From assembly GCF_006517175.1 (NCBI RefSeq), contig NZ_CP041186.1:3189074-3253073 (forward strand): 64,000 nucleotides of DNA. The letters are read 5' to 3'. The notes below the pieces were generated by a model. That model worked only from the letters and a program-made list of their open reading frames with translations. It was not told where the DNA came from and ran no database searches. Positions 1 through 64,000 of the stretch are shown piece after piece. Made by a program: the position numbers and the translations under genes. Positions within the stretch are counted from its first letter, which is position 1. Every line of letters starts with the position of its first letter. This DNA comes from Persicimonas caeni. Its GTDB lineage: Bacteria > Myxococcota_A > Bradymonadia > Bradymonadales > Bradymonadaceae.

Positions 1-44
1 GCGACGTCAAGCACTACCGACGCCGAAAGAGGTGGCTTAGCTGA
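1..44 (+). CDS. 3' end of an upstream gene (partial)
   Basis: The first 44 bases are open in one plus-strand frame and end at a TGA whose last base is the A of the livG start codon (TGATG overlap). The visible tail is very basic, ending HYRRRKRWLS. A stop-start overlap suggests translational coupling with livG, so this may be the previous gene of the same transport operon. A second frame is also open until a TAG at 38-40, so the reading frame is not certain. Too short to identify. Confidence 0.3.
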   Translation, partial: DVKHYRRRKRWLS

Positions 45-814
45 TGTTTCTGGCGATCGACAATGTCGAGCTGGCCTTCGAGGGCGTCAAAGCGCTCGAC
101 GGGGTGAGCTTGGACGTCCCCAAAGGCTCGCTCACCGCGGTCATCGGCCCCAACGGCGCCGGCAAGACCTCGCTGTTCAACTGCATCTCGGGGGTCTACA
201 AGCCGACCGCCGGCCAGGTGCGTCTGGAGGGCAAAAATATTGCCGGCCAGCCGCCCCACGAAACCGCGGCGATGGGCGTGGCGCGCATGTTCCAGAACCT
301 GGCGCTCTTCGACCAGATGACCGTGCTCGAGAATATGCTCCTGGGCCGCCACCACCGCTACGAGACGAGCTGGTGGAACGACATCTTCTTCTTCGGCAAG
401 ACCGCCAAGCAGGAGGTGGCCCACCGCGAGAAGGTCGAGGAGGTCATCGACTTTCTGCACCTGGAGCGCTTCCGAAAGACGCCGGTGGGGATCTTGCCCT
501 ACGGCATCCTCAAACGCGTCGAGCTGGGCCGCGCGCTGTGCATGGAGCCCGAGCTGTTGCTGCTCGACGAGCCCGCCGCCGGGCTCAACCAAGAAGAAAC
601 CGAGGACATGGCCCGCTACATGCTCGACATCAAAGAGGAGCTGGGCATCACCCAGATCTTGATCGAGCACGAGCTGCACTTCGTGCTCGACCTGGCCGAC
701 AATATCGCCGTGCTCGACTTCGGCTCGAAGATCGCCGAGGGACCGCCGGCTCAGATTCGCCAGGAGCCTGCAGTGATCGAGGCGTATGTGGGGGTTGGGC
801 ACGGGAGTGTGTGA
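44..814 (+). CDS. livG: LivG-type ABC transporter ATPase (branched-chain amino acid family)
   Basis: 256-aa ATP-binding subunit, the usual LivG length. Walker A is GPNGAGKTS (about residues 35-43), the signature region is LPYGILKRVELGRAL (about 150-165) in the LivG style with YG in place of a strict LSGGQ, Walker B is LLLLDEPAAGLN (about 170-180), and the switch His is in IEHEL. It would hydrolyse ATP at the cytoplasmic face of the LivH/LivM permease encoded downstream. The ATG at 44 follows a purine-rich AAAGAGGTGG site. Its TGA overlaps the ATG of the acyl-CoA synthetase (ATGA). The substrate may not be an amino acid; see the neighbouring ligase. No livF or livK partner is visible, so they are presumably upstream of the window. 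Confidence 0.93.
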   Translation: MFLAIDNVELAFEGVKALDGVSLDVPKGSLTAVIGPNGAGKTSLFNCISGVYKPTAGQVRLEGKNIAGQPPHETAAMGVARMFQNLALFDQMTVLENMLLGRHHRYETSWWNDIFFFGKTAKQEVAHREKVEEVIDFLHLERFRKTPVGILPYGILKRVELGRALCMEPELLLLDEPAAGLNQEETEDMARYMLDIKEELGITQILIEHELHFVLDLADNIAVLDFGSKIAEGPPAQIRQEPAVIEAYVGVGHGSV

Positions 815-2664
815 TGACAGCCGCCCACAACATCGACACCGCCGCAAAGCAGCTGCCTTCAGGCGACGCCCTCGAGCTGACCCTCCCCGGCCGACTGCTG
901 ACCATGGCGCGCGAGCGCGGCTCGCAGCCCGCCCTTCGCGACAAGCGGTTGGGCGTGTGGCAGGAGATCTCGTGGCAGGAGTACTACGACCAGAGCGCCG
1001 CGGTCGGCCGCATGTTGTGGCATCTGGGCATCCGGCCGGGCGACCACGTCTCCATCTTGAGCGAGAACCGGCCCGAGTGGCTCTACGCCGACCTGGGGGC
1101 CGAGGGCATCGGGGCCAGGAGCGCGGGCATCTACCAGACCAACCCCGCCGAAGACGTCGCCTACGTGCTCGAGCATAGCCAGAGCAAGCTCGTCTTCTGC
1201 GAGGATCAGGAGCAGGTCGACAAGGTCATCGAGGTCAAAGACGAGACCCCGACGGTGCGCCACGTGGTCGTGTTCGACCCGCGCGGCACCCGCGACTACA
1301 CCGACAGTCGGCTGATGAGCTTCAAGGACTTTTTGAAGAAGGGCCGCGAGCTTCTGGCCAAAGACCCCGACTGGTTCGCCCACCAAATCGCCGAGCGTGA
1401 CCCGGACGAGGTGTCGATGATCGTGTACACCTCGGGGACCACCGGGCCGCCCAAAGGGGCGATGCTCACGCCCAGAAACGCGCTCGAGACGAGCCGCGAG
1501 TTCGTGCCCATCCTCGACGTCAGCGACGACGACAAGATCTTGTCGTACCTGCCGCTATGCCACGTCGCCGAGAAGATCTTTACGTTCTTCTTGCCACTGA
1601 CCACCGGCTGCGTGGTCCACTTCGGCGAGTCGGTCTACACCGTCCAGCAGGACCTCAAGGAGGTCTCGCCGACCATCTTTTTGGGCGTGCCGCGTATCTG
1701 GGAGAAGGTCCACGCAGGCGTCACCGTCAAGATCAAAGACTCGTCGCTGTTGAAGCGGGGGCTGTACTCGTGGTGCGTGGCCTGGGGCCACAAGATTGCG
1801 GCCAAGCGCCGCCGCGGGCAGATGAACCCGTTCGACCACCTGCTCTACTTCGTGTGTTGGCTGCTGGTGTTCCGCGCGCTTCGCGAGCGGCTGGGCCTGG
1901 GCGCCTGCAGGGTGCCGGTCACCGGCGCGGCGCCGATCTCGGCCGACCTCTTGCGCTGGTTTCACGCCATCGGCGTGCCGGTCATGGAGGGCTACGGCCA
2001 GACCGAGTGTGCCGGGGTCAGCCACGTCAACCGCCCCGGGCGCATCCGCCTGGGCACCGTCGGCGAGCCCTTGCCCACCGTCGAGCACACCATCGCCGAG
2101 GACGGCGAGATTCTGGTGCGCGGCTCGCTCGTCTTCGCCGGCTACCTGCACAACGACGAGGCGACCCAAAAGACCATCGACGCCGACGGCTGGCTGCATA
2201 CCGGCGATATCGGCGAGATCGACGACCAGAATTACCTGCGCATCACCGGGCGCAAAAAAGAGATCATCATCACCGCCGGCGGCAAGAACCTGTCGCCCGA
2301 AAAGATCGAGAACGCGCTCAAGATGAGCCCGTATATCAAAGAGGCCGTCGCCATCGGCGACCAGCGAAAGTTCATCTCGGCGCTTATTCAGATCGACGCG
2401 GCGACGGTGGGCGACTGGGCCACGCGCCGGGCGATCCCGTACACCTCCTTCGAGGACCTCACCCAAAAGGAAGAGGTCCGAGAGCTCATCGAACAGGAGC
2501 TCAAGAAGGCCAACGACCGGCTCGCCAGGGTCGAGTCGGTGCGCGCTTTTCGCTTGTTCCCCAAGGAGTTGCACCAGGACGACGGGGAAGTGACGGCGAC
2601 GCAGAAGGTCAAGAGACGGGCGATTGCGGAGAAGTATGAGGATTTGATTGAGAGTATTTATTGA
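814..2664 (+). CDS. AMP-dependent long-chain-type acyl-CoA synthetase
   Basis: 616-aa adenylate-forming ligase of the FadD15/long-chain acyl-CoA synthetase type. It activates a carboxylic acid to an acyl-AMP and then an acyl-CoA. The phosphate-binding motif YTSGTTGPPKG lies near residue 205, the A5-type motif GYGQTE in the middle, and the TGRKKEIIITAGGKNLSP hinge region towards the C-terminus. I chose the ATG at 814 because it overlaps the livG stop (ATGA) and gives a normal N-terminus; the same frame stays open upstream inside livG, but that part is antisense-like shadow. Position between livG and livH implies co-transcription with the ABC transporter, so the imported compound may be a carboxylate that is CoA-activated on entry. 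Substrate chain length cannot be read from sequence. Confidence 0.92.
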   Translation: MTAAHNIDTAAKQLPSGDALELTLPGRLLTMARERGSQPALRDKRLGVWQEISWQEYYDQSAAVGRMLWHLGIRPGDHVSILSENRPEWLYADLGAEGIGARSAGIYQTNPAEDVAYVLEHSQSKLVFCEDQEQVDKVIEVKDETPTVRHVVVFDPRGTRDYTDSRLMSFKDFLKKGRELLAKDPDWFAHQIAERDPDEVSMIVYTSGTTGPPKGAMLTPRNALETSREFVPILDVSDDDKILSYLPLCHVAEKIFTFFLPLTTGCVVHFGESVYTVQQDLKEVSPTIFLGVPRIWEKVHAGVTVKIKDSSLLKRGLYSWCVAWGHKIAAKRRRGQMNPFDHLLYFVCWLLVFRALRERLGLGACRVPVTGAAPISADLLRWFHAIGVPVMEGYGQTECAGVSHVNRPGRIRLGTVGEPLPTVEHTIAEDGEILVRGSLVFAGYLHNDEATQKTIDADGWLHTGDIGEIDDQNYLRITGRKKEIIITAGGKNLSPEKIENALKMSPYIKEAVAIGDQRKFISALIQIDAATVGDWATRRAIPYTSFEDLTQKEEVRELIEQELKKANDRLARVESVRAFRLFPKELHQDDGEVTATQKVKRRAIAEKYEDLIESIY

Positions 2665-2916
2665 GGGCTATTTGGGCGGACAAACTACAATTTGGGGGTC
2701 GTTTTATTGGAACCGGGTTCCGATTCGCGGCCCTATTTGGGCGGACAAACTACAATTTGGGGGTCGTGGTTTTGAACGTGGTTCCGATTCGCGGCCCTAT
2801 TTGGGCGGACAAACTACAATTTGAGGGTCGCGTATCTGAACCACGTTCCAAAGATACGACCCTCAAATTGTAGTTTGTGCCCTCAAATAGCCGCCACGCA
2901 CCTGCAAGGCCGACAT
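2664..2916 (+). repeat. Palindromic element A with triplicated left arm, upstream of livH
   Basis: Three direct copies, 64-65 bp apart, carry the core GACAAACTACAATTTG (cores starting about 2676, 2741 and 2806). The third pairs with an inverted copy at 2855-2884 (CGACCCTCAAATTG then TAGTTTGTG) around a loop near 2834-2854. The 3' arm runs into the family tail (ATAGCCGCCACGCA then CCTGCAAGGCC, 2887-2912), which ends about 15 bp before the livH ATG. The whole lies between two genes of one operon, so it should be transcribed and fold into a long hairpin next to the livH ribosome-binding region. Confidence 0.85.
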
Positions 2917-2926
2917 CACATAGAAT

Positions 2927-3823
2927 ATGAGCTCATTCTTACAATTATTACTAGCCGGCCTCGCGCTGGGCTCGGTCTACGCGCTCGTCGCCCTGGGCTT
3001 CGTGGTCATCTACCGCGCCTCGCAGGTCTTCAACTTCGCGCAGGGCGAATTGCTGACCTTCGGCGCGTTCGCCATGCTCACGCTCTTGGGGCTGGGTATC
3101 CCGTGGTACGTCGCCGTGGCGGGCACGATGCTGATGACCGGCTTGCTAGGCGCGCTCATCGAGCGGGTCTTCTTGCGGCCGCTGGTCGGCCGGCCGGTCT
3201 TCGTGACGATCATCTTGACGATCTTCATCGGCTTTATCCTGCGCACGCTCATGCTCGTCTTTTGGGGCGCCGAGCCGCGCGGCATGCCCACGCCGTGGGA
3301 ATCGATGGCCGCCGTCGACATCGGCGGTGCGAGCATCCTGGTCAACTCGCTCGCCTCCATCGGAGCGGGCGTGCTGGCGCTGGGCGCCTTCTTCGTGCTC
3401 ATCAAATACACCCGGCTGGGCGTGAGCATGCGGGCGACGGCGAGTGACCAGGAAGTGTCGATGGCCCTGGGTATCCCGGTCGGCCGTATCCTCGGGGCGA
3501 CCTGGTTCATCTCGGGAGCCCTCGCCGCTCTGGGCGGAATCTTTCTGGGCATGTTCCCCCGAAGCGTCGACGTCCACCTGGGCTTCATAGCGCTGCGCGC
3601 CTTCCCGGCGGTCATCGTCGGCGGGCTGACGTCGGCGACCGGCGCGGTCGTCGCCGGCTTCGCCCTGGGCGTGCTCGAAGTGCTCACCCAAGGCTACGTC
3701 AACGAAATGCTCGGCGACTTCGGCCAGAATTTTCACACCGTCTTTCCATACATCGTCATGATCTTGTTTTTGATGGTGCGGCCGTACGGACTGTTCGGAG
3801 AAGAAGAGGTCGAGCGCGTGTAG
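2927..3823 (+). CDS. livH: LivH-type ABC transporter permease
   Basis: 298-aa inner-membrane permease, usual LivH length, with about eight hydrophobic segments. The N-terminal GLALGSVYALVALGFVVIYR stretch and the following FNFAQGELLTFGAF are the hallmark of LivH. It pairs with LivM to form the translocation channel and with LivG for energy. The ATG at 2927 has only a weak upstream purine site and lies 15 bp after the tail of a palindromic element, so translation may depend on how that RNA folds. livM follows after a 180-bp gap holding another inverted repeat. Confidence 0.93.
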   Translation: MSSFLQLLLAGLALGSVYALVALGFVVIYRASQVFNFAQGELLTFGAFAMLTLLGLGIPWYVAVAGTMLMTGLLGALIERVFLRPLVGRPVFVTIILTIFIGFILRTLMLVFWGAEPRGMPTPWESMAAVDIGGASILVNSLASIGAGVLALGAFFVLIKYTRLGVSMRATASDQEVSMALGIPVGRILGATWFISGALAALGGIFLGMFPRSVDVHLGFIALRAFPAVIVGGLTSATGAVVAGFALGVLEVLTQGYVNEMLGDFGQNFHTVFPYIVMILFLMVRPYGLFGEEEVERV

Positions 3824-3840
3824 AAGGTCGCCAACCACAT

Positions 3841-3989
3841 GAACGTGCACCTGCACGTGAACGGCTGTTCCCCCTGCACACACGGCCAAAACAACGACGA
3901 CCTTGGAGTTGAACTCATAAGACCGATCGGAGCAAGTAGAACGCTGAACTCATTGCTGTCTTAACTACCGTTCACGTGCAGGTTCACGG
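3841..3989 (+). repeat. Inverted repeat upstream of livM
   Basis: ACCTGCACGTGAACGG at about 3849-3864 is matched by its reverse complement at 3968-3983 (CCGTTCACGTGCAGGT). The arms enclose about 100 bp without an ORF. The right arm ends about 15 bp before the livM ATG at 4005. Same layout as element A (palindrome immediately 5' of a coding sequence), but the sequence is unrelated. Confidence 0.7.
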
Positions 3990-4004
3990 AACCGCAAGTA
4001 GCCC

Positions 4005-5096
4005 ATGCCAACCAAGCAACTAGTCACATCCTACAAACAAGACCAAAAGCTCTTTCCCGACGTGTGGCACAAGATCGGGCTGAGCCTGGGCGTCATCGTC
4101 TGCCTGGCCTACCCGTTCTTGGCGGAAGGGCAGTGGCTGACGGTCGCCAACCTGGCGCTCATCGCGGTGGTGGGCGCGGTGGGCATGATGATTTTGACCG
4201 GGTTTGCCGGCCAGATTTCCCTGGGTCACGCGGCGTTTTTGGCCGTGGGCGCCTACACGGTGGGGACGCTCGGCGTGCACTGGCAGGTGCCGTTTTGGCT
4301 CGCCCTGCCCGCCGCGGGCGTCATCTCGGCGGTGGTGGGCCTGGCCATTGGTCCGTTCGCCTTGCGCCTGCGTGGGCTCTACCTGGCGATCGTCACGCTC
4401 GGTTTGCTGTTCTTGGTGGACCACGTCTTATTGGCGTTTCCCGAGCTGACCGGCGGGGTGAGCGGCATGTCGGTGCCGATGCACTCGTGGTTCGTGTCGG
4501 CCGAGGAGGCGTCGACCTTCGGCTCGTTCAGCGAGGCGTGGGAGGTGGGCGGATTCGAAATCAGCTTCGACCAAAAGCTCTACTTCTTGTTCCTGGCCAT
4601 CGCGGTCTTCGCCGCGTTCACCTCGAAGAATATCGCCCGCTCGAACTCGGGGCGCGCGATGGTGGCGGTGCGCGACCACGACCTGGCCGCCGCGGTGCTC
4701 GGTGTCGACCCGGGCAAGACCAAGATCATCGCCTTTGGCATCTCGTCGTTTTTCGCCGGCATCGCCGGCGCCATGTACGCCTTCCAGCAGCAGTACATCA
4801 CCGTCGACCCGTTCAACCTGGGCATGAGCGTCGAGTATATCGCCATCATCGTGCTCGGCGGCATCGGCACCACCTTCGGCGCCGTCGCCGGCGCGATTGC
4901 GTTCGTGGTGCTCGGGCCGCTGGCCGAGCTCGGCGGCGAGTATATCCCCTACTTCAACGAGCTTAGCGGCGGGCAGCAAGAGACGCTCTTGTTCGCCGGC
5001 ATCGTCATCGGCTTTTTGGTCTTCGAGCCGCTCGGCTTGTTCGGGATTTGGCTGCGGATCAAACGGTACTTTATGGCGTGGCCGTTTCGCTACTAA
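4005..5096 (+). CDS. livM: LivM-type ABC transporter permease
   Basis: 363-aa second permease of the branched-chain amino-acid ABC family. It has a cytosolic N-terminus (about 25 residues), then about ten hydrophobic segments. The motif GFAGQISLGHAAFLAVGAYT is the LivM signature, and GGIGTTFGAVAGA in the last third is also typical. It would form a heterodimer with LivH. No ATPase or binding-protein gene follows; a repeat array begins at the stop codon and the next gene is on the other strand, so the operon ends here. Confidence 0.93.
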   Translation: MPTKQLVTSYKQDQKLFPDVWHKIGLSLGVIVCLAYPFLAEGQWLTVANLALIAVVGAVGMMILTGFAGQISLGHAAFLAVGAYTVGTLGVHWQVPFWLALPAAGVISAVVGLAIGPFALRLRGLYLAIVTLGLLFLVDHVLLAFPELTGGVSGMSVPMHSWFVSAEEASTFGSFSEAWEVGGFEISFDQKLYFLFLAIAVFAAFTSKNIARSNSGRAMVAVRDHDLAAAVLGVDPGKTKIIAFGISSFFAGIAGAMYAFQQQYITVDPFNLGMSVEYIAIIVLGGIGTTFGAVAGAIAFVVLGPLAELGGEYIPYFNELSGGQQETLLFAGIVIGFLVFEPLGLFGIWLRIKRYFMAWPFRY

Positions 5097-5185
5097 CTTC
5101 GGTGTGAGGGCACCTTGCCCTCGTTACTTCGGTGCGAGGGTACCTTGCCCTCGTTATTTCGGTGCGAGGGCATCTTGCCTTCGTT
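5096..5185. repeat. Three tandem 30-bp palindromic units
   Basis: Three exact-length 30-bp units (5096-5125, 5126-5155, 5156-5185) of the form TTCGGTGCGAGGG then CACCTTGCCCTCGTT. Each contains an internal dyad (GAGGGCA/TGCCCTC) able to form a small hairpin. They start on the last base of livM and may act as its transcript end. The same unit in reverse orientation forms a second array at 5894-6006, so the two arrays bracket the lipoprotein gene. A short dyad GGCATGTTGC/GCAACGTGCC follows at 5186-5206. There are no spacers, so this is not CRISPR. Confidence 0.85.
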
Positions 5186-5227
5186 GGCATGTTGCAGCAA
5201 CGTGCCAACGAGCGTGCTCCGGTGAGT

Positions 5228-5683
5228 TCAGCCTGCGTCGGCCCCACCAGTAGAGGTCGTCGAGCCCACTGGGCAACCCCACAGATCGCGCTCTCCGTGA
5301 CTCTCACACACTGCCTCGACCTGCTCACCTTCGGCGCCGACACAGACGGGCTTCGGGACAGAGCTGTCAGCACAGCGGGCCTCCTCCGTGCACCGGTCAT
5401 AAGAGGTATCTACAGGGCAGGTTTCTTCACATCGCACATAGGTCGAGACACTGCCATCGTCCCCACAGCAAGGGCTACTCGTGGTACAGTACACCTCAGT
5501 ATCTTCGTCGTCGGTAATATCCTCACCGTGAGACATATCTGCTGCGGCATCAGCGGCGGTGTCGGTCGACTGCGCCCCGGCGTCGCTCGTCGGCCCCTCA
5601 TCGGCGGAGCATGCGATCAACACCGTGAAGGCGCAGATGAGGCTCCACGACGACAAAGAGAATCCATTTCGAAATAACTTCAT
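5228..5683 (-). CDS. Small Cys-rich lipoprotein of unknown function
   Basis: 151 aa. The N-terminus is a lipoprotein signal ending in lipobox LIAC, with the Cys near residue 25. An Asp/Thr/Ala-rich linker follows, then about ten Cys in a compact C-terminal part (CTTSSPCCGDDG, CEETCPVDTSYDRC, and similar). Expected to be anchored in the outer membrane and disulfide-bonded in the periplasm or at the surface. The ATG at 5683 is preceded by GAGGAAACCGC, a clear ribosome-binding site. Isolated gene flanked by inverted 30-bp repeat arrays. I do not recognise a family. Confidence 0.75.
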   Translation of the reverse strand: MKLFRNGFSLSSWSLICAFTVLIACSADEGPTSDAGAQSTDTAADAAADMSHGEDITDDEDTEVYCTTSSPCCGDDGSVSTYVRCEETCPVDTSYDRCTEEARCADSSVPKPVCVGAEGEQVEAVCESHGERDLWGCPVGSTTSTGGADAG

Positions 5684-5893
5684 GCGGTTTCCTCGCGGGC
5701 AATCAACCCGAATTGGCGTAGCTGAGTCACTGATGGCGTGACACTAGTGATTTTTGGGGTTTGGAGCAAATACGCGCATTCCCGACTTTACGTTCGTGCG
5801 AAAAGAGCGCCTCGCCGAGTTGTATGAGGGTGTGGTTCGTGGCGCCCGGCGAAGAGAGATAAATTTCGGTACGAGTGCTTCTAGCGCTCGCAG
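5684..5893. other. Upstream region of the 5.2-kb lipoprotein gene
   Basis: About 210 bp separate the lipoprotein start from the second 30-bp array. The region holds no convincing ORF. It must carry the promoter of the minus-strand lipoprotein gene, but I could not fix a clear -35/-10 pair. Confidence 0.4.
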
Positions 5894-6006
5894 ACGAGGG
5901 CAAGATGCCCCGCACCGAAATGACGAGGGCAAGATGCCCCCGCACCGAAATGACGAGGGCAAGATGCCCACGCACCGATAGCCGAGGGCAAGATGCCCTC
6001 GCACCC
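5894..6006. repeat. Four units of the 30-bp palindromic repeat, inverted orientation
   Basis: About four 29-30-bp units (starts near 5894, 5923, 5953 and 5983) with core ACGAGGGCAAGATGCCC then CGCACCGAAATG. They are reverse complements of the units at 5096-5185. The last unit is truncated. A related core (CAGGGCATCTTGCCCTG) also appears at 40372-40388 at the edge of the second insertion sequence, so the unit is dispersed in the genome. Confidence 0.85.
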
Positions 6007-6029
6007 AATTCAGGCTCGCACCCAATTCA

Positions 6030-6065
6030 AGAAAGAAGAGCGGCCCCCTCGGAAGCTTCCGAGGG
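6030..6065 (-). terminator. Intrinsic terminator of the fimbrial operon
   Basis: A perfect 20-bp palindrome CCCTCGGAAGCTTCCGAGGG lies at 6046-6065. Read on the minus strand it is followed by a pyrimidine-rich tract (CTCTTCTTTCTT, 6040 down to 6029). It sits about 105 bp past the stop of the last pilin-like gene. A second small dyad (AGCCG/CGGCT, 6066-6080) precedes it. The T-tract is interrupted, so termination may be partial. Confidence 0.6.
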
Positions 6066-6170
6066 AGCCGTTGTGCGGCTCCTGTCTAGAGAGATGGGAG
6101 GTAACAGGGGTTATGGGGCGGAGCCGCGAGGTTGGGAGTTCTCCAAGGCGGACGCAATTGGAAGGCAGGG

Positions 6171-6698
6171 TTACTCGTAAGTGACGGTCATGATGACATC
6201 CGTGGTGTGGGTACCCAGTGAAGCGTTCGAATCGATGGTGACCGCGCCGCCGACCTTGGCCTCGTACTTGCCGGCCGAGTCGAGCTTGCCGCTGACGCTG
6301 TCGGTGGGGCCGTTGACGTAGGCTTCGTCGACCGAGATGCCCGGGTCGGAGAAATCGGTCACGGCCACCGACACCTGAATGGCGCGGTCGGGTTGGCCGG
6401 AGATGGTGTAGACGCCGCTGGTCGAGGTGCCGCCGACCACCTGGGCGTCGCCGGCGCCGCTGGCGGTCACCGAGCCGTCGGCGTGGTTGAGGCTGAGGGT
6501 GTTGGTGCCGGCGCTGGGGCGGTGCACGTAGCCGAAATCGACCGACTGCTCTTCGGAGACGGCCAGGCTCTCCAGGATGGTGATGCGCCCGGTGCCCACA
6601 TACTCGGCTGCCGAGACCGTCGAAGCCAGACCGATAACGGCCGCGAGGATCAGCGCAGTTGCGGTCAGAATTTTGGTGGCGGTCGCTTTGGCAGACAT
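6171..6698 (-). CDS. DUF4402 pilin-like fimbrial subunit (fourth copy)
   Basis: 175 aa. Signal peptide (hydrophobic core about residues 10-30, cleavage likely after VSA), then a DUF4402 beta-sandwich with DFGYVHRPSAGTNTLSL and the C-terminal GTHTTDVIMTVTY strand shared with the three paralogues at 10.8-12.5 kb. Expected to be a secreted subunit polymerised through the chaperone and usher encoded upstream. The frame is open further upstream, but the ATG at 6698 has GGAG six bases before it, exactly as in the 10.8-kb paralogue, so I chose it. A strong sigma-54-type promoter (6748-6763) gives this gene its own transcription start, consistent with a major or separately dosed subunit. Confidence 0.8.
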   Translation of the reverse strand: MSAKATATKILTATALILAAVIGLASTVSAAEYVGTGRITILESLAVSEEQSVDFGYVHRPSAGTNTLSLNHADGSVTASGAGDAQVVGGTSTSGVYTISGQPDRAIQVSVAVTDFSDPGISVDEAYVNGPTDSVSGKLDSAGKYEAKVGGAVTIDSNASLGTHTTDVIMTVTYE

Positions 6699-6747
6699 CG
6701 TCTTCTCCATCATCCGAAGGAGCATTCCGTGTACGCCTTTCCTTAAA

Positions 6748-6763
6748 AGCAACCGCCATACCA
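6748..6763 (-). promoter_or_regulatory. Sigma-54 promoter of the fourth pilin-like gene
   Basis: On the minus strand the sequence is TGGTATGGCGGTTGCT. Against the -24/-12 consensus TGGCACG-N4-TTGCW it keeps GG and GC at the exact 10-base spacing and matches about 10 of 12 informative positions. It lies between the usher stop and the subunit start, about 50 bp upstream of the ATG. The same cluster encodes a sigma-54 activator (12537-13697), which supports the assignment. Confidence 0.75.
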
Positions 6764-6778
6764 GCGGGCACAATTTTC

Positions 6779-9700
6779 CTAGAAATTCTTACTAAACCCT
6801 CCCAACCTCCTGAAAAATATACACAAAGGCGCGCCCAACCCACCGTCGCCGCAGAGCTCGCCTCGCGCGTCCGCCCATGCTTTGGAAAGTGTTTCCGTTT
6901 CGACGGCGCCGTCTTGGAAAGTGTTTCTGGAAACATCTTCCGTTTTTGATTTGTCGGGTCGGCGGAGCGCGATGTCTTGGCCCGAGACGACCGTGCCGTC
7001 CACTCCGATTTCGACCGCGTGCTCGTCAGGCTGCTCGAAGCGAAGCTTGCGCCACTGCTCCGGCGAGACGCGCACGGTGTAGGCGCCCGGCTCGATGAAG
7101 TCGAACAGGTAGAAGCCGTCGAAGGCCGTCTCGGTGGTGTCGACGACTTCGCCGTCGGCGTCGACCAGTTGCATCTCGACACCCGCCGCCGGTTGCCTCA
7201 TGCCGTGAAGCTCGATCCAGACGGTGCCGTCGACCTCGCCGGTCATGATGATGGGGAAATCGAGGTAGGTGACCGCGCCCGGGCGGGTCAGCACGGTGTA
7301 GCCCTCCGGGGAGGGGACGAAGAAGGGGTCGTAGAGGCTTCGGCGCGACAGCTCGATATCGACGTACTCGTCTGCGGGCACGTCCGGTAGCACCACCACA
7401 CCGTCTTCGTCGGTCTTGTACTCCTCCTGACGCGAGTTGTTGACGAAGAATTTGGCGTCGGGCGCCGCCTCGTCGTGCTCTTCGTCGTAGGTGCCGTTTT
7501 GGTTTTTGTCCCAATAGACCCGGGGCAAGACGGTGCCCGAAGCGGTCAGCGAATCGGACTCGAGTTGCCACTGGTTGGCCCGCGGGTCGTAGCCGATGCC
7601 GGTCGACAAGCTCGCGCCGATGGAGAAGCCACCTTGCAGCGACACGCCGATATCGGCGCCCCAAGCAAATTGTTGCAGCCGATGGGCGACGCCGGTGGTG
7701 ACCTTGACGTCGTGGATAGTGGCGAACTCGTGGTAGATATTCGCGCGCGCCTGCAGATCGCGGTCGATGCGCCAGAGGGCTCCCAGCCGGTAGGCGCGAA
7801 ACCCCTGGTCGGTCGAGTACGAGGCCTCGGCGACGGGCATCACGTCGTGGGTGCGCCCGCGGGCGCTGAGCGCCCCGTTGACCAGCGTGTCCTCTCCGGT
7901 GCGTTTGTTGATGCGCAGGTCGTGGGCCACGGTCACCCCGTGGATGCGGATCGACAGGCGGTTCGACGCCCGCACCTGATTGCCCTCTTCGCCCAGATAG
8001 TCGTTCTCGATCCGCAGAGCCATCGGCACCGGATACTTCGGCGAGACGGGGAGCACCCCGTAGATGCGCATCGAGGTCTGGTTTTGAATGGGGTAGTTGT
8101 CGGGGTTGGGAAAGCGCTCGCTGGTAAACTGGGAGAAGAACTGGGCCGTCTCGGCCACGAAGTTCCAGTCCGCCAGGCGCGTCTGTGCCGCCGCGCGCAT
8201 CGCCCAGCCGTCGCCCACGGTGACGTCGAGCGAGGTGTAGGCCCGCTGGAACGAATACCGCAGCCCCAGCTCGCCGTAGACACGCTGCTTCTCGTCTCGC
8301 AGCGGCAGGGTGGTGAACCGCCCGGTGACGGCCAAGTCGTCGTACAGGCCGCGCTCGTACTCGATGATCGCGCGCGGCCAGCCGTCGATGGGCGTCTCGC
8401 GGCCGGTCGAGGCGATGGGGACCATGTCGCTGTTATGCTGGGAGACCGACACGCGGTAGTACTGCTCGCCGGGGCGGATCATCCCCGGGCCGATATAGAC
8501 CTCGCGCCGCTCGACGCGCTTCTCGCCGTGGGGGCCGTACATGACGATGCGAAGCTGGTTGAGGCCGAACAAGAGCGGAACCTGCTCGAAGCGAAACTGC
8601 CCGTCGATCGGCTCGGTCTGGAAGTCGAGGAGCACGTCGTTTCGGTACAGCTCGGCCTCCCACTCCGGCTCGAGCGGCCCCGAGACGGTGGTGTAGTCGA
8701 AGGCGGTGGGACGGGTCAGCGGGAAGCTCGACACCTGGACGCCGCGGCCGGAGGAGCCGCGAGCGACGAGGGGAACCGGCGGCGAGACCACGTCACCGAC
8801 GGCGATTTCGGTCGCCTCGAGGTCGCCGAGCATCTTTCCGCCCGGCTCCTTTCGCTGCAGCCTGAGCCTGGCCCGCGAGATGGGGTGGAGCTCGGTGCCC
8901 GAGATCGACCAGGTACCGTTCATGTAGAAGAGATCGCCGGCCCCGCGCAGATGGTAGCTGTTCGACTGGCCGACGATGCGTCGGCTCTCTTGATTCTCCT
9001 GGAGGTGATTCGCCGTCGGCAGCGCCGCCTCCAGGCGCAGGTCGTGGGCCGGCTTCGACCACATCTTGTAAGGCGTGGGGACGAGCTCGTAGCGCGGTCC
9101 CCGGTTGACCAAGACCTTGTCGAGCAGCGCGCGCCGCTTGGCCCGCTCGAGGCGTTGTTGCGCCGGGAGCGGCTCGGCGGGCTCCATCTGGAGGCGCATC
9201 AACGAGAAGTCGAATTCGTAGTCGAGGCCGAACCACTCCGAGATCGCCTCCATGTCGACGTAGATATCGTCGTAGTGGCGCTCGACGCGTTTCGGATCGA
9301 TGGACTGCTCTTGGTTGCGGAGCTCGACCGTGCCGCGGCGCAGGTCGAGGTCGAAGGCGCGGTCTTTGCTCAGAAACCACCCCTTGGCGCGGCCTTCTTC
9401 GACGTCGACGTCGATGGGAAACTCGACGATGTCGACGAACATCCACAACGGCACGAAGAGTCGCTCGCCGTCGTAGTAGCCGGGCATGTCCTGCGCCAGG
9501 ATGAGCTTGGGGACGCGCACCTCGACGATGACGAACTGCTCGTCGGGTCGGTCGACGAGCGCCATCGTCTCGGGCGACTTGCCAGAGTCGGATTGGCCGG
9601 AGTCGGATTCGTCGGAGTTGGATTGGCCGGAGGCCGTCTCGCCTTCGGTCGACGCGGCCTCTTCGGGATTCTCCTGCGCGGCGGCCGCAGATGACCCGAG

Positions 9701-9832
9701 CGCGATCAACAGCGCCAAGCCCAACGCGAACAACCCGCGCAGGCACCCATGCTCCCTGTCGCCCCACGCCCGCTGCCGCTTATTGCTGAAGCGACAGCTC
9801 CTCGGAAGCCAACAACGCACCACCGTCCTCAC
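6779..9832 (-). CDS. Outer-membrane usher-like protein of the chaperone-usher pathway
   Basis: About 1017 aa if the ATG at 9832 is used. A signal-peptide-like segment (GLALLIALGSSAAAA) lies near residues 35-55. The central part is rich in alternating beta-strands typical of a 24-strand usher pore. The C-terminal third has two carboxypeptidase-regulatory-like beta-sandwich segments (VYWDKNQNGTYDEEHDEAAP, and AAGVEMQLVDADGEV then FDGFYLFDFIEPGAYTV). It would form the outer-membrane pore for pilin subunits. The start overlaps the 3' end of the chaperone gene by about 53 bp; no other ATG is in frame before the signal region, so a rare start further in is possible. This divergent usher looks closer to the CS1/TcfC or Mcu-like groups than to FimD; that grouping is inference. 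Confidence 0.72.
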   Translation of the reverse strand: MRTVVRCWLPRSCRFSNKRQRAWGDREHGCLRGLFALGLALLIALGSSAAAAQENPEEAASTEGETASGQSNSDESDSGQSDSGKSPETMALVDRPDEQFVIVEVRVPKLILAQDMPGYYDGERLFVPLWMFVDIVEFPIDVDVEEGRAKGWFLSKDRAFDLDLRRGTVELRNQEQSIDPKRVERHYDDIYVDMEAISEWFGLDYEFDFSLMRLQMEPAEPLPAQQRLERAKRRALLDKVLVNRGPRYELVPTPYKMWSKPAHDLRLEAALPTANHLQENQESRRIVGQSNSYHLRGAGDLFYMNGTWSISGTELHPISRARLRLQRKEPGGKMLGDLEATEIAVGDVVSPPVPLVARGSSGRGVQVSSFPLTRPTAFDYTTVSGPLEPEWEAELYRNDVLLDFQTEPIDGQFRFEQVPLLFGLNQLRIVMYGPHGEKRVERREVYIGPGMIRPGEQYYRVSVSQHNSDMVPIASTGRETPIDGWPRAIIEYERGLYDDLAVTGRFTTLPLRDEKQRVYGELGLRYSFQRAYTSLDVTVGDGWAMRAAAQTRLADWNFVAETAQFFSQFTSERFPNPDNYPIQNQTSMRIYGVLPVSPKYPVPMALRIENDYLGEEGNQVRASNRLSIRIHGVTVAHDLRINKRTGEDTLVNGALSARGRTHDVMPVAEASYSTDQGFRAYRLGALWRIDRDLQARANIYHEFATIHDVKVTTGVAHRLQQFAWGADIGVSLQGGFSIGASLSTGIGYDPRANQWQLESDSLTASGTVLPRVYWDKNQNGTYDEEHDEAAPDAKFFVNNSRQEEYKTDEDGVVVLPDVPADEYVDIELSRRSLYDPFFVPSPEGYTVLTRPGAVTYLDFPIIMTGEVDGTVWIELHGMRQPAAGVEMQLVDADGEVVDTTETAFDGFYLFDFIEPGAYTVRVSPEQWRKLRFEQPDEHAVEIGVDGTVVSGQDIALRRPDKSKTEDVSRNTFQDGAVETETLSKAWADARGELCGDGGLGAPLCIFFRRLGGFSKNF

Positions 9833-10685
9833 TGCGCTCGCGGTAGGTGACGACGATTCGGCCGTCCTCCAGCTTCATGGCTTCGGCGACGTCCAGGCCC
9901 TCCGGGGGCTTCAAAGGGATCTGGAATTTTCGAATCTCGTGGGTGGTGTAGACCGCCACGCCGCCGAGCTTGGCCAGCGTGATCGGCTCGGCTTCCTCGG
10001 CCTTGGGGATGAATTTGACCGTGAGGTTGCCGTAGGTCGACTTGTCGCCCTTGCGCGTCATCTCGAACTTCAAGACGTCGGGCTCGTCGACCTTTTTGCC
10101 CTTTTCGAAGGTGAGGTTTTTGATGTCGGTCTTCGCCGACAAGTTGCCGTGGCGAACGATGACGGGGATGGAGATGCCCGACACGATGTTGAGCCGCAGG
10201 GCGAGTTGGCCGCCCTCGACCTGCTGGTCGACGGTCGCGGCCGCTTTGGGCATCGCCTGAAAGAGCATATGCGAGCGGTACTCGTCTTCGGCGAGCTTGG
10301 CGGGCTTGCGCACCATCACGCGCACCCGCTGGGCCACGCCGGGCTTGAGGCGCACCTGGCGCGGGGCGAAGCGCAGCATCTTGTCGGCGAATTTCTCGCC
10401 GCCGGTGGGCTTGTCGGCGCGCACGAGCTTGCCCTCTTTGGTCATGCTCATCTGGATGAGCGAGATGCGGTAGGTGACCACCTCGCTGCCCCGGTTGAGC
10501 AGCATGAGCTCTTTGGAGCGCTCACGCCCCTCGAAGACCACCCGGGTGGGGGCAATGGTGACGTTTCCCTGGGCGTGTGCAGTGGGAAGGGCGCCAACCA
10601 GCGCCTGTGCGACAAATAATCCGAAGACCGTTGCGAGGCACGCGCCCCATCGCAGGTACTTCGGCGTGCTCGGGCGTGCATCCAT
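9780..10685 (-). CDS. Periplasmic fimbrial chaperone (PapD-like)
   Basis: 301 aa. Signal peptide ending near PTAHAQ, then a PapD-type immunoglobulin domain starting GNVTIAPTRVVFEGRERSKE, with conserved features LLNRGSEVVTYRI and FAPRQVRLKPGVAQRVRVMV. The second domain (about residues 180-300) is larger than in classical chaperones. It would hold DUF4402 subunits in the periplasm by donor-strand complementation and deliver them to the usher. ATG at 10685 has GAGGAGC upstream; the frame is open ten codons further but without a better site. It lies between the third subunit gene and the usher. Confidence 0.82.
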   Translation of the reverse strand: MDARPSTPKYLRWGACLATVFGLFVAQALVGALPTAHAQGNVTIAPTRVVFEGRERSKELMLLNRGSEVVTYRISLIQMSMTKEGKLVRADKPTGGEKFADKMLRFAPRQVRLKPGVAQRVRVMVRKPAKLAEDEYRSHMLFQAMPKAAATVDQQVEGGQLALRLNIVSGISIPVIVRHGNLSAKTDIKNLTFEKGKKVDEPDVLKFEMTRKGDKSTYGNLTVKFIPKAEEAEPITLAKLGGVAVYTTHEIRKFQIPLKPPEGLDVAEAMKLEDGRIVVTYRERSEDGGALLASEELSLQQ

Positions 10686-10754
10686 CTGAGAAGCTCCTCG
10701 ACCTCGATACAACAAAGGCGGCTTGCGCCGCCCAATTCGACTCGATGAGTCTAA

Positions 10755-10804
10755 CGAAGCAGCTCCTCTTTGTCACAAAATCTCAAAGAGGAGCTGCTCA
10801 TTCG
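10755..10804 (-). other. Strong hairpin between pilin and chaperone genes
   Basis: A perfect 14-bp stem GCAGCTCCTCTTTG / CAAAGAGGAGCTGC (10759-10772 and 10784-10797) with an 11-base loop, extended by CGAA/TTCG outside a small bulge. It lies about 20 bp after the subunit stop and about 70 bp before the chaperone start. There is no U-tract after it in the direction of transcription. It may slow polymerase or protect the upstream mRNA from 3' decay, making pilin mRNA more abundant than chaperone-usher mRNA. Confidence 0.65.
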
Positions 10805-10826
10805 TCAGATCGTCGCTGTGCGTCGC

Positions 10827-11354
10827 TTACTGGTAGTTCGCCACGATGTCGATCGATGCGGTGTGCGCGCCGGTGGTCGCTCCGGCGTCGACTTCGACGG
10901 TGCCACCCATGCGGGCGGTGGCGGCGCCGGTGGTGTCGAGCGTGGTCGTCGCCGGCGTGCCCGCGTTGGAGACCTGGTCGTCGAGGGTGATCTCGGTCAG
11001 GCGAACCCCGGCGGCGAAGTCGGTGGTCACCGTCGTGCTGATATCGACCAGACGTCCCGGCTCACCGGTCAGATCGTAGGTGCCCACCACTTGCGTGCCC
11101 GGCGAATGGGTGCCGTCGGTTCCGGTATGGGTGACCGCGCCGGCCGAGTCGAGGCTGAAGCTGTCGGTTCCCGTCGACGGCATGGCGATGATGCCGAAAT
11201 CCATCTGAGTGACCTCTTGGATGGTCAGGTTCGTCAGAATCTCGACATGAGCCGTGCCTGTTTCGGTGGCGGCGTAAACAACACTCGATCCGGCTGCCAC
11301 GAGTGCAAGAGCGAGCACAGCAATACCAGTACGTACCTTCGCAGACTTCTGCAT
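10827..11354 (-). CDS. DUF4402 pilin-like fimbrial subunit (third copy)
   Basis: 175 aa, the same length as the fourth copy. Signal peptide cleaved near VVYAA, then the DUF4402 fold with DFGIIAMPSTGTDSFSL and the final strand GAHTASIDIVANY. Start at the ATG at 11354, six bases after GGAG; four codons upstream another ATG overlaps that site. Probably the main pilus subunit or an isoform. A weaker sigma-54-like site (11409-11424) precedes it. Confidence 0.8.
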   Translation of the reverse strand: MQKSAKVRTGIAVLALALVAAGSSVVYAATETGTAHVEILTNLTIQEVTQMDFGIIAMPSTGTDSFSLDSAGAVTHTGTDGTHSPGTQVVGTYDLTGEPGRLVDISTTVTTDFAAGVRLTEITLDDQVSNAGTPATTTLDTTGAATARMGGTVEVDAGATTGAHTASIDIVANYQ

Positions 11355-11408
11355 GGTTCTCTCCATACTACTTCAAATTGTAATGGGCGTTGGCTCCATC
11401 AACTACCC

Positions 11409-11424
11409 TACCAAACACCTGCCA
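11409..11424 (-). promoter_or_regulatory. Candidate sigma-54 promoter before the third pilin-like gene
   Basis: Minus-strand TGGCAGGTGTTTGGTA resembles TGGCACG-N4-TTGCW: the -24 half is nearly perfect, but the -12 GC is GT. It is about 55 bp upstream of the subunit ATG in a 117-bp gap between subunit genes. Less convincing than the site at 6748-6763. Confidence 0.4.
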
Positions 11425-11482
11425 CCACCTCAACCCCTACCTCTAACTTTTTACGTATTCTTAGCATGGGGCGAGGACAGTT

Positions 11483-11977
11483 TTACTCGTAGTTCAACGT
11501 GAGGTTGAGGTCAGTCTGGTGCACGCCCGGTGTGGCGGTGGTGTATACGACGAGAATCCCTCCGACCCGCGCCAGAAAGGTGCCGTTGCCGCTGAGCATG
11601 GTCGTGTGGGTGCTCGTCGTTCCGTTGACGTGCGCCTGTCGGACGGTGAGCCCGCTGGCCCCAAAATTGTCGATCGTCGCCGAAATTGTGACCGTGCGAT
11701 TGGGGCGGCCGCGAATGATGAAGTGTCCGTTCGAGCTTCCGCCCAGGTGCACGGCGTCTCCGGACCCGCCCGTGGCCACCTGGCCGTTTCGCCAGTGCAG
11801 AGTAAACGTGTTTGTGCCGTGGGAGGGCCGAACGATCTTGCCGAAGTTGAGTTCCTTGACCTCGCGGAAGCGAGGACCCGCGGCCGACGCCGGAATCGCG
11901 CAGGCCAGCAGTCCCAAACAGATCAACCCCGCGCATAGATATCGGCGACGTCTGGAGGGGCTGAGCACGGCGATCAC
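11483..11977 (-). CDS. DUF4402 pilin-like fimbrial subunit (second copy)
   Basis: 164 aa from a GTG at 11977 that overlaps the TGA of the preceding subunit gene (GTGA), implying translational coupling. Arg-rich n-region (SRRRRY), hydrophobic core LCAGLICLGLLACAIPASA, then the DUF4402 domain with NFGKIVRPSHGTNTFTLHW and the end strand GVHQTDLNLTLNY. Upstream in-frame codons exist but run inside the neighbouring gene. Likely a minor or tip subunit co-expressed with the first copy. Confidence 0.72.
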   Translation of the reverse strand: MIAVLSPSRRRRYLCAGLICLGLLACAIPASAAGPRFREVKELNFGKIVRPSHGTNTFTLHWRNGQVATGGSGDAVHLGGSSNGHFIIRGRPNRTVTISATIDNFGASGLTVRQAHVNGTTSTHTTMLSGNGTFLARVGGILVVYTTATPGVHQTDLNLTLNYE

Positions 11978-12540
11978 GGGAAGTTGGCGGTAACGTAGAC
12001 GTCGGTGGTGTGGGCGCCGAGCGCAGCGCTGGACGTCACGGTGATGACCCCGCCGACGCGCAGACGGCGGTAGCCCGTCCCGTCCAACTGCTCGATTTGT
12101 GTGTCGCTTCGTCCGTTGACGAAGGTGCGCTCCACGATGATTCCCGGGACGTTGAAGGGGGCGATGGAGGCGGTGACCTGCACCACTTGGCGACGGGGCC
12201 CGCGGATCATGTAGCGGCCGTGCTGCTCGTTGCCGAGGTGCGTGGCATCGCCGCCGCCCGAGGTGGTCAGGGTGGTGGTTCCCCACCCGCGCCCATTCAA
12301 AATCCAGTACAGCTCGAAGGTGTTCGATCCCGTCGTCGGCCGGTCGATTTGGCCGAAGTCGATGGGCGAAATTTCGTTGAGGTTGAGTTGGTCATGCACC
12401 TCGACGTTCCCGGTGCCGTTGGCCTGCGCCTGGCCGTAGGCCGAGCCGGCGCACAGCATCATGGCGACCAAGACGCCCACCATAAGGACCACCCGCTCGA
12501 GGTGGTGGGTATGTCGGTGATGGATGGCGTGCATGTTCAC
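11974..12540 (-). CDS. DUF4402 pilin-like fimbrial subunit (first copy)
   Basis: 188 aa from a GTG at 12540 that overlaps the activator gene stop (GTGA); an ATG two codons on (12534) is an alternative. A His-rich n-region ([11 protein letters not shown]) precedes a signal peptide cleaved near SAYGQ. The DUF4402 domain has [19 protein letters not shown] and ends [13 protein letters not shown]. Together with the second copy it forms a tightly coupled trio behind the sigma-54 activator. Confidence 0.75.
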
Positions 12541-13697
12541 TCTTGGGAATCCTCGTCTCGCGATTCGTACTGCTTCAACCGATTGCGGATCGTGCGCGTG
12601 CTCACGCCCAGGCTCTCGGCGGCGCGCGACTGGTGGCCGTCGAAGCGATCCAAAGTGCGCTCGATCATGACCCGACGCACGTCGGTCAGCCGGGCTTCGC
12701 CGGCACGAAACTCGACCCGGTGCGCCTCTTCCTCGTCTTCGTCGACCTCGGTGCGCTCGTCGAGGCCATCTTGTTGAGCTGGTTGTTGAGCCGGCGCTCG
12801 ACGCCCTGCGGCGCCGACCTTCTCGCCCTGCAACACGATGTGATGGGCGTCGATGAGCTCGTCGTCGCCGGTCAAGATCAGGGCGCGCTCGATGATATTG
12901 ACGAGCTCGCGGATATTGCCCGGAAAGCCGTAATTCTCGAGCTTCTCGATGGCCTCCAGCGTAAAGCCGCTCACCGGCCGCTCGAGCATCGCCGACAGCC
13001 GCCGGGTGTAGTAGCCGGCCAAGGGCTCGATGTCGGCGGGCCGGTCGCGCAGCGCGGGGATTTCGAGGGGAAAGACGTTGATGCGAAAGAAGAGATCTTG
13101 GCGAAAATGCCCCTCGTCGACGTAGGCCTGCAGGTCGCGGTTGGTCGTGGCGATGATGCGGATGTCGACGTCGATGGGGTCCGTGCCGCCCACGCGAACG
13201 ACCTGTCGCTCCTGGAGCACGCGCAGCAGCTTGGCCTGCAGCTCGAGGGGCATCTCGGAGATCTCGTCGAGCAGCAACGTGCCGCCGTCGGCGCGCTCGA
13301 ACACACCGGCGTGCTGGCGCACCGCCCCGCTAAAGGCTCCTTTTTCGTGGCCGAACAGCTCGCTTTCGAGCAGGGAAGCTGACAGCGCGGCGCAGTTGAC
13401 GCCCACAAAAGAGCCGTCGGCGCGCTTGGAGCGGCGGTGGATGAAGCGGGCGAAGACCTCCTTGCCCACCCCGGTCTCCCCGGAGAGCAATACGGTCGTG
13501 GGCGCCGTGGCCACACTCTCGGCCAAGGCGCAGATGCGCTCGGTGCACTCATCACGATAGATCAGTGCGTTGTTATCGACGGCGGCTGACGTGTCGTCGA
13601 GCGCCGTCGAATCCTCATCATAGAGTTTCGCTAAGTACTTGCGGCTGACTTCGTCGAAGCTGCGCTCGAACTCATTGCGTGAGGACGCCGAACTCAC
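12537..13697 (-). CDS. Sigma-54-dependent transcriptional activator
   Basis: 386-aa enhancer-binding protein. A short N-terminal region (about 50 residues) has no receiver or PAS domain. The AAA+ domain (about 50-290) contains Walker A GETGVGKE, the sigma-54 contact loop GAFSGA (Ser in place of Thr of GAFTGA) and Walker [11 protein letters not shown]. An acidic linker follows, then a C-terminal Fis-type helix-turn-helix ([19 protein letters not shown]). It should activate sigma-54 promoters such as the one at 6748-6763. The GTG at 13697 has GGAG five bases upstream. First gene of the fimbrial run; with no sensor domain, its activity may be set by abundance or a partner kinase elsewhere. Confidence 0.88.
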
Positions 13698-13798
13698 CAC
13701 TGCTCCTCGAGGATATGAGAGGTACTTCTCTACAACTCATCATACACAAGGAATGGCTTCTTGGAAAACTTCGAGATTTTTGTCGCCGACGAGCAACG

Positions 13799-14809
13799 TC
13801 ACAAAAACCGCCGGCTTCCGGCCACGCCGTCGCTCGCGCGGTCTTCGGCGAACCGGTACGGAGGGTCGACCAGGCCGTTGATGCGGTCCATGACCACGTC
13901 GACGTAGCCCTGGAACTTGTCGCGGTGCTTGTTCTCGGCCTCGGCGGTAAACGGCTCGAAGTCCTCGCCGATATGAAACTCGCTCATGTCCTCGTAGTGC
14001 AGCGCTTCGCCCATTCGGTAGATGATGTGGCCGGGCCGACCCACCGGCGAGTTGCCCGGGTAGACCTTGTCCGAGCCGCTGCAGCCGACCGGCACGACCG
14101 GGGCTTTGAGGTGCAGCGCCATCTGCGACAGGCCGATGCGCCCGCGGGAGAGCCGAATGGAGCGCGTGCCCTGCGGGAAGACGAGCAGATCGAGATTCTT
14201 GTCGAAGGCCTGCTCGTTGATCTCGACGAAGCGGCGCATCATCTTGCGAAACAGGTCGTTGAGGTAGGTCGTGTACGACTCGCGCCCCGGCGCGTAGCGG
14301 CGGCCGAGCACGTTGCGGGGCCGCTCGAGGATGGCCCGCGGGACGATCTCGGCCGGGTCGACCATATCGTCGGGGGCCTCTTTGACGCCGGCGTCGACAT
14401 CGACGGCGGTGCGAAGCGCGCGGTACTCTTCGCCGGTGGGCGCGCGGTCGCAGACGGCTTTGAAATCGCGCGCGATCAGGTAGCCCCTGGAGACGGTGGG
14501 GATATTGTTGGTCATCTCCATGAACTTGCCCATCCACTCGTTCTCGTAATACTTGCCCTTGACCCAGGTGGAGGTAAACCGGTCGTAGCGGCGCCACAGC
14601 TTGTACTGGAACGGCCAATAATTGTACCGGTCGGTGTGGTTCATCGCGTAGATGACCGGCTCGTCGGGCACGTGCTCGAAGCCCTCGATGTCGATCTTGA
14701 CGCGCGGAGGCAAGTCGTAGTTCGGCGCCAGCAACACGGCGGCCACAGCCTTCTGGCCGATCGGGTTGGCGGTCAGACTAATCCGTTCGAGTCGGTTGAG
14801 ATCGAGCAT
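13799..14809 (-). CDS. PlsC-like lysophospholipid acyltransferase
   Basis: 336 aa. Acyltransferase block I NHTDRYNYW (about residue 56; the His is present and the acidic residue is four away) and block III FPQGTRS (about 213) followed by block IV-type VVPVGCSG. It would transfer an acyl chain to lysophosphatidate or a related lysolipid at the inner membrane. Longer than a minimal PlsC (about 240 aa) because of an insert around residues 120-190. Divergent from the cardiolipin synthase gene, sharing a 90-bp intergenic region, so both fit phospholipid synthesis. Confidence 0.82.
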   Translation of the reverse strand: MLDLNRLERISLTANPIGQKAVAAVLLAPNYDLPPRVKIDIEGFEHVPDEPVIYAMNHTDRYNYWPFQYKLWRRYDRFTSTWVKGKYYENEWMGKFMEMTNNIPTVSRGYLIARDFKAVCDRAPTGEEYRALRTAVDVDAGVKEAPDDMVDPAEIVPRAILERPRNVLGRRYAPGRESYTTYLNDLFRKMMRRFVEINEQAFDKNLDLLVFPQGTRSIRLSRGRIGLSQMALHLKAPVVPVGCSGSDKVYPGNSPVGRPGHIIYRMGEALHYEDMSEFHIGEDFEPFTAEAENKHRDKFQGYVDVVMDRINGLVDPPYRFAEDRASDGVAGSRRFL

Positions 14810-14899
14810 AGGGCATCAACATTGTAAAGGTAGCTACTTGGCGCGAGAGCTTAGTTGTCCAAGGCGGATCTAACAACTGTCGACTGAAGCCGTACCCCC

Positions 14900-16360
14900 A
14901 TGATCCAATTCTTCGAAGCCGTCGCCTTTTACGCCCCCGAGCTCGTCAGTATTCTGGCGACGCTCTCGGCGGTGTTGACCACGGCGCATATCGTGCTGCA
15001 CAAGCAGGAGACGCGCTCGGCGATCGGCTGGATCGGGCTGAGTTGGCTGGTGCCCGTGGTGGGGAGCGCGCTGTACCTGATGCTCGGGGTCAACCGCATC
15101 CACCGCCGCGCGGTGTCGCTGCGCGCCGACCTGCAGCGCTACGAGCCCGATGAAGATGCGCGCGCGGTGGCCGGAGAAAAGATCGACGAGCACCTGGCCG
15201 ATCGCGCCGCCCACCTGGGCCAACTCGTGCGCCTGGTCGACGAGGTCGTTCGCCGCCCCCTGCTCGCCGGCAATCATATCGAGCCGCTATTCAACGGCGA
15301 GCAGGCCTACCCGGAGATGCTCGAGGCGATCGACAACGCCCAGACCTCCATCAGCCTGTCGACCTACATCTTCGACAACGACAAGTGGGGCCGCAAATTC
15401 GCCCACGCGCTCACCCAGGCGGTCCAGCGCGGCGTCGAGGTGCGCGTGCTCATCGACGCGGCGGGCCTGCGCTACTCGTTTCCGTCGATCTTGGGCCGGC
15501 TCAAACGCGGCGGGATCAAAGCGCGCCGCTTCTTGCCGTCGCTGTGGCCGCCCCACCTGATGAGCGCCAACCTGCGCAACCACCGCAAGGTGATGGTCGT
15601 CGACGGGCGCATCGGCTTTACCGGCGGGATGAATATCCGCACCGCCCACGTGGTCAGCGAGGACTCCAAGCTGCCCACCCGCGACCTGCAATTTCGCATC
15701 GAGGGGCCCGTCGTCTCGCACCTGCAGGAGGTCTTCGTCGACGACTGGGCGTTTTCGGCCAATGAGGAGCTTCGCGGCGAGACGTGGTTTCCCACGCTCG
15801 AGCCCAAAGGCGAGCTCTTCGCCCGCGGCATCGTCGACGGCCCCGACGAAAACGTCGACAAGCTGCCCTGGACGCTCCTGGGGGCGATCACCAGCGCCCA
15901 GCGCACCATCCGCGTGGTCACCCCCTACTTCTTGCCCGACGAATCGATCGTCGACGCCCTCAACGTCGCCGCCATGCGCGGGGTGCGTGTCGACATCATC
16001 ATGCCCAAAAAGAACAACCTGCCGTATGTGCAGTGGGCCTCGTTTGGCCAGCTTCGCCCGCTGTTGGTCCACGGCTGCAACGTCTGGCTGACCCCGCCGC
16101 CCTTCGAGCACTCCAAGCTGACCGTCGTCGACCGCTACTGGACCCTGTTCGGCTCGTCGAACTGGGACCCCCGAAGCCATCGGCTCAACTTCGAGTTCGA
16201 CGTCGAGTGCTACGACACCGACTTCGCCGACGGCCTCGACGACTGGGCGCTCGACAAGCTCGAAGGCGCCCACCGCATCACCCTCGAGGAGTACGACGAG
16301 CGCGGCACCGCCCGGAAGCTGCGCGATGGGGCGTTTCGCCTGTTGGCGCCTTATTTGTGA
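14900..16360 (+). CDS. cls: Cardiolipin synthase
   Basis: 486-aa bacterial ClsA-type phospholipase-D superfamily enzyme joining two phosphatidylglycerols to cardiolipin. Two N-terminal hydrophobic segments (about residues 5-60, with IGWIGLSWLVPVVGSALYLM), then two HKD motifs: HRKVMVVDGRIGFTGG (about 230) and HSKLTVVDRYWTLFGSSNWD (about 400). Length is typical. No strong ribosome-binding site is seen before the ATG at 14900. A repeat-rich tail follows the stop. Confidence 0.93.
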   Translation: MIQFFEAVAFYAPELVSILATLSAVLTTAHIVLHKQETRSAIGWIGLSWLVPVVGSALYLMLGVNRIHRRAVSLRADLQRYEPDEDARAVAGEKIDEHLADRAAHLGQLVRLVDEVVRRPLLAGNHIEPLFNGEQAYPEMLEAIDNAQTSISLSTYIFDNDKWGRKFAHALTQAVQRGVEVRVLIDAAGLRYSFPSILGRLKRGGIKARRFLPSLWPPHLMSANLRNHRKVMVVDGRIGFTGGMNIRTAHVVSEDSKLPTRDLQFRIEGPVVSHLQEVFVDDWAFSANEELRGETWFPTLEPKGELFARGIVDGPDENVDKLPWTLLGAITSAQRTIRVVTPYFLPDESIVDALNVAAMRGVRVDIIMPKKNNLPYVQWASFGQLRPLLVHGCNVWLTPPPFEHSKLTVVDRYWTLFGSSNWDPRSHRLNFEFDVECYDTDFADGLDDWALDKLEGAHRITLEEYDERGTARKLRDGAFRLLAPYL

Positions 16361-16363
16361 GGT

Positions 16364-16720
16364 CGGCGTCGGTCGCGCCGATGGGCGTTTGGGCGGCGCG
16401 ACATACGCGTCGGTCGCGCCGACGGCCGTTTTGGCAATGTGTAGAGCCGCGTCGGTCGCTCCGACGACCGGTCGGTCGGGTGCGAGACGCGCCCCGGAGC
16501 GACCGACGCGCCTTTCTAAATCGCAGAACGCCCATCGGCGTGACCGACGCGCATGTCGCACTCGCCCACACGCCCGTCGGTCGCTCCGAGACGGCTTTTG
16601 CAAATGAAAAACGCCCGTCGGTCGCTCCGAGACGGCTTTTACAAATGAAAAACGCCCGTCGGTCGCTCCGAGACGGCTTTCGCAAATGAGAAACGCCCGT
16701 CGGAGCGACCGACGGGTGGT
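16364..16720. repeat. Degenerate GC-rich repeats with a 41-bp tandem array
   Basis: The 430-bp gap after cls contains many copies of the core CGTCGGTCGCTCCGA. At 16571-16712 the unit is regular with period 41 (unit starts 16571, 16612, 16653 and 16694) and includes ACGGCTTTTACAAATGAAAA. The last unit ends in the perfect dyad CCCGTCGG-AGCGA-CCGACGGG, which could terminate cls transcription. No gene is supported here; open frames are repeat artefacts. Confidence 0.8.
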
Positions 16721-16796
16721 CGACGAGCGAGTCGTTCGCTGCCGACTCGTGTTTACCTTCACCGATGTCGACAACCCCAAAAAGAGGAGCGACCCC

Positions 16797-17276
16797 ATGG
16801 AGTTACACGACATCCGAGAAATGGCCTCCCACGAACTTCGGCGCATGTACTCCGCCCACCGGCAGATTGAGGACAAGCTGCCCAAGATGAAGCAGATGGC
16901 CAGCCTGCCCTTTTTGGCCGAGTGCTTCGAGGACGAAGATCTGAAGGCCAAAAACCACGGCGAGCACTTCCAGGAGTTGTTCAACCAGCTTGGCATCGAT
17001 CTCGAGGAGAACGAGGACGCCACGATGCGCAGCATTTTGGCCGAGCTCGACGACCTCGAGCCCGACAAGTCCTCCCCGGCGGTCATCGACGCGAAGCTCG
17101 TCGATATCGGCCGCAAGATGAACCTGTACTTGGAGGCAAGCTACGGCACGCTGAGCGACGTCGCCGAGCAGATGCGGCTGCGCCACTTCGGCGAGCTGCT
17201 GCACAACCGGCTCCACGAGGTCGACCAGGCGGCCGAGAAACTGCTCAACGCCGTGCCCGACGTGGTCTACGTTTGA
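16797..17276 (+). CDS. Ferritin-like DUF892 (YciE/YciF) protein
   Basis: 159-aa all-helical protein resembling the YciE/YciF (DUF892) ferritin-like family. Helix 1 holds MASHELRRMYSAHRQIEDKLPKM and later helices hold HGEHFQELFNQL and HFGELLHNRLHEVDQAAEKLL, providing Glu and His residues for a possible diiron site. Family members are linked to stress responses, but the exact role is unknown. The ATG at 16797 is preceded by AGAGGAGC; an upstream open frame through the repeats is ignored. Soluble and probably cytoplasmic. Confidence 0.8.
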   Translation: MELHDIREMASHELRRMYSAHRQIEDKLPKMKQMASLPFLAECFEDEDLKAKNHGEHFQELFNQLGIDLEENEDATMRSILAELDDLEPDKSSPAVIDAKLVDIGRKMNLYLEASYGTLSDVAEQMRLRHFGELLHNRLHEVDQAAEKLLNAVPDVVYV

Positions 17277-17356
17277 GGCGCTTGTGAGCATAGTCGGTCT
17301 CTCGTATCCTGCCGCCAATCGAAGCCCTCTCGAGCTCTCCGGCAGGATACGTACCG

Positions 17357-18412
17357 ATGCGCACCTCGCTCTTGTTGCCGATCATCATCGCGACCACCCT
17401 CACCGCCTGCAGCACCTCCAAGCCGGCCGAACAAGAGGCCGAGTCGAGCGGTGGGGCCGACCAACAGCCAGTCGACCCGCCGCAGGCCGACCAACAACAA
17501 GTCGACCAACAACAAGTCGACCAACAACAAGCCGACGAGCGGACCGACGATGTGATCGACATTGCGATCGACGCCGAGGCCATCGCGCTCGAAGGCGAGC
17601 GGGTCGTCGAGCTGGCCGACTGGGAGGTTCCCGAGGAGCATCTGCCCGAGGAGCGGTTCGGACTGTATATCACGCCGCTGGGTGAAGCGGTGGGCAAGGC
17701 GGTCGAGCGCCAGATCTTGAAGGCCAAGAACCCCAACTTCACCCCGGTCGCCGAGTTCCGAACCTCGGCGCTGACGCCGTACGAACTCCTCGCGCAGACG
17801 ATGTACACGGCCGGATCGAACAAGGTCTCGCGCTTCGTGGTCCGCGTCGACCGAAAGGTCGGCCACGCGACCCAGCCCAACAAAGCCGACGAAGAGGCGA
17901 CACCGACGACCAAGTTGCCCAGCACCGCCGATCCGCAGCCCAAGGAGCCGCTCGATCTGACCATTGTCGTCGTCGACAAAGGCTTCCGCATCGCGGCCAC
18001 CGGCGCCATCTTGGCTCCCATCGAAGGCTGTCCGAAAGTTGGCCCCACAATTTGTTTGCAAGATCCGAGCGCCGACGTCATGAAGCTCATCGGCCAAGCC
18101 CGCCAGGCACGCAACGCGGGCAAGATCGCCGAGGCCGACGAGCACCTCGCTGAGGCGATGGCGTTGTACGACTTTCGCCGACTCTACAATCTGCTCGCCG
18201 ACCTGGGTCAAAAATACCCGTCGACTTCGGTCTTCAGACTGAGCGCCGACGCCGACATGCCGATGGCGATCGTCGATCACGTCCGGCAAATCGCGCGCAG
18301 CGAACTTCCCAAAGATTCGTACGCCGACAACGAAGCCTTCCAGCAGGCGCTCGACAAGACGCCCGCCAACGACGAACTCTTCGCCGATCCGGTTTTTTCG
18401 ATTGTCCGGTAG
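17357..18412 (+). CDS. Lipoprotein with ExbD/TolR-like C-terminal domain
   Basis: 351 aa. Signal peptide with lipobox LTAC (Cys 18), then a low-complexity Gln/Asp/Val linker with repeats of DQQQV (about residues 45-60). The C-terminal half (about 200-340) has the pattern of the ExbD/TolR periplasmic domain: a strand TIVVVDKGFRI, a helical stretch DFRRLYNLLADLGQKYP, then VFRLSADADMPMAIVDHVRQ. ExbD proteins are normally anchored by an N-terminal helix; here a lipid anchor would place the domain at the outer membrane. The family call is inference from pattern. The next gene also encodes a lipoprotein. Confidence 0.72.
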   Translation: MRTSLLLPIIIATTLTACSTSKPAEQEAESSGGADQQPVDPPQADQQQVDQQQVDQQQADERTDDVIDIAIDAEAIALEGERVVELADWEVPEEHLPEERFGLYITPLGEAVGKAVERQILKAKNPNFTPVAEFRTSALTPYELLAQTMYTAGSNKVSRFVVRVDRKVGHATQPNKADEEATPTTKLPSTADPQPKEPLDLTIVVVDKGFRIAATGAILAPIEGCPKVGPTICLQDPSADVMKLIGQARQARNAGKIAEADEHLAEAMALYDFRRLYNLLADLGQKYPSTSVFRLSADADMPMAIVDHVRQIARSELPKDSYADNEAFQQALDKTPANDELFADPVFSIVR

Positions 18413-18482
18413 GCACAGATAGCCTTCACCAACTCGAACACCTTTGATACGCTCCGGCCAAACCATTTTCCGGAGAAGTATC

Positions 18483-19619
18483 ATGCATCTGCGCCGCCTC
18501 GCCGTACTTGCTTTGTTCGCCTCGCTCGCCCTCTCGCTGGGTGGCTGCGCCGCCATCCAGAAGGCGCTGGGGCTCAAGACCGACCTCCAAGACAAGCCGG
18601 TCAAGAAGCTCGAGCTCGACCTGGTGGGCACCGAAGCGCTCTGCCCCGGCGCGAGCGCCCCGCTGATCGTCACCGCCGTGCTCGACGACGGCAAGCGGCT
18701 GATGACCGAAGGCGCCGGCCAGGGCAAGGTGACGTGGGACAACTACAAGATCCAGACCGTCGGCGGGCAGATGGCGCGCGGCGGCAACTTCGTGATCGAC
18801 GGCGACCCGCGGGTCACGCTCGCCAAGCCGGCCAAGATCATCGTGCGCTCGGTCCACCACCCCAAGAAGACGGTCGAGGCGACCGTACCGGCGCGCTACG
18901 ACTGCGGGTTCGTGGCCAACTTCAGCGGCCAGAACGGGCGCAATGGCGCCAACGGCCGGGTGGGTTCGAGCGGGCGTAACGGCCAGAGCAACCAGTCGTC
19001 GGGCTCGTACGCCGAGCCGGGCGGCCACGGCGGTGACGGCCAAGACGGCGGCCACGGCCAAGACGGCGAGCCGGGCCAGGATGCCGATGATGTGGTGGTC
19101 TACGTCAAGTTGGCCGAAGTGCCCGAGGGCGACAAGCCGCTGCTCAAGGTGCGCGCCGAGAGTCAGACGAGCAATCACGTCGAGGTCTTCCTCGTCGACC
19201 CGGAGGCCGGCGGGCTGAAGGTCGTCGCCAACGGCGGCCACGGCGGCCACGGTGGCAACGGCGGCAGCGGCGGCAAGGGTGGCTCGGGCGGCACCGGCGC
19301 CCCGGCCGGCAACGGCGGCAACGGCGGCAATGGTGGCGACGGCGGCAACGGCGCGGCCGGCGGCGACGGAGGCGCGATCAAGCTGGTGGTCGACCCGGCC
19401 GCCAAGACCTACCTCAAGGCGATCACCCTCGAGAACGAAGGCGGCCAGGGCGGCCAGCCCGGCACCAAAGGCTACGGCGGCTCGGGCGGCACGACGTTCT
19501 CGGGCGGCCAGCAGGGCCAGCGCGGCCAAGACGGCCGCAGCGGCACCCGCGTGGGCCGCGACGGCAAGTCCGGCCCCGAGCCGCAGGTCACGTTCCAGTC
19601 GGTTGCGCAGGTGTGGTGA
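18483..19619 (+). CDS. Collagen-like Gly-rich lipoprotein
   Basis: 378 aa. Signal peptide with lipobox LGGC (Cys 22). A beta-rich domain (about 30-140) is followed by three Gly-X-Y-like blocks: NGRNGANGRVGSSGRNGQ, a longer GGHGGHGGNGGSGG-type run, and a third near the C-terminus. Between them lies a second globular piece (VVVYVKLAEVP onwards). Such repeats suggest an extended, possibly trimeric, surface stalk. The ATG at 18483 has GGAG seven bases upstream and gives a proper signal peptide; the frame opens 13 codons earlier. Confidence 0.8.
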   Translation: MHLRRLAVLALFASLALSLGGCAAIQKALGLKTDLQDKPVKKLELDLVGTEALCPGASAPLIVTAVLDDGKRLMTEGAGQGKVTWDNYKIQTVGGQMARGGNFVIDGDPRVTLAKPAKIIVRSVHHPKKTVEATVPARYDCGFVANFSGQNGRNGANGRVGSSGRNGQSNQSSGSYAEPGGHGGDGQDGGHGQDGEPGQDADDVVVYVKLAEVPEGDKPLLKVRAESQTSNHVEVFLVDPEAGGLKVVANGGHGGHGGNGGSGGKGGSGGTGAPAGNGGNGGNGGDGGNGAAGGDGGAIKLVVDPAAKTYLKAITLENEGGQGGQPGTKGYGGSGGTTFSGGQQGQRGQDGRSGTRVGRDGKSGPEPQVTFQSVAQVW

Positions 19620-19664
19620 GGGGGGTTGGGATTTGGGGGTTTAGGGGTTTAGGGGTTTGGGGCT
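19619..19664 (+). other. G-tract run just after the collagen-like gene
   Basis: Six runs of three or more G separated by TTT/TTTA lie directly behind the stop codon (TTTAGGGG repeated). The transcript could form a G-quadruplex at the 3' end of the mRNA. It may equally be slippage of a short repeat (GGGTTTA type). Confidence 0.6.
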
Positions 19665-19743
19665 GAGGCGCCGATGAACACCAAGAACGCACGCCTCGAT
19701 TAAACAAAACAAGCCGAGCCCGAAGGGCAGAGCCCCCGCCTTT

Positions 19744-19783
19744 GATAGCCCCCGGCGAAGCGCAGCGGAGTCGGGGGGCTATC
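19744..19783. terminator. Hairpin before the zinc operon
   Basis: GATAGCCCCC (19744-19753) pairs with GGGGGCTATC (19774-19783) around a 20-base loop containing GCGAAGCGCAGCGGAG, a motif also found in the 31-33-kb repeats. It lies between the collagen-like gene and the next promoter and may end transcription, though no clean U-tract follows. Confidence 0.45.
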
Positions 19784-19811
19784 GAATGTGCACGACTTGA
19801 TCTTCCTTGGA

Positions 19812-19840
19812 TTGCATTCACCCTTGCGTATAGCTATAAG
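19812..19840 (+). promoter_or_regulatory. Candidate sigma-70 promoter of the zinc operon
   Basis: TTGCAT (19812-19817), a 17-bp spacer and TATAAG (19835-19840) resemble TTGACA-N17-TATAAT. It is about 35 bp upstream of the first gene of the cluster. Imperfect dyads around the -10 (TATAGCTATA) might serve a Zur-type repressor, but no full Zur box is recognised. Confidence 0.45.
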
Positions 19841-19875
19841 ATGGCTGTGGTAGTCTTTACCTGTGAACGGTCCCG

Positions 19876-20316
19876 ATGAACGCATTTCGCCACAAAACCT
19901 ACACGCGGTTGAGCAAAGCCGTGGTGGTTACCTTGAGTGTACTGCTCGTGCAGGCACTCGGGGCGGCGTTGGTGCACGTGTCGCTGACCGAGCACACCTA
20001 CTGCGAGAGCCACCAGGCGTTCGAGCATGCCGACGAAGACGGTAACAGCGTCGAGCACACTCAGAACGCCAGCGTCACCCACGAGCGGCCGGCGCCGGCA
20101 GACAACCCCGACCAAAATGGCGAGTCGTGTGATTACCTGAGCTGGCTGCAGGGGCCGACCGTGCCGCTGCCCGAGCTGCACGCCTCGCTGCTCAATCTGC
20201 CTCCACCGGCCGAAACGATCGCCGTGCACCCCCTCGTACGGCGCACAGATGTTCCCTCTCCGATCGAAATCCTTCGATTGTCTCCGGGGCTCTCTCCCCC
20301 GGTGCGTACCGCATAG
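19876..20316 (+). CDS. Small exported His/Cys-containing protein, start of zinc cluster
   Basis: 146 aa. One N-terminal hydrophobic segment (VVVTLSVLLVQALGAALVHV) acts as signal or anchor, followed by a short periplasmic part with scattered His, Cys and Glu (HTYCESHQAFEHADED, CDYLSWLQ). The layout recalls small DUF2946-type proteins placed before metal-uptake genes, but I cannot confirm that family. It leads the cluster of porin, metal-ligand lipoproteins and ZnuABC, so a role in zinc trafficking is plausible. No strong ribosome-binding site before the ATG. Confidence 0.6.
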   Translation: MNAFRHKTYTRLSKAVVVTLSVLLVQALGAALVHVSLTEHTYCESHQAFEHADEDGNSVEHTQNASVTHERPAPADNPDQNGESCDYLSWLQGPTVPLPELHASLLNLPPPAETIAVHPLVRRTDVPSPIEILRLSPGLSPPVRTA

Positions 20317-20340
20317 TTACGCTCGAATTTTGTTGAAGCG

Positions 20341-20525
20341 CCTCAGCTTTCCGCGCTCTATTAGGGCAGACAAACTACGATTTGAGGGTTGCCATCCTGC
20401 ATAGCGATTGGTTCTTGAAGGCCGACGCTTGCACGGATCAACCCTGAAACGCCTCGCATCCCCGCGACCCTCAAATTGTAGTTTGTCCGTCCAAATAGCC
20501 GCCGCGAATCCTGAAGGCCGCACAA
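20341..20525 (+). repeat. Palindromic element B, upstream of the porin gene
   Basis: The left arm GACAAACTACGATTTGAGGG (20361-20380) is matched by an inverted right arm near 20467-20491 (GCGACCCTCAAATTG then TAGTTTGTCC). The arms are nearly the same sequence as in element A. The tail ATAGCCGCCGCG then AATCCTGAAGGCC (20498-20522) ends about 20 bp before the porin ATG. The loop is about 85 bp and holds an internal tail-like fragment (CTTGAAGGCCG). Confidence 0.85.
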
Positions 20526-20543
20526 GTCAACTCGCGGTACGAA

Positions 20544-21857
20544 ATGACATTCAAACGATTACTCACACTCGCCCTCATCGGCGCGTTGTGCACGGTTTCG
20601 ACGTCGGCCTTCGCCCAACAGGAAGAAGGTCTGCCGGGCCCAGACTACGAGTCTGACGCCCCCGAAGACGAAGACGTCGAGAGCGAGCTCGAAGCGCTCG
20701 AAGAGGAGGTTTACGACGAAGACGAAGACGCGTCCGATGCAGACAAGTCGGCTGCACGCGGCGCCGTGCAGTCGATGAACCCGGACATCTCGCTCATCTT
20801 GACCACCGCCGGCGCCTGGTTCTCCGACGAGCCCGACCTGCGCGGCGGCCACGACCCGCAGAATTTCGGGTTCAACCTGCAGGGGCTCGAGCTGGCCATC
20901 GGGGCCGACGTCGACCCGTTCTTTCGCTTCGACAGCGCCATTTTGTTCTCGCTGTTCGGCGTCGAGGTCGAGGAGGCCTACGGCACGACGCTGGCGCTCC
21001 CATACCAACTCCAGGCCCGCTTCGGCCAGTTCAAGACCCGCTTTGGCCGGCTCAACCCGACGCACCTGCACTCGTGGAGCTTCGTGACCCAGCCGCTGGT
21101 CAACGCCAAGTTTTTGGGCGGCGAGAGCCTGCGCGGATTGGGCGTCGAGCTGAGCCGGCTGGAGCTGTGGATGCCGGGCACTTTTCAATGGTACGTCGCC
21201 GTCCAGAACATCAACGGCGCGGCCACCGGCCGCTCGTTCATCCCCACCGAAGACGACATCGAAGGCCTGGACGACCTGACGCTGACGGTGCGCGCCGAGG
21301 AGTTCGTCGAGTTGTCCCCCGACTGGGACCTGCTCGTGGGCCTCAACTACGCCAACGGGCACAACAAGACCGGGCGCGACAACCGCACCGAGATCTACGG
21401 CGCCGACACCTACCTGCAGTGGAAATCACGCACCACCGGCGGCCGCAGCCAGGTCGGCTGGCAGACCGAGGCGATGCTTCGCCGCCGGCAGGTCCCCGGG
21501 GACGTGCTCGAGGATTTCGGGCTGAATAGCTGGCTCGAGTGGCACCTGAGCCGCTTCTGGGCCACCGCCCTTCGCTACGAGTACGTCACCGGCATCGACC
21601 CCGACGACGAAGGCGGCTTTCTATTCGCCGACGCCAACGACCTGGGAGCCATCGACCCGCTCGACCCCGACTGGACCGAGGCTCGCCAGCGCGGCGCGCT
21701 GCAACTGACGTACTACCCGTCGCACTTCTCGCGGCTGCGGCTGCAGTACAGCCTCGACTACCTGCCGTACCGCGGCGGCGAGCTCGACGACCTCGTTCAC
21801 ATGGTCTTTTTGCAGGCCGAAATCGTAGCAGGAGCCCATGGGACCCATGAATATTGA
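20544..21857 (+). CDS. Outer-membrane beta-barrel porin-like protein
   Basis: 437 aa. Signal peptide cleaved near SAFAQQ, then a very acidic segment (about residues 25-65), then a beta-barrel with repeated short amphipathic strands (FGFNLQGLELAIGADVDPFFRF, then strands ending in aromatic residues) and a terminal strand region VHMVFLQAEIVAG. The pattern resembles phosphate-selective-porin/OprP-type barrels. The acidic N-terminal stretch may attract divalent cations. Encoded in the zinc-uptake cluster, so it may pass zinc or zinc chelates through the outer membrane. Its 3' end overlaps the next lipoprotein gene by about 20 bp. Confidence 0.72.
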   Translation: MTFKRLLTLALIGALCTVSTSAFAQQEEGLPGPDYESDAPEDEDVESELEALEEEVYDEDEDASDADKSAARGAVQSMNPDISLILTTAGAWFSDEPDLRGGHDPQNFGFNLQGLELAIGADVDPFFRFDSAILFSLFGVEVEEAYGTTLALPYQLQARFGQFKTRFGRLNPTHLHSWSFVTQPLVNAKFLGGESLRGLGVELSRLELWMPGTFQWYVAVQNINGAATGRSFIPTEDDIEGLDDLTLTVRAEEFVELSPDWDLLVGLNYANGHNKTGRDNRTEIYGADTYLQWKSRTTGGRSQVGWQTEAMLRRRQVPGDVLEDFGLNSWLEWHLSRFWATALRYEYVTGIDPDDEGGFLFADANDLGAIDPLDPDWTEARQRGALQLTYYPSHFSRLRLQYSLDYLPYRGGELDDLVHMVFLQAEIVAGAHGTHEY

Positions 21858-22752
21858 GAGACAACACGAAATGGAGCGGAGTACAGAACCTGCAACGCCC
21901 TCTATTTGGGCATTTAAAGATTTAGGGGTTGCCCGGACACACCACTTCGCAGCCCTCAAATCCTTAGTTGCCCGAATAGCAGGCGCCTCGATTCCTGCAG
22001 GCCTACTCTTCGCATCGGCGCTATTTTTGACCGCCTGCACCGCCGAGGACGGCAACCCGTGGGGTTACGCCGAGGCCGAGCTGACGGTCGAGGAGCCGAC
22101 GGTCGGCGCCGCGTTCGAGGTCGAGTCGTTCGAGCTCGAGGTGAACACCGTGCGGCTGATTACCACGAGCACGACGAGCGCCGGCAGCGGCGAGTTCGAC
22201 CCGCAGAACCCACCGCCCGGCTGCAACTTGTGTCACGGCGGCCACTGCCACTGCGACGGCGAGCTCATCTCGTACGAAGATCTGCGCGCACAGGTGGCCA
22301 GCGGCGGGGGCACGAGCCAACGCGTAGTCGCCAATATCGACCCGAGCGAGGCGATCACCTCGGCCGGCACGGTGAGCCTGGGCGACGCGAGCATCGGTGA
22401 GCGCCTGGCGCTCGACACCGTCGAGCTCGAGCTCGCCGGGCTGCGCGTCGACGGCACGTTGACCCGTGACGGCCAAGAGATCCCGACGACGATGTCCCTG
22501 CCGGGCATCGCCGGCATGAAATTCTCGGCGCCGGCCACCATCGCGTTCGGCCCGGACGCCCCCGAAATGCAAAGCATGAATATCGCCCTCGACTGGAGGG
22601 ACGACTGGCTCCAGGTCGTCAACATCGACGAACTCGAGACCGGAGATAACGGAGAGATTGTCATCGCGAGCACCTCCAACCGCGGCCCGGCTGAGGCCAT
22701 TGTCGCAGCGATCGCCAATTCGTCGATCGCCGTGGAGGTCCATAGCGAGTGA
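21838..22752 (+). CDS. Metal-ligand lipoprotein with a repeat-derived N-terminus
   Basis: 304 aa from the ATG at 21838 (AGGAG close upstream); ATGs at 21847 and 21871 are alternatives. The signal peptide is unusually long: a palindromic element (21898-22003) is translated as WAFKDLGVARTHHFAALKS and onwards into AGASIPAG before the hydrophobic core LLFASALFLTAC with its lipobox. No start codon lies between the element and the lipobox in frame, so the element must be translated. The mature part has a Cys/His cluster CNLCHGGHCHCDGE (about 125-140) that looks like a metal site, then beta-rich sequence. Likely an outer-membrane-anchored zinc carrier; function inferred from the cluster. Confidence 0.78.
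   Translation: MGPMNIERQHEMERSTEPATPSIWAFKDLGVARTHHFAALKSLVARIAGASIPAGLLFASALFLTACTAEDGNPWGYAEAELTVEEPTVGAAFEVESFELEVNTVRLITTSTTSAGSGEFDPQNPPPGCNLCHGGHCHCDGELISYEDLRAQVASGGGTSQRVVANIDPSEAITSAGTVSLGDASIGERLALDTVELELAGLRVDGTLTRDGQEIPTTMSLPGIAGMKFSAPATIAFGPDAPEMQSMNIALDWRDDWLQVVNIDELETGDNGEIVIASTSNRGPAEAIVAAIANSSIAVEVHSE
21898..22003 (+). repeat. Palindromic element C, inside a lipoprotein gene
   Basis: Left arm about 21901-21934 (ATTTGGGCATTTAAAG then ATTTAGGGGTTGC) and right arm 21949-21984 (GCAGCCCTCAAATCC then TTAGTTGCCCGAATAGC) are imperfect reverse complements around a roughly 14-base loop. The tail AGCAGGCGCCTCG then ATTCCTGCAGGCC follows to 22003. The element is wholly within coding sequence and keeps the frame open. 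Confidence 0.88.
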
Positions 22753-22886
22753 AGTTGCCTCGATTCAGAGGCGGATGAGGCCCCGACAACCACCGGCAAG
22801 TGAGCAGTCGGAGCGCTCATCACACGCCCGCCTTCATGAGGAAGGCGAGCGATTAGCCCCACACAGCATAGTAGGAGAAGCTACAG

Positions 22887-23501
22887 ATGAAAACGCGAAT
22901 GCTTATTGGACGCTTGGGACTGATTCTCGTGGTCGGCGGACTCGCTCTGGCCGGCTCGGCCTGCGGCGATCACGACCACGATCACGAGCACGACAACAAC
23001 GCCCACCAAGAAGAAGAACTGCCGCCCGATCACGCCTGCGAGCACGCCCAGAACGGGCCGTTCGTGCCCGAAAACGGCACCCTGCAAGCCGCGGCCGAGT
23101 CGACCGGCGACCTGCCGGTGATCCACCACGGCGAGTGGTCGACGATCACGCTGACCGACGACGACGGCGACGGCGCCTACGAGGGTTTCGTGACCTTCGA
23201 GGCCAAGAAAGACGGCGGACATCGCTTCTTTACGAGCGTGGCCTGGGCCGGTGAAGACGGCGAGTCGACGACTGATCCGTATATCGTCGTCACCGCCCCC
23301 GACGGCGCCACCGACCCGACCTTCGAGAAGAAGCACCCGGTCGGCGACGATCCCGGCTGCGTCGAGGTCAACTTCAACCACTTCTACGAAGGCTTCGCCG
23401 CCGGCACCAGCTACCTGGTCGAGATCTCGGGTCACCCCGAGGAGACGATCGCGATCGTGCCGGTCCCCGAAGGCGAAGGCGACCACGACCACGACCATTG
23501 A
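22887..23501 (+). CDS. His-rich zinc-binding lipoprotein
   Basis: 204 aa. Signal peptide with lipobox GSAC (Cys 26), followed at once by a His/Asp cluster (GDHDHDHEHDNNAH) and ended by a second one (GDHDHDH). The body has a beta-sandwich-like composition (EWSTITLTDDDGDGAYEGF, then CVEVNFNHFYEGF). Twin His/Asp tails suggest reversible zinc binding in the periplasm, feeding the ZnuA encoded next. AGGAG lies nine bases before the ATG. Upstream (22753-22886) are only small dyads, for example GCCTTC-ATGAG-GAAGGC. Confidence 0.8.
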   Translation: MKTRMLIGRLGLILVVGGLALAGSACGDHDHDHEHDNNAHQEEELPPDHACEHAQNGPFVPENGTLQAAAESTGDLPVIHHGEWSTITLTDDDGDGAYEGFVTFEAKKDGGHRFFTSVAWAGEDGESTTDPYIVVTAPDGATDPTFEKKHPVGDDPGCVEVNFNHFYEGFAAGTSYLVEISGHPEETIAIVPVPEGEGDHDHDH

Positions 23502-23507
23502 TTTTTT

Positions 23508-23538
23508 GTCGCCGGCGGCCCCGGAGGCCGCCGGCGAC
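23508..23538 (+). other. GC-rich hairpin between the His-rich lipoprotein and znuA
   Basis: Perfect 13-bp stem GTCGCCGGCGGCC / GGCCGCCGGCGAC with a 5-base loop (CCGGA), just after a TTTTTT run and six bases before the znuA ribosome-binding site GGAGG. It could reduce read-through or shield the upstream mRNA, giving more lipoprotein than ZnuA. Confidence 0.65.
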
Positions 23539-23554
23539 TTATTTGGAGGACGAT

Positions 23555-24598
23555 ATGAGACGTTTACGCGAACATTCCACGCCCTCTACATGGGCATCTA
23601 AGGACATAGGGGCTGCCCGGACGCAGCGTCTCGCAACCCCTATGTCCTTAATTGCTTATGTAGCAGGCGCCTCGCTTCCTGCAGGCCCCCTCATCACCGT
23701 CGCAACACTTCTGCTGGCCTTGCTGCTGCCGCAGACCGCGATGGCCAAGGTCGACATCGTCACCACCGTCGGCGACCTCGCCGCGGTGGCCAAAGAAGTC
23801 GGCGGCGAGCACGTCTCGGTCGAATTGTTGGCGAGTCCGCAGCAGGACCCGCACTTTGTCGACGCCAAGCCGAGCTTTGTGCGCGACGTCGCCAAGGCCG
23901 ACCTGCTCATCGTCAACGGCATGAGCCTCGAGGCGGGCTGGTTGCCCGCGCTGGTCGAGAGTTCGCGCAACGCCAAGGTGCAAATAGGCGCCGACGGCTA
24001 CTTCGACGCCTCCGAGCATATCGCGCGCAAGGGCGTCCCCCAGGGCGAAATCAGCCGCGCCCAGGGCGACGTCCACCCCGAGGGCAACCCGCACTACACC
24101 CTCGAGCCGCGCCAGATGGCCCGCGTGGCCCTCGCGTTGGGCAAGCGCCTGGCCAAGCTCGATCCCGACCACGCCAAGGCGTACAAAACCCAGGCGAAAG
24201 CCTTCGCCAAAAAGGGACTGCAGACGGCGAAATATTGGAAAAAGCAGTTCGAATCGCTGCCCAAACAATGCCGCAATGTGGTCGTCTACCACGAAGCCTG
24301 GGTCTACCTGACCGACTGGCTGTCGCTGAACGTGGTGCTGCCCATCGAGCCCAAGCCGGGCGTGCCGCCCAACCCCAAGCATGTCGCCAAGGTTTTCAAG
24401 ACGATGAAGTCCGAGGAGGTTCCCGTGGTCATCCAAATGGAGTATTACCCGAACTCGAATACCGAGATGATCACCAAGAAGACCGGCGCCTACCTGCTCA
24501 TCGTTCAGGGCCAGACCCGCGAGGACCAGGACTACTTTTCGCGCGTCAACAAGATGGCCGGCGAGCTGTATTCAGCCGTGAAGGCCAGATGTGAGTGA
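23555..24598 (+). CDS. znuA: ZnuA-type zinc-binding protein with a repeat-derived signal region
   Basis: 347-aa cluster-A-I substrate-binding protein. Zinc ligands are recognisable: His in QQDPHFVD, His in GNPHYTLEP and His in VVYHEAW, plus a C-terminal acidic site. No long His-rich loop is present. The ATG at 23555 has an excellent GGAGG five bases upstream. The first about 45 residues come from a palindromic element translated as WASKDIGAARTQRLATPMS and then AGASLPAG, before the hydrophobic core and cleavage at QTAMA. An internal ATG inside the element (at Met of TPMS) would give a signal peptide without a basic n-region, so the upstream start is favoured. Overlaps znuC by 8 bp. Confidence 0.9.
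   Translation: MRRLREHSTPSTWASKDIGAARTQRLATPMSLIAYVAGASLPAGPLITVATLLLALLLPQTAMAKVDIVTTVGDLAAVAKEVGGEHVSVELLASPQQDPHFVDAKPSFVRDVAKADLLIVNGMSLEAGWLPALVESSRNAKVQIGADGYFDASEHIARKGVPQGEISRAQGDVHPEGNPHYTLEPRQMARVALALGKRLAKLDPDHAKAYKTQAKAFAKKGLQTAKYWKKQFESLPKQCRNVVVYHEAWVYLTDWLSLNVVLPIEPKPGVPPNPKHVAKVFKTMKSEEVPVVIQMEYYPNSNTEMITKKTGAYLLIVQGQTREDQDYFSRVNKMAGELYSAVKARCE
23579..23690 (+). repeat. Palindromic element D, inside znuA
   Basis: Left arm about 23582-23615 (TACATGGGCATCTAAGG then ACATAGGGGCTGC) pairs with a right arm at 23631-23666 (GCAACCCCTATGTCC then TTAATTGCTTATGTAGC) around a 15-base loop. Tail AGCAGGCGCCTCG then CTTCCTGCAGGCC follows to about 23690. Compared with element C, the inner stem changes TTT/AAA to CAT/ATG on both arms, which keeps pairing. 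Confidence 0.9.
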
Positions 24599-25253
24599 TT
24601 CGATGATGCTGCTGACAACCCAAAACCTCGAGGTCGGCTACGACAAGACGCTGCTCGGGCCGATGGATCTGGACTTCGAGCCGGGGCATTTCGTGCTCGT
24701 CGAAGGACCTAACGGCATCGGCAAGTCGACGCTGCTCCACACATTTATGGGCCTGCTCGAACCCATCCGCGGCTCCTACGAGTGGTCGGTGCCCCAGAGT
24801 GAGCTGCGGTTCGTGCCCCAGACTCGCACCCTCGACGTGCTCTTGCCCGCGACCGTCAACGACGTGATGGGCACCGGGTTCCAGCGTGGCTCGGGCTGGC
24901 AGGCGCTGCGAAGCTCGCCGAATAAGGCCGACATCAAGAGAGCGCTCGAGATGGTCGAGATGGATCGATTTCGCCACCATCTATTTCGCGAGCTGTCCGA
25001 GGGCCAAAAGCAGCTCGTCCTGCTCGGCCGCGCGTTGTTGGGCGACCCGTCGGTGCTCATCCTCGACGAGCCGTCGGCCTCGATGGACCCCGAGCGCGAG
25101 CAACTCGCCGTCGAAATCTTGGTGCGCCAGCGCAACGAGTTCGGCCGCACGATCTTTATGATCGCCCACGGCAGCCAGCCCGCCCAAGCCGCCTCTGACT
25201 GCACCCTGCGTATCTACCGCGATCGAACCGTCCACCTGGAGAAGTGCTCATGA
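24591..25253 (+). CDS. znuC: ZnuC-type ABC transporter ATPase
   Basis: 220-aa ATPase of the zinc importer. Walker A GPNGIGKST (about residues 43-51), Q-loop FVPQ, signature LSEGQKQLVLLGRAL (about 140), Walker B VLILDEPSASMD and switch His in IAHGS. Start is GTG at 24591, overlapping the znuA stop; an ATG four codons on (24603) is possible. Ends overlapping the znuB ATG (ATGA), so znuACB is translationally coupled. Confidence 0.9.
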   Translation: MSDSMMLLTTQNLEVGYDKTLLGPMDLDFEPGHFVLVEGPNGIGKSTLLHTFMGLLEPIRGSYEWSVPQSELRFVPQTRTLDVLLPATVNDVMGTGFQRGSGWQALRSSPNKADIKRALEMVEMDRFRHHLFRELSEGQKQLVLLGRALLGDPSVLILDEPSASMDPEREQLAVEILVRQRNEFGRTIFMIAHGSQPAQAASDCTLRIYRDRTVHLEKCS

Positions 25254-26095
25254 TCGAAACGCTGTCGATCATCTGGGAGTTTTATCGCGACCCGATCCTG
25301 TGCGCCGTCGCCGCCGGCGCGGTGCTCGGACTGCTGGGCGTGTACGTCGTCTCGCGGCGGATCGTCTTTGTGAGCGCGGCTTTGAGCCAAGTGGCCGCCC
25401 TGGGCATCGTCGGCGGCTTCTTTCTGGTCGCCTCCATGTCGCTGAGCGGCGTGCTCGCCGGCATCGTGCCCGTCGGGCTCGCCCTGCTATTGGCGCTGGC
25501 GGTCGTCTTTGCGCTCGCCTGGGTCGGCGATCGGCCCAGCATCGGACGCGACGCGATCTTGGGCATCGCGTTCATCGTGCCCACCGCGCTGGTGCTCGTG
25601 GTCGGCCCCCAGATTCCTCAGGAGATGCACTCCGTCGAGCAGATCTTGCACGGCTCGGCGGTGCTGGTGCGCAAGGCCGACCTGTGGGCCGTGCTCATCG
25701 CCGGCGCCCTTGTCATCGCGACCCAACTGGCCGCCTTTCGCGGCTTCGTCTTCGCCAGCCTCGACCCCATCGTCGCGCGCACCCAGGGCGTGCCGGTCAA
25801 AGCGCTCGACCTGGTGCTGTTCGGCTCCATCGCCATCATGACCGGCCTGGTCACCCGCGCGCTGGGGGCTCTGCCCACCTTCGGGCTTACCGTACTGCCC
25901 GCCATCGGCGTGCTCGGCCTCAAGATCGGGCTTCGCAACGTCTTCGTCCTCGCCGCGCTTATCGGCGCGGTCTCCGGCGCCGGCGGCTATCTTTTGGCCT
26001 ACTTCCTCGACTGGTCCGTCGGCGCCTCCCAAACCCTCGTCGCCGCCGGATTCGCCGTACTCCTTCGCAGCGTCGGCGTCGTCATGCACCGATAG
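25250..26095 (+). CDS. znuB: ZnuB-type ABC permease
   Basis: 281-aa ABC-3 family permease with about eight hydrophobic helices, including GLLGVYVVSRRIVFVSAALSQ near the N-terminus and ALGALPTFGLTVLPA in the coupling region. It would move zinc across the inner membrane with ZnuC. The ATG at 25250 is used because GGAG stands eight bases upstream; the frame opens two codons earlier at a GTG. Last gene of the zinc operon. Confidence 0.92.
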   Translation: MIETLSIIWEFYRDPILCAVAAGAVLGLLGVYVVSRRIVFVSAALSQVAALGIVGGFFLVASMSLSGVLAGIVPVGLALLLALAVVFALAWVGDRPSIGRDAILGIAFIVPTALVLVVGPQIPQEMHSVEQILHGSAVLVRKADLWAVLIAGALVIATQLAAFRGFVFASLDPIVARTQGVPVKALDLVLFGSIAIMTGLVTRALGALPTFGLTVLPAIGVLGLKIGLRNVFVLAALIGAVSGAGGYLLAYFLDWSVGASQTLVAAGFAVLLRSVGVVMHR

Positions 26096-26250
26096 AAGCC
26101 CCCCAGCATACGCGCTCACGCGGTTTTTCAGTTTTTTGTGTAATTTTGCAATAAGACTGGAAAAGCCATCGTTAACCGGACCGAACGCAACACGAGCCGT
26201 TCGTTTTCTAAGCAGCGCAAGCCGTAGAAGTCGCGAAAATCTCACCGTCG

Positions 26251-26285
26251 AAGACCGCAGCAAACTCCGCGTCTGCTGCGGTCTT
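26251..26285 (+). terminator. Hairpin after the zinc operon / before the first MATE gene
   Basis: Perfect 12-bp stem AAGACCGCAGCA / TGCTGCGGTCTT (26251-26262 and 26274-26285) with an 11-base loop, followed by GCGGTATTCTTGTA. It lies 155 bp past znuB and 24 bp before the next ORF. Likely the znu terminator, but it could also sit in the leader of the MATE transcript. Confidence 0.55.
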
Positions 26286-26308
26286 GCGGTATTCTTGTAT
26301 CTACGAAA

Positions 26309-27727
26309 ATGCGTCGATTCGGCGCTCCAAGGTTAGTTGTGAGTAGATTCAAAACGCTCAAATCGCTTCGACAGGCCGGTACAGACACGTCCGATGGGAG
26401 CATTCGTGAAGTCGCCAAGATGAGTTGGCCGATCATCGTCGGCATGCTCTCGTACACGGTGATGGGCGTGGCCGACACGCTCTTTGTAGGCTGGATCGGC
26501 ACAAGTGAGCTGGCCGCCGTCGGCCTGGCGACCACCGCGATCCTGCTGCTCAACGCTCTGTTCATGGGCACACTGCACGGCAGCAAGGTGCTGTGCTCGC
26601 AGGCGACCGGCCGAGGATGTCCCGAAGAAGCCAAGCGCTTTGGGTGGGCGGGGGTCTACCTGGCACTTCCGTTCGGGCTCATCGTCGCGGCGCTCGCGTT
26701 CTTCGGCGCCCCCATCTTCTCGCTGATGGGCGGCCCGGCCGAGGTGCAAGCGCTGGCTCAGGACTATTTTTGGGTGGCCGCCGCCGGCTCGATCTTCTGG
26801 TACGTGGCGATGGCCATCTGCAACTACTTCCAGGGCATCGGCAATACGCGCACGCCGATGATGATCAGCGTGCTGGCGAACGTGCTCAACATCGCGCTCG
26901 ACCCGCTGCTCATCTTTGGCCTCGGCCCGATCCCGGCGATGGGCGTCGGCGGCGCCGCGCTGGCCACCGTCATCGCCCAGGCCGCGGGCATGGTCGTCGC
27001 GGCGGTGATCTTTATGCGCCAGGTCGGCCTCATCCGCATGCCCAAATGGCGTCAGGCGGTCGACAAAGTGGTCGACCTCGGCTTGCCCATGGGCATTCGC
27101 AACGCGCTGGGGGTGGGGGCGTTTACCGCCTTTACGGCGCTGCTGGCGCGCATGGGCGAAGACCAACTCGCCGCCCACCAGATCGCGCTGAAGGTCATGA
27201 GCATCAGCTTTTTGCCCGGCCAGGGCCTCTCGGAGACGGTCACGATCCTGATCGGCCAATACTTCGGCGCCGGCCGCTTCGAGGCAGCCCGGCGCGCCTT
27301 CAAGTCGACGCTGCTCATCGCGCTGGGCCTGATGGGCACCTGCGGGGTGGTCTTCTTCGCCTTCGGTGAGCAACTGGTGCGCGTGTTCAACTCCGACGCC
27401 TCGGTCGTCTACCTGGGCAGCAAGTTGCTGCTCGTCGCCGCCTTCTATCAGGTGTTCGACGCCATCGCGATCGTGGCTACCGGCGCGCTCAACGGCACCG
27501 GCGACACCAAATTCACCATGTGGATGGGGGTGGGCAGCGCGTGGTTGGTGCTGCTGCCGGCGAGTTATCTGTTCGCGTTCACCCTCGAGGGCGGCGCGGT
27601 GGGCGCGTGGCTGGGCATGACCGTCCAACTCATCGTGTTGGCCGCCGTTACGCTCCTGCGCTTTACGCGCAGCGACTGGCAAGGTGCAGCCCAGCGGGCA
27701 GACGTAAAGCGTCTCGCGCCGGCGTGA
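26309..27727 (+). CDS. MATE family efflux transporter (copy 1)
   Basis: 472 aa with about 12 transmembrane helices in two pseudo-symmetric halves, of the NorM/DinF-type multidrug and toxin extrusion family. Typical segments: SWPIIVGMLSYTVMGVADT, and later MGEDQLAAHQIALKVMSISF. It would export cationic compounds in exchange for H+ or Na+. Start uncertain: ATG 26309 has no ribosome-binding site, while a GTG at 26339 has AAGG six bases upstream and gives 462 aa. Closely related to the gene at 30226-31584. Confidence 0.9.
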   Translation: MRRFGAPRLVVSRFKTLKSLRQAGTDTSDGSIREVAKMSWPIIVGMLSYTVMGVADTLFVGWIGTSELAAVGLATTAILLLNALFMGTLHGSKVLCSQATGRGCPEEAKRFGWAGVYLALPFGLIVAALAFFGAPIFSLMGGPAEVQALAQDYFWVAAAGSIFWYVAMAICNYFQGIGNTRTPMMISVLANVLNIALDPLLIFGLGPIPAMGVGGAALATVIAQAAGMVVAAVIFMRQVGLIRMPKWRQAVDKVVDLGLPMGIRNALGVGAFTAFTALLARMGEDQLAAHQIALKVMSISFLPGQGLSETVTILIGQYFGAGRFEAARRAFKSTLLIALGLMGTCGVVFFAFGEQLVRVFNSDASVVYLGSKLLLVAAFYQVFDAIAIVATGALNGTGDTKFTMWMGVGSAWLVLLPASYLFAFTLEGGAVGAWLGMTVQLIVLAAVTLLRFTRSDWQGAAQRADVKRLAPA

Positions 27728-27754
27728 GCCTAGTGGGTATTGAAGTCTTGGGGG

Positions 27755-28099
27755 TCAGAGAAGCCGGACGAGGAGCAATCCGCCGGCGAACGAGACGGCG
27801 TTTGCGGTAAACGCAACTCCCAGCGCCGGCGGCCAGCGCAGCTTCAACGCCTTGGCGTAGACGACCGTCTCGGCGGCCACGACCGCGGCCTCGATGACGG
27901 CCGCGCGCTGCCAGAAGGGCCAGTCGGCGAGCCCGCTGACAGCCAGGTACCAGGCGATCGGGTGGGTGACCAACGAAGCCGCTACGGCCACCGCGGCCAC
28001 CCGCGCCAAATCGTCACGCAGTCCACACAGCCAGGCGATGAGCAGCGCGACCGGCACCTCGAGCGCGAGCGTCAGCGCCAGCGCTTCCCATTGCGTCAT
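27755..28099 (-). CDS. Small four-helix membrane protein, unknown
   Basis: 114 aa, almost entirely hydrophobic with about four helices (for example EALALTLALEVPVALLIAWL and SFAGGLLLVRLL at the end). No recognised family. It begins six bases after the stop of the MYXO-CTERM protein gene and is probably the last gene of a three-gene minus-strand unit starting with the diheme cytochrome. Confidence 0.6.
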   Translation of the reverse strand: MTQWEALALTLALEVPVALLIAWLCGLRDDLARVAAVAVAASLVTHPIAWYLAVSGLADWPFWQRAAVIEAAVVAAETVVYAKALKLRWPPALGVAFTANAVSFAGGLLLVRLL

Positions 28100-28105
28100 C
28101 GCGGA

Positions 28106-28486
28106 CTACTCGCGGCGTCGGGCGACGGCCAGAATGCCCAGGCCGATGAAGAGCGGGGCGAGCGTGTTCACCGGCGCGCCGAAGCCCGAGCTGACGCTGC
28201 AGCCCTCGTCGGACGCGTCATCCGAGCCCGACTCGCCGGTCGAGCCGGTATCCTCGTCCATGCCGGCGTCTTCGTCACTGGCGTCGGGGCCCGCATCTTC
28301 GCCGCCGCTGGGCACCTGGCATTCCATGGTCCCGTCGACGTCGGTGCACTCACCGGTCTTGCCGTCGGGCGTGGTGCAGATATTGCCCTCGGGCTGACCC
28401 GAGCAGTCGACGATCACGTCGGCGCTCACCGGGGCGGCCAAGGCCAACATACCTGCGAGTGCGACCAAAAAGCTCAACTTCTTCAT
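28106..28486 (-). CDS. Short exported protein with MYXO-CTERM-type tail
   Basis: 126 aa. Signal peptide ending PVSAD, a short Cys-containing domain (CSGQPEGNICTTPDGKTGEC), an acidic Ser/Asp/Gly linker, then a tail EGCSVSSGFGAP, a hydrophobic stretch (NTLAPLFIGLGILAVA) and RRRE. The Cys-helix-Arg tail fits the MYXO-CTERM sorting signal of Myxococcota and relatives, where the Cys is processed for surface anchoring. The ATG at 28486 has GGAG five bases upstream. Confidence 0.75.
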   Translation of the reverse strand: MKKLSFLVALAGMLALAAPVSADVIVDCSGQPEGNICTTPDGKTGECTDVDGTMECQVPSGGEDAGPDASDEDAGMDEDTGSTGESGSDDASDEGCSVSSGFGAPVNTLAPLFIGLGILAVARRRE

Positions 28487-28520
28487 AACAACTCCATTTA
28501 CTCGGATCTGACGAGTTCAC

Positions 28521-29816
28521 TCAGTCTAGGGGCAATGTGTGCAAGAATCCAATAAGCGCCCGGCGCTCCTCGGCCGATAAATCGAGGCCGAACGGATGGC
28601 CCGGCACGGTCGCGGGGCGCTCGGGGTCCAAAAACGCGTCCAGCGAGCGCACCGACGCGTCGTGGAGCAGGTACGGCCGGTCGCCGACGCCGGCGAGCGA
28701 CGGGATGCGATAGCGGCCCGTGGTCCGCGCCGGCGAGAGGGCGGCGGCGGGGTCGGTGCCCACCAGCCGGTAATCGACCGGCTCGGCGACGCTGCCGTCG
28801 GTGTGGTGACAGCGGCTGCAGTTGGTTTCGAAGAGTGCCCGCCCCGCCTCGCCAGCCTGCTCACTCGCCTGCTCACGCTTGGTCACCGGCAGGTTCCACA
28901 GATAATACGCCATGGCGAACGCGAGCTGGCGCGGCGGACGCGCGGTCGCGTTCTGCGAGACGATCAGCAACGTCTCGATGCGCACCGTCAACGCCATCAG
29001 GCTGTTGGCGACCGACGCTGCCGCGTGCAGGTGCGACTGGTAGCGCACGGCGCGCAGGTCCGGAATCTTGGTGGGGTTGTCGGTCGCATCTTGGCTCGGG
29101 TCGAGCTGGCCGGGCCGCCAGCCTTCGGCCAGCGTCCCCTCGATGCCGCCCAGCCGATACAGCTCGCCGGCGTCGAGGCTCGCGTTCGAGCGGCCCGAGA
29201 CCAGCGGGCCTCCGCCCTCGCGCACCGAGGCATGGCACGTCGAGCAGGTCCACGCCGCCATCTCGGTGCCATTGTCGAGCCACTCGGCGACCACGCCGCC
29301 CACCCGGCCCTCCTCGTCGACCCAAAACCCGGCGCGTTCGGCGTTCTCGCGGCTTTCGACCACCGGCGCCAGGCGCCCGTCGACCCGCAGCGGATAGGTG
29401 TAAAACGCGCGCTCACCGAGCGCGATGAGCCCGTCGTGCGTCCACTCGGCGGACCACGGGTCCGACGCCGGCGCGCCAGTCGGCTCACGGCGGCCGAACG
29501 TGTCGAAGGAGCCGAAATCGGCGGTCGTCACCGGCGAGGCCGACGGGCGGCGCACCGGCAGCGCGTCCCAACTGTCGGGCGCGCCCGTGGCGTAGTGGGC
29601 CAGACGCGTGCGGCTATACAGGTTGTCGGGGTTTTCGAGGCTCGCCTCGAGGATGCCTCGCCGAAACTCGGGCGACTCGACGTAGCGCCTGCCCTGCTCG
29701 ATCGGCTCCAGTTCGCTCGCGCGCGGCCCACCGGCCGGCTCACTGCCGCAAGCGACGCTCAAACCGAGGAGCACCACTCCAAACACCCCCGCGAACTTGT
29801 AACTCATCGACATCAT
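28521..29816 (-). CDS. Diheme cytochrome c-like lipoprotein
   Basis: About 431 aa from ATG 29816 (29813 and 29807 are alternatives). Lipobox LSVAC near residue 20. Two haem-binding motifs, CSTCH (about 195) and CSRCH (about 320), with a possible distal Met/His further on (RYRIPSLAGVGDRPYLLHDASV), the arrangement of di-haem cytochromes related to the cytochrome c peroxidase/MauG-type group. It would act in electron transfer in the periplasm. The frame is open 64 codons upstream into the intergenic region, which I discount because the signal peptide starts here. Confidence 0.78.
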   Translation of the reverse strand: MMSMSYKFAGVFGVVLLGLSVACGSEPAGGPRASELEPIEQGRRYVESPEFRRGILEASLENPDNLYSRTRLAHYATGAPDSWDALPVRRPSASPVTTADFGSFDTFGRREPTGAPASDPWSAEWTHDGLIALGERAFYTYPLRVDGRLAPVVESRENAERAGFWVDEEGRVGGVVAEWLDNGTEMAAWTCSTCHASVREGGGPLVSGRSNASLDAGELYRLGGIEGTLAEGWRPGQLDPSQDATDNPTKIPDLRAVRYQSHLHAAASVANSLMALTVRIETLLIVSQNATARPPRQLAFAMAYYLWNLPVTKREQASEQAGEAGRALFETNCSRCHHTDGSVAEPVDYRLVGTDPAAALSPARTTGRYRIPSLAGVGDRPYLLHDASVRSLDAFLDPERPATVPGHPFGLDLSAEERRALIGFLHTLPLD

Positions 29817-30125
29817 GCACTTAGCATATCGACTCTGCCGGCGAGGGTCGAGAAACCCTCTTGACGCACCTTCTGATTTCTGTTCACGTAAAGGCGTCGC
29901 ACGAAATTGGCGACGAGTGAATGACTTTTTGCAGGCAATTTTGATGAATCGCACCCTTCCGACATACGGCTTCGACCGCCTCAACTCCCACCCGATCGTC
30001 TCCGGCATTTTTGTCGACGAGCGCGTGGTTGTCGTGTCGGTTCGCCAGCCGATTCATCTGCCTGCACGTGAGGATGTGTGATGATGTGACTTAGAGTTCA
30101 CGCACATACTCCCCCATCTTCAAGG
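29817..30125. other. Intergenic region before the second MATE gene
   Basis: Between the cytochrome start and the hairpin at 30126 I see no supported gene. An 88-codon plus-strand frame (29815-30081) lacks a ribosome-binding site and family features. The region should hold the divergent promoters. Confidence 0.4.
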
Positions 30126-30170
30126 GCCGCAGGCAGACTTCGAACTGCCAGCGGCTTTTTTGTTTTTCTT
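30126..30170 (+). terminator. Intrinsic terminator without an obvious upstream gene
   Basis: GCCGCAGGCAG and CTGCCAGCGGC form a stem (with one bulged A) around ACTTCGAA, followed by TTTTTTGTTTTTCTTG. This is a textbook plus-strand intrinsic terminator, but the nearest upstream gene is on the minus strand. It may end a short non-coding transcript or act as an attenuator in the leader of the MATE gene at 30226. Confidence 0.75.
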
Positions 30171-30225
30171 GTTCGGTATTGGCCGAGCATTTGGACGGCG
30201 TCAGGGATGACGCCCGAGGCACATC

Positions 30226-31584
30226 ATGAGTACGGAGAACGAGGACAATTTAGAGCATCGTCACGGGGCGGACGCCCCGGCCGGAAGCATCCGCGAGGTC
30301 GCCAAGATCAGCTGGCCGATCGTCGTCGGCATGCTCTCGTACACGGCCATGGGGGTGGCTGACACCCTCTTCGTCGGCTGGGTCGGCAAGACCGAGTTGG
30401 CCGCCGTCGGCCTGGCGACCACGGCGATCTTTTTGCTGAACTCGCTGTTCATGGGGACGCTGCACGGCACCAAGGTGTTGAGCTCGCAGGCGACCGGCAA
30501 AGGCCGGCCCGAAGAGGCCAAGATGGCCGGGTGGCTCGGCTCCTTGCTCGCCATCCCCTTCGGCCTCATCGTCGCAGTGCTCGCCCTGTTCGGCGGGCCG
30601 ATCTTCGCGGTGCTGGGCGGGCCGCCCGAGGTCCAGGCGCTGGCCCAAGAGTATTTCGGCGTGCGCGCCCTGGGCGCGGTGTTCTGGTACGTCACGATCG
30701 CCTACTGCGACTACTTCCAGGGCACCGGCAACACCCGTACGCCCATGAAGATCAACCTGGTCGCCAACGCGGTGAACATCGCGCTCGACCCGCTGTTGAT
30801 CTTCGGGCTCGGCCCCATCCCGGCGATGGGAGTGAGCGGCGCGGCCCTGGCGACCATCATCGCCCAGGCTACCGGCATGCTCATCGCCACGGTACTCTTC
30901 GTCGGGCGCGCCGGCTTGGTGCGCAAGCCCGACTGGAAGGTGGCCAACAAGTTGATGCGCCTCGGCTTCCCGATGGGCGTACGCGCCACGCTGGGCGTCG
31001 GCGCGTTCACCGCCTTCACCGCCTTGTTGGCGCGCATGGGTGAAGACCAGCTGGCGGCGCACCAGATCGCCTTGAAGATCATCAGCATCAGCTTTTTGCC
31101 CGGCTACGGCCTGTCCGAGACGGCCACCATCCTGACCGGACAGTACGTCGGCGCACGCCGCTTCGAGGCGGCCCGACGCGCCTTCCGCTCGGTACTCTTC
31201 GTCGCCGTTGGCGTCATGGGCACCTGCGGAGTGGCGTTCTTCGCCCTGGGCGAGCATCTGGTGGCGGTGTTCAACACCGACCCCACGGTTGTGCGCCTGG
31301 GCACGCGGCTCTTGTACGTCGCCACGCTCTTCCAGGTCTTCGACGCCATCGCCATGGTCGCCACCGGCGCCCTCAACGGCATCGGCGACACGAAGTTCAC
31401 CATGTGGACGGGCATCGCCTGCTCGTGGTTCGTGATGGTGCCGGCGAGCTACTTCTTCGGCGTCGCCCTCGAAGGCGGCGCGGTGGGAGCTTGGTTGGGG
31501 CTGACCGTCGAGATCGTGGTCGTCGCGGCGATCACGTTGGTGCGGTTTAACCGGACGAGTTGGCATGAGGTGGTTGTTGAGTAG
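30226..31584 (+). CDS. MATE family efflux transporter (copy 2)
   Basis: 452 aa, about 12 helices, highly similar along its length to the copy at 26309-27727 (both start SIREVAK then SWPI, and share FQG-GNTRTPM and LAAHQIALK segments). GAGG stands six bases before the ATG. The two genes are in the same orientation and about 2.5 kb apart, indicating a duplication followed by divergence and placement of three minus-strand genes between them. A different substrate range is possible. Confidence 0.92.
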   Translation: MSTENEDNLEHRHGADAPAGSIREVAKISWPIVVGMLSYTAMGVADTLFVGWVGKTELAAVGLATTAIFLLNSLFMGTLHGTKVLSSQATGKGRPEEAKMAGWLGSLLAIPFGLIVAVLALFGGPIFAVLGGPPEVQALAQEYFGVRALGAVFWYVTIAYCDYFQGTGNTRTPMKINLVANAVNIALDPLLIFGLGPIPAMGVSGAALATIIAQATGMLIATVLFVGRAGLVRKPDWKVANKLMRLGFPMGVRATLGVGAFTAFTALLARMGEDQLAAHQIALKIISISFLPGYGLSETATILTGQYVGARRFEAARRAFRSVLFVAVGVMGTCGVAFFALGEHLVAVFNTDPTVVRLGTRLLYVATLFQVFDAIAMVATGALNGIGDTKFTMWTGIACSWFVMVPASYFFGVALEGGAVGAWLGLTVEIVVVAAITLVRFNRTSWHEVVVE

Positions 31585-31590
31585 GTCTGA

Positions 31591-31754
31591 GGGGCCTCTC
31601 CCTCGATCCCTCTCCTTCCCTTCGCTTCGCTACGGGTGGAGAGGGGGTTTGGGCCTCTCCCTCGATCCCTCTCCTTCCCTTCGCTTCGCTACGGGTGGAG
31701 AGGGGGCCTCTCCTCGGTCCTCTCCTTCCCTTCGCTTCGCTACGGGCGGAGAGG
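31591..31754. repeat. Three direct repeats of about 55-59 bp
   Basis: Copies start near 31595, 31654 and 31707 and contain CCTCTCCCTCGATCC and CCCTTCGCTTCGCTACGGG. Each copy holds a dyad (CCTCTCC / GGAGAGG) so it can fold into a hairpin. They follow the MATE stop and may act as a transcript end. Confidence 0.8.
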
Positions 31755-31804
31755 AAGATGTCGTTCGATCGATCTCTGTACAAGGTGCGCTGCAGCAACA
31801 TCTT

Positions 31805-31885
31805 CCTCCCCTGCGCGAAGCAACGCGTAGCGTAGGGGAGGACCGAGGAGGGGACTCCTCCTCCGCGCAGCGAAGCGAAGTGGAG
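31805..31885. repeat. Partial copy of the 109-bp GC-rich repeat (left of IS)
   Basis: CTCCCCTGCGCGAAGC to GCAGCGAAGCGAAGTGGAG matches the units at 33541-33758 on the other side of the insertion sequence. It has the internal palindrome CCTCCCCT...AGGGGAGG. The element between was therefore inserted into, or adjacent to, a pre-existing repeat array. Confidence 0.75.
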
Positions 31886-31921
31886 CGGTATGTGTCAAGA
31901 TAGTTGTCGCGTCTGAATTAT

Positions 31922-32971
31922 CTACGTCTCTTGTAAATTGAGCGGCGCAAGCCGCACCTCTTCGGGGCGCGTCCATCCTCGCGGCCTTCGACTCCAGCGT
32001 GCGGGATTCTTTTGGCGCGCCTGTTCATAGAGCTTTTGGCGTCTTTGTAGCAGCTCGACGTCTTCGCCCGCGTGGCGCTGCTCGGGGGTCACCCAGCCGA
32101 TCCCGCTGTGATAGTGCTCGGTGTTGTACCAGCGGACAAACGCCTCGACCCACTCAGACCATTCATGCACGCCGTCGAGCGGCTTTTTGGGGTAGCCAGG
32201 CCGGTATTTGAGCGTGCGAAAGCTCGATTCGCAGTGAGGGTTGTCGTTGGAGACGCCCGGGCGGCTAAACGAAGCGGCCACCTCCAGGCGCTCCAGCGTC
32301 GCCAGAAGCGTCGAGCCCTTCATCGCAGCCCCGTTGTCGGCGTGGATGCAAAGTCCGCTCGCCTCGACCTGTTCGGCGAGGATCGTCTTTTCAATGAGGC
32401 GGCTCGACAGCTCCATCGATTCTTGGTCTTCGACGCTAAAGCCGACGATCTTGCGGCTGAACAAGTCCATGATCCAGTAAAGGTAGACAAACCGGCCGCG
32501 TACCTGGGTGGGCAAGTATGTGATATCCCACACCCAGACCTGGCCGGGGCTGGCGGCCACTAATTCGGGCTTCGGCCTGGGCTTCGGCGGCCGGCTTGGC
32601 TGGCGGTGGGTCATCATCTTCTCTTCGCGCAACACGCGGTAAAATGTCGACTCGCTGGCGACATACTCGCCCCGGTCGGCCAGGCTGCATACGATCTGCC
32701 GGGGGCTCACATCACAGAATTCACGACCTGTGGCGATGGCGACCACCTGTGCTCGCTCCTCGTCGGTGAGCGCGTGCGCACACCGACTGTGGGGTCCCTG
32801 GCGAGCGTCCTCGGCCTGCGGGTCTTTTCGCCACCGCTGTATGGTGCGCTCGCTGATGCCCAGGGTCCGACAGGCCTGGGCCTGACGCGCGCCGTGGGAG
32901 ACCGCCTCTGCGATCATGTCGAGGATGACTTGTCGCTCTTGCCGATCATGGGAGCGTCCTCGTCCCCCCAC
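31922..32971 (-). CDS. IS3-type transposase, catalytic OrfB
   Basis: 349 aa. An N-terminal helix-turn-helix-like part (GISERTIQRWRKD) precedes a DDE integrase core: WDITYL (first Asp, about 160), HADNGAAM (second Asp, about 222) and ESSFRTLKYRP (Glu, about 262). C-terminal FVRWYNTEHYHSGIGWVTPEQRH is typical of the IS3 group. Overlaps orfA by about 58 bp in another frame, so it may be made as an OrfAB fusion by frameshifting or by its own start; I see no classic A6G slippery site. Confidence 0.9.
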   Translation of the reverse strand: MGGRGRSHDRQERQVILDMIAEAVSHGARQAQACRTLGISERTIQRWRKDPQAEDARQGPHSRCAHALTDEERAQVVAIATGREFCDVSPRQIVCSLADRGEYVASESTFYRVLREEKMMTHRQPSRPPKPRPKPELVAASPGQVWVWDITYLPTQVRGRFVYLYWIMDLFSRKIVGFSVEDQESMELSSRLIEKTILAEQVEASGLCIHADNGAAMKGSTLLATLERLEVAASFSRPGVSNDNPHCESSFRTLKYRPGYPKKPLDGVHEWSEWVEAFVRWYNTEHYHSGIGWVTPEQRHAGEDVELLQRRQKLYEQARQKNPARWSRRPRGWTRPEEVRLAPLNLQET

Positions 32972-33444
32972 AACCGGCGCGCCTTTTTTGAGAGCACCAA
33001 CAAGGCGGCCGTCTCGGCCAGCGCGGCCTCCTTTCGGCGAAGCTCGCTTTCGAGTTCGCGCTTGTCCCGTTGGGCCTGGCGCAGCTTCTGGGTGGCCTCC
33101 TTCTTGGCCCTGGTGCGTCCATCAAGCCCCTCGTACATCTGCGCTCTCCAGCGTCGAAGGTCGCTTGTATGCACTCCTTCCTCGCGCAGGAAAGCGCCAA
33201 ACTCCTTGCCCTCGAGCGCCTCGGCGGCCATCACAAGACGCAGCTTTTCGGCCGAAGAGCGTCTCTCGGGTGCCGACTCTGGCTTTGCCTCAGCACGCAA
33301 GGCACCATCGAGCGCCGCCTTTCTCCACCGCCAAAGCGTCGTCTTGCCCACGCCGCTCAGCTCGGCCAGGCTCTCCGGGCTGATCTTTTCGTCGAGCATC
33401 CGTCGAACAAGACGCTCTTTTAGCTCTTTAGGATATGGACTCAT
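32914..33444 (-). CDS. IS3-type transposase OrfA (DNA-binding)
   Basis: 176 aa. Helix-turn-helix motif ESLAELSGVGKTTLWRWRKA near residue 25, then a second one further on (GAFLREEGVHTSDLRRWRA), then a Lys/Arg/Glu coiled-coil-like C-terminus that would dimerise. The ATG at 33444 has AGGAG seven bases upstream. Recognises the IS ends and works with OrfB. Confidence 0.85.
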   Translation of the reverse strand: MSPYPKELKERLVRRMLDEKISPESLAELSGVGKTTLWRWRKAALDGALRAEAKPESAPERRSSAEKLRLVMAAEALEGKEFGAFLREEGVHTSDLRRWRAQMYEGLDGRTRAKKEATQKLRQAQRDKRELESELRRKEAALAETAALLVLSKKARRLWGDEDAPMIGKSDKSSST

Positions 33445-33540
33445 CTCGGATCTCCTTGTTGCCCCTTCGTTCCATGAAACTAACAATCGAAGAGGCGACA
33501 ACTATCCTGACACCTGGGGGGAGGAGGACCGAGGAGGAGG

Positions 33541-33758
33541 CCGCCTTTCCTCCTCCCCTGCGCGAAGCACAGCGGAGCGTAGGGGAGGACCGAGGAGGGG
33601 ACTCCTCCTCCGCGCAGCGAAGCGAAGTGGAGGAGGACCGAGGAGGAGGCCGCCTTTCCTCCTCCCCTGCGCGAAGCACAGCGGAGCGTAGGGGAGGACC
33701 GAGGAGGGGACTCCTCCTCCGCGCAGCGAAGCGAAGTGGAGGAGGACCGAGGAGGAGG
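33541..33758. repeat. Two 109-bp GC-rich repeats (right of IS)
   Basis: Two nearly identical 109-bp units (33541-33649 and 33650-33758) containing CTCCCCTGCGCGAAGC and GCAGCGAAGCGAAGTGG, each with a strong internal palindrome. A third, incomplete unit lies on the left side of the IS. Open frames in this stretch are repeat artefacts. Confidence 0.88.
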
Positions 33759-33771
33759 AAACCAACCTAAC

Positions 33772-35193
33772 TCAAACCTCAAAAAACACCGGCGGCCTCG
33801 GCACCCCATCGACCAGCGCATCGATCGCCGCTGCGGCGTTCAACAACGCCTTCTCCTTCCACGGCGCCGCGTAGATCATCAGCCCCACCGGCAGACCTTT
33901 GGCGTCGACGCCGCAGGGGATGCTCACCGACGGGTAGCCGCTGATATTGCCCAAAAACGTGTAGCGCGACACGTAGGCATTGATGCGCGAGTTGACTTCG
34001 CCGGTCTCCATCGCCCCTTGGGTGATTTCGGGGGCGACCATGCCGGTGGTGGGCGTGATGAAGAAGTCGTAGTCGTCGAAGACCTTGGCGAACTCGTCGA
34101 CCACCACCGTGCGCACGCGCTGGGCGTGCAGATACTCCTGGGTGCTGATGCGCTCACCGACGGCGAGCAAGAGGCGAGTGTCCCAGTTGTACTCGTCGCG
34201 GTGTTGGCGAAGCCAGTCGCGCTGGGTGCCGGCGGCCTCCGCGGCCATTGTGACGTAGCCGACGCGCTGGGCCTGGTGGATGTGGGGGACTTTGCGCTCT
34301 TCGACCACTGCCCCCGCGCGCCGCAGCGCGCCGATGGCGTTCAAAAACGCATGCTTGACCGGGGCCTCGGCGTCTTCGCCCATCTCGGGCGTCCAGGCGA
34401 TGCGAAGCTCGGTGGGCTCGGGCGGGTCGAGCTCGCCGACGGGCTCCGGCTCGGGCTGCCCGTGAGTCTCCTCGTCGCGCGGGTGCGCCCCGGCGGTCAA
34501 GTCGTAGAACACCGCCAGATCGTCGATGCTCGCCGCCAGTGGACCGATATGATCGAGCGACCACGCTAAGAGCGCGCCGCCGGCCGTCGGGATGCGCCCG
34601 TAGGTCGGCTTGATGCCGTAAATGCCGCAAAACGCCGACGGGATGCGCACCGAGCCGCCGGCGTCGCTTCCCACCGCGATGGGACACACCCCGGCGGCCA
34701 CCGCAGCAGCCGAGCCGCTCGACGAGCCGCCAGGCGCGCGGCTCAGGTCGTGCGGATTCCGAGCGGTGATATGCTTGGGGTTGATGCCCGTGCCGCCAAA
34801 ACCGATCTCGTGCATGGCGGTCTTGCCGAAGATGATCGCGCCCGCCTCACGCAGCCGCTCGACGATCGCCGAGTCCTCGCGGGCGATCTTGTTGCCCCGA
34901 AAGCAGGTGCCTGCCGTGGTCGGAAATCCGGCGATGTCGAACTCGTCTTTGACCGCCACCGGCACCCCGTCGAGCACGCTCTTGGGCGAGCCCTGCTCGA
35001 AGCGCCGCGCCGACTGCGCAGCCTGCTTGCGCACGTCGTCTTCGTCGAGCAATACGAACGCATCGAGCGGCTGGGCCTGCTGACCCGACAGACGCACTGC
35101 CGCGATCGCCGCCTCCACCACGTCCTCGGGCGTGCGCTCGCCGTCTCGGTACGCCTTGGCGTAGTCCCTCGCCGTCATTCGTCCATCAGCCAT
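33772..35193 (-). CDS. Amidase-signature family hydrolase
   Basis: 473 aa, usual length for the amidase signature family (GatA/indole-acetamide hydrolase type). The catalytic Lys is in PVAVKDEFD (about 82), the cis-Ser and nucleophile Ser in GGSSSGSAAAVAAG (about 153-166) and DAGGSVRIPSAFCGIYGIKP (about 178-197). It hydrolyses an amide to acid and ammonia; substrate unknown. The ATG at 35193 has GGAG seven bases upstream. No GatB/GatC genes are adjacent, so it is probably a stand-alone amidase. 38 bp downstream of the 67-aa gene, likely one operon. Confidence 0.88.
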   Translation of the reverse strand: MADGRMTARDYAKAYRDGERTPEDVVEAAIAAVRLSGQQAQPLDAFVLLDEDDVRKQAAQSARRFEQGSPKSVLDGVPVAVKDEFDIAGFPTTAGTCFRGNKIAREDSAIVERLREAGAIIFGKTAMHEIGFGGTGINPKHITARNPHDLSRAPGGSSSGSAAAVAAGVCPIAVGSDAGGSVRIPSAFCGIYGIKPTYGRIPTAGGALLAWSLDHIGPLAASIDDLAVFYDLTAGAHPRDEETHGQPEPEPVGELDPPEPTELRIAWTPEMGEDAEAPVKHAFLNAIGALRRAGAVVEERKVPHIHQAQRVGYVTMAAEAAGTQRDWLRQHRDEYNWDTRLLLAVGERISTQEYLHAQRVRTVVVDEFAKVFDDYDFFITPTTGMVAPEITQGAMETGEVNSRINAYVSRYTFLGNISGYPSVSIPCGVDAKGLPVGLMIYAAPWKEKALLNAAAAIDALVDGVPRPPVFFEV

Positions 35194-35231
35194 CACAAAA
35201 CTCCGGTATTGAAATCATAGCTTCTTGGCAC

Positions 35232-35435
35232 TCAGTCGTCGTTCACAGGCGGCAGCGGCGTCCCATAAGGCGCAGGGTCGCCCATCGCCCTCAGGTCGAG
35301 CTCGAACAGCGCGTCGAGGCCCATCTGGCTCAACAGCTGATTTTTGACGCCATGGCCCACCACCGGGGCTTCGGCGGCGCGTACCAGCGCCTTGAGCGGG
35401 GCGCCCGAGACTTTGATTTCTTTTTCGTCAGCCAT
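35232..35435 (-). CDS. 67-aa conserved-looking small protein coupled to MutS-like gene
   Basis: 67 aa. Sequence ADEKEIKVSGAPLKALVRAA then PVVGHGVKNQLLSQMGLDAL, ending in a Pro-rich tail. The ATG overlaps the TAA of the MutS-like ATPase gene (TAATG), so it is translated by re-initiation. No recognised domain. The tight coupling suggests a partner of that ATPase. Confidence 0.65.
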   Translation of the reverse strand: MADEKEIKVSGAPLKALVRAAEAPVVGHGVKNQLLSQMGLDALFELDLRAMGDPAPYGTPLPPVNDD

Positions 35436-37024
35436 TACTTGCTCCGAATTTCTAGACCTAATGCCCGTGCGACGACGCGGGCGTCGCGGGGGACGTCGTG
35501 TTCTTGGTGGGCGTCGACCGATACGGGACGGTAGTCCATCACGGCGCGGAGCGCCGCCTGGACGTCGGTATCGCCGCCGTCGAGGAGTGCTTCGAGCTTG
35601 CGCGGCTCGGTGAGCCCGGCGATGCGCAGCTTTTTGGCCCCCGGCAGCGAGGCGACGGCGGGAAAGTGGGTCGCCGCGACCACACGATCGCCGCGGGCGG
35701 CGAGTTTCTCGATGACCTCGGCGGCGATCTGGGCGCCCTCGTCGGGGTGAGTGCCGCGGCCGAGTTCGTCGAGCAGCCACAGCCTCGGGCTGTCGCCTCG
35801 ATGCCACCAGTCGACCAGCCGGCCGACCTCGCGGCCGAACGACGAGAGACCCTGGCTGACTTCTTCGGCCAGGGGCTCTTCGCTCCCCACGTAGATGATC
35901 GCCTCGACCGGCGAAAACTCACAACGCGCCGCCGGCGCCGGCATGGCGTGCTGGGCACACCACTGGCAGATGCCGATCAGCCGCAAGAGCACCGACTTGC
36001 CCCCCATATTCGGCCCGGTCACCACCACCGGCTCTCGCTCCACCTCGACGGCGACCGGCTGGACCTCCTCGCGCGCGAGCACCCTCGAGATTTGGGGCTC
36101 GTGGCCGTGCTCGATCAGAATACCGGGCTGTTTTTGCCGATCGGGCCAGCAGCCCTCCAGATCGCGGCGAAGCCGGACCTTGGCGAGCCGCAGGTCGAGC
36201 ATCGCCAGCGTCTCGGCGAGGTTTGCCATCCAGTCGACCTGGTCGCGCAATCGGTCGCTGAGTTGAGCGCGCAGGTCGTATTCGACCTCTTCGACTTGTG
36301 TCTCGAGCCCTTCGATCTCGGCCGACAACGCGGCGAGCTCCTCGTCGGCGAGCTTCCAGCCGGCGTGTGTCTGCTCGAGGCGCGCGTCGGCGCCGAGTGT
36401 CTTTTTGGAGAGTGAATCGGGGGGCCGGTAGGTGTTGTGGATGTCGAACGTGCCGCCATGGTCGGCGACCACCGCCTCCTCGAGCCCGTCGCGAAGCTTT
36501 CGCTCGCGCTTTTTCTTTTGGCGAAGCTCGATGCGAAGCTCGTCGAGTTCGTCGCTGAGCTCCGAGGCCAAGTGAAATCGCGGCGTCGCGCGTTGCTGCG
36601 GATGGATCGCCTCCATCAAGCCACGCACCTGCTCGGGACAGCTCTCGGGCACGCCCCACCCGTCGAGCAGGTCGAGCGCTGCGTCGACCACCTCGCCGGC
36701 GTAGTACAAAAAGCGCTTGGCCGTAAAAAGGTCGGCCTCACCCAGGACTTCCCCCACCTGCAATCTTCGCAAGGGACGCTCGAGCACGGGAACTTCGGCG
36801 AGCGCCTGGCGCACGTGCTCTTCCGAGGAGGGCTCGGCCCGGCAAAACGCCTCGGCTTCGACCAGCCGCTCCATCTCGTCGCGCCACGCCTCGGCTTCGG
36901 CTGGCCCGAAAAAGCGCGGCTCGGCCGCCAACGCCTCTCCGGCAGGGCTGTCGGGACTCAGACGCTCAAGAAAGTCGCGAATACCGAGAACGCTATGTGT
37001 CGGCGAATCGATGAAGTTGTCCAT
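35435..37024 (-). CDS. MutS-related ATPase without mismatch domain
   Basis: 529 aa. Only the lever/clamp-like helical part (about 100-320, with a Lys/Arg-rich coiled coil RQKKKRERKLRDGLEEAV) and the MutS ATPase domain are present: Walker A GPNMGGKSVLL (about 350), Walker B LWLLDELGRGTHPDEG (about 430) and ATHF (about 460). The N-terminal mismatch-recognition domain and Phe-X-Glu are absent, as in MutS2-like or aminomutase-associated MutS homologues; no Smr nuclease domain is visible. It therefore probably does not do mismatch repair. Followed by a coupled small protein and an amidase. Confidence 0.8.
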   Translation of the reverse strand: MDNFIDSPTHSVLGIRDFLERLSPDSPAGEALAAEPRFFGPAEAEAWRDEMERLVEAEAFCRAEPSSEEHVRQALAEVPVLERPLRRLQVGEVLGEADLFTAKRFLYYAGEVVDAALDLLDGWGVPESCPEQVRGLMEAIHPQQRATPRFHLASELSDELDELRIELRQKKKRERKLRDGLEEAVVADHGGTFDIHNTYRPPDSLSKKTLGADARLEQTHAGWKLADEELAALSAEIEGLETQVEEVEYDLRAQLSDRLRDQVDWMANLAETLAMLDLRLAKVRLRRDLEGCWPDRQKQPGILIEHGHEPQISRVLAREEVQPVAVEVEREPVVVTGPNMGGKSVLLRLIGICQWCAQHAMPAPAARCEFSPVEAIIYVGSEEPLAEEVSQGLSSFGREVGRLVDWWHRGDSPRLWLLDELGRGTHPDEGAQIAAEVIEKLAARGDRVVAATHFPAVASLPGAKKLRIAGLTEPRKLEALLDGGDTDVQAALRAVMDYRPVSVDAHQEHDVPRDARVVARALGLEIRSK

Positions 37025-37027
37025 AAT

Positions 37028-37393
37028 TCAGTAGCTGACGCCAGTCTTCTCACGCATGCAAGTCAAATAACCGTCGCGGTCGTGCACCACATTGCCGCCG
37101 TTGTCCCCCATCCCCGGCTCGACCTTCTCGATATTGTCGAACAGGCAGTCGCGGTGGTTCTGGCCGATGAGTTTGCGGCACTGCTCCTCGTCTTGCAGGT
37201 CGAGGAAGCACTCGTGCTCGAAGTCCTCGGCCATCTTTTTGGCGATCTCGGGCCCCACCGGCTCGGAAGCCCACAGGGTCAGCAGGTACCAAAAGGCGGT
37301 GCCCGCCACGATCACGGCGATGACCGCGAAGAAGGAGAGCTTCGACTTAAGCGAATTGTTGGCGTGTTCGTTTTCGGCGTTTTGACGGCTCAT
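37028..37393 (-). CDS. Single-helix membrane protein with Cys-rich soluble tail
   Basis: About 121 aa from ATG 37393 (an ATG five codons upstream is possible). One transmembrane helix (LSFFAVIAVIVAGTAFWYLL), then a periplasmic domain with four Cys in spaced pairs (HECFLDLQDEEQCRKL, RDCLF, LTCMREK). Unknown family. It ends three bases before the MutS-like gene start, so it is in the same transcription unit. Confidence 0.62.
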   Translation of the reverse strand: MSRQNAENEHANNSLKSKLSFFAVIAVIVAGTAFWYLLTLWASEPVGPEIAKKMAEDFEHECFLDLQDEEQCRKLIGQNHRDCLFDNIEKVEPGMGDNGGNVVHDRDGYLTCMREKTGVSY

Positions 37394-37449
37394 GGCTTTC
37401 TCGTACATCGAACGGGGACATCATGACAAGAAAGAGGCTCACAATAAGC

Positions 37450-37911
37450 CTATTCCTCCGCCACATCCGTCTGCGGACGATACCACCCCATCAACACCGC
37501 CGCGAGCACCACAAACGGCATCGCCATGAACGGCTCGTAGGTCAGAAAGTGGACCACGAAGCCGAACACGCCGATGAGCTCGCACATGATCCAGGTCGTC
37601 AGCGACATCGTAAAATAGGCGCTGCGCGCCTCGGTGCTCCCCGGGTAGCACTCCTCTCCGAGCGGCTCGAAGAACATGCGCTTTCGCAGGTTTTGCAGGA
37701 TGGGGACCAGCGCCAGGGAGGCGAAGCCCAGAATGATCAAGATCTTCGGAGGGTTGCCGCGCGCAATCTCGGGAGGCACGAACTCCTCGGGCGGCGGGAT
37801 CACCAGAATGACCAACGCGTAGATGAAGAGACTGAAGAACAGCGACAGATAGACCAGCCACAAGATCATCTTGAGGCTGCTGAGATCTTGCTTGTCGTCC
37901 TGGTCTGTCAT
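37450..37911 (-). CDS. Four-helix membrane protein, unknown
   Basis: 153 aa with about four hydrophobic segments (MILWLVYLSLFFSLFIYALV, ILIILGFASLALVPIL, TWIMCELIGVFGFVVHFL, and PFVVLAAVLMGWY). Short cytosolic ends. No recognised family. AAGAAG precedes the ATG. Likely first gene of the minus-strand unit running down to the amidase. Confidence 0.6.
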   Translation of the reverse strand: MTDQDDKQDLSSLKMILWLVYLSLFFSLFIYALVILVIPPPEEFVPPEIARGNPPKILIILGFASLALVPILQNLRKRMFFEPLGEECYPGSTEARSAYFTMSLTTWIMCELIGVFGFVVHFLTYEPFMAMPFVVLAAVLMGWYRPQTDVAEE

Positions 37912-38078
37912 CTTCTTGGCTCTCGGATTGTCGAGCGTTGGACCTTCCGAGGGTGCGCTTTGTCGAGATCGCCTGGCGGCGCCTCGACTTTGCTTACCCT
38001 CGGTGACGGTTCGATCTTAAGCACGACCGCGCTCCCGGGAGGCTCGCGAGGGCGAACCCCGACCCCGTCAGTTGAAAA

Positions 38079-40199
38079 CTAACGCCCCGGCGTGGCCGCG
38101 CCTTGCTCGAGGGTCTCGCCGTTGCGCACGAGCGCGGTGTTCTCGCCGCCCTCGGCGCCGTAGGCGACCGCGTCGACGACGTCGCCGTCGCGGTTGGTCA
38201 GCGTGATGCTGTCGCCGCCGTTGTTCAGGTACAGCCCGTCGGCCACGAGCACCGTGCCCTCGACGCCGGTGAAGCTGTCGGCGTCGCCGCCGCCGAAGAC
38301 GACCAGGTAGCCGCCCGGCGCGATGGTGGTGTTCGCCGGGAAGGTGTAGCGCTCGCTGACGTTGTCGCTGAGCGTCCAACCGCTCAGGTCGAAGGTCGTG
38401 TCGGACAGGTTCTGCAGCTCGATGTACTCGTCGGCGCGTGCGTCGCGCTCGCCGTCGCCGTTGGCGTCGCCGTCGAGGCCGGGTGCCGGGTCGGCGAGGA
38501 GCTCAGAAATCTGCACGCTCGCCGCGTCGGCGTCGTCATCGATCTCGTCACAGGTGTAGGTCGTGGGCACGCACACGCTGGTCGACAACCAGCTTCCGGT
38601 GCGCGTCTCGCGACAGGTGAACCCGTCGGGGCAGCCGTCGTCGGCGGTGCACTCGTAGGTGCACACGTTCGTGCCCTCGAGGTTGGCGCACACGTTGCCG
38701 TTCGGGCCACAGTCGGCGCTCGACGAGCACTCCGTGCAGATGGCGGCGGTGTCGGCGTAGGGGTGGGCGTGCGGGTTGTCGTCGATGCCGTGCACGCCGT
38801 ACATCGTCTGGAACCAGTAGCTGTTGCCGTCCAGATCTTCGAGCAACTCGCTGTAGCGCTGCGCTTTGAAATCTTCGCGATAATCGACGCCGAGCACCGC
38901 GCCCAGGAGGTCGGTCACCGCCTTTTCGGTGCCGGCGTTCGAGAAGCTGGTGGTCGTGATGATGTCCAGGTTCTGACGGTCGGCCTTGTTCGGGTTCTGC
39001 CAGAACGCCTCGCCCAGCGCGTAGGTGTCGCAGCCCTCGGCGACCACGAGCTGATACTTGTCGCTGGGCATCTCAAGGGAGGGAATCTCCGAATCGTCGA
39101 GGTCACCCTCGAGGGTCTCGCGCCAATTGGCCAGCGCGAATCCGTACCAAGGGCCGGAGTGGCCGCTGAACATGGTCACTTCGTCGGTCTTGAGGCTCTC
39201 GCGCATCGCCTCCTCGAGCACGCGTCCGCCGGCGTCGGTGTCCGGATCGGTGCTCGTGCCCGGCTCGCCCCACCACAACGTCACGTGGACGTCGACCGGA
39301 CCGTCGGGCGTCTGCAAGGTGCTGGTCAGCGGCGCGCGGTCCGTGGCGTAATCCTCCCACGTGTCGGTGGGCGACTCGAAGCCGTTTCGAAGCAGCCACT
39401 CGTAGCTCGCGCGGGCGTGCTTCTGGTGATAGGCGTCGTGATAATCCCACCCGAAGAAGACCTCGACGTCGAGCGTGCCGTCTTCGAACAGGCGCTTGTA
39501 GTCGAGCCAGGCGTCGTCGCTTCGCTCCTGCTCTTCGATGCGAAGCTCTTGCATGTAGTACTTCGAGTCGTCGACGTTGTCGGGCGAGAAGCTCGACCAC
39601 GGGCTTCGCCGATACCACTCGTTGTTCATCTCGAGCTGCTCCATCTCGGCGTTCGAGACGTTCCCGACCGCCAGCTCGAAGGTCCAACTGCCGTCGGCGT
39701 TGGGCTGGGCGTCGGCCGTCTGAGCGAGCTCGTCGATCAGGTCGAATTGGCCGCCGACCTCTTGGACGAAGTCGAAGCTGTAAGTCAGCCCCTCGACCTT
39801 CTCGATGCCGAGATCTTCGTAGGAGCCGTTCTTGGTCAGCGCCTTGAGCTCGCCATAGCCGGCGTTGCCGCTATCCTCGGACTTGTCGATTAGGTAGGCG
39901 TTCAAGAACCAACCGATGACGACCTGCTTGTACGGAATCAGCTCGCGCACCCGCTGCAACCGCGCCTCTTCGCTCACCTCGGCGTAGCTCTCGTCGAGCG
40001 TGATCGTGGTGGTTCCCTTGACGAAATACTCCTGGGCCGACTCGCTGCGAAAATCGTCGGCCTTCTCGCCGGGGCTCAACACCGCGGGGATCTCCTCGGC
40101 GCCCTGCGCATCGTCCTGGGCCTCGCCGCACGCAGAAAGCGTCATCGAGCCCATCATTGCCAGCGTGAGCCATTGTTTCATCGAGGTCGATACGGCCAT
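38079..40199 (-). CDS. Lipoprotein with caspase-like segment, Cys-rich module and lamin-tail domain
   Basis: 706 aa. Lipobox LSAC (Cys about 24). The central part contains MFSGHSGPWYGF and LVVAEGCDTYALGEAFW, spaced like the His-Cys dyad of caspase-fold/CHAT peptidases. A Cys-rich segment (CTECSSSADCGPNGNVC then CTYECTADDGCPDGFTC) follows near residue 520-570. The C-terminus (about 590-706) is a lamin-tail domain: ISELLADPAPGLDGDANGDG and YIELQNLSDTTFDLSGWTLS. Probably a surface-exposed, lipid-anchored protein; protease activity is inferred only. A palindromic element (40222-40320) lies 22 bp before the ATG. Confidence 0.78.
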   Translation of the reverse strand: MAVSTSMKQWLTLAMMGSMTLSACGEAQDDAQGAEEIPAVLSPGEKADDFRSESAQEYFVKGTTTITLDESYAEVSEEARLQRVRELIPYKQVVIGWFLNAYLIDKSEDSGNAGYGELKALTKNGSYEDLGIEKVEGLTYSFDFVQEVGGQFDLIDELAQTADAQPNADGSWTFELAVGNVSNAEMEQLEMNNEWYRRSPWSSFSPDNVDDSKYYMQELRIEEQERSDDAWLDYKRLFEDGTLDVEVFFGWDYHDAYHQKHARASYEWLLRNGFESPTDTWEDYATDRAPLTSTLQTPDGPVDVHVTLWWGEPGTSTDPDTDAGGRVLEEAMRESLKTDEVTMFSGHSGPWYGFALANWRETLEGDLDDSEIPSLEMPSDKYQLVVAEGCDTYALGEAFWQNPNKADRQNLDIITTTSFSNAGTEKAVTDLLGAVLGVDYREDFKAQRYSELLEDLDGNSYWFQTMYGVHGIDDNPHAHPYADTAAICTECSSSADCGPNGNVCANLEGTNVCTYECTADDGCPDGFTCRETRTGSWLSTSVCVPTTYTCDEIDDDADAASVQISELLADPAPGLDGDANGDGERDARADEYIELQNLSDTTFDLSGWTLSDNVSERYTFPANTTIAPGGYLVVFGGGDADSFTGVEGTVLVADGLYLNNGGDSITLTNRDGDVVDAVAYGAEGGENTALVRNGETLEQGAATPGR

Positions 40200-40221
40200 A
40201 AGTCATTCTCCAATATTTGAA

Positions 40222-40320
40222 GGCCTTGCAGAGTCGCTGCGCCTGCTATCAGGGGCTTGGGCCATTCCAGAGAGCACGGATCGTCCAGCCCTACAAATAC
40301 GCGACTCTCTAATGGTCTTA
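40222..40320 (-). repeat. Palindromic element E1, upstream of the caspase-like lipoprotein gene
   Basis: Read on the minus strand: a first arm (40320-40301), a loop, a second arm (40276-40257) and the family tail ATAGCAGGCGCAGCG then ACTCTGCAAGGCC (40249-40222), then 22 bp to the ATG. The arms pair imperfectly (CTCTCTGGAATGG against CTCTCTAATGG). Orientation and order match the plus-strand copies: the tail always faces the gene. Confidence 0.72.
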
Positions 40321-40350
40321 GCTCTTAATAGCCTAGAGTTTCGCCATCTT

Positions 40351-42045
40351 CGACAGCGATTCTATAGGAGCCAGGGCATCTTGCCCTGGTAGATTACAAA
40401 ATTAATGGCCTCTTTTGAGGCTTGTTTTAGGGATTCAAGCGGCCATTGTGAAAAGCTTTTGCTGATTCGGCCGCTCGAAGCCCAGAGACTGCAGATAATT
40501 TTCGTCGAAGCCGTGCTCAGGCGGGTTCGTCCATAATTGTTCATGCTCCATCTGACGGCGAAACGCTTGGAGCATGTCGCCAAAGCTGATGGTGGTCTTA
40601 TGCCGCCACCACGGCGCTAGAAATTTCGCCCATTTCAGGTCGCGAGCCGGTTGCCCATGTGCCAGATACCACCGCACGACAAAACCATAGGCAAGCATGA
40701 CAAAAGGGCCGGTGCGTCTGGATGCTCTGGGGTCGGCGTCCACGGGAGCTTGCGGCCCAGGCCGCTTTCGGCGATGGGTTTTGGCTGGCTTGCCGCGGTG
40801 GATAAAGCCGCTTTGGATGTCCTCGAGGTGCAAGAGCTGTTTGGCATCTCGAAACGTCATCTCCAGCGTCCAGCGCCGACAGATCGTCGTGAAAAAATCC
40901 TGGACTTCGGCGTCTGCTTCAGTGCGAAAAAAGCAGCGGTCGTCGTAGGTGCCGGTCGGATCGCGGGTGACGAGGATCGTCAAGACCCGTTCCTTGCCCA
41001 TGCTCTTCCAGCGGGCCTGATACGTCTTGACCATCAGCGTAACCGTCCGGCCGTAGACGACAAGCTCCATGTGTTGCCAGGGGACCGAGGCGTCCTGAGC
41101 GAGTTCTTTGGGCGTCTCGAGGCGCTTGCCCCAGATGGGTCGCCGCCCACGGCCGGTGTGCTCGGGGCGTTTGTGTTGGTAGAGGGCGGCGTCAAAGCGC
41201 ATCGGAGCCGTCAAAATGATGTTCTGGTCGAGCACGGCGCCGACTCTTTTGCAGGCATACTCGTCATCGACGCACAGCTCGAGTGGGCGCGTCGGCCACC
41301 AGCTTCTCAAGACCTCGAGCATCTCGACGGCGAGCTCGGTACGCCTCTTCCACTTGCCTTCGGGACAGGTCTTTTTGCTGCGGTAGAGCCGAAAGAGCAC
41401 CGGAATCGCCACGCCCCTTGCGTGGACGAATGGACACGGCACCCAAACGGCGAGCACCACGAAATTGAGCCCGAAGCTAAAGCGTACACGATGCCGACCT
41501 TGCTCGTAGCTGACCTGCAGCGGGTCGTAGTGGAAGCCTGCGCCGAGTACCATGGGTCCGCTTCTGCGACACAGAGTGTCGTCGATCAAGATGGTCACCG
41601 ATTCGCCAAGCCACGGCTCGAAAAGCCCAAGCATCAAGTGCCCCAGCTCATCGGTGCTCCACTTGGCACGGCTGAAAAGCCTGTAGAAGCACGAGAAGTG
41701 CTTGGCCTTGCCGCGATCAGTGGGATAGAGCTGGGGCATATGAAAGATGGCTCTGAGGCAATTGGAGATCCAGCCACGCGCCGGATTCATCAGCCAGGCC
41801 AGCATAAGAAACTGAAAGTTAGCGAAACTGGGAGCCGAAAAAGCGCTGCGAAACTGAGCGATGAGCGGAAGAATCGTCGACGTCATGATGTTTGGGAGGT
41901 GCGGGTTTTGAGACAGCTCGGTGGTTTTTGGCGAATTCACCAACCTGTCGAGAAGCCCGTTTTATTTTCCCCTTCCCGATCAACGTCTTGCGCTGCATCT
42001 AACCGATGGCCTCTCGAACCTCCGTATCAATCGTTACCGTCTGAA
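40351..42045 (-). mobile_element. Insertion sequence with DDE transposase (IS4/IS701-like)
   Basis: About 1.7 kb between the two arms of element E2, with one minus-strand transposase gene. I could not identify matching terminal inverted repeats, so the limits are the arm edges rather than proven IS ends. Near the left edge is CAGGGCATCTTGCCCTG, the core of the 30-bp repeat at 5-6 kb, which may belong to the chromosome. Confidence 0.6.
40435..41886 (-). CDS. DDE transposase, IS701/IS4-like
   Basis: About 483 aa from the ATG at 41886; the frame opens 19 codons earlier at a TTG. Catalytic residues: first Asp in TILIDDTLCRRSGP (about 100), second in LELCVDDEYACKR (about 208) and Glu in WTLEMTFRDAKQLLHLED (about 348). 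The IDDT...SG pattern and YREK-like final motif suggest the IS701 or ISL-like branch of IS4. The gene appears complete. Confidence 0.82.
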   Translation of the reverse strand: MTSTILPLIAQFRSAFSAPSFANFQFLMLAWLMNPARGWISNCLRAIFHMPQLYPTDRGKAKHFSCFYRLFSRAKWSTDELGHLMLGLFEPWLGESVTILIDDTLCRRSGPMVLGAGFHYDPLQVSYEQGRHRVRFSFGLNFVVLAVWVPCPFVHARGVAIPVLFRLYRSKKTCPEGKWKRRTELAVEMLEVLRSWWPTRPLELCVDDEYACKRVGAVLDQNIILTAPMRFDAALYQHKRPEHTGRGRRPIWGKRLETPKELAQDASVPWQHMELVVYGRTVTLMVKTYQARWKSMGKERVLTILVTRDPTGTYDDRCFFRTEADAEVQDFFTTICRRWTLEMTFRDAKQLLHLEDIQSGFIHRGKPAKTHRRKRPGPQAPVDADPRASRRTGPFVMLAYGFVVRWYLAHGQPARDLKWAKFLAPWWRHKTTISFGDMLQAFRRQMEHEQLWTNPPEHGFDENYLQSLGFERPNQQKLFTMAA

Positions 42046-42119
42046 AAGATGGCGAAACTCTAGAATAGCAGGCGCCTCGAATTCTGCAAGGCCTCACATT
42101 ATCCCACACCCAACCACAC

Positions 42120-42767
42120 CTACTCATCGGCCGCCAAATCGACGGTCAGATTCTTGGCGCGCACGTACACCATCACGCCTTCGGCAGGATCGCGCCCGGC
42201 AAAGAGCGCTTTGGGAAGGGTGACGCGGCCCTCGGCGTCGGGGCGCACCATGAAGGTAAAGAAGCCCTCCTCGTCGACCTCGGCCCAGGCGCCGCTGTCG
42301 GTGCTGCGCACCGCCGTCGCCTCGGGGTCGTCCTCGACCGCCGGTAGCGGCTGGGTGCCCACCGCCTGCATCTTCTCGGTCTTCGGCCCTGAAATCGCCT
42401 CGAATTTCAGGGTCTTGGCGCCCTCTTCGCCGTCGGCCTCGTCGGACCGTGCCTGCAGCAAGGGGCGCTGCCGCTCGGCGGTGCGCAGCGACTGGTCGAG
42501 CAACTCCTGAGGGATACTCCGCTCGGTGGTCATCGCGTCGATCGCCTCGTTGGTGGTCGTGTTGCGCAAATCATCACGCGTGGCATCGGCCCCTTCGACT
42601 TGGCTTCGCTCGATCACCAAGGTCGCCTCCTCTTCGGGCTCGTCGGCGTCGAGCGCGATCAGATCGGAGGCCGACAGCTCGATCGGTTCATCGGCCGGCG
42701 GCCTGTCGCGCAGAGTGGTCTCGGCATCCTCGACCTGACTCAACTGGTCTAGACGGTCGTCAGTCAT
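42120..42767 (-). CDS. Acidic protein of unknown function with C-terminal AbrB-like segment
   Basis: 215 aa. N-terminal two-thirds acidic and probably disordered (Asp/Glu/Ala-rich, for example ALDADEPEEEATLVIERSQ). The C-terminus FFTFMVRPDAEGRVTLPKAL, then FAGRDPAEGVMVYVRAKNLT, recalls the swapped-hairpin beta-barrel of AbrB/SpoVT proteins, but this is only a pattern match. The ATG at 42767 has GGGGAG five bases upstream; the frame extends 71 codons further without support. Divergent from the PlsB-like gene. Confidence 0.62.
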   Translation of the reverse strand: MTDDRLDQLSQVEDAETTLRDRPPADEPIELSASDLIALDADEPEEEATLVIERSQVEGADATRDDLRNTTTNEAIDAMTTERSIPQELLDQSLRTAERQRPLLQARSDEADGEEGAKTLKFEAISGPKTEKMQAVGTQPLPAVEDDPEATAVRSTDSGAWAEVDEEGFFTFMVRPDAEGRVTLPKALFAGRDPAEGVMVYVRAKNLTVDLAADE

Positions 42768-42978
42768 GGCTGCTCCCCAATTGGGCATGTGTGGCTTGCG
42801 CCAGTTGTTTGCAATACTGGGAAAAGTGTGCCGGAGATAGCCGAATTGGACAAGGGCTGGCTTCGTCGATTTACCTTGCCTTGCTTGCTGCAGCGCCACT
42901 TCCTCACCTTGCCACACCGCCCCAATCCGATTTATAGATTCCCTACTACGATTTAACGCTGTCGCGAGGTCACCAAGC

Positions 42979-44637
42979 ATGCCTCATCCCCCGCTGTTTC
43001 GGTATAACGAAGACCGCCCGCATATCGTCTCGGAAGTCTGCCGGCGAAGCTACGCCGACATTTTGTCGGAGACGCGCAAGAGCGATGACGACGGGCTCGA
43101 GTACATTCTCAACGACGCCGCCTTCCAGGAGGTCGAGCGCCTGCAGGTCGAGCAGGGCCCCGAAGAGGAGGTCCGCCCCATCTCGTGGTGGCGGGACATC
43201 TCGCGGCGCATCGGCGAGATGAGCGAGTCGGAGAAGCGTGACATTTTGCGAGATCTGACACGCACCTACGCCGACGACATCGCCGGCAAATTCGACCCGC
43301 GCGTCTACAAGTTGGCCACCGGCGCGCTGCCGCTGGGCCTGGGTATGCTGTTCAAGGCTCAAGATCTGCGCGAGCTGCCCATCGGCCTGATGCACCTTCG
43401 CAAGGCCTACAAGCATATCCGCGACCTGAGCGAGCGAATTGTCGTCGAGGGCCACACCGACACGCTGCGCCACCTGGCGCGCCGCGGCACTCTGGTGGTC
43501 GTGCCCACCCACAGCTCCAACATGGACTCGATCCTGATGGGCTGGACGCTGTACCAGTCGGGCTTGCCGCCGGTGACCTACGGAGCGGGCAAAAACCTCT
43601 TTACCAACCCGCTCACCAGCTTCTTCATGCACAACCTGGGCGCCTACAAGGTCGACCGGCGCATCAAGCACCAGCTGTACAAAGACCTGCTCAAGACCTA
43701 CTCGCAGGTACTGTTGGAGCGCGGCTACCACAGCCTCTTCTTCCCCGGCGGCACCCGCTCGCGCTCCAACCAGGTCGAGCAGCATCTCAAGCTGGGCCTT
43801 CTGGGCACCTCGATCACCGCCTACACCAACAACCTGCTCAACCACGGCAAGGAAAAGCCGCTGTATATCTGCCCGGTCACCATCAACTACAACCTGGTGC
43901 TCGAGGGCGAGAGCCTCATTAAAGACCACCTGCGGCGCGAAGGCGGGCGGCGCTACTTTCTGGAGAACGACGAATTCAACCAGATCAGCAAGGTCGTTCG
44001 CTTCGCGCTCAACACCATGCAGATGTCGTCGACCACGGTCATCCGCTACGGCCGCCCGATGGACCCGTTTGGCAACCTCGTCGAAAAAGACGGCAACAGC
44101 TACGACCGGCGCGGCCGCCGCGTCGACCCGACCAGCTACGTCAAAGGGGCGCTCACCGGAGACGTGTGCCACGACGAGTCGCGCGACCGCCAGTACACCC
44201 GCCACACCGGCGAGCGCATCGGCGACGCCTTCTTGGCCAACACCGTGTTGATGCCGGTGCACATCGTCGCGTTCGTGCTCTTCGAGATCTTGCAGCGCAA
44301 ATTCCCGCGCTGGGACGTCTATAAGCTGCTGCGCCTGGCCACCGGCGAGGTCATCCCCTGGCACCGGGTCAACCGGGTGCTCGAGACGACACTCGAAGAG
44401 CTGCACAGACGCGAGCAGGCCGAGGAGTTTTGCCTGTCACAGTTCGTCCACGACCACGACGCCTCCGAGATCCTCGAAGAGGGCATCAGCTACCTGCGCA
44501 CCTACCACGTGCCCGAGCTCGTCGAACGGTTGATGAACGGCGTGCTCCTTAACAAGCTCGACCTGCTCTATTACTACGGCAACCGCGTGCGCTCTTATGA
44601 TATTGACCTCGATGCAGTGTTTGCGCGCGCTCAATGA
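42979..44637 (+). CDS. PlsB-like glycerol-3-phosphate acyltransferase
   Basis: 552 aa. Acyltransferase block I THSSNMD (about residue 179), block II-type GAGKNLFTNPL, block III FFPGGTRSRSN (about 256) and block IV PVTINYNLVL (about 300). N-terminal helical region of about 140 residues. It would acylate glycerol 3-phosphate at sn-1 using acyl-CoA or acyl-ACP. Shorter than the E. coli PlsB (about 807 aa). Directly upstream of a GpsA-like gene that would supply glycerol 3-phosphate, so the pair makes the first two steps of phospholipid synthesis. Confidence 0.85.
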   Translation: MPHPPLFRYNEDRPHIVSEVCRRSYADILSETRKSDDDGLEYILNDAAFQEVERLQVEQGPEEEVRPISWWRDISRRIGEMSESEKRDILRDLTRTYADDIAGKFDPRVYKLATGALPLGLGMLFKAQDLRELPIGLMHLRKAYKHIRDLSERIVVEGHTDTLRHLARRGTLVVVPTHSSNMDSILMGWTLYQSGLPPVTYGAGKNLFTNPLTSFFMHNLGAYKVDRRIKHQLYKDLLKTYSQVLLERGYHSLFFPGGTRSRSNQVEQHLKLGLLGTSITAYTNNLLNHGKEKPLYICPVTINYNLVLEGESLIKDHLRREGGRRYFLENDEFNQISKVVRFALNTMQMSSTTVIRYGRPMDPFGNLVEKDGNSYDRRGRRVDPTSYVKGALTGDVCHDESRDRQYTRHTGERIGDAFLANTVLMPVHIVAFVLFEILQRKFPRWDVYKLLRLATGEVIPWHRVNRVLETTLEELHRREQAEEFCLSQFVHDHDASEILEEGISYLRTYHVPELVERLMNGVLLNKLDLLYYYGNRVRSYDIDLDAVFARAQ

Positions 44638-44716
44638 TTTGGTGTGACTAAGGGAAACTAAGCCGTTCGCTTCGCTCACTGGTTACTAAGGGTCACTACG
44701 AGCAACTGAGCGGCCC

Positions 44717-44776
44717 AGTCACCCTTAGTCACCCTTAGTCACCCTTAGTCACCCTCAGTCACCCTTAGTCACCCTT
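44717..44776 (+). repeat. Six 10-bp tandem repeats before gpsA
   Basis: Six perfect or near-perfect AGTCACCCTT units (44717-44776), ending 10 bp before the ATG. Upstream ACTAAGGGTCACT (44686-44698) is complementary to the units and can pair with them. The repeats are followed by AGG and an eight-A run that includes the A of the start codon. Number changes by slippage would alter the leader of the gene. Confidence 0.88.
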
Positions 44777-44786
44777 AGGAAAAAAA

Positions 44787-45728
44787 ATGGATGTTGGCCT
44801 GGTTGGACAAGGCGACCGCTTCGAAGCCCTCGCCCACCTGCTTCGCAACCACGACGTGTTCCACTGGGACGCCGACGGCGCCGACGGTGACGTCGAGCTT
44901 CCCGAGCACGTGCGCCGCGCGGAGTTGAGTGACTTGAGGGAGATCCCCATCATCTTCTTGTGCCTGCCGATTCACCGGGTCCGCGAGACCGGCCGCGAGC
45001 TCGGCAGCGTCCTGTCGGGCCGCCACGTCCTCATCCACACCACCCGCAACCTCGAGTTTGGCACGCTGCACACGCCCTCGGCGATCCTGAGCGAGGAGAC
45101 CCCCACCCAGCGCTTCGGCTTTTTGACCGGCCCGTTCCACACCTCCGACGTCCTCGCCGGGCGCCCCAGCTCGGGCGTGTGTGCCTCGGAGTTCCCCGAG
45201 GTCCACGAGCTCACCCAGGACGCGCTCGACACCGCCGACTTCCGGGTCTACCGAAACCAAGATATCAAGGGCTCCGAGGTCGCCGCCGCCTACACGCGCA
45301 TCATCGCGATGCTGTCTGGCATCGGTCGCCAGATGGAGTTTGGCCACAGCCTCGAGGCGACCCTCTTTACCCGCGGGCTGGCCGAGACGGCCCGCTTTGT
45401 CCTCTACCGCGGCGGCTACGAGAAGACCGCCTTCGGGCTGGCCGGCGCAGGCAACCTGCACCTGGACACCTCGCCCAGTTCGAGCCCCGAGGCCGACATC
45501 GGCGCCGAGTTCATGCGCCGCGAAGGCGTCGATCCCGAGCAGCTGCGCGCCGAATTCGGCGTGGCCGCCAACGGCCTGTTCAACCTGGTCAAGTCGCTCG
45601 AGTCAGTCGCCGAAGGCTCGGGAATCGACCTGCCAATTTTGCAGCATGCGATCGAACTGATCGAGGGAAACATGACGGCGCACAAGGTGGTGGAGGCGTT
45701 GTTGGGGTTGCCGGTGTTTCATGAGTAG
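44787..45728 (+). CDS. gpsA: GpsA-like NAD(P)H-dependent glycerol-3-phosphate dehydrogenase
   Basis: 313 aa. Reduces dihydroxyacetone phosphate to glycerol 3-phosphate. The C-terminal domain matches GpsA: KGSEVAAAYTRIIAMLSGIG, the catalytic-region helix HSLEATLFTRGLAE and GLAGAGNLHLDTSPSSSP. The nucleotide-binding start VGLVGQGDRFEAL differs from the usual GAGSWGTALA, so cofactor affinity may differ. About 20 residues shorter than E. coli GpsA. Only a weak AGGA ribosome-binding site, immediately after the 10-bp repeats. Confidence 0.8.
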   Translation: MDVGLVGQGDRFEALAHLLRNHDVFHWDADGADGDVELPEHVRRAELSDLREIPIIFLCLPIHRVRETGRELGSVLSGRHVLIHTTRNLEFGTLHTPSAILSEETPTQRFGFLTGPFHTSDVLAGRPSSGVCASEFPEVHELTQDALDTADFRVYRNQDIKGSEVAAAYTRIIAMLSGIGRQMEFGHSLEATLFTRGLAETARFVLYRGGYEKTAFGLAGAGNLHLDTSPSSSPEADIGAEFMRREGVDPEQLRAEFGVAANGLFNLVKSLESVAEGSGIDLPILQHAIELIEGNMTAHKVVEALLGLPVFHE

Positions 45729-45823
45729 GGAGTTCGGGTTTGTAGGCGCTGCTCTTTGGCGCCTTACATATCCGTAACTTCGTGCTTACCATCCTCCAAA
45801 CACTTACTGCGGAGCCCCAAACC

Positions 45824-46540
45824 ATGAACACCTCAGACACCCTCTTGTTCGCCACGCGTAACCAGCACAAAGCGCGCGAGTTCCAGAGCCTGCTGGGCGA
45901 CTTCATCAACCCCTCATGGCGAGTCTTCGACATCGCCGACTGGCACGACCAGGTGCCCGAGGTCGTCGAGGACAAGGAGACCTTCTGGGGCAACGCGGTC
46001 AAAAAGGCGCTCGAGGTGTCCAAGCACACCGGCAGCGTGGCGCTGTCGGACGACTCCGGCCTCGAGGTCGACGCCCTCGACGGTGCCCCGGGCGTCTACA
46101 GCGCGCGCTATGCCGGCCCCAACGCCACCGACGAGCAGAACAACCGCGTCCTCATCAAAGAACTCGAGGGCGTGCCCGAGAAGAAACGCACCGCCCGCTA
46201 CGTGTGTGTCGCCGCGCTGGCCATCCCCGACAACAAGATCGGACGCGCGCTCATCGCACGCACCAAGGTCCCCTTTGCCGAAATCGGTGAAGCCGAGCCA
46301 GATAAAGAGCAGTCGATGGCCCGCGTCGACAACCGTATCGTGGTCTGGTTTCGTGGAACCGTCGAAGGTTTGATCATCGACGAGCCGCGCGGCACCGAAG
46401 GATTCGGCTACGACCCACACTTCTACGTCCCACAGTGGGACAAGACGATGGCCGAGGTGCCGCTCGACAAGAAGAACTCGATCAGCCACCGCGCCGAGGC
46501 GTTGAAAAAGATGGCCACGTTTTTTCAGGGTCGCCCGTAG
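45824..46540 (+). CDS. rdgB: RdgB/HAM1-type non-canonical purine NTP pyrophosphatase
   Basis: 238 aa. Hydrolyses dITP, XTP and similar to the monophosphate, keeping deaminated purines out of nucleic acids. N-terminal FATRNQHKAREFQ, the central SDDSGLEVDALDGAPGVYSARYAG and the C-terminal GFGYDPHFYVP match the family. The ATG at 45824 follows GGAGCCCCAAACC; the frame opens earlier without a site. Slightly longer than E. coli RdgB (197 aa), with additional loops in the middle (PEKKRTARYVCVAALAIPDN). Confidence 0.88.
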   Translation: MNTSDTLLFATRNQHKAREFQSLLGDFINPSWRVFDIADWHDQVPEVVEDKETFWGNAVKKALEVSKHTGSVALSDDSGLEVDALDGAPGVYSARYAGPNATDEQNNRVLIKELEGVPEKKRTARYVCVAALAIPDNKIGRALIARTKVPFAEIGEAEPDKEQSMARVDNRIVVWFRGTVEGLIIDEPRGTEGFGYDPHFYVPQWDKTMAEVPLDKKNSISHRAEALKKMATFFQGRP

Positions 46541-46555
46541 TAAAGCGCTCTTCTT

Positions 46556-46628
46556 GCAGATGAGGCGCCGCAACTTCTGCAAGGCATACGCGCCAGCAAT
46601 CAAGAACCAAGAACCAAGAACCAAGAAC
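46556..46628 (+). repeat. Palindrome-family tail and 7-bp repeats before the SLC12-type gene
   Basis: CTTGCAGA...TCTGCAAG dyad at about 46552-46582 includes GAGGCGCCGCAAC then TTCTGCAAGGC, a seventh match to the palindromic-element tail (F). It is followed by four exact CAAGAAC units (46601-46628). The start codon at 46638 has no good ribosome-binding site. Confidence 0.65.
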
Positions 46629-46637
46629 TAACAAAAG

Positions 46638-48959
46638 ATGTCCGAAGGCCCGCAGCCCCCACCAGACGACGCCTCCCAAGACGCCCAGTCCGACAGCAAA
46701 CTCGGCACCTTCGGCGGCGTCTTCCGCCCTACCGTGCTCACGATCTTGGGCGTGATGATGTACTTGCGCGAGGGCTGGCTGGTCGGCCAGGCCGGCCTGA
46801 CCGGCGCGGTGCTCGTCATCTTGACGACCTTTCTGATCACCGGCACCACCGCGCTGTCGCTGTCGACGATCACCACCAATATCCGACTGGGCGCCGGCGG
46901 CGCGTTCGCCATCATCGCCCAATCGCTGGGTCTGGAGGCCGGCGGCGCCATCGGCATCCCGCTATACCTGGCCCAAGCCCTCTCCGGGGCGCTTTATATC
47001 TACGGCTTTGCAGAAACCTGGGTGACGATTTTCCCAGACCACCCCATGTGGGCGGTGATCTTGAGCGTGTTCGCCGTCGCCTACCTGGCCGCGTTCATCT
47101 CGACCAAGCTCGCCTTCAAGCTGCAAGGCCTGGTCATGTTCGCGGTGCTGGCCTCACTGGCCTCGATCGCGCTCGGGCTGACGAGCGTGACGACCGAGCC
47201 GACCTTCCACAACCCGCAGTTCTGGGGTGAATTTCAGGACGGCGGCTTCTGGCAACTCTTCGCGGTCTTCTTCCCGGCAGGCACTGGCATCATGGTCGGC
47301 GCGAGCATGTCGGGCTCGCTCGAAAAGCCGCGCCGGAGCATCCCCCGCGGCACGCTCGCCGCGGTGGGCGTGTCGCTATTCGTCTATCTGTTCATGGCCG
47401 TGTGGTACAGCGTGCTGGCCGATCCGGCCTCGCTGCGCGGCGACACCCTCATCGTCATCGAGAAGGCCGCCTGGGGTGAGCTGGTTGTCGCCGGCATCCT
47501 CGCCTCCACGTTCACCGCCACCCTGAGCTCCTTTGTGGCCGCCCCCAACGTCCTGCAGGCGCTGGGCCAGTACGGCGTGCTCCCCAAAGGCGAGTTTTTC
47601 GCCCAGAAGAGCGATCGCGGCGAGCCGCGCATCGCCTCGCTGGTCACCGGCGGGCTCGTGTTGTTGGCCTTGTCGCTCGGAAGCCTCAACCGCGTCGCCG
47701 GGCTGATCACGATGTTCTTCTTGTTGACCTACTTCACCATCAACGTGGTCGTGCTCATCGAGCAGCGCCTCGGGATGGTGTCGTTCCGCCCGATCTTTCG
47801 CGTCCCGCTCTTCGTGCCGGTCATCGGCACGGTGGCCTGCGCCGTCGCCGTCTTCGTCATCAGCCCGACGTTCGCGCTCGCCGCCATCAGCATCGTGGTC
47901 GCCGTGTACGCCTACCTGGTCAAAAAGCAGCTCGAGCAGCCCTGGGAGACGGTGCGTAGCGCCATGTTCGTCGCGCTCGCCGACTGGGCCGCCAAGCGCA
48001 TCATGGGCTCGCAGGAGTCGAATGAGCGCTCCTGGAAGCCCAACCTGCTCATCCCGGTCGAGTCACGCGCCCAGATCGACGGCCACTACCGATTCTTGCG
48101 CGCCCTCACCCAACCCAAAGGCTCGCTGCAGATCGTGGGCATTCGCTACAACGACGAAGACCACGACGACGAAGAAGAAGAGGCCGAACCGGAGGCGACA
48201 GCCGACGCACGCGCTCCCAGCACCGGCCGTTCTACCTTAGTGGGTGCGCCCAACACGGCCATGATGCGCAAGGTCGATGGGGCCGAAGGCCGCTTTCATT
48301 CCATGGATCGCATCGCCGCCGACTTCCAGAGTGAGGGCCTCTTTGCCAGCTCGGTGATCGTGGAGGCAGACACCCTTCTCAAGGGCGTCGAGATGAGCGC
48401 TTCGGTCATGCGCGGCAACTTCTTTCGGCCCAACGTGCTCTTTGGCATCGCCCATCACTACGATCAGGCCACCACCCAGGGGCTGGTCGACATCTCCGAG
48501 GAGTACGACATGGGCGTCGCCTTCTTGTACCGCCATCCGGAGGCCGGCTTGGGCCACGAGCGCACCATCAACGTATGGATCCGCGACCAGAGCCCCGACT
48601 GGCCGCTCGGCTTGCGCCTGTCCAACCTCGATCTGTCGCTGCTTCTGGCCTATCAGATCTGCCGCACCTGGAACGGCGAGATTCGGTTCATGACGATCTG
48701 CGACGATCCCGACAACGTCGAGGAGGCCGAAAATTACCTGGAGCAACTCGTCGAAGATGCCCGCCTGAACCGCTACGGCAAGACGTGGGTGCGCTCGGGC
48801 AACTTCATGGAGGAACTCCGGCGTGCCCCGCGCGCCGATCTGAACATCTTCGGCTTGGCGAGGGACGTGGACATGGAATTCTTGCGCAAACTCGTGCGCG
48901 AGACGCAGCACTCCTGCCTCTTCGTGCGTGATTCGGGGCACGAGAGCGCGTTGGCATAA
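46638..48959 (+). CDS. SLC12/cation-chloride-cotransporter-like APC permease
   Basis: 773 aa. N-terminal 12-helix amino acid-polyamine-organocation core beginning TVLTILGVMMYLREGWLVGQ, typical of Na-K-Cl cotransporter relatives, including GAGGAFAIIAQSLG and ITTNIRLGAGG. A soluble C-terminal part of about 300 residues (from about residue 460) with an Asp/Glu-rich linker near 515-530 resembles the regulatory tail of these carriers. Probably moves chloride or other small solutes with a cation. Nine bases before the kinase gene start, so co-transcribed. Confidence 0.82.
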   Translation: MSEGPQPPPDDASQDAQSDSKLGTFGGVFRPTVLTILGVMMYLREGWLVGQAGLTGAVLVILTTFLITGTTALSLSTITTNIRLGAGGAFAIIAQSLGLEAGGAIGIPLYLAQALSGALYIYGFAETWVTIFPDHPMWAVILSVFAVAYLAAFISTKLAFKLQGLVMFAVLASLASIALGLTSVTTEPTFHNPQFWGEFQDGGFWQLFAVFFPAGTGIMVGASMSGSLEKPRRSIPRGTLAAVGVSLFVYLFMAVWYSVLADPASLRGDTLIVIEKAAWGELVVAGILASTFTATLSSFVAAPNVLQALGQYGVLPKGEFFAQKSDRGEPRIASLVTGGLVLLALSLGSLNRVAGLITMFFLLTYFTINVVVLIEQRLGMVSFRPIFRVPLFVPVIGTVACAVAVFVISPTFALAAISIVVAVYAYLVKKQLEQPWETVRSAMFVALADWAAKRIMGSQESNERSWKPNLLIPVESRAQIDGHYRFLRALTQPKGSLQIVGIRYNDEDHDDEEEEAEPEATADARAPSTGRSTLVGAPNTAMMRKVDGAEGRFHSMDRIAADFQSEGLFASSVIVEADTLLKGVEMSASVMRGNFFRPNVLFGIAHHYDQATTQGLVDISEEYDMGVAFLYRHPEAGLGHERTINVWIRDQSPDWPLGLRLSNLDLSLLLAYQICRTWNGEIRFMTICDDPDNVEEAENYLEQLVEDARLNRYGKTWVRSGNFMEELRRAPRADLNIFGLARDVDMEFLRKLVRETQHSCLFVRDSGHESALA

Positions 48960-48967
48960 GGAAGGCT

Positions 48968-49813
48968 ATGACCCCAGAACAAAAGATCGAGCAACTCACA
49001 GGCCGCCGCCCCACGGCCATGGAGCCGTTGCGCGGCGGCTGCATCGGCACCGTACGCCGCGCCCGCATGCCCTCGGAGCGCGATCTGGTGGTCAAAATCG
49101 GCGACGCCTCCGCCAAGCTCTCCATCGAGGGCGAGATGCTTCGCTACCTCGAAGAGCACAGCGCGCTGCCGGTACCCCACGTGCTGCACAGCAGCGACGA
49201 GCTTCTGATCATGGAGTTCATCGAATCGAGCGGCCACGGCTCATCGCAGGCCCACGTCCACGCCGCCAACCTGCTCGCCGAGTTGCACACCCACACCGTC
49301 GACCGGTACGGCTTCGACCGCGACACGCTCATCGGCAGCCTCGACCAACCCAACCCTTGGTATGATGACTGGGTCGATTTCTTTGCCGAGCAACGCCTGA
49401 TGTACCTGGCAGACCGGTGCGTCGAGAAGGGCCAAATGTCCTCCTCGCTGCGCGACAAGGTCGAACGGCTCTGCCACAGGCTCGACCGCTACATCGACGC
49501 GCCTAACCCTCCGGCGCTCATCCACGGAGACGTCTGGGGCGGCAACGTCTTGTTCGACGGCGACCAAGTCGCCGGCTTCGTCGACCCGGCCGTCTACTAT
49601 GCCGATCCCGAGATCGAGCTGGCGTTCACGGCGCTGTTCAGCACCTTCGAGCAATCATTTTACGACCGTTACGACGAGCTCAACGGCATCCGAGATGGTT
49701 TTTGGGAGGTGCGAAAGGACATCTACAACGTCTACCCGCTGCTGGTGCACGTGTGGCACTTCGGCGGGAGCTACGTCTCGCAGGTAAGGCGCGGCGTGGG
49801 GCGGTTTGTTTGA
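48968..49813 (+). CDS. Fructosamine kinase family protein
   Basis: 281 aa kinase-like fold. Phosphorylates ketosamines on glycated proteins or small amines, in known family members, to trigger deglycation. Recognisable are the nucleotide-binding start LRGGCIGTVRRAR, the Lys in DLVVKIGD, catalytic HGDVWGGNVLF (about 180) and Mg-binding FVDPAVYYADPEIELAF. The ATG at 48968 has GGAAGG upstream. Its last codon abuts a long palindrome. Confidence 0.88.
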   Translation: MTPEQKIEQLTGRRPTAMEPLRGGCIGTVRRARMPSERDLVVKIGDASAKLSIEGEMLRYLEEHSALPVPHVLHSSDELLIMEFIESSGHGSSQAHVHAANLLAELHTHTVDRYGFDRDTLIGSLDQPNPWYDDWVDFFAEQRLMYLADRCVEKGQMSSSLRDKVERLCHRLDRYIDAPNPPALIHGDVWGGNVLFDGDQVAGFVDPAVYYADPEIELAFTALFSTFEQSFYDRYDELNGIRDGFWEVRKDIYNVYPLLVHVWHFGGSYVSQVRRGVGRFV

Positions 49814-50073
49814 CCCCCGCTACGGGCAACGCTCGGCGTCCTCCGGACACCTCGCTCGCCCGCAGCTAAAAGTTCCGTATCACCCACAAGGGGTTCATGG
49901 CTGTCGCCCCAGCAAGAACCAACGCCATGAGCCGTCCGAGGCAAAACGCACAACCGTCCGAAGCGATTAGCACTGCAAGGTCGCCAACTTGGGAACCCCT
50001 TGTGGGTGAAAGAGAGCTCTTAGCTGCGGGCGAGCGTGGAGGCGGAGCCGACACGCGTTGCCCGTAGCGAGGC
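49814..50073. repeat. Long palindrome between convergent genes
   Basis: Arms of about 95 bases (49814-49910 and 49985-50073) are imperfect reverse complements (for example CGCTACGGGCAACGC / GCGTTGCCCGTAGCG, CTCGCCCGCAGCTAA / TTAGCTGCGGGCGAG and ACCCACAAGGGGTTC / GAACCCCTTGTGGGT) with a loop of about 75 bases. It exactly fills the gap between two stop codons of convergent genes. May act as a bidirectional terminator; the length is far beyond that of usual terminators. Confidence 0.88.
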
Positions 50074-50673
50074 TCAAACTCCCAATAACCCCCGCACCAT
50101 CCTTTGCATCGCCGGCGCAGCACTCCCCGCCGGGATCAATGCCCGTTCAAGCGCAGCCAGCGTGAAGTAGCCTTGAATGGTCGCCAGTATGGCGGCCACG
50201 CACGCCTCCTCGCTCAACTCGCCCGTGTTGAAATCACCGTCCTCGACGCCCTCGGCGATCACCTCGGCAAACTTGTCGCCAAACGCTCCGAGCGCCCCTT
50301 CGAACGCCTCTTTGACCTCCGGCAGGCGAATCGCCTCGGTCGCGATCGTCACCCACGAGGCCACCGCCTCGGGGCGCGCGTCGTCGCCCACCGCCAAAAA
50401 CGCGTCGACCACCGCGTCGAGCTTGTCGAGCGGTGCTTGCGCGCCTTCGAGATGCTTCGCGATCAACGCCTCTTGCTGCTCGGCGAGGCGCTCGAGCAGG
50501 TGCAACAAGATCGCCTGCTTGGTGTCGAAGTGGTAGTGGATCAAACCGGGGGTGACGTCGGCCTCCTTGGCGATCTTCGAAATCGTCGCCTTGGCGTACC
50601 CGTGCTCGGCCATCGCCCGCAAAAGCGCCTGAGAGATCTCGGCGCGCCTCTCTTCGGTGCTCTTCCTCGCCAT
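50074..50673 (-). CDS. TetR-family transcriptional regulator
   Basis: 199 aa. N-terminal helix-turn-helix (RRAEISQALLRAMAEHGY, then ATISKIAKEADVTPGLIHYHF) typical of TetR/BetI-type repressors, followed by an alpha-helical ligand domain. The second of two ATGs (50673) has AGGAG five bases upstream. Last gene of an operon with coaD and an MFS gene; the dyad at 52454-52473 before that operon is a good candidate for its operator, implying autoregulation. Confidence 0.9.
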   Translation of the reverse strand: MARKSTEERRAEISQALLRAMAEHGYAKATISKIAKEADVTPGLIHYHFDTKQAILLHLLERLAEQQEALIAKHLEGAQAPLDKLDAVVDAFLAVGDDARPEAVASWVTIATEAIRLPEVKEAFEGALGAFGDKFAEVIAEGVEDGDFNTGELSEEACVAAILATIQGYFTLAALERALIPAGSAAPAMQRMVRGLLGV

Positions 50674-50681
50674 CATCGCTC

Positions 50682-51176
50682 CTAAGCTTGTTGCATGCGT
50701 CGTAGACTCACCACCGTGCGTGGGTGCAGCAGGTCTGCCACACGCTCGCCGTGCTCCAGCCGACTTCGCACCTCGGTCGAACTAACCTGCTGCAGGCTCT
50801 GGGCCGCCGGCAAGAACACCGTCTCCATGCCGTGGCCCATCTCGCGGTTAGCATGGGCGAGCAGCAACTCGTAGTCCAGATCTTGGGAGCCGCGCACGCC
50901 ACGTACCAGCACGACCTGCACCTCCGGCTGGCGATACTGCTCGGCGAACGCCACCACCAGGTCATCTGTGGCTCGCACCGACACATTGGGACACGCCTCG
51001 ACGACCTCCTCGAGCAGCTTCACACGCTCGTCCGGCCCGAGCCAGCCCTCCTTGGTCGGATTGATGGCCACCAGCACCACCACCTCGTCCCAGAGCTCGG
51101 CGGCCCGGCGGATCAACGAAAGATGTCCGAGCGTCGGGGGATCAAACGAGCCCGGAAAAACAGCGACGGTCTTCAT
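50682..51176 (-). CDS. coaD: Phosphopantetheine adenylyltransferase
   Basis: 164 aa, normal CoaD length. Catalyses transfer of AMP from ATP to 4'-phosphopantetheine, the penultimate step of CoA synthesis. Motifs: GSFDPPTLGHLSLI (T-X-G-H nucleotidyl transfer site, about 8-20), RGVRGSQDLDYE (about 90) and QVSSTEVRSRL (about 128). GGAGG is six bases before the ATG, and the ATG overlaps the stop of the MFS gene (ATGA). Confidence 0.95.
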   Translation of the reverse strand: MKTVAVFPGSFDPPTLGHLSLIRRAAELWDEVVVLVAINPTKEGWLGPDERVKLLEEVVEACPNVSVRATDDLVVAFAEQYRQPEVQVVLVRGVRGSQDLDYELLLAHANREMGHGMETVFLPAAQSLQQVSSTEVRSRLEHGERVADLLHPRTVVSLRRMQQA

Positions 51177-52435
51177 CGTGCGCCTCCTGTGTCGAGTTCA
51201 TGTGTCGAAAGCTTCTGCGCGCGTCGAAACAACCACAACGAGCCCACGCCGCCTGCCAGCGTCAGCGCGACGGCCAGCCCAAAGTGGCCGGCATATCCCA
51301 GGTGGTTGGCGCTGACACCGCTGAGCGCATGCGCCACCCCGGTCGAAATCACCACCGCGCTGGCGAGCACCGTGTAGTCGGTGCCGGTATGCTCGCGGCG
51401 AGTCCAGTCCATCATGCAGGCAAAGAGCACCACGGTGGCCACCCCACTGGCGAAATGCTCGACCGCGATCAGCACGCTCGCCTGCAGCACACCCGGCTCG
51501 ACCAGTGCCATCGGCACAAAGAGCGCGACGCCCAACACCTGAACCACCACCGAGGCCACAAGCGCCTGCCCGCGGCGAAGCCGGTCGCCGATCAGCCCAC
51601 CGGCGCCCGCGCCCAGCAAACCGAACGCAAACCCGACTCCGCCGAGCATCCAGCCGATATCCGCCATCGAGTAGGCCTGGTCGACGAGCATCGGGCGCAA
51701 CATCCCACCCGCAAATCCCTCGCCGAATTTGAAGGCCACCGCCACGCCCAGCACGTGCCAACTCCAGGAGCGATCGAAGAACCCCGCCAACTTCGCCCAG
51801 TACTTCTGTGTCTGCGCATCGGCCCCACCGCCATCGACCTGCAAGTCCTCCCGCACGGCCAGCAACGGCAGCAAGGCGGCGAGCAGAATCGACGCGCAGA
51901 CGAGCAACCCCACGGTCCAGCCGGCAAGCTCGATGAGCACCAACACCCCCGCCCCGCCGGCGATCATCCCCAGCCGATAGCCACCCACCTGCAGCCCATT
52001 GCCGGCCCCGCGCTCGTCGACCTCGAGCACGTCGACCGCAAGCCCATCGGTCGCGATATCCTGCGTGGCGTTGAGGAAATTGACGACGAAGACGGCCCCC
52101 AGCAGCCAGTAGAGCTCGGCGCTCACGTCCAGCAACGCCAGCACCACAAATACCGCCACGGTCACCAACTGAATCGGAACCAGCCACCCCTTTCGCCGAG
52201 GCAGCCCCTCCACAGGCGCCCGGTCGACCCACGGCGCCCACAAAAACTTCAGTCCCCAGGGCAGCGCCAGCAGCGACGAGAACCCGATCGCCTCGAGCGA
52301 AAAGCCACCCTCGCGCAAGATCACCGGAAGCGCCTGCATGAACAGCCCGAAGGGCACGCCCTGCGAGAAATACAGCACCGCCAACAGCCCAAACCGCTGC
52401 CGCCGGGTCAACTGAGACAGGCCAATCTGTGCCAT
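51173..52435 (-). CDS. AmpG-like MFS transporter
   Basis: 420 aa, 12 predicted helices of the major facilitator superfamily. LAVLYFSQGVPFGLFMQALP, LALPWGLKFLWAPWVDR and ATQDIATDGLAVDVLE match the AmpG/PAT branch, which includes peptidoglycan-fragment (muropeptide) permeases and acetyl-CoA transporter relatives. The link to coaD hints at a CoA-related or cell-wall-derived ligand; unknown. GGAGG lies six bases before the ATG. First gene of mfs-coaD-tetR. Confidence 0.85.
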   Translation of the reverse strand: MAQIGLSQLTRRQRFGLLAVLYFSQGVPFGLFMQALPVILREGGFSLEAIGFSSLLALPWGLKFLWAPWVDRAPVEGLPRRKGWLVPIQLVTVAVFVVLALLDVSAELYWLLGAVFVVNFLNATQDIATDGLAVDVLEVDERGAGNGLQVGGYRLGMIAGGAGVLVLIELAGWTVGLLVCASILLAALLPLLAVREDLQVDGGGADAQTQKYWAKLAGFFDRSWSWHVLGVAVAFKFGEGFAGGMLRPMLVDQAYSMADIGWMLGGVGFAFGLLGAGAGGLIGDRLRRGQALVASVVVQVLGVALFVPMALVEPGVLQASVLIAVEHFASGVATVVLFACMMDWTRREHTGTDYTVLASAVVISTGVAHALSGVSANHLGYAGHFGLAVALTLAGGVGSLWLFRRAQKLSTHELDTGGAR

Positions 52436-52453
52436 CTGACGCCTCCAATGCCA

Positions 52454-52473
52454 TTAGTTGGTCAACCAACCAA
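52454..52473 (-). promoter_or_regulatory. Likely TetR operator
   Basis: TTAGTTGGTCAACCAACCAA is a near-perfect 20-bp dyad (pairs break only at one outer position and the centre). It is 18 bp upstream of the MFS start, and the operon ends with a TetR gene. The TTGGT-TGACCAA style matches many TetR-type operators. Confidence 0.75.
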
Positions 52474-52556
52474 TAAGGATTCTACAACCGACAGAGAGAA
52501 TTGCAAGGAGCAAAAGCTTGCGCCAGTACCGAAGCAAAACCGCTTCCGTCGCAGAT

Positions 52557-52641
52557 CGGACCGTCCATCAAACGGTCCATGCCCAAACCTGGCTCAGCCG
52601 CCAGATGGTGAATCGACGACGAACTTCCGATTCACCCGCCT
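52557..52641. other. Two hairpins in the MFS / small-protein divergent region
   Basis: The 370-bp divergent gap holds GGACCGT-CCATCAA-ACGGTCC (about 52558-52578) and GGTGAATCG-...-CGATTCACC (about 52613-52641). No ORF is supported; a long plus-strand frame crossing the MFS gene is antisense shadow. Promoters for both directions should lie here, and TTGCTATAAGG (52757-52767) is a possible -10 region for the plus-strand gene. Confidence 0.5.
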
Positions 52642-52807
52642 TCGAGTCGAGCAAATTGGTGGCCACCATTTATTGCCGTCTTCATATACGGTTATCGGCA
52701 AAAGTCGCTGTTGCTCTTCATCGATCGAGCGGAATGTTCGAACACCGAGCGAGCTTTGCTATAAGGATCGACAGGAAGGGCGATTGGCGAGATTTTTGGA
52801 GGCGGCG

Positions 52808-53137
52808 ATGAAGCTGTGGGATTTGCTCGCAGAGTCGAAAATTCGTGAATGGACGAAACGTCGCGAAGAGAAGAGGACAGCGGGAGAGCTCGAGCTCGAC
52901 GAATCCGACGAGGCGCCGCTGCTCGAAGACGCCAAGTCGATCGAGAGCCAATTGTTCGACGAAGCGCGAGCCGCGCGCCATCAGGCCCGCCAGTGTGAAG
53001 ACCCCGAAGAGCGCGATGCCCTCTTGGAGCGCTCCAAGAAAGCACAGCTTCGCATGATGGTCCTACTCGAAAGAGGTGGCTATCCGCTACTCGCGCGCTC
53101 CATGGAGAACCGGCTCAACACCGACGACGACGATTGA
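52808..53137 (+). CDS. Small charged helical protein, unknown
   Basis: 109 aa. Starts MKLWDLLAESKIREWTKRRE, then a predicted helical acidic/basic sequence (DEARAARHQARQCEDPEERD) and ends NRLNTDDDD. No membrane segment or signal. The ATG at 52808 has GGAGG five bases upstream. Its 3' end overlaps the convergent gene at 53115 by 23 bp. No family recognised. Confidence 0.7.
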   Translation: MKLWDLLAESKIREWTKRREEKRTAGELELDESDEAPLLEDAKSIESQLFDEARAARHQARQCEDPEERDALLERSKKAQLRMMVLLERGGYPLLARSMENRLNTDDDD

Positions 53138-54860
53138 GGCGCCCAATCCCTAGCGCCAGCACTAGACCGAGCATCCATGCCGTTGTCCCTCCGCCTGCGC
53201 CCGGCACCGCCCGGCAATTGCACCCGCCACTCGCCGAGACATAGTTCCCGCCGCCCTCTCCGAGATCGCCACCCTGGTCGACGTCTGCGGTCCCACCACC
53301 GACGTCTCCTGCGCCTCCGGAGTCCGCCACACCGCCGACATCGCCAGGCGTCCCGCCAGTATCGCTCGTCCCGCCCGTGTCACTCGGCATGCCAACGTCA
53401 TCGCTGCCACCGACATCACTGCCGCCGCCGACATCGTCTCCGCCGCCGTCATCGGGCAAGCAGTTGTCGAACGAGCCCATCTCCAACGCGCGCACCAACA
53501 TCGTGCCGAACTCCACGCGAGTGACGATATCGGCCGGACAATACTCCATTGGGGACTGCGAGCAGCCATTCACGACGCACGCTTCGTGCAAGAACTCGAC
53601 GTGGTTTCGGTACCACGCATCGGTCGCCACATCGGTGAACACAGGCGAGGTCGGCTCGGTGGGACTCACGCCCATTGCGCTGGTGATCATGACCGCCGCG
53701 GTGGCGCGGTTGAGCCACTCGTCGGGGCAGAACTGCTTGGGCTGCTGCGAGCAGCCGTTGACGTAGCCCGCGGCGTGCAACGCCTCGATCTCGCCAAATC
53801 CGACCGAGCCCACAGGCACGTCCTCGAACGTCGCCTGTGCCGGCGACAGCGGCGAGAGCCCCAGCGCCCGCGCCATGAAAATGGCCGCGTGGCGCCGGTC
53901 GAGATCGCAGGACGGGCAGAACATGCGCGGCGAAGCCTGGCAGCCGTTGGTGACCCCTTCGGCGTACAGCGTCTCGGCCACATCGTAGTACCAACTGTTG
54001 TCGGGCACGTCGCCGAAGGTGCCGGTGGCTCCATCTTTGGCCTCCGGGATACAGCAGTGGGCGTAGTCGGTCGCGCCGCCGGCCAGCAGCCCCAGGTGGT
54101 TGCTCACGCTGCGCTCGCTGCCGTCGCTCGGGTTGTTGACTACGCCACCTTCGCCGGCCACGTACATCGTCGTCGAGCCGCCACCGTCGAGGTTGAGCGC
54201 GCGCTCGGCGCCCAGGTCGACCATCAGTTGTCCCAACTCGGCGGTCGTCATGCCGCGGCTTACGCCCGACCAGCGCCCGTCGACCACCGCCAAGATGAGC
54301 TTACGGCCGGTCGAATCGAGCCCGACCGCGGTCCGCGGGTGGCGCTGGCACCAGTGCGACGAGCACGCGTTCTGGACCACCTGCCCGTTTTCGACGATCA
54401 GCGGCCGGCCCGCGATGATATTGTGCATCCAGCTTTCGGGGCTCGACACCACCGCCGAGGGAACCGACAGCGCCACCTCGTTCTCTTCGCCGAACGCGAC
54501 AAACCCGAACGACGAGCCGTCGCCGCTATCTTGCCACAGCTCCCCCTCGCCCATCGTCAGCCCGATCGGCGCGTAATTCGAGGTGTTGTAGAACCCACCG
54601 TTGATGGCGACCTGCGCGCCGTACTGCTGAGCGAAGCTGCTCGTGCGCATGCCACGATCGGCTGGTTTGGTCGCGGTGGTGGTCACGCCGGTCGCACACA
54701 GGTCGACCTCGACGGCGTGGATGCGGTTGGGCTCGGAGGTGGTCCGCTCCAGGTAACGCACGCCCGGATAGGGCGACGACCACTGGTCGGCGGCAAGCGC
54801 CGAGGCGGAAAAACTGAACAGAAGAGCAAAGGCGAGCAGACAACAAGCGCGACGCGACAC
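53115..54860 (-). CDS. Phosphodiester glycosidase (NAGPA) family surface protein with SLH repeats and MYXO-CTERM tail
   Basis: 581 aa. Signal peptide ending ALAAD. NAGPA-type domain (about residues 30-270), with AINGGFYNTSNYAPIGLTMG and the conserved ERALNLDGGGSTTMYVAG. Three S-layer-homology-like repeats follow (about 275-460; for example TFGDVPDNSWYYDVAETLYA), each ending in NGC. Then comes a long Gly/Asp/Ser/Val linker and a C-terminal tail GGCNCRAVPG with a hydrophobic helix and RLNRRRRC, a MYXO-CTERM-type signal. Likely displayed on the outer surface. The NAGPA domain may cleave a sugar-phosphodiester bond in polysaccharide. Confidence 0.85.
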   Translation of the reverse strand: MSRRACCLLAFALLFSFSASALAADQWSSPYPGVRYLERTTSEPNRIHAVEVDLCATGVTTTATKPADRGMRTSSFAQQYGAQVAINGGFYNTSNYAPIGLTMGEGELWQDSGDGSSFGFVAFGEENEVALSVPSAVVSSPESWMHNIIAGRPLIVENGQVVQNACSSHWCQRHPRTAVGLDSTGRKLILAVVDGRWSGVSRGMTTAELGQLMVDLGAERALNLDGGGSTTMYVAGEGGVVNNPSDGSERSVSNHLGLLAGGATDYAHCCIPEAKDGATGTFGDVPDNSWYYDVAETLYAEGVTNGCQASPRMFCPSCDLDRRHAAIFMARALGLSPLSPAQATFEDVPVGSVGFGEIEALHAAGYVNGCSQQPKQFCPDEWLNRATAAVMITSAMGVSPTEPTSPVFTDVATDAWYRNHVEFLHEACVVNGCSQSPMEYCPADIVTRVEFGTMLVRALEMGSFDNCLPDDGGGDDVGGGSDVGGSDDVGMPSDTGGTSDTGGTPGDVGGVADSGGAGDVGGGTADVDQGGDLGEGGGNYVSASGGCNCRAVPGAGGGTTAWMLGLVLALGIGRLNRRRRC

Positions 54861-54871
54861 GGCACGACCTC

Positions 54872-56728
54872 CTAATTCTGGAGCATTTCGAGTCGTTCAC
54901 ATGCCACGTCGTGTCCCCCGTCGCAACCCTTCTTGAAGTACTTGATGGCAACTTTTTGGCTCTGCGCGACCCCGTCGCCGGTCGCATACAGCGCTCCCAG
55001 GTAGCTGCAGCCTTGCGGATCTCCTTCCTCACACGCCTTTTTGTACTGCTCGGCCGCCTTCTTGGCGTCGGCGTCGACCCCCAGGCCCTCTTGGTGCAAG
55101 TAGCCCAGGTGTGTGCAACCGCGTGCTTGGCCCATCTCACACGCCTTCGCGTACAGCTTTCGCGCCCGATCGAGATCTTTGCCGACGCCCTGGCCTTCGC
55201 GATACATCGACGCGAGCCCCACACACGCGCTCGCCTGCCCGGCGTTGCAGGTATCCTGGTAGAGCAAGAAGGCGCGCACCTGCGCCTCGGGACTCGCCTC
55301 GTCCTCCGAGAGTTGCCGCCCGACGTTGAAGCACGCGTTGGACACACCTTTGTTGCACGCTTTGCGATACAGCCTCACCGCCTCTTTGGGCTTTCGTGGC
55401 ACGCCGTTTCCGGTGTGGTAGGCCCCGGCGAGGTTGTAGCAGCCGTTGCCGTCGCCCAACTGGCATGCCTTGCGGTACAGCTCGGCGGCCTTGCGCGGGT
55501 TGCGCCCCACCGCGCCGCCCTCCTCGTGGAGCACGCCGAGGGTGTTGCAGCCCTTGGCGTAGCCGGAGGCGCAAGCGACCTCGTAGAGCATCGCCGAGCG
55601 CACCGCGTCCTTCTTGGCGGCGTCGCCCTTCTCGTGGCGAAGCGCCAAGTTGAAGCACGCCTGAGCGTGGCCGCCCGAGCAGGCCTTCTCGTACAATTCG
55701 AGCGAGCGCTCGCGGTTCTTGGCGACCCCCTTTCCCTGCTCGTACAAATCACCCAGATGAGTGCATCCGACGGCGTACTCGTCGTCGCAGGCGCCTCTGT
55801 AGAGTTCGACGGCGCGCTCCAGGTCTTCTTTGACGCCCTCGCCCTTCTGGTTTAGCGCGCCAAACAACGTACACGCCTCCGGTTGGCCCGCTCCGTCGTT
55901 GTTGCATCCCTTTTCGTACACTTTGGCCGCGCGCGCCTGGTCGTGCACCACCATGAACCCCTTCTCGAAGCGCACACCCAGCATCACACAAGCCAGCGGA
56001 AAGCCCTCCTCGCAGCCCGTCTCGAGCACTCCGATCAGGTCGCCCTGGCCGCCCTGAGTGCGCACGTCGATGTCGTATCGCTCCGAAAGCGTCGCACAGG
56101 CATCGGCGCGACCGCCCTCGCAAGCGCGCAGGTAACTCGCCTTGGAAGCGGCCTCTTCGTCGCTTTTGTGCAGGATATCGCCCAGCCGGCGACACCCGTC
56201 GGGCTCGCCCAGGTTGCAGGCGCGGGCGTACATCTTCTGGGCCTGGTCGTCGCCGCGGCCCTGCACCAGCTTGCGCTCGTACATCAGCCCCAGCCCCACG
56301 CAACCCAGCGCCGCGCCGTGCGCACACGCCTCGTCGTAATACTCCCAGGCGCGGTACAGGCTCTTGTCGACCCCACGGCCGACCACGAACATCGAGCCGA
56401 GCATCGCGCACGCCACCGGGTGCTTCTCCACGCAGCCCATCGAGTAATACTCGGCGGCCTGCTTGGCGTCCTTGTGCATCCCGAAGCCATCCATCAACGC
56501 CTTGCCCAGCAAGGTACACGCCATCCCTTCGCCGTCATTACACGCGTCGACCAGGCTCGATAGGTCGAGCTCGGTGTCGATGCGCGTCTTCCAGGCGTCT
56601 TCGGGGATCTCGTCGGCGACTTGCTTCGTCGCCACCGGATCGTCGGAGACGGTCGCGTTTTTGGTGGCGCAGCCGGCTGCAAGGAGGGTGAGGAGGATCA
56701 GGAGGTGTGGGAAAGTACGTGCGTGCAT
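54872..56728 (-). CDS. Sel1-repeat lipoprotein
   Basis: 618 aa. Signal peptide with lipobox AAGC (Cys about 20). About 14 Sel1-like repeats of about 36 residues follow, each with the pattern A-X-L-Y-X-X-A-C-...-G-X-X-X-A-C-X-X-L-G-X-X-Y (for example AAELYRKACQLGDGNGCYNL and CEMGQARGCTHLGYLHQEGL). The regular Cys pairs suggest a disulfide-stapled alpha-alpha superhelix like the Hcp (Helicobacter cysteine-rich) proteins. Likely periplasmic, lipid-anchored, protein-binding. Twelve bases upstream of the NAGPA gene start; probably co-transcribed. Confidence 0.88.
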   Translation of the reverse strand: MHARTFPHLLILLTLLAAGCATKNATVSDDPVATKQVADEIPEDAWKTRIDTELDLSSLVDACNDGEGMACTLLGKALMDGFGMHKDAKQAAEYYSMGCVEKHPVACAMLGSMFVVGRGVDKSLYRAWEYYDEACAHGAALGCVGLGLMYERKLVQGRGDDQAQKMYARACNLGEPDGCRRLGDILHKSDEEAASKASYLRACEGGRADACATLSERYDIDVRTQGGQGDLIGVLETGCEEGFPLACVMLGVRFEKGFMVVHDQARAAKVYEKGCNNDGAGQPEACTLFGALNQKGEGVKEDLERAVELYRGACDDEYAVGCTHLGDLYEQGKGVAKNRERSLELYEKACSGGHAQACFNLALRHEKGDAAKKDAVRSAMLYEVACASGYAKGCNTLGVLHEEGGAVGRNPRKAAELYRKACQLGDGNGCYNLAGAYHTGNGVPRKPKEAVRLYRKACNKGVSNACFNVGRQLSEDEASPEAQVRAFLLYQDTCNAGQASACVGLASMYREGQGVGKDLDRARKLYAKACEMGQARGCTHLGYLHQEGLGVDADAKKAAEQYKKACEEGDPQGCSYLGALYATGDGVAQSQKVAIKYFKKGCDGGHDVACERLEMLQN

Positions 56729-56802
56729 ATGTCCCTATCCGAATGCAGTGGCTTCAAAGACTAACATAAGTTGGGACAAGAATGAGGGCCAGATGTTCCG
56801 GA

Positions 56803-57030
56803 AGCTTTGGATTGCTGGGGCGGCCCCACCGGCGGCTCTCGCTGCGCTCCGCCGCCACCTCCCCCCGGCTATGCGCCGCGGAGAGGAGCCCATTCGCGCT
56901 CGAGAAGTAGTCCCCACGCGCACCCGAAACATAGCAAGGTGGCGAGGGGCTCCTCCCCGGCGCGTTCAGCGTCGGGGAGGTGTCGCGCGTTCGAGCGCGA
57001 CGGAGGGGCCGCCACAACAACCCAAAAGCC
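56803..57030. repeat. Long palindrome upstream of the Sel1 lipoprotein gene
   Basis: Arms of about 85 bases are imperfect reverse complements (GCTTTGGATTG...GGGGCGGCCCC against GGGGCCGCC...CAACCCAAAAGCC, and further in GAGGAGCCC / GGGGCTCCTCC) around a loop of about 60 bases. GC-rich, no ORF. Together with the hairpin at 57045-57079 it fills the 370 bp between the Sel1 gene start and the small ORF. Confidence 0.8.
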
Positions 57031-57044
57031 ACAACCCCAAGAAA

Positions 57045-57079
57045 CTAGAACGCCTCGTCATCTTGACGAGGCGCCCTAG
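57045..57079 (+). other. Hairpin before the small ORF
   Basis: CTAG plus CGCCTCGTCA (57051-57060), loop TCT, TGACGAGGCG (57064-57073) and CTAG form a strong stem. Four bases on is GAAAGGAGGAG, the ribosome-binding site of the small ORF. Could act as a 5' leader hairpin. Confidence 0.6.
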
Positions 57080-57099
57080 TCGAAAGGAGGAGTCATGCC

Positions 57100-57252
57100 A
57101 TGAAGTTCCCGCATCGCGTTGACCCGATGGGGAGGTGCCTGTTTTCGCGACAGGCAATGGTTAAACGACACGACCCCAGTTTTAATTCCAACCCGATCCG
57201 GTTTTTTTCAAATTTTTTTCGTTACAGCTTGAGACGCAAGCAGCAGTGGTGA
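57100..57252 (+). CDS. Candidate 50-aa basic small protein
   Basis: 50 aa: MKFPHRVDPMGRCLFSRQAM..., continuing with many Arg/Lys/Phe and a C-terminus RYSLRRKQQW. GGAGGAG is seven bases before the ATG, an unusually strong site for such a gap. Net positive and aromatic-rich. It overlaps the 3' end of the convergent diacylglycerol kinase gene by 31 bp. Could be a real small peptide, a leader peptide, or chance. Confidence 0.35.
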   Translation: MKFPHRVDPMGRCLFSRQAMVKRHDPSFNSNPIRFFSNFFRYSLRRKQQW

Positions 57253-58223
57253 TTGGTCCACAGAGCGGGCAGCTTGCCCGGCGCTTCGCCGTCGATGTCG
57301 AGCATGGCCACCCCTCCGTTGATCGAACGGGCCGCCACACGGCTGGCGCGGCGTCGGAAGATCTTTTTATTCTGCAAATGTCTGCCCTGGTAGATATCGA
57401 AGACCAGGCTGGCGATCTCACGGCGTTTGAGGTCGCCCATCAGCACGACCTGAAACTGGCCGTCGTCGAGCTCGGCGCCCGGCGCGATCCACATGCCGCC
57501 GCCGAAAAATTCGCCGTTGGCGACGACCACGTTGTTCATCTTGCCTTCGATCTCGACGGTGTCGTCGAGGCGAAGCTCCACGTCGATATTCTTGTAGCGC
57601 GCGAACGCCCGCGCCGTCGCCCACAGAAAGCTCGGCTTGGCGCCCAGGCCCTTCCAGCTCTTGTTGGCGATGCGGTCGACCGCCCCCGAGAAGCCGGCGC
57701 TGGCGATATTGACGAAGTAGCGCGTGGCGATCTCGCCCGAATCGTCGACAAAGCCGACCTCGCCGATGTCGATCTCACGCACGTGCTGGCCGCTGAGGTG
57801 CTCGATCGTCTCACTGTGGCCGCCCATCAGGCCGACCGTGCGCCGAAAATCTCCGCCGGTGCCCAGCGGAAGTACGCCGAGCACGGCTTCCGGGTTGATC
57901 GGCTCGGGAGCGCCGTCGCGCTTGCGCGTCATCCACCCGTCGTCGTCGATGGTGTAGAGGTCGTCGATGTCGGGCTTGTCGAAAAAGCCATTGACCACTT
58001 CGTTGAGCGTGCCGTCGCCGCCCACGGCGACGATCTGCTGCCACCCGGCCCGCAACGCCTCGCGTGCGAGGAGCGTGGCGTGGCCCGGCCCCTCGGTGAA
58101 GGCGTAGTCGATTTCGGGCAGCCGCGCGCGCAACAGGCGCTCCATGAGCCCCCACTCTTCTTCGACGGCGCCCGCTCCCGCCTTCGGATTGGCGATCACG
58201 AATGTTCTGAAGTTCAACGACAT
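57222..58223 (-). CDS. Diacylglycerol kinase family lipid kinase
   Basis: 333 aa. DagK/sphingosine-kinase catalytic domain: VIANPKAGAGAVEEEW (about 8-23), the Gly-rich nucleotide site AVGGDGTLNEVVNGFF (about 65-80), and PLGTGGDFRRTVGL (about 118). The C-terminal lobe has INIASAGFSGAVDR-type segments and NGEFFGGGMWIAPGAELDDG. It would phosphorylate diacylglycerol or another lipid alcohol. Start at 58223: the frame is open 95 codons upstream across the Fe-S protein gene. Ten bases after the stop of that gene, so in the operon. Confidence 0.88.
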   Translation of the reverse strand: MSLNFRTFVIANPKAGAGAVEEEWGLMERLLRARLPEIDYAFTEGPGHATLLAREALRAGWQQIVAVGGDGTLNEVVNGFFDKPDIDDLYTIDDDGWMTRKRDGAPEPINPEAVLGVLPLGTGGDFRRTVGLMGGHSETIEHLSGQHVREIDIGEVGFVDDSGEIATRYFVNIASAGFSGAVDRIANKSWKGLGAKPSFLWATARAFARYKNIDVELRLDDTVEIEGKMNNVVVANGEFFGGGMWIAPGAELDDGQFQVVLMGDLKRREIASLVFDIYQGRHLQNKKIFRRRASRVAARSINGGVAMLDIDGEAPGKLPALWTNHHCCLRLKL

Positions 58224-58233
58224 CGTCCACCCA

Positions 58234-59379
58234 TTACAATTCGAAAGCTCGACACACCAAATCCAACACATCGATCGCCACTTCATCTGCGCCGCCGGCC
58301 CGGCGGAACGCCTTGGTGCAGGTGGCCGAACCGCACACGATCGTGCTCGCCTCGTGCTCGCTCTCACGCTCCATCTGCTCGAGGCGGTCGGCCGCACACC
58401 GCTCGCTCGCCTCGGGGGCGACCAGGTGGTAGTGCGACGGCCCACCGCAGCACGGTGCGTCCGCGCGGTTGGTCGAAAACTCGTCGAGCGGCTTGCCGCA
58501 CAGCGCACTCAGCAGTGCGCGGGTCTCCTCGTACAGCTCCAGATGCCGCCCCACAAAGCACGAGTCGTGCAGCATCATCGCCTCGTCGCTCAGGTCGACG
58601 CGCGGCTCGAGCATGTCAACGCGCTCGGCCAGAAACTCGATCATGTGCACCACGTTCAGCGGGCTCTCCTGGCCGAAGCTCGTCCCCTCGCGGAACAAGG
58701 TGACCATCGCCGCGCAGTCGGTCACGATCATGTCGGCGTCCGACAGCATCGTCTCGAAATTGGTGCGGTACTCCTCGTAGGCCGCCCGGTTGCCCGTCGA
58801 CAGCAGCGGAAACCCGCAGCAGGCAAAGCCCTCGTCGTTGCGGCGAGTGTACAGGCGCACCTTCGTGCCGTGGAACATCTCGAGCAAAAGCCCGGTGCGC
58901 ACGATCGTCTCGGGCTCGTGATAGCGCACCTCGCAGTCGGGCATGTAGACCACCGAGGCGTCGTCGTCGAAGACCTCCTCGACCGTAAACCCATGGATAT
59001 CGGGGATCTGGGGAAGCTCCCCGTGCGGCGAGTTGTGCTTCAAGAAGGTCTCGTCGAGCCCCTCGAGCTCGTCGGGCAAATACCCGAGCTCGCGCATCCA
59101 TCCGCGCGCGGCCCACATCGCCTGGGGCACGTCGTTCTCGTGCAGACACCAATTCTGGCAGCGCAGGCACCCCATGCAGTGATAGAAGGTCTCGGCGACC
59201 TCCTCGGAGGGCTCGACCGCGCCGTCTTTGACCAGCTCGAACAGCCGCATCATGCCCCAGGGAGTCACCGTCTCGCGGTCCTCTGCCTCGGCGGCCGGAC
59301 ACGAAAAGCGGCACAGCTTCGGGCAATATGTGCAGTAGGCTGTCGCCCGATCGATTGGATCTCCAAAGCTCTTCTTCAT
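58234..59379 (-). CDS. Fe-S oxidoreductase subunit (CCG-domain, GlcF/GlpC-like)
   Basis: 381 aa. N-terminal Cys motifs CTYCPKLCRFSCP and CMGCLRCQNWC (about 15-28 and 68-78) for two [4Fe-4S] clusters. Two CCG-type segments follow: GFACCGFPLLSTGN (about 190) and DAPCCGGPSHYH (about 320). This is the electron-transfer subunit seen in glycolate, glycerol-3-phosphate and lactate oxidase complexes. ATG overlaps the upstream gene stop (ATGA). Expected to pass electrons from the flavoproteins encoded just upstream to the quinone pool. Confidence 0.88.
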   Translation of the reverse strand: MKKSFGDPIDRATAYCTYCPKLCRFSCPAAEAEDRETVTPWGMMRLFELVKDGAVEPSEEVAETFYHCMGCLRCQNWCLHENDVPQAMWAARGWMRELGYLPDELEGLDETFLKHNSPHGELPQIPDIHGFTVEEVFDDDASVVYMPDCEVRYHEPETIVRTGLLLEMFHGTKVRLYTRRNDEGFACCGFPLLSTGNRAAYEEYRTNFETMLSDADMIVTDCAAMVTLFREGTSFGQESPLNVVHMIEFLAERVDMLEPRVDLSDEAMMLHDSCFVGRHLELYEETRALLSALCGKPLDEFSTNRADAPCCGGPSHYHLVAPEASERCAADRLEQMERESEHEASTIVCGSATCTKAFRRAGGADEVAIDVLDLVCRAFEL

Positions 59380-60506
59380 GGTCCCACCGCCAACATGCGC
59401 CTGTCGTCGAACTCGCCTTTTAGCTTCTGCGCCCACTCCGGCCACGTCACGCTCGGCCCGCCGATAATCGGGCGCGCCTCGAGCGCCGTCTCGAACGCCT
59501 CCGGACTCCAGCCATCGTCGGGCACCTCGTCGAAGGTGACATAGGCTGTCGCCGCGTGGGTCGACCAGTCGACGATCTCGACCTCGCCGACCCCTTCGAG
59601 CGCGTCGATCGCCTCGCCGAGATGCGTCAAGCTGTAGGTCAGCGCCACCGTGCGGTCGGCCTCCTCGCGTGCGCGGCCGTCGGGCATCTCGGCGGCGAGC
59701 CGCCGACGAAGCTTTCGGACGGCCTCCCCATTGGCCGAGTCGAACGACTCGCCGTAGTGGGCGCGAAACCGATGCACCATCGCGTCCAGAAGCCGCGTCG
59801 GGGCGTGGACGACCGCCTGAAAACGTCCCTCGGAGCGCCGCCAGTGACACCACGCGCGGTGCACCCCGCGCTCGCCCAGCTCGCGCATCTTCTGTGCGGC
59901 GTCGGCCGCCGTGGCTGCCTCCCACTCGAACAGCCGCCCCGGAAACGGCTTCGACACGCTCAGCGTCACGTTCAAGATCACACCCAACGCCCCTTCGCCA
60001 CCGATGAACAGATGGCGCAGGTCGGGCCCGCTCGCCTTTCGAGGCGCCTCCAGATACCGGTAATCGCCCAGGGTCGGCGACACGGCCGACAGCGCCACGC
60101 AGCCCTCGCGGATATCGCCCGACAGCCGGTGCGGCTGGGTCGGATGACGCTTGGCCAAGAGGCCTCCGACAGTCGCGCTGTCCGCATACGGCCGGTAGGT
60201 CTGCAGTGAGTAGCCCTCTTCGCGCATCTTCTCGCGAAGCTCGCCCCAGCGAATCCCCGCCTCGACGCGCACCAGGTTGCTCTGACGGTCGAGCTTCAAG
60301 ATGTGGTTGCACCGCTCGGTGCGCACTGCCTCGAAGCCACGCTCGCCGATGACCTGCTCACGCAGATGCTGGCCGTCGCCGATCACCACCCGCGGCAGGT
60401 CCGCGTCGCCGCCGCGCCCGGCGATCAGGTGCTCGAGCTCGACGACGTCTTCGGGGAAATGCTCGGCCTGTGGCTCCGGCAGCTTTCTCTCTTCGTAGAA
60501 GCTCAT
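59376..60506 (-). CDS. FAD-binding oxidoreductase subunit (GlcE-like)
   Basis: 376 aa. FAD-binding type-4 (PCMH) domain: LDRQSNLVRVEAGIRWGELR (about 75-95), then TVGGLLAKRHPTQ and HLFIGGEGALGVILNVTL (about 165-180). Shorter than the first flavoprotein of the operon and lacking its His-rich C-terminus, as GlcE is relative to GlcD. The ATG overlaps the stop of the AGPS-like gene. Probably forms a complex with both neighbours. Confidence 0.82.
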   Translation of the reverse strand: MSFYEERKLPEPQAEHFPEDVVELEHLIAGRGGDADLPRVVIGDGQHLREQVIGERGFEAVRTERCNHILKLDRQSNLVRVEAGIRWGELREKMREEGYSLQTYRPYADSATVGGLLAKRHPTQPHRLSGDIREGCVALSAVSPTLGDYRYLEAPRKASGPDLRHLFIGGEGALGVILNVTLSVSKPFPGRLFEWEAATAADAAQKMRELGERGVHRAWCHWRRSEGRFQAVVHAPTRLLDAMVHRFRAHYGESFDSANGEAVRKLRRRLAAEMPDGRAREEADRTVALTYSLTHLGEAIDALEGVGEVEIVDWSTHAATAYVTFDEVPDDGWSPEAFETALEARPIIGGPSVTWPEWAQKLKGEFDDRRMLAVGP

Positions 60507-62131
60507 AGGTACACCTTCCCGGGGTTCATGATCCCGTCGGGATCGAACGCAGCCTTCAGCGCGTCGAACGCTTGGCGGCCGCCGCGATGATCGTGGTGCG
60601 ACCACGGCGCCTTCGACTCGCCCACGCCGTGGTGGTGCGCGACGCTCGCCCCGACGCTGGCCACGGCATCGAGCCCGGCCTTCCAGGTCGCGTCGTAGCG
60701 CTCGAGCGTCTCGTCCATGTCGGCGCCGAACCCCGAGAACGTAAAGTAGATGGAGCTGCCGTACGGGTAGACGTGGCTAAAGTGAGCCATCACCAGCACG
60801 TGCGGGGCCAGCGCCTCGCGCACGGTGTGGTACAGCTCGAGCACCTTCGACCAGCTCGTCGACACCTCCATCGTGTCGACGAACGCGCCGGCGTCGTACA
60901 TCGGCGACTGCTTGTAGGAGACGTTGTAGCGGTTCTCCAGCCAGTGCAGCCCGGGGCCCGGCCCCAGGTCGAGCCCGTAGCGGCCGAGCAGGTCGAAGGC
61001 GTATTGCGCCTCGTCCTCGACCAGCGGGCTCGAGCCCTCGAAGCCCACCACGAGCAAGCACTCTTTGGGCAAGACGTTCGTCAGCGAGTTGAGCGCCAGC
61101 GGGTTTCCGAGCACGCGGCCGACCACCGCGTGGGTCGCCTTGCGCACCTGCTCGCGCACCTTCGAGGTCACCGCGTCGGGCACCTTGTCGAAGGCGAGTT
61201 TGCGCAGGTTGCGAAGCAGCCCCGGCGGCACGTCCGACGAGCCCTTCTCGGCGTCGCTCGACTTGTGCAGCAGGGTATCGAGCGCGTCGTAAAGGCGCAC
61301 CACGGCCGGGCGAAGGCCCGCCTGCATCATGTCGCGAATGGCGTCGAGCGCGGTCTCGACGTCGGGAAACTTGAAGCCGCGATAGAACCGGTGGTTCGGC
61401 TTGCGGGCCATGTTGAAGGTCGCCTCGGTGAGCACCCCGAGGGTGCCCTCGCTGCCCACGAAGAGCTGGGTCAGGTCGGGGCCGGCCTGCGAGGCCATCT
61501 GCCGCGGCCTGTCGGCCAGCGGGTCGGCGGCGGTGTCGAGCACCTCGCCTGTGCCGGTAACCACTCGCAGCGACGCGACCATGTCCTCGATCTTGCCGTA
61601 CAGGCTCGAAAACTGGCCGGCCCCACGCGCGGCGACCCAGCCGCCGATGCTCGAGCAATAAATCGATGAGGGAAAGTGGCCCAGCGTGAACCCGCGTCGC
61701 TGCAGCTCCTCTTCGAAGGGCATGCCGATCGCGCCGGCCTGCACGCGCACGGTCATGTCGTCGGCGCGCGTCTCCACGATGCGGTCCATGCGCTTGACGT
61801 CGACGACGACCTTCGTCTCGTCGGCGAGCACGCCGCCGCACACCCCACTGCCGGCGCCAAAGGGCACCAGGGGCGTGCCCGTCTTGCGCGCCCAACGCAC
61901 CAAGCCTGTGACTTCGGATTCGTTGGCCGGCTGGACGATCGCCGCCGGACAGTGATGGTCGAGGTCGCGCCCGCGGGTGCGGATGATCCCGCGCGGCCAG
62001 CAGTCGACCTGGTAGGCGAGCCGGTCGGGCTTGCTGACCAACACCCGCTCGCGGCCGACGATGTCGGCCAGGTCGTCGACCATCGTTTTGGGAGGCTTCT
62101 TCACGGCGTCTTGTCGTGTCGTTGTTGTCAT
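60503..62131 (-). CDS. AGPS-like FAD enzyme (alkyl-DHAP synthase / GlcD family)
   Basis: 542 aa. FAD-binding type-4 domain: PFGAGSGVCGGVLADE (about 93), HFPSSIYCSSIGGWVAARGAG (about 155-175) and LFVGSEGTLGVLTEATF (about 225-240). The C-terminal domain carries SVAHHHGVGESKAPW (about 505), the His-rich motif of alkyldihydroxyacetonephosphate synthase, which exchanges the acyl of acyl-DHAP for an alkyl chain in ether-lipid synthesis. It ends AAFDPDGIMNPGKVYL like GlcD/AGPS proteins. Coupled to GlcE-like, GlcF-like and DagK genes by overlaps or close spacing. Either a GlcDEF-type oxidase using the His motif, or an ether-lipid enzyme with redox partners. Confidence 0.88.
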   Translation of the reverse strand: MTTTTRQDAVKKPPKTMVDDLADIVGRERVLVSKPDRLAYQVDCWPRGIIRTRGRDLDHHCPAAIVQPANESEVTGLVRWARKTGTPLVPFGAGSGVCGGVLADETKVVVDVKRMDRIVETRADDMTVRVQAGAIGMPFEEELQRRGFTLGHFPSSIYCSSIGGWVAARGAGQFSSLYGKIEDMVASLRVVTGTGEVLDTAADPLADRPRQMASQAGPDLTQLFVGSEGTLGVLTEATFNMARKPNHRFYRGFKFPDVETALDAIRDMMQAGLRPAVVRLYDALDTLLHKSSDAEKGSSDVPPGLLRNLRKLAFDKVPDAVTSKVREQVRKATHAVVGRVLGNPLALNSLTNVLPKECLLVVGFEGSSPLVEDEAQYAFDLLGRYGLDLGPGPGLHWLENRYNVSYKQSPMYDAGAFVDTMEVSTSWSKVLELYHTVREALAPHVLVMAHFSHVYPYGSSIYFTFSGFGADMDETLERYDATWKAGLDAVASVGASVAHHHGVGESKAPWSHHDHRGGRQAFDALKAAFDPDGIMNPGKVYL

Positions 62132-62142
62132 TTAGCCATTCA

Positions 62143-62325
62143 TTTCAAAGTTGATTCGTATGTAAAAAGTCTCCCGTCGGCATCGCCGGCTGATTTTGCC
62201 GCTCTCTTCGCCGCCAATACTCGACGATGCCACTCGCATCGCCTGCGTTTGTCGGCTTCGACCCCGGCAAAATCATCTCGCCGAGCCTCGGTCCGACTTC
62301 TCACACACGAATCAAAATTCGAAAC
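62143..62325 (-). repeat. Long palindrome directly upstream of the AGPS-like gene
   Basis: Outer arms TTTCAAAGTTGATTCGTATG (62143-62162) and CACACGAATCAAAATTCGAA (62304-62323) pair imperfectly; inner arms TGATTTTGCCG (62191-62201) and CGGCAAAATCA (62265-62275) pair perfectly. The palindrome ends 11 bp before the ATG of the minus-strand gene and touches the stop of the next one. Layout as in elements A and B, but without the tail sequence. Confidence 0.75.
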
Positions 62326-62328
62326 GCC

Positions 62329-62982
62329 TCATTCTTCATCGAACCGCCCGTATACGTTCGGCAACACCCACCGATCGAGCACTTCCTGCAAGAGCGCCTC
62401 GAGCCCACGCACAAAGCCTTCGAGCTTCTCTACACTAAGCTCGGGAGCGCCCTCCTCAAGTCCCCACTCGACGAGCCGTCCGATGAGCGCGTTCATCTTG
62501 GCCTCGACCACCCGGCCGAAGCGGGCCACCACGGCGCGGGCTTCTTCGTCCTGGGCGGTCTCGCGCACCAGGTTGTCGAGGTTGTCGACGCCGAAAAAGA
62601 GCGCGCTCGCCTCGGGAAACGCGTCGACCAGCTCGTCGAATTGCTCGCGAAACTCGGCGACGATCTCCTCGTCGAAGAACGCTTCCTCGCCGGGAGCCGC
62701 GACCAACTGGCGCGCCCGCCAGCCGAACTTCGCCGCGGTCGTGCCGAGGCTTTTGAGCGCGCCCAAAAGCGGCAGCCAAGTGGCCACGAAACCGACGATC
62801 TCGTCGCGGCTCGCCACCACCTGCTTGAGCACGGCGAGCATGCGCACGAAGCTCGTCTGCACGTCTTCCTCAGCCGGGTCGACGGGGGCCGGGCCGACGG
62901 GGGCCGATTCGGCGTCGCCGAGTTCCTCGATGGAGCGCTCGTCATCGGAAGATGCGGGTTGTTCTCGGTCCTCGGGCGGCAT
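62329..62982 (-). CDS. Acidic soluble protein, unknown
   Basis: 217 aa, predicted mostly helical; acidic Pro-rich N-terminus (about 40 residues), then helices such as SFVRMLAVLKQVVASRDEIV and FREQFDELVDAFPEASALFF, ending RWVLPNVYGRFDEE. No signal peptide or clear membrane helix, though one moderately hydrophobic stretch (GFVATWLPLLGALKSLG) exists. No family recognised. GAGG lies six bases upstream of the ATG at 62982. Confidence 0.65.
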   Translation of the reverse strand: MPPEDREQPASSDDERSIEELGDAESAPVGPAPVDPAEEDVQTSFVRMLAVLKQVVASRDEIVGFVATWLPLLGALKSLGTTAAKFGWRARQLVAAPGEEAFFDEEIVAEFREQFDELVDAFPEASALFFGVDNLDNLVRETAQDEEARAVVARFGRVVEAKMNALIGRLVEWGLEEGAPELSVEKLEGFVRGLEALLQEVLDRWVLPNVYGRFDEE

Positions 62983-63068
62983 CTTCGACCTCGAAGGCTG
63001 ACTGGTCAGTCACAGTAGGGGCATGATGCGACGGGGCGGGGGGACTTTGCAAGAAGAGAAGAAGGAGT

Positions 63069-63263
63069 GCAGGTCCAGCTTGGCGAGGCCCCCCATCCGC
63101 CTCGCGCTGAACTGCGCGCTCGGCACCTTCCCCGAGGGGAAGGGATGCTGTTGCGAAAAGCGAAGTGGGTTAATTGCGCAAAGGCACCCTTCCCCAGGGG
63201 GAAGGTGGCTCGCGCGTTTTACAGCGCGAGCCGGATGGGGGGGCGCCAAGAAGCTGAGCCTGC
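63069..63263. repeat. Long palindrome after the lamin-tail gene
   Basis: Arms GCAGGTCCAGCTTGGCGAGG, then CCCCCCATCCGCCTCGCGCT (63069-63108) pair imperfectly with CAGCGCGAGCCGGATGGGGG, then GGCGCCAAGAAGCTGAGCCTGC ending 63263. An inner pair CTTCCCC...GGGGAAG repeats the dyad. Located between two minus-strand genes (stop at 63273, start at 62982). No ORF. Confidence 0.82.
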
Positions 63264-63272
63264 GCCGCGGCT

Positions 63273-64000
63273 CTACGGGCTGTTGGGCTCTCCCGGGGTC
63301 GCCATGATGAAGTCGCGATAGTCCGGGTGCACGTTCTGGCCCCCACGGTCGACGCTCGACGCCTTCCACGAGCCGGCCTTGGTGCCGTCGCCGGCACTGC
63401 CGTCGGCACCGATCTTACGCTCCATCGAATAGTTGACCACGCCGTCCCCGACGGTCTTTCGCCCGCCCCAGAACGGAGGTCCATGGTCGCCGGCTTCGTC
63501 GATCACCTCGCCGGTCGCGTCGCGCAGATCCAAGTAGAACCCGAGGTTCTTGAGGTTGAGCCGCGGAAAGCGCGGGTCGTTAGCCATGTTGAGCACAAAG
63601 TCGGGGTTCAAAAAGGCGTGGTTGCCGCGCTGCGGGTCGCCCTCGCTGTAGGGAACCACGTTGTGGTCGAGCACCAAGAAGTACTCGCCGGGCTCGATGA
63701 CCGTGCCGGGAGTAAAACCGAGCTTGAAGTCGTCGCCGCCGGTGATGGTCCACATCGACATGTTGATGGGACGATCGGTGGGGTTGTAAAGCTCGATGAA
63801 CTCGTCGTTGCTCACCTCGTCGCGCACGGTATCGGTATGGTCGGAGGGATCGGGCTCGCCGTTCCAGCCGTCCCAGTGCACCTCGCTGATGACCACCGAG
63901 CCGGGGCCCGCCTCTTTGGAGCAGGTGGGGCGCTCGCCGTTCTCGTCGGGCTCCATGTAGTAGCACCACCCACCGTCGAGGGTGCGGCTGAGGCTCCACA
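63273..64000 (-). CDS. Lamin-tail-domain protein (partial, 5' end outside window)
   Basis: At least 242 residues; the frame remains open to the window edge upstream of a possible internal Met, with GGWCYYMEPDENG showing the sequence continues. A lamin-tail domain covers most of the visible part: VVISEVHWDGWNGEPDP, FIELYNPTDRPINMSMWTIT, VIEPGEYFLVLDHNVVP. It ends ATPGEPNSP. Such domains mediate adhesion or binding in secreted bacterial proteins. Related in domain type to the 38-40-kb lipoprotein. Confidence 0.82.
   Translation of the reverse strand, partial: WSLSRTLDGGWCYYMEPDENGERPTCSKEAGPGSVVISEVHWDGWNGEPDPSDHTDTVRDEVSNDEFIELYNPTDRPINMSMWTITGGDDFKLGFTPGTVIEPGEYFLVLDHNVVPYSEGDPQRGNHAFLNPDFVLNMANDPRFPRLNLKNLGFYLDLRDATGEVIDEAGDHGPPFWGGRKTVGDGVVNYSMERKIGADGSAGDGTKAGSWKASSVDRGGQNVHPDYRDFIMATPGEPNSP

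Follow-up and report, generated by a model that had tools for sequence, protein, structure and literature searches.

Results

Two palindromes in the signal-peptide coding regions of a zinc-uptake operon

Two copies of a dispersed palindromic repeat, elements C and D, lie within the 5′ coding ends of a lipoprotein gene and of znuA in a zinc-uptake operon, where they are almost certainly translated as extra residues ahead of the export signals. As a whole, the explanation that we consider probable is that sister palindromes associated with a REP-associated tyrosine transposase (RAYT) inserted into two signal peptides, are translated and are tolerated. The operon lies in the window, the 64,000-nucleotide stretch that was analyzed (C1:3189074-3253073), from the single-contig genome (8,047,206 bp, ~8.05 Mb) of this predatory bacterium. 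Positions below are those of the window unless given as genome positions, and the operon genes and both elements are on the + strand.

The upstream gene of the operon is porin-like (20544..21857) and matches the BBP2 beta-barrel porin family (PF07642) weakly, at 17.6 bits, below the cut-off. It is followed by the lipoprotein gene (21838..22752), which carries element C, a lipobox Cys codon at 22036 and a CHGGHCHC motif. A gene for a His/Asp-rich putative lipoprotein (22887..23501), which gave no match in a family search, stands between the two element-bearing genes and has no element itself. Next come znuA (23555..24598), whose product, the substrate-binding protein of a zinc ABC transporter, matches PF01297 at 178 bits from residue 68 onward, and a znuC-like ABC transporter ATPase gene (24591..25253; PF00005, AztA/ZnuC-type matches).

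Element C (~21878..22003) is an ATTT-type palindrome that scores 88.8 bits with covariance model R1 and encodes ...PSIWAFKDLGVARTHHFAALKSLVARIAGASIPAG; element D (~23562..23687) is of ACAT type, scores 92.3 bits and encodes ...PSTWASKDIGAARTQRLATPMSLIAYVAGASLPAG. The two align without gaps over 126 nt at 76% identity and are read in one common frame, each running up to a hydrophobic core, in agreement with the coordinates, peptides and frame in the initial annotation. That annotation had placed an AGAS-PAG segment ahead of the core; the order stands, with the addition that AGAS-PAG is itself the outer arm of the element (GGCGCCTCG.TTCCTGCAGGCC) and not host sequence, so that the element reaches the edge of the hydrophobic core. 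By hydropathy, the cores themselves (LITVATLLLALL and AGLLFASALFL) are essentially outside the element.

In both C and D the loop is shortened to 16 nt, 7 nt below the standard, with the bases CCGGAC in common, and among the intact copies listed this loop is found in these two only. Because the deletion is common to both and present in no other intact copy listed, we read C and D as sister copies and not as independent events. Element C has an intact right arm and a degenerate left 10-nt terminus; since neither C nor D matches the 10-nt end of the family on the left, their exact insertion junction cannot be placed. A copy at genome position 3300109 with an equally short core was considered as a relative and rejected, being a multiplied, rearranged copy.

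It is unlikely, in our estimate, that the element inserted once and that a whole 5′ gene segment with its start codon was then copied from one of the two genes to the other by gene conversion or duplication. Such copying would account for the shortened loop and degenerate left end common to both copies and for the identical spacing of 31 nt by which ATG 21871 and ATG 23555 each precede the CTA anchor in the arm. However, the similar stretch reaches only as far as GAAC, 15 nt past the ATGs, the Shine-Dalgarno (SD) regions and hydrophobic cores are unlike, and ATG 21871 is one of three candidate starts of the C-bearing gene. Two insertions from one lineage are the more likely reading, since the similarity ends where the element ends.

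Signal peptides with and without the insert

ZnuA orthologues were found in 36 genomes. The great majority align only past the insert, and the signal peptides of those that read through are ordinary ones. The nearest orthologue (G008, 60% identical) begins with MKHILIIAAVFALFFAPNRADA-KVKIV and has an ordinary 22-residue signal peptide that lacks an insert, and a ZnuA paralogue in the same genome (58% identical, C1:5664994-5665881, locus L092) begins with MNARKMILPTVALLLVILIPDLAAA-KVKVV and likewise has a short ordinary signal peptide free of the insert, so that it too aligns only past the insert. Set against the orthologues, D separates the native ZnuA n-region, MRR(LR), from the h-region PLITVATLLLALLLPQTAMA. 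Orthologues of the lipoprotein keep the lipobox region in an ordinary signal peptide that has no insert, and the Cys is followed by a stretch of the type (E/D)-x-G-x-(P/S)-(W/F)-G.

By these comparisons, the palindromes split signal peptides between their n- and h-regions. The initial annotation had proposed a comparison of orthologues with and without the insert, and what it returned is orthologues that lack the insert, together with a repeat family elsewhere in the genome; the refuting outcome that it had named, distant orthologues sharing the N-terminus and no repeat family elsewhere, was not seen. No empty insertion site from a close relative was found, the nearest ZnuA being 60% identical.

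Gene starts and probable translation of the inserts

The lipoprotein gene has three candidate ATG starts, at 21838 (AGGAG at only 3 nt), 21847 and 21871 (weak SD). From element C to the lipobox Cys, the sole ATG, GTG or TTG is TTG 22027, which at three codons ahead of the Cys is useless as the start of a signal peptide. Because nothing from the element to Cys 22036 can serve as a start, a point of the initial annotation that our scan upholds, we infer that the gene, if active, must be translated through C; that it is active is argued by its ORF, codon bias and conserved motifs.

For znuA, GGAGG (23545-23549) stands 5 nt before ATG 23555, and this SD and start (23545..23557) are both upstream of element D, as had been claimed. 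ATG 23555 is most likely the native start, since the closest orthologue has the same spacing (TGGAG-6 nt-ATG). Further evidence comes from the family itself: where D has TGG, 56 of 59 ACAT-type arms carry a stop codon; D is one of the three arms without it, and this escape suggests that only an open copy could persist at this site. Translation of D as part of ZnuA is strongly indicated by these features of the sequence. The openness of C says little on coding because C is of the ATTT type, which is open by nature; intergenic copies of this type also have the same frame open, owing to their composition. An open frame as such was consequently rejected as proof of coding, and only the escape of D is informative.

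We consider it quite unlikely that the elements are ordinary 5′-untranslated or intergenic palindromes behind mis-called starts, with the lipoprotein translated from a non-standard codon and ZnuA from ATG 23642, an internal start that was absent from the initial annotation. This codon is in frame within D and would bypass most of the insert, giving a shorter signal peptide, MSLIAYVAGASLPAGPLITVATLLLALLLPQTAMA; the codons of the element are atypical; and Di Nocera et al. 2013 (PMC3733652) warn that N-terminal coding REPs may mostly be extragenic, made coding by misannotation. ATG 23642 nevertheless has no SD and lies within a stable hairpin arm, and this reading must also contend with the SD and conserved spacing at ATG 23555, the stop that D avoids and the lack, from C to the lipobox, of any common start codon but TTG 22027.

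Comparison of C with D gave a dN/dS of 0.69 in the gene frame and of 0.56 and 0.73 in the other frames, and protein-level selection on the insert was rejected because the value of ~0.7 is similar in unused frames. In simulations, chance alone keeps the frame free of stops through the observed divergence in 44-46% of runs. With dN/dS similar across frames and chance survival this frequent, the insert peptide appears to be tolerated rather than selected.

It is very unlikely that the palindrome is a functional, selected addition, whether as an extended signal-peptide region or as an mRNA hairpin that tunes how the operon is expressed or its products are exported. In favor of this, it stands at the same place and in the same frame in two genes of the operon, hairpins of -57 kcal/mol (C, z -5.2) and -69 kcal/mol (D, z -6.0) are predicted from ~25 nt past the start codon, and REPs have been described as plausible RNA elements (Di Nocera et al.); against it, codon-level constraint is absent, stop-free survival is common in simulation, C and D are sisters and no orthologue has anything comparable. 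The mRNA hairpins of C and D might, from the folding predictions, modulate translation. That the translated palindrome now works as an extended signal-peptide region or translational hairpin common to two zinc-uptake proteins is more doubtful still; if it did, a transposable repeat would co-regulate export or expression of the zinc-uptake operon. Type V secreted proteins have an extended signal peptide region (ESPR), which is a conserved protein motif. C and D resemble it in placing a long N-terminal extension before a standard n/h/c signal peptide and differ from it in being repeat DNA that shows no conservation, and the comparison is an analogy only.

A species-specific palindrome family

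Searches with D as the query found 102 matching pieces in the genome, and covariance model R1 gave at least 111 matches on the two strands, with 150 of 2001 candidates scored; together they point to at least ~57-65 copies genome-wide. For the 36-nt arm common to C and D, zero matches are expected in shuffled sequence. The family consensus is a near-perfect palindrome of ~134 bp, GGCCTTGCAG-n14-CTACATAAGCAATTAAGGACATAGGGGTTGCGA-loop-(inverse), in two subtypes, ACAT and ATTT, distinguished by paired changes on both arms. The ends of the element form an inverted pair (GGCCTTGCAG/CTGCAAGGCC), but no sharp edge marks them: conservation by column fades gradually, and the flanking bases are not constant. 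Readings of the elements as attC sites and as DDE-type MITEs were considered; there is no cassette array for the former, and sharp ends are missing for the latter. The family was found in none of 57 related genomes searched, and an exact 21-mer search found no match in ~85,000 species genomes, a set from which own or near records may have been excluded.

Nearly all copies are intergenic or merely touch a gene end, as judged with a gene caller based on codon usage. In 40 tandem gene pairs, copies lie a median of 30 bp from the stop on the upstream side and 131 bp from the start on the downstream side (Wilcoxon p 0.001), and in 28 of these pairs the copy is nearer the upstream stop than the next start. 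C and D keep to this ordinary position, 20-60 nt past the preceding stop: C begins ~20 nt past the stop codon of the porin-like gene (21857) and D ~60 nt past that of its neighbor. Their unusual feature is that the start codon of the downstream gene precedes the element.

Among the copies listed, C and D alone, of ~60-65, are fused to the N-terminus of a real gene. Other tblastn matches of the element peptide were checked in context and none is fused to a true gene start; a third lipoprotein match in the genome (5562479), considered as a further fusion, was rejected as an intergenic copy after a permease gene. The view in the initial annotation that a mobile or duplicating palindrome, loosely like Rickettsia palindromic elements (RPEs), has entered the signal regions of two exported proteins is supported by a family of ~60-65 copies, and its suggestion that the element is targeted to signal peptides is not supported: only two of ~65 copies are involved, these are sisters in one operon at an ordinary family position, there is no sign of protein-level selection, and the count of gene starts with the element peptide, among copies listed, does not go beyond C and D.

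Near-identical 146-nt copies at genome positions 7588, 381540, 533042, 5326804 and 5559226 have a rearranged outer block (GAACTGCGGGCG). Recent spread, or spread together with a larger repeat, may account for this subset.

Association with a RAYT gene

A Y1_Tnp/IS200-like RAYT gene at genome positions 4646506-4646991 encodes 162 aa, including a YIxxQKxHH stretch, and has on either side a 207-nt repeat that bears the arms of the element; the two repeats are 96% alike. These repeats are at genome 4646274-4646480 and 4647159-4647365 (L159:1979-2185 and 2864-3070), and the arms in them are inside-out relative to the dispersed copies, as in tail-tail versus head-head REP dimers. GTAG is at the foot of 60 of 106 arms, with ATAG or TTAG in 30 more. 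The outer 28 nt of the arms fold better than the flanks (median -2.7 vs -0.7 kcal/mol), with a stem that is not uniform, and the small terminal hairpin of the elements is weak. Judged from genomic position, the family very probably depends on the RAYT for its mobility.

A RAYT paralogue at genome position 668084 (L218; 51% identical) is bracketed by a different palindrome family, CTATTTGGGCGGACAAACTACAATTTGGGGGTCG, and a third RAYT in the genome comes with 195-nt repeats of its own. Each palindrome family in this genome may have its own RAYT paralogue. The genome provides at least two RAYT/palindrome pairs outside the well-studied gamma-proteobacteria.

Discussion

In our preferred reading, C and D are sister copies of a species-specific, GTAG-tagged, RAYT-associated element of ~134 bp that resembles REP dimers and MITEs. 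The RAYT (HUH/Y1, acting on single strands and making no target duplication) would be the mover, and the second copy would derive from the first or both from one shortened copy. The family as a rule occupies intergenic DNA just 3′ of stops, and here the next start is so close that the palindrome falls in the 5′ coding end of the downstream gene. Translation would then give an n-region longer by ~40 residues. The h- and c-regions, being intact, would still be recognized by the Sec machinery and by signal peptidases I and II, and the insert would be cleaved off with the signal peptide, leaving mature ZnuA and lipoprotein unaltered. Its persistence would reflect tolerance, not benefit. Signal peptides may act as safe harbors for insertions, given that cleavage would remove the insert and that an n-region seems able to bear ~40 extra residues.

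Known systems offer several precedents. REPs are mostly downstream of coding regions, are occasionally found in genes where they encode residues, and have RAYT genes flanked by repeats (Di Nocera et al. 2013, PMC3733652). Our family resembles the GTAG REPs, their HH/TT dimers and the RAYT REPtrons/TIRtrons in its paired palindromes, GTAG foot, location mostly 3′ of genes, repeat-flanked RAYT and occasional in-gene copies, but it forms one long-armed palindrome of ~134 bp with a weak small REP hairpin, keeps GTAG in 57% and is species-specific within the Bradymonadales. In Yersinia, an RU-2 element is part of the predicted signal peptide of YPO1552, a putative exported protein, and the signal sequences of its homologues are free of RU-2 (Delihas 2007, PMC2759123). 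ERIC/RU-1 and RU-2 are likewise intergenic MITE-like palindromes (127-168 bp) with in-frame fusions; they are unrelated in sequence, and the insert described here is in two phylogenetically conserved genes, ZnuA and the operon lipoprotein. RPEs, with 44 integrations in R. conorii of which nearly half are in ORFs (review PMC10969869), share the palindromic form (100-150 bp) and in-frame translation within conserved genes. They differ in being frequent in genes and at many protein positions, whereas here two of ~65 copies are coding, both N-terminal; as for sequence, the exact 21-mer search of ~85,000 species genomes gave no match.

The arrangement is thus a clean new case of a known but seldom documented kind, with REPs inside genes, RPEs and Yersinia RU-2 as precedents, and is not a signal-peptide-targeting system. 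What is new is the involvement of two conserved genes, the split between n- and h-regions, the visible uninserted state and the RAYT linkage in this lineage. As a natural example of conserved signal peptides split by a RAYT-type palindrome it is unusually clean, with the uninserted state present both in orthologues and in a paralogue of the same genome.

Other repeats in the window

A lone outer-arm fragment (TAGCAGGCGCCTCGAATTCTGCAAGG) that forms no palindrome is located at 42066-42099 and is possibly a decayed half element. The CTATTTGGGCGGACAAACTACAATTTGGGGGTCG palindrome family also occurs in the window, at 2642-2892 and 20332-20510. Other short inverted or tandem repeats are at 5094-5184, 5923-5978, 16487-16703, 31592-31860, 33520-33737 and 44707-44786, and include three 41-nt units, two identical tandem 109-nt units and an array of the decamer AGTCACCCTT.

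Follow-up and report, generated by a model that had tools for sequence, protein, structure and literature searches.

AGPS, the alkyl-DHAP synthase that builds the ether lipids of animals, is a textbook example of a flavoenzyme whose FAD undergoes no net change in redox state. According to an excerpt of PMC9131029, AGPS acts in a complex with GNPAT, so an earlier sequence-only reading of the DNA studied here, in which AGPS was said to work alone in eukaryotes, was not quite right on this point. The same excerpt describes the Myxococcus xanthus operon MXAN_1676-1674, where ether lipids changed little when MXAN_1676 was disrupted; its layout matches that of two canonical AGPS loci of our data set (L243 and L247), which consist of AGPS, a NAD_binding_4-acyltransferase fusion (FAR-GNPAT) and an SDR. 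Two further systems are comparable in their build: GlcDEF, in which a catalytic FAD subunit is followed by an FAD-fold subunit and an Fe-S subunit with a CCG domain, and the LctBCD-type Ldh-EtfAB complex (7qh2), in which a flavin dehydrogenase of the same superfamily works with a separate electron carrier. The window, by which we mean the whole stretch of 64,000 nucleotides analyzed, comes from the single-contig, 8.05 Mb genome of Persicimonas caeni and encodes a locus (P1 to P4, Table 1) that shares features with each of these. From its genes and their relatives we tentatively propose, at a likelihood just short of even, that P1-P3 is a glycerolipid oxidoreductase, either supplying the quinone pool with electrons or taking them from it, and that P4 uses the same lipids.

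Table 1. Features of the P1-P4 locus, with coordinates in the window
Feature	Coordinates	Strand	Length	Remarks
P0, ORF upstream of P1, family unassigned	62329..62982	minus	217 aa	Uncertain whether part of the unit
P1, AGPS-sister flavoprotein, presumed catalytic subunit	62131-60503	minus	542 aa	Pfam FAD_binding_4 and FAD-oxidase_C
ATGA overlap, P1 stop/P2 start	60503..60506	minus	4 bases	
P2, FAD_binding_4-fold protein	60506-59376	minus	376 aa	Pfam FAD_binding_4 only
ATGA overlap, P2 stop/P3 start	59376..59379	minus	4 bases	
P3, Fe-S protein with CCG domain	59379-58234	minus	381 aa	Pfam Fer4_8 and CCG
P4, YegS/Rv2252/BmrU-type lipid kinase	58223-57222	minus	333 aa	Pfam DAGK_cat and YegS_C

The arrangement proposed from the letters alone was borne out, with four same-strand ORFs and ATGA overlaps at the P1/P2 and P2/P3 junctions, which may couple the translation of the three genes; a gap of 10 bases separates P3 from P4. 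The AGPS-like flavoenzyme expected there is P1, which carries the motif AHHHGVG and has Dictyostelium AGPS as its best PDB match, and the diacylglycerol kinase expected after the Fe-S gene is P4, by both of its Pfam domains. For P4, the ATG at 58223 fits as the start, the frame from the GTG at 58508 in the ORF list being too long. A P0-type ORF also precedes P1 in some loci within the same family of genomes.

In a phmmer search of the PDB, P1 matched Dictyostelium AGPS (2uuu, E 1e-63), mammalian AGPS (3e-46) and D-lactate dehydrogenase (D-LDH, 8e-32). Its structure model (mean pLDDT 79.6) shows the FAD_binding_4 and FAD-oxidase_C domains in an AGPS fold, and Foldseek placed 37 AGPS chains ahead of the first D-LDH chain, making AGPS the top family; the matches include the mutant structures 4bc7 and 4bca (Arg419His and Tyr578Phe). 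With VIA-align, the model scored nearly equally against mammalian D-LDH (Z 36.4) and AGPS (Z 34.3), and since the former is slightly higher, the backbone alone does not decide between the two. This score, together with the GlcDEF-like subunit set, would suit a respiratory dehydrogenase for 2-hydroxy acids, of GlcDEF or D-lactate type, that resembles AGPS by chance, an explanation that we regard as highly improbable given that GlcD/D-LDH rows split from every AGPS-side row at 100/100 in both trees (68 and 43 rows), that the NCBIfam GlcD models score P1 far below their cut-offs (169.6 bits for the GlcD equivalog, cut-off 567.9), and that Glu419, His578 and Glu616 (AGPS numbering), present in 53/53 GlcD-type rows, occur in none of the 39 P1 rows, which have His at 616. 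The GlcD motifs GDGNxH and EHG are also absent from P1. A GlcD or D-lactate identity of P1 was therefore ruled out by the active-site residues and the trees.

The phylogeny of the flavoprotein between AGPS and GlcD, suggested as a check in the sequence-only reading, placed P1 on the AGPS side in a clade of its own (support 99/94), and the clear clustering with GlcD named there as counter-evidence is absent. The position of P1 in the unrooted tree is intermediate between the AGPS-like clan and GlcD, with a short branch to the former and a long one to the latter. An exclusive clade of P1 and canonical AGPS was rejected (p-AU 0.002), and by both the tree and the AU test, P1 falls outside the group formed by the AGPS of eukaryotes and myxobacteria. 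A pattern-limited scan for relatives gave L004-L012 as the only clear P1-clade rows. On these sequences, P1 forms a sister clade of AGPS whose redox partners are conserved and whose function is putative.

For the active site, we use guinea-pig AGPS numbering, and the choice of sites rests in part on general background on the enzyme. By alignment, Arg279, Tyr462 and His499-501 of the window P1 correspond to Arg419, Tyr578 and the presumably catalytic triad His615-617 of AGPS. At two other sites P1 differs, with Ser155 in place of Asp303 and Gln408 in place of Arg515, which we take to be a substrate-binding residue; our literature search found no mechanism paper on AGPS Arg515. Across the 39 P1-clade rows, site 303 is Ser in 37 and Ala in 2, and site 515 is Gln in 31, Met in 3, Leu in 2, His in 2 and Arg in a single row (L010), which is gapped and otherwise degenerate. 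The remaining sites are largely kept (site 419 with 36 Arg and 3 His, Tyr578 in 36/39, HHH in 39/39), although L010-L012 lack Tyr578 and Arg419 too, which counts against the preferred reading. A further 40 P1 loci, from 40 genomes, agree (Ser303 40/40, Arg515 0/40, Arg419 39/40, Tyr578 40/40, HHH 40/40). Arg515 is kept in 15/15 other bacterial AGPS-like rows, a set chosen after the residues had been seen and leaving out L002, L026, L027 and L029, which lack it. The canonical proteins of L243 and L247 have Asp303, Thr309, Arg419, Arg515, Tyr578 and HHH, as in guinea pig.

Canonical AGPS is present in 38 of the 378 Myxococcota genomes, while the genome carrying the window has no match at E 1e-100. 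In nine of these 38 (G032, G217, G259, G293, G300, G320, G337, G380 and G387) it occurs together with P1 (1e-95 or better); because the two coexist, P1 cannot be equated with canonical AGPS and does not strictly replace it, and the idea of a simple substitution, which we had considered, is weakened. These data bear on the possibility that P1 is itself a bacterial alkyl-DHAP synthase, redox-neutral and forming the ether bond, while structural or redox-protective roles fall to P2 and P3 and P4 feeds phosphatidate synthesis. In favor of such a synthase, the closest solved structure and the top Foldseek family of P1 are both AGPS, P1 retains the His triad along with Arg419 and Tyr578, and the window's own genome, besides having no canonical AGPS at the above threshold, holds elsewhere a Lipid_desat (CarF/PEDS1 family) gene and an elb-like cluster of HAD, Lar_N protein, SDR and a protein of 1611 aa whose domains are NAD_binding_4, AMP-binding, carrier, acyltransferase and SCP2. 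We nonetheless consider it rather unlikely, in view of the clade-wide loss of Arg515 and Asp303, the former kept by canonical AGPS and the 15 rows mentioned above, the AU rejection, the genomes with both proteins, and the loci inspected, where P1 had neither a FAR nor a GNPAT gene as a neighbor. Of the two functions offered in the sequence-only reading, the ether-lipid synthase with helper proteins fits less well than the oxidoreductase for a lipid precursor, because Arg515 and Asp303 are lost, canonical AGPS sits in another operon and both proteins coexist. A lipid enzyme that passes electrons is the more probable identity of P1, ahead of a classical ether-lipid synthase.

The distribution of P1 was followed with a profile of 17 P1 rows, which matched 238/378 Myxococcota genomes at E 1e-60, about 181 of them (by hand count) at 1e-95 or better; the weaker matches are probably mostly other AGPS-like proteins. 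The order P1-P2-P3-P4, in the same orientation, was gene-called both inside and outside the class of the window's genome, in 14 of 39 loci, a set in which L005 and L122 are one contig, some loci lie outside the P1 clade and some are low-GC loci where the gene caller failed; open frames at relatives' loci show the same gene order. Since it recurs across the phylum, the arrangement is not due to chance. In 40 P1 loci drawn from the profile-matched Myxococcota genomes, P1 is followed by a P2-like gene or domain in 31, by P3 in 23, by either in 38 and by P4 in 13. At the remaining two (L208 and L214), neither P2 nor P3 was seen at the locus, which speaks against the preferred reading.

Full-length P1-P2 fusions were found in 9 of the 23 loci checked (L101, L217, L250, L251, L253, L254, L255, L259 and L264), and other loci among the 23 have P1 with only a remnant of P2. 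A model of the fusion has a mean pLDDT of 68.6, with residues 796-889 under 50, and is too weak for a claim on the interface; a first fusion alignment (A2) was excluded from folding, its short P2 rows having probably been aligned to the wrong half. P3 has shrunk in some families to a small protein with the motif CxxCxxCxxxC and no Pfam match (L212). In family f13, of large genomes, P3 was not found and P2 is reduced to a remnant fused to P1, so the enzyme is apparently able to work without P3, a further point against the preferred reading. Absences from genome profile searches are weak evidence, since a PF02754 search of the window's own genome missed P3 despite its hmmscan match.

The partner proteins had been called GlcE/GlcF-like, which holds for the architecture and is loose in sequence. 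P2 lacks the catalytic C-terminal domain, has AGPS as its nearest solved relative and is not significantly similar to E. coli GlcE (BLAST E 0.06); its first FAD loop is degenerate, which also has to be counted against the preferred reading. P3 has two CxxC-type 4Fe-4S motifs, with eight Cys kept in 12/12 aligned rows, matches E. coli GlcF (1e-4) in the N-terminal cluster domain only, and is nearer to TfrB, LdhH and DsrK than to GlcF by family model. P4 scores 112.7 bits against TIGR00147, just under the cut-off of 118.65. The likeness of P1-P3 to GlcDEF is thus one of subunit order and architecture only. With Ldh-EtfAB they share a same-superfamily flavin dehydrogenase and a separate electron carrier, but there the carrier is an ETF, in contrast to the Fe-S/CCG protein here, and the catalytic subunit is lactate-side. 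P1 resembles AGPS of the MXAN_1676 type in fold, FAD domain, Arg419, Tyr578 and His-His-His and differs from it in its separate clade, in Ser for Asp303 and Gln, Met or Leu for Arg515, and in an operon without the FAR-GNPAT and SDR genes of L243 and L247.

We know of no activity for any member of the P1 clade, which also counts against the preferred reading. Under the oxidoreductase reading, P1, P2 and P3 would be subunits of one flavin/Fe-S enzyme of GlcDEF-like build, cytosolic or membrane-peripheral. Its catalytic subunit would be P1, whose ancestry lies on the AGPS side of the family. P1 would bind FAD and a glycerol-type lipid intermediate, such as acyl- or alkyl-glycerol, glycerone or their phosphates; ancestry and gene neighbors are what point to a lipid. 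As tyrosine and histidines are retained, the substrate may still present a glycerol or glycerone carbon to N5 of FAD, and as the arginine is lost, its handling probably differs from that of acyl-DHAP in AGPS. With Tyr462 and the His triad present and the AGPS substrate arginine absent, a hydride would pass to or from FAD in place of the acyl-for-alkyl exchange. The conservation of P2 and P3 alongside P1 suggests that electrons enter or leave its flavin; the non-catalytic FAD-fold P2 and P3, with its two 4Fe-4S clusters and CCG domain, could carry them, most likely to or from quinone, and P4 could phosphorylate a lipid of the same pool, whether substrate or product. The same gene data, and the resemblance of P3 to carriers of the TfrB and GlpC type, would also fit a reductive enzyme in which quinol or ferredoxin electrons reduce acyl- or alkyl-DHAP, taking the place of the alkyl-DHAP reductase that uses NADPH in ether-lipid synthesis. 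This appears improbable, since the SDR of the window's own elb-like cluster could perform the step with NAD(P)H, and P1 occurs in family f4 genomes with no ElbD-sized frame among the matches listed.

Some gene neighborhoods link P1 and its relatives to lipids. An apolipoprotein N-acyltransferase gene (TIGR00546 above cut-off) adjoins P4 in 8 of 30 distinct P4-holding loci, and in Archangium/Myxococcus-type loci a YbgC-type thioesterase, below its family cut-off, comes next. AGPS-like proteins with Arg515 occur elsewhere near GlpD and FGGY-kinase genes, and in L246 one lies beside a lipid kinase and GlpD. This set and Rv2251-Rv2252 of Mycobacterium tuberculosis resemble P1-P4 in pairing an AGPS-like flavoprotein with a YegS-type or diacylglycerol kinase, Rv2251 being presumably AGPS-like and likened to P1 by its gene row; unlike the P1 locus, L246 keeps Arg515 and shows no adjacent P2 or P3. 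The mycobacterial row consists of glpD1, a regulator, the Rv2251 flavoprotein and the diacylglycerol kinase Rv2252, according to a partial text of PMC4564863. A tie of P1 to CarF was considered and dropped, as G003, G012 and G015, which belong to the same family of genomes, have P1 and no PF10520 match, and some PF10520 genomes have no P1 match.

Another AGPS-side lineage (L027 and L029) lacks Arg515 and has ETF genes nearby, a parallel that supports the redox reading. The rule that loss of Arg515 means gain of a redox partner is not clean, which weighs against the preferred reading. Two exceptions, the L002/L245 type and L026, have Gln and Glu, respectively, in place of Arg515 although no electron carrier was seen in their vicinity, and in L244 a small CxxCxxC protein adjoins a protein that has retained Arg515. 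Among the matches listed in a literature search, no paper connected alkyl-DHAP synthase to GlcE/GlcF or to an Fe-S protein plus a kinase. In its broadest form, our proposal is an undescribed respiratory (or quinol-driven) glycerolipid oxidoreductase of Myxococcota, in which an AGPS site, marked by the loss of Arg515, was converted to electron transfer through an Fe-S relay, such conversion having taken place two or more times, with an Fe-S partner in Myxococcota and with an ETF in the L027/L029 lineage; we consider this possible, if somewhat doubtful. Should it hold, a phylum-wide sister clade with a changed active site and newly gained electron carriers would offer a case from nature in which to study how one flavin active site moves from one chemistry to another. 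The clade also calls for caution, in that a bacterial AGPS homolog does not always mean ether-lipid capacity, which is how metagenome homology screens for agps read such homologs in the part of PMC11868695 consulted. At the 30% identity limit given there, only 6 of 41 P1 rows would pass, with two myxobacterial AGPS as stand-in references.

Both Tyr578 and Arg419 (guinea-pig AGPS numbering) are lost in the Archangium/Myxococcus-type P1, the flavoprotein sister to AGPS, of loci L010, L011 and L012, possibly a sign of further functional change or decay. Despite this, P1 still lies there within the four-gene unit, together with the FAD-fold protein P2, the Fe-S/CCG protein P3 and the YegS-type lipid kinase P4. 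In loci L199, L201 and L203 of the genome family f13, a P2 remnant is fused to P1 and P3 is missing, and L199 encodes a methyltransferase-domain protein immediately upstream of the fused P1.

Outside the P1 clade, the second AGPS-like protein of P. caeni, which has a relative in L245, is encoded next to an EgtD-type methyltransferase, a lipocalin protein resembling Svf1, and an IS701 transposase (see table). Other AGPS-side proteins were identified in a Clostridiales MAG (L027) and an Actinomycetota MAG (L029).

Features in the window, elsewhere in the P. caeni genome and in the genomes compared
Feature	Location	Strand	Basis
Putative Sel1-type repeat lipoprotein ORF downstream of P4	window 54872-56728	-	sequence inspected by eye
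Lipid_desat (PF10520) protein	P. caeni L152:7476-8231	+	PF10520 match
Second AGPS-like protein, L002 type	P. caeni L116:8942-10555	-	Gln303, Gln515, HHHAVG
AGPS-side proteins, ETF genes nearby	L027:5889-8970; L029:9305-10213		no Arg515
elb-like ether-lipid cluster	P. caeni L151:5462-13928	-	HAD protein, Lar_N protein, 1611-aa ElbD-like protein, SDR

PF10520, the family of CarF/TMEM189/PEDS1, is broader than CarF itself; the P. caeni protein is a CarF-family candidate. Matches are present in 25 of the 76 genomes searched. Within myxobacteria, the review PMC9131029 places true CarF in Cystobacterineae only.

The position after P4 is occupied by apolipoprotein N-acyltransferase (Lnt) in other loci, whereas the window carries the putative lipoprotein ORF. 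In L119, the gene after P4 looks similar to this ORF.
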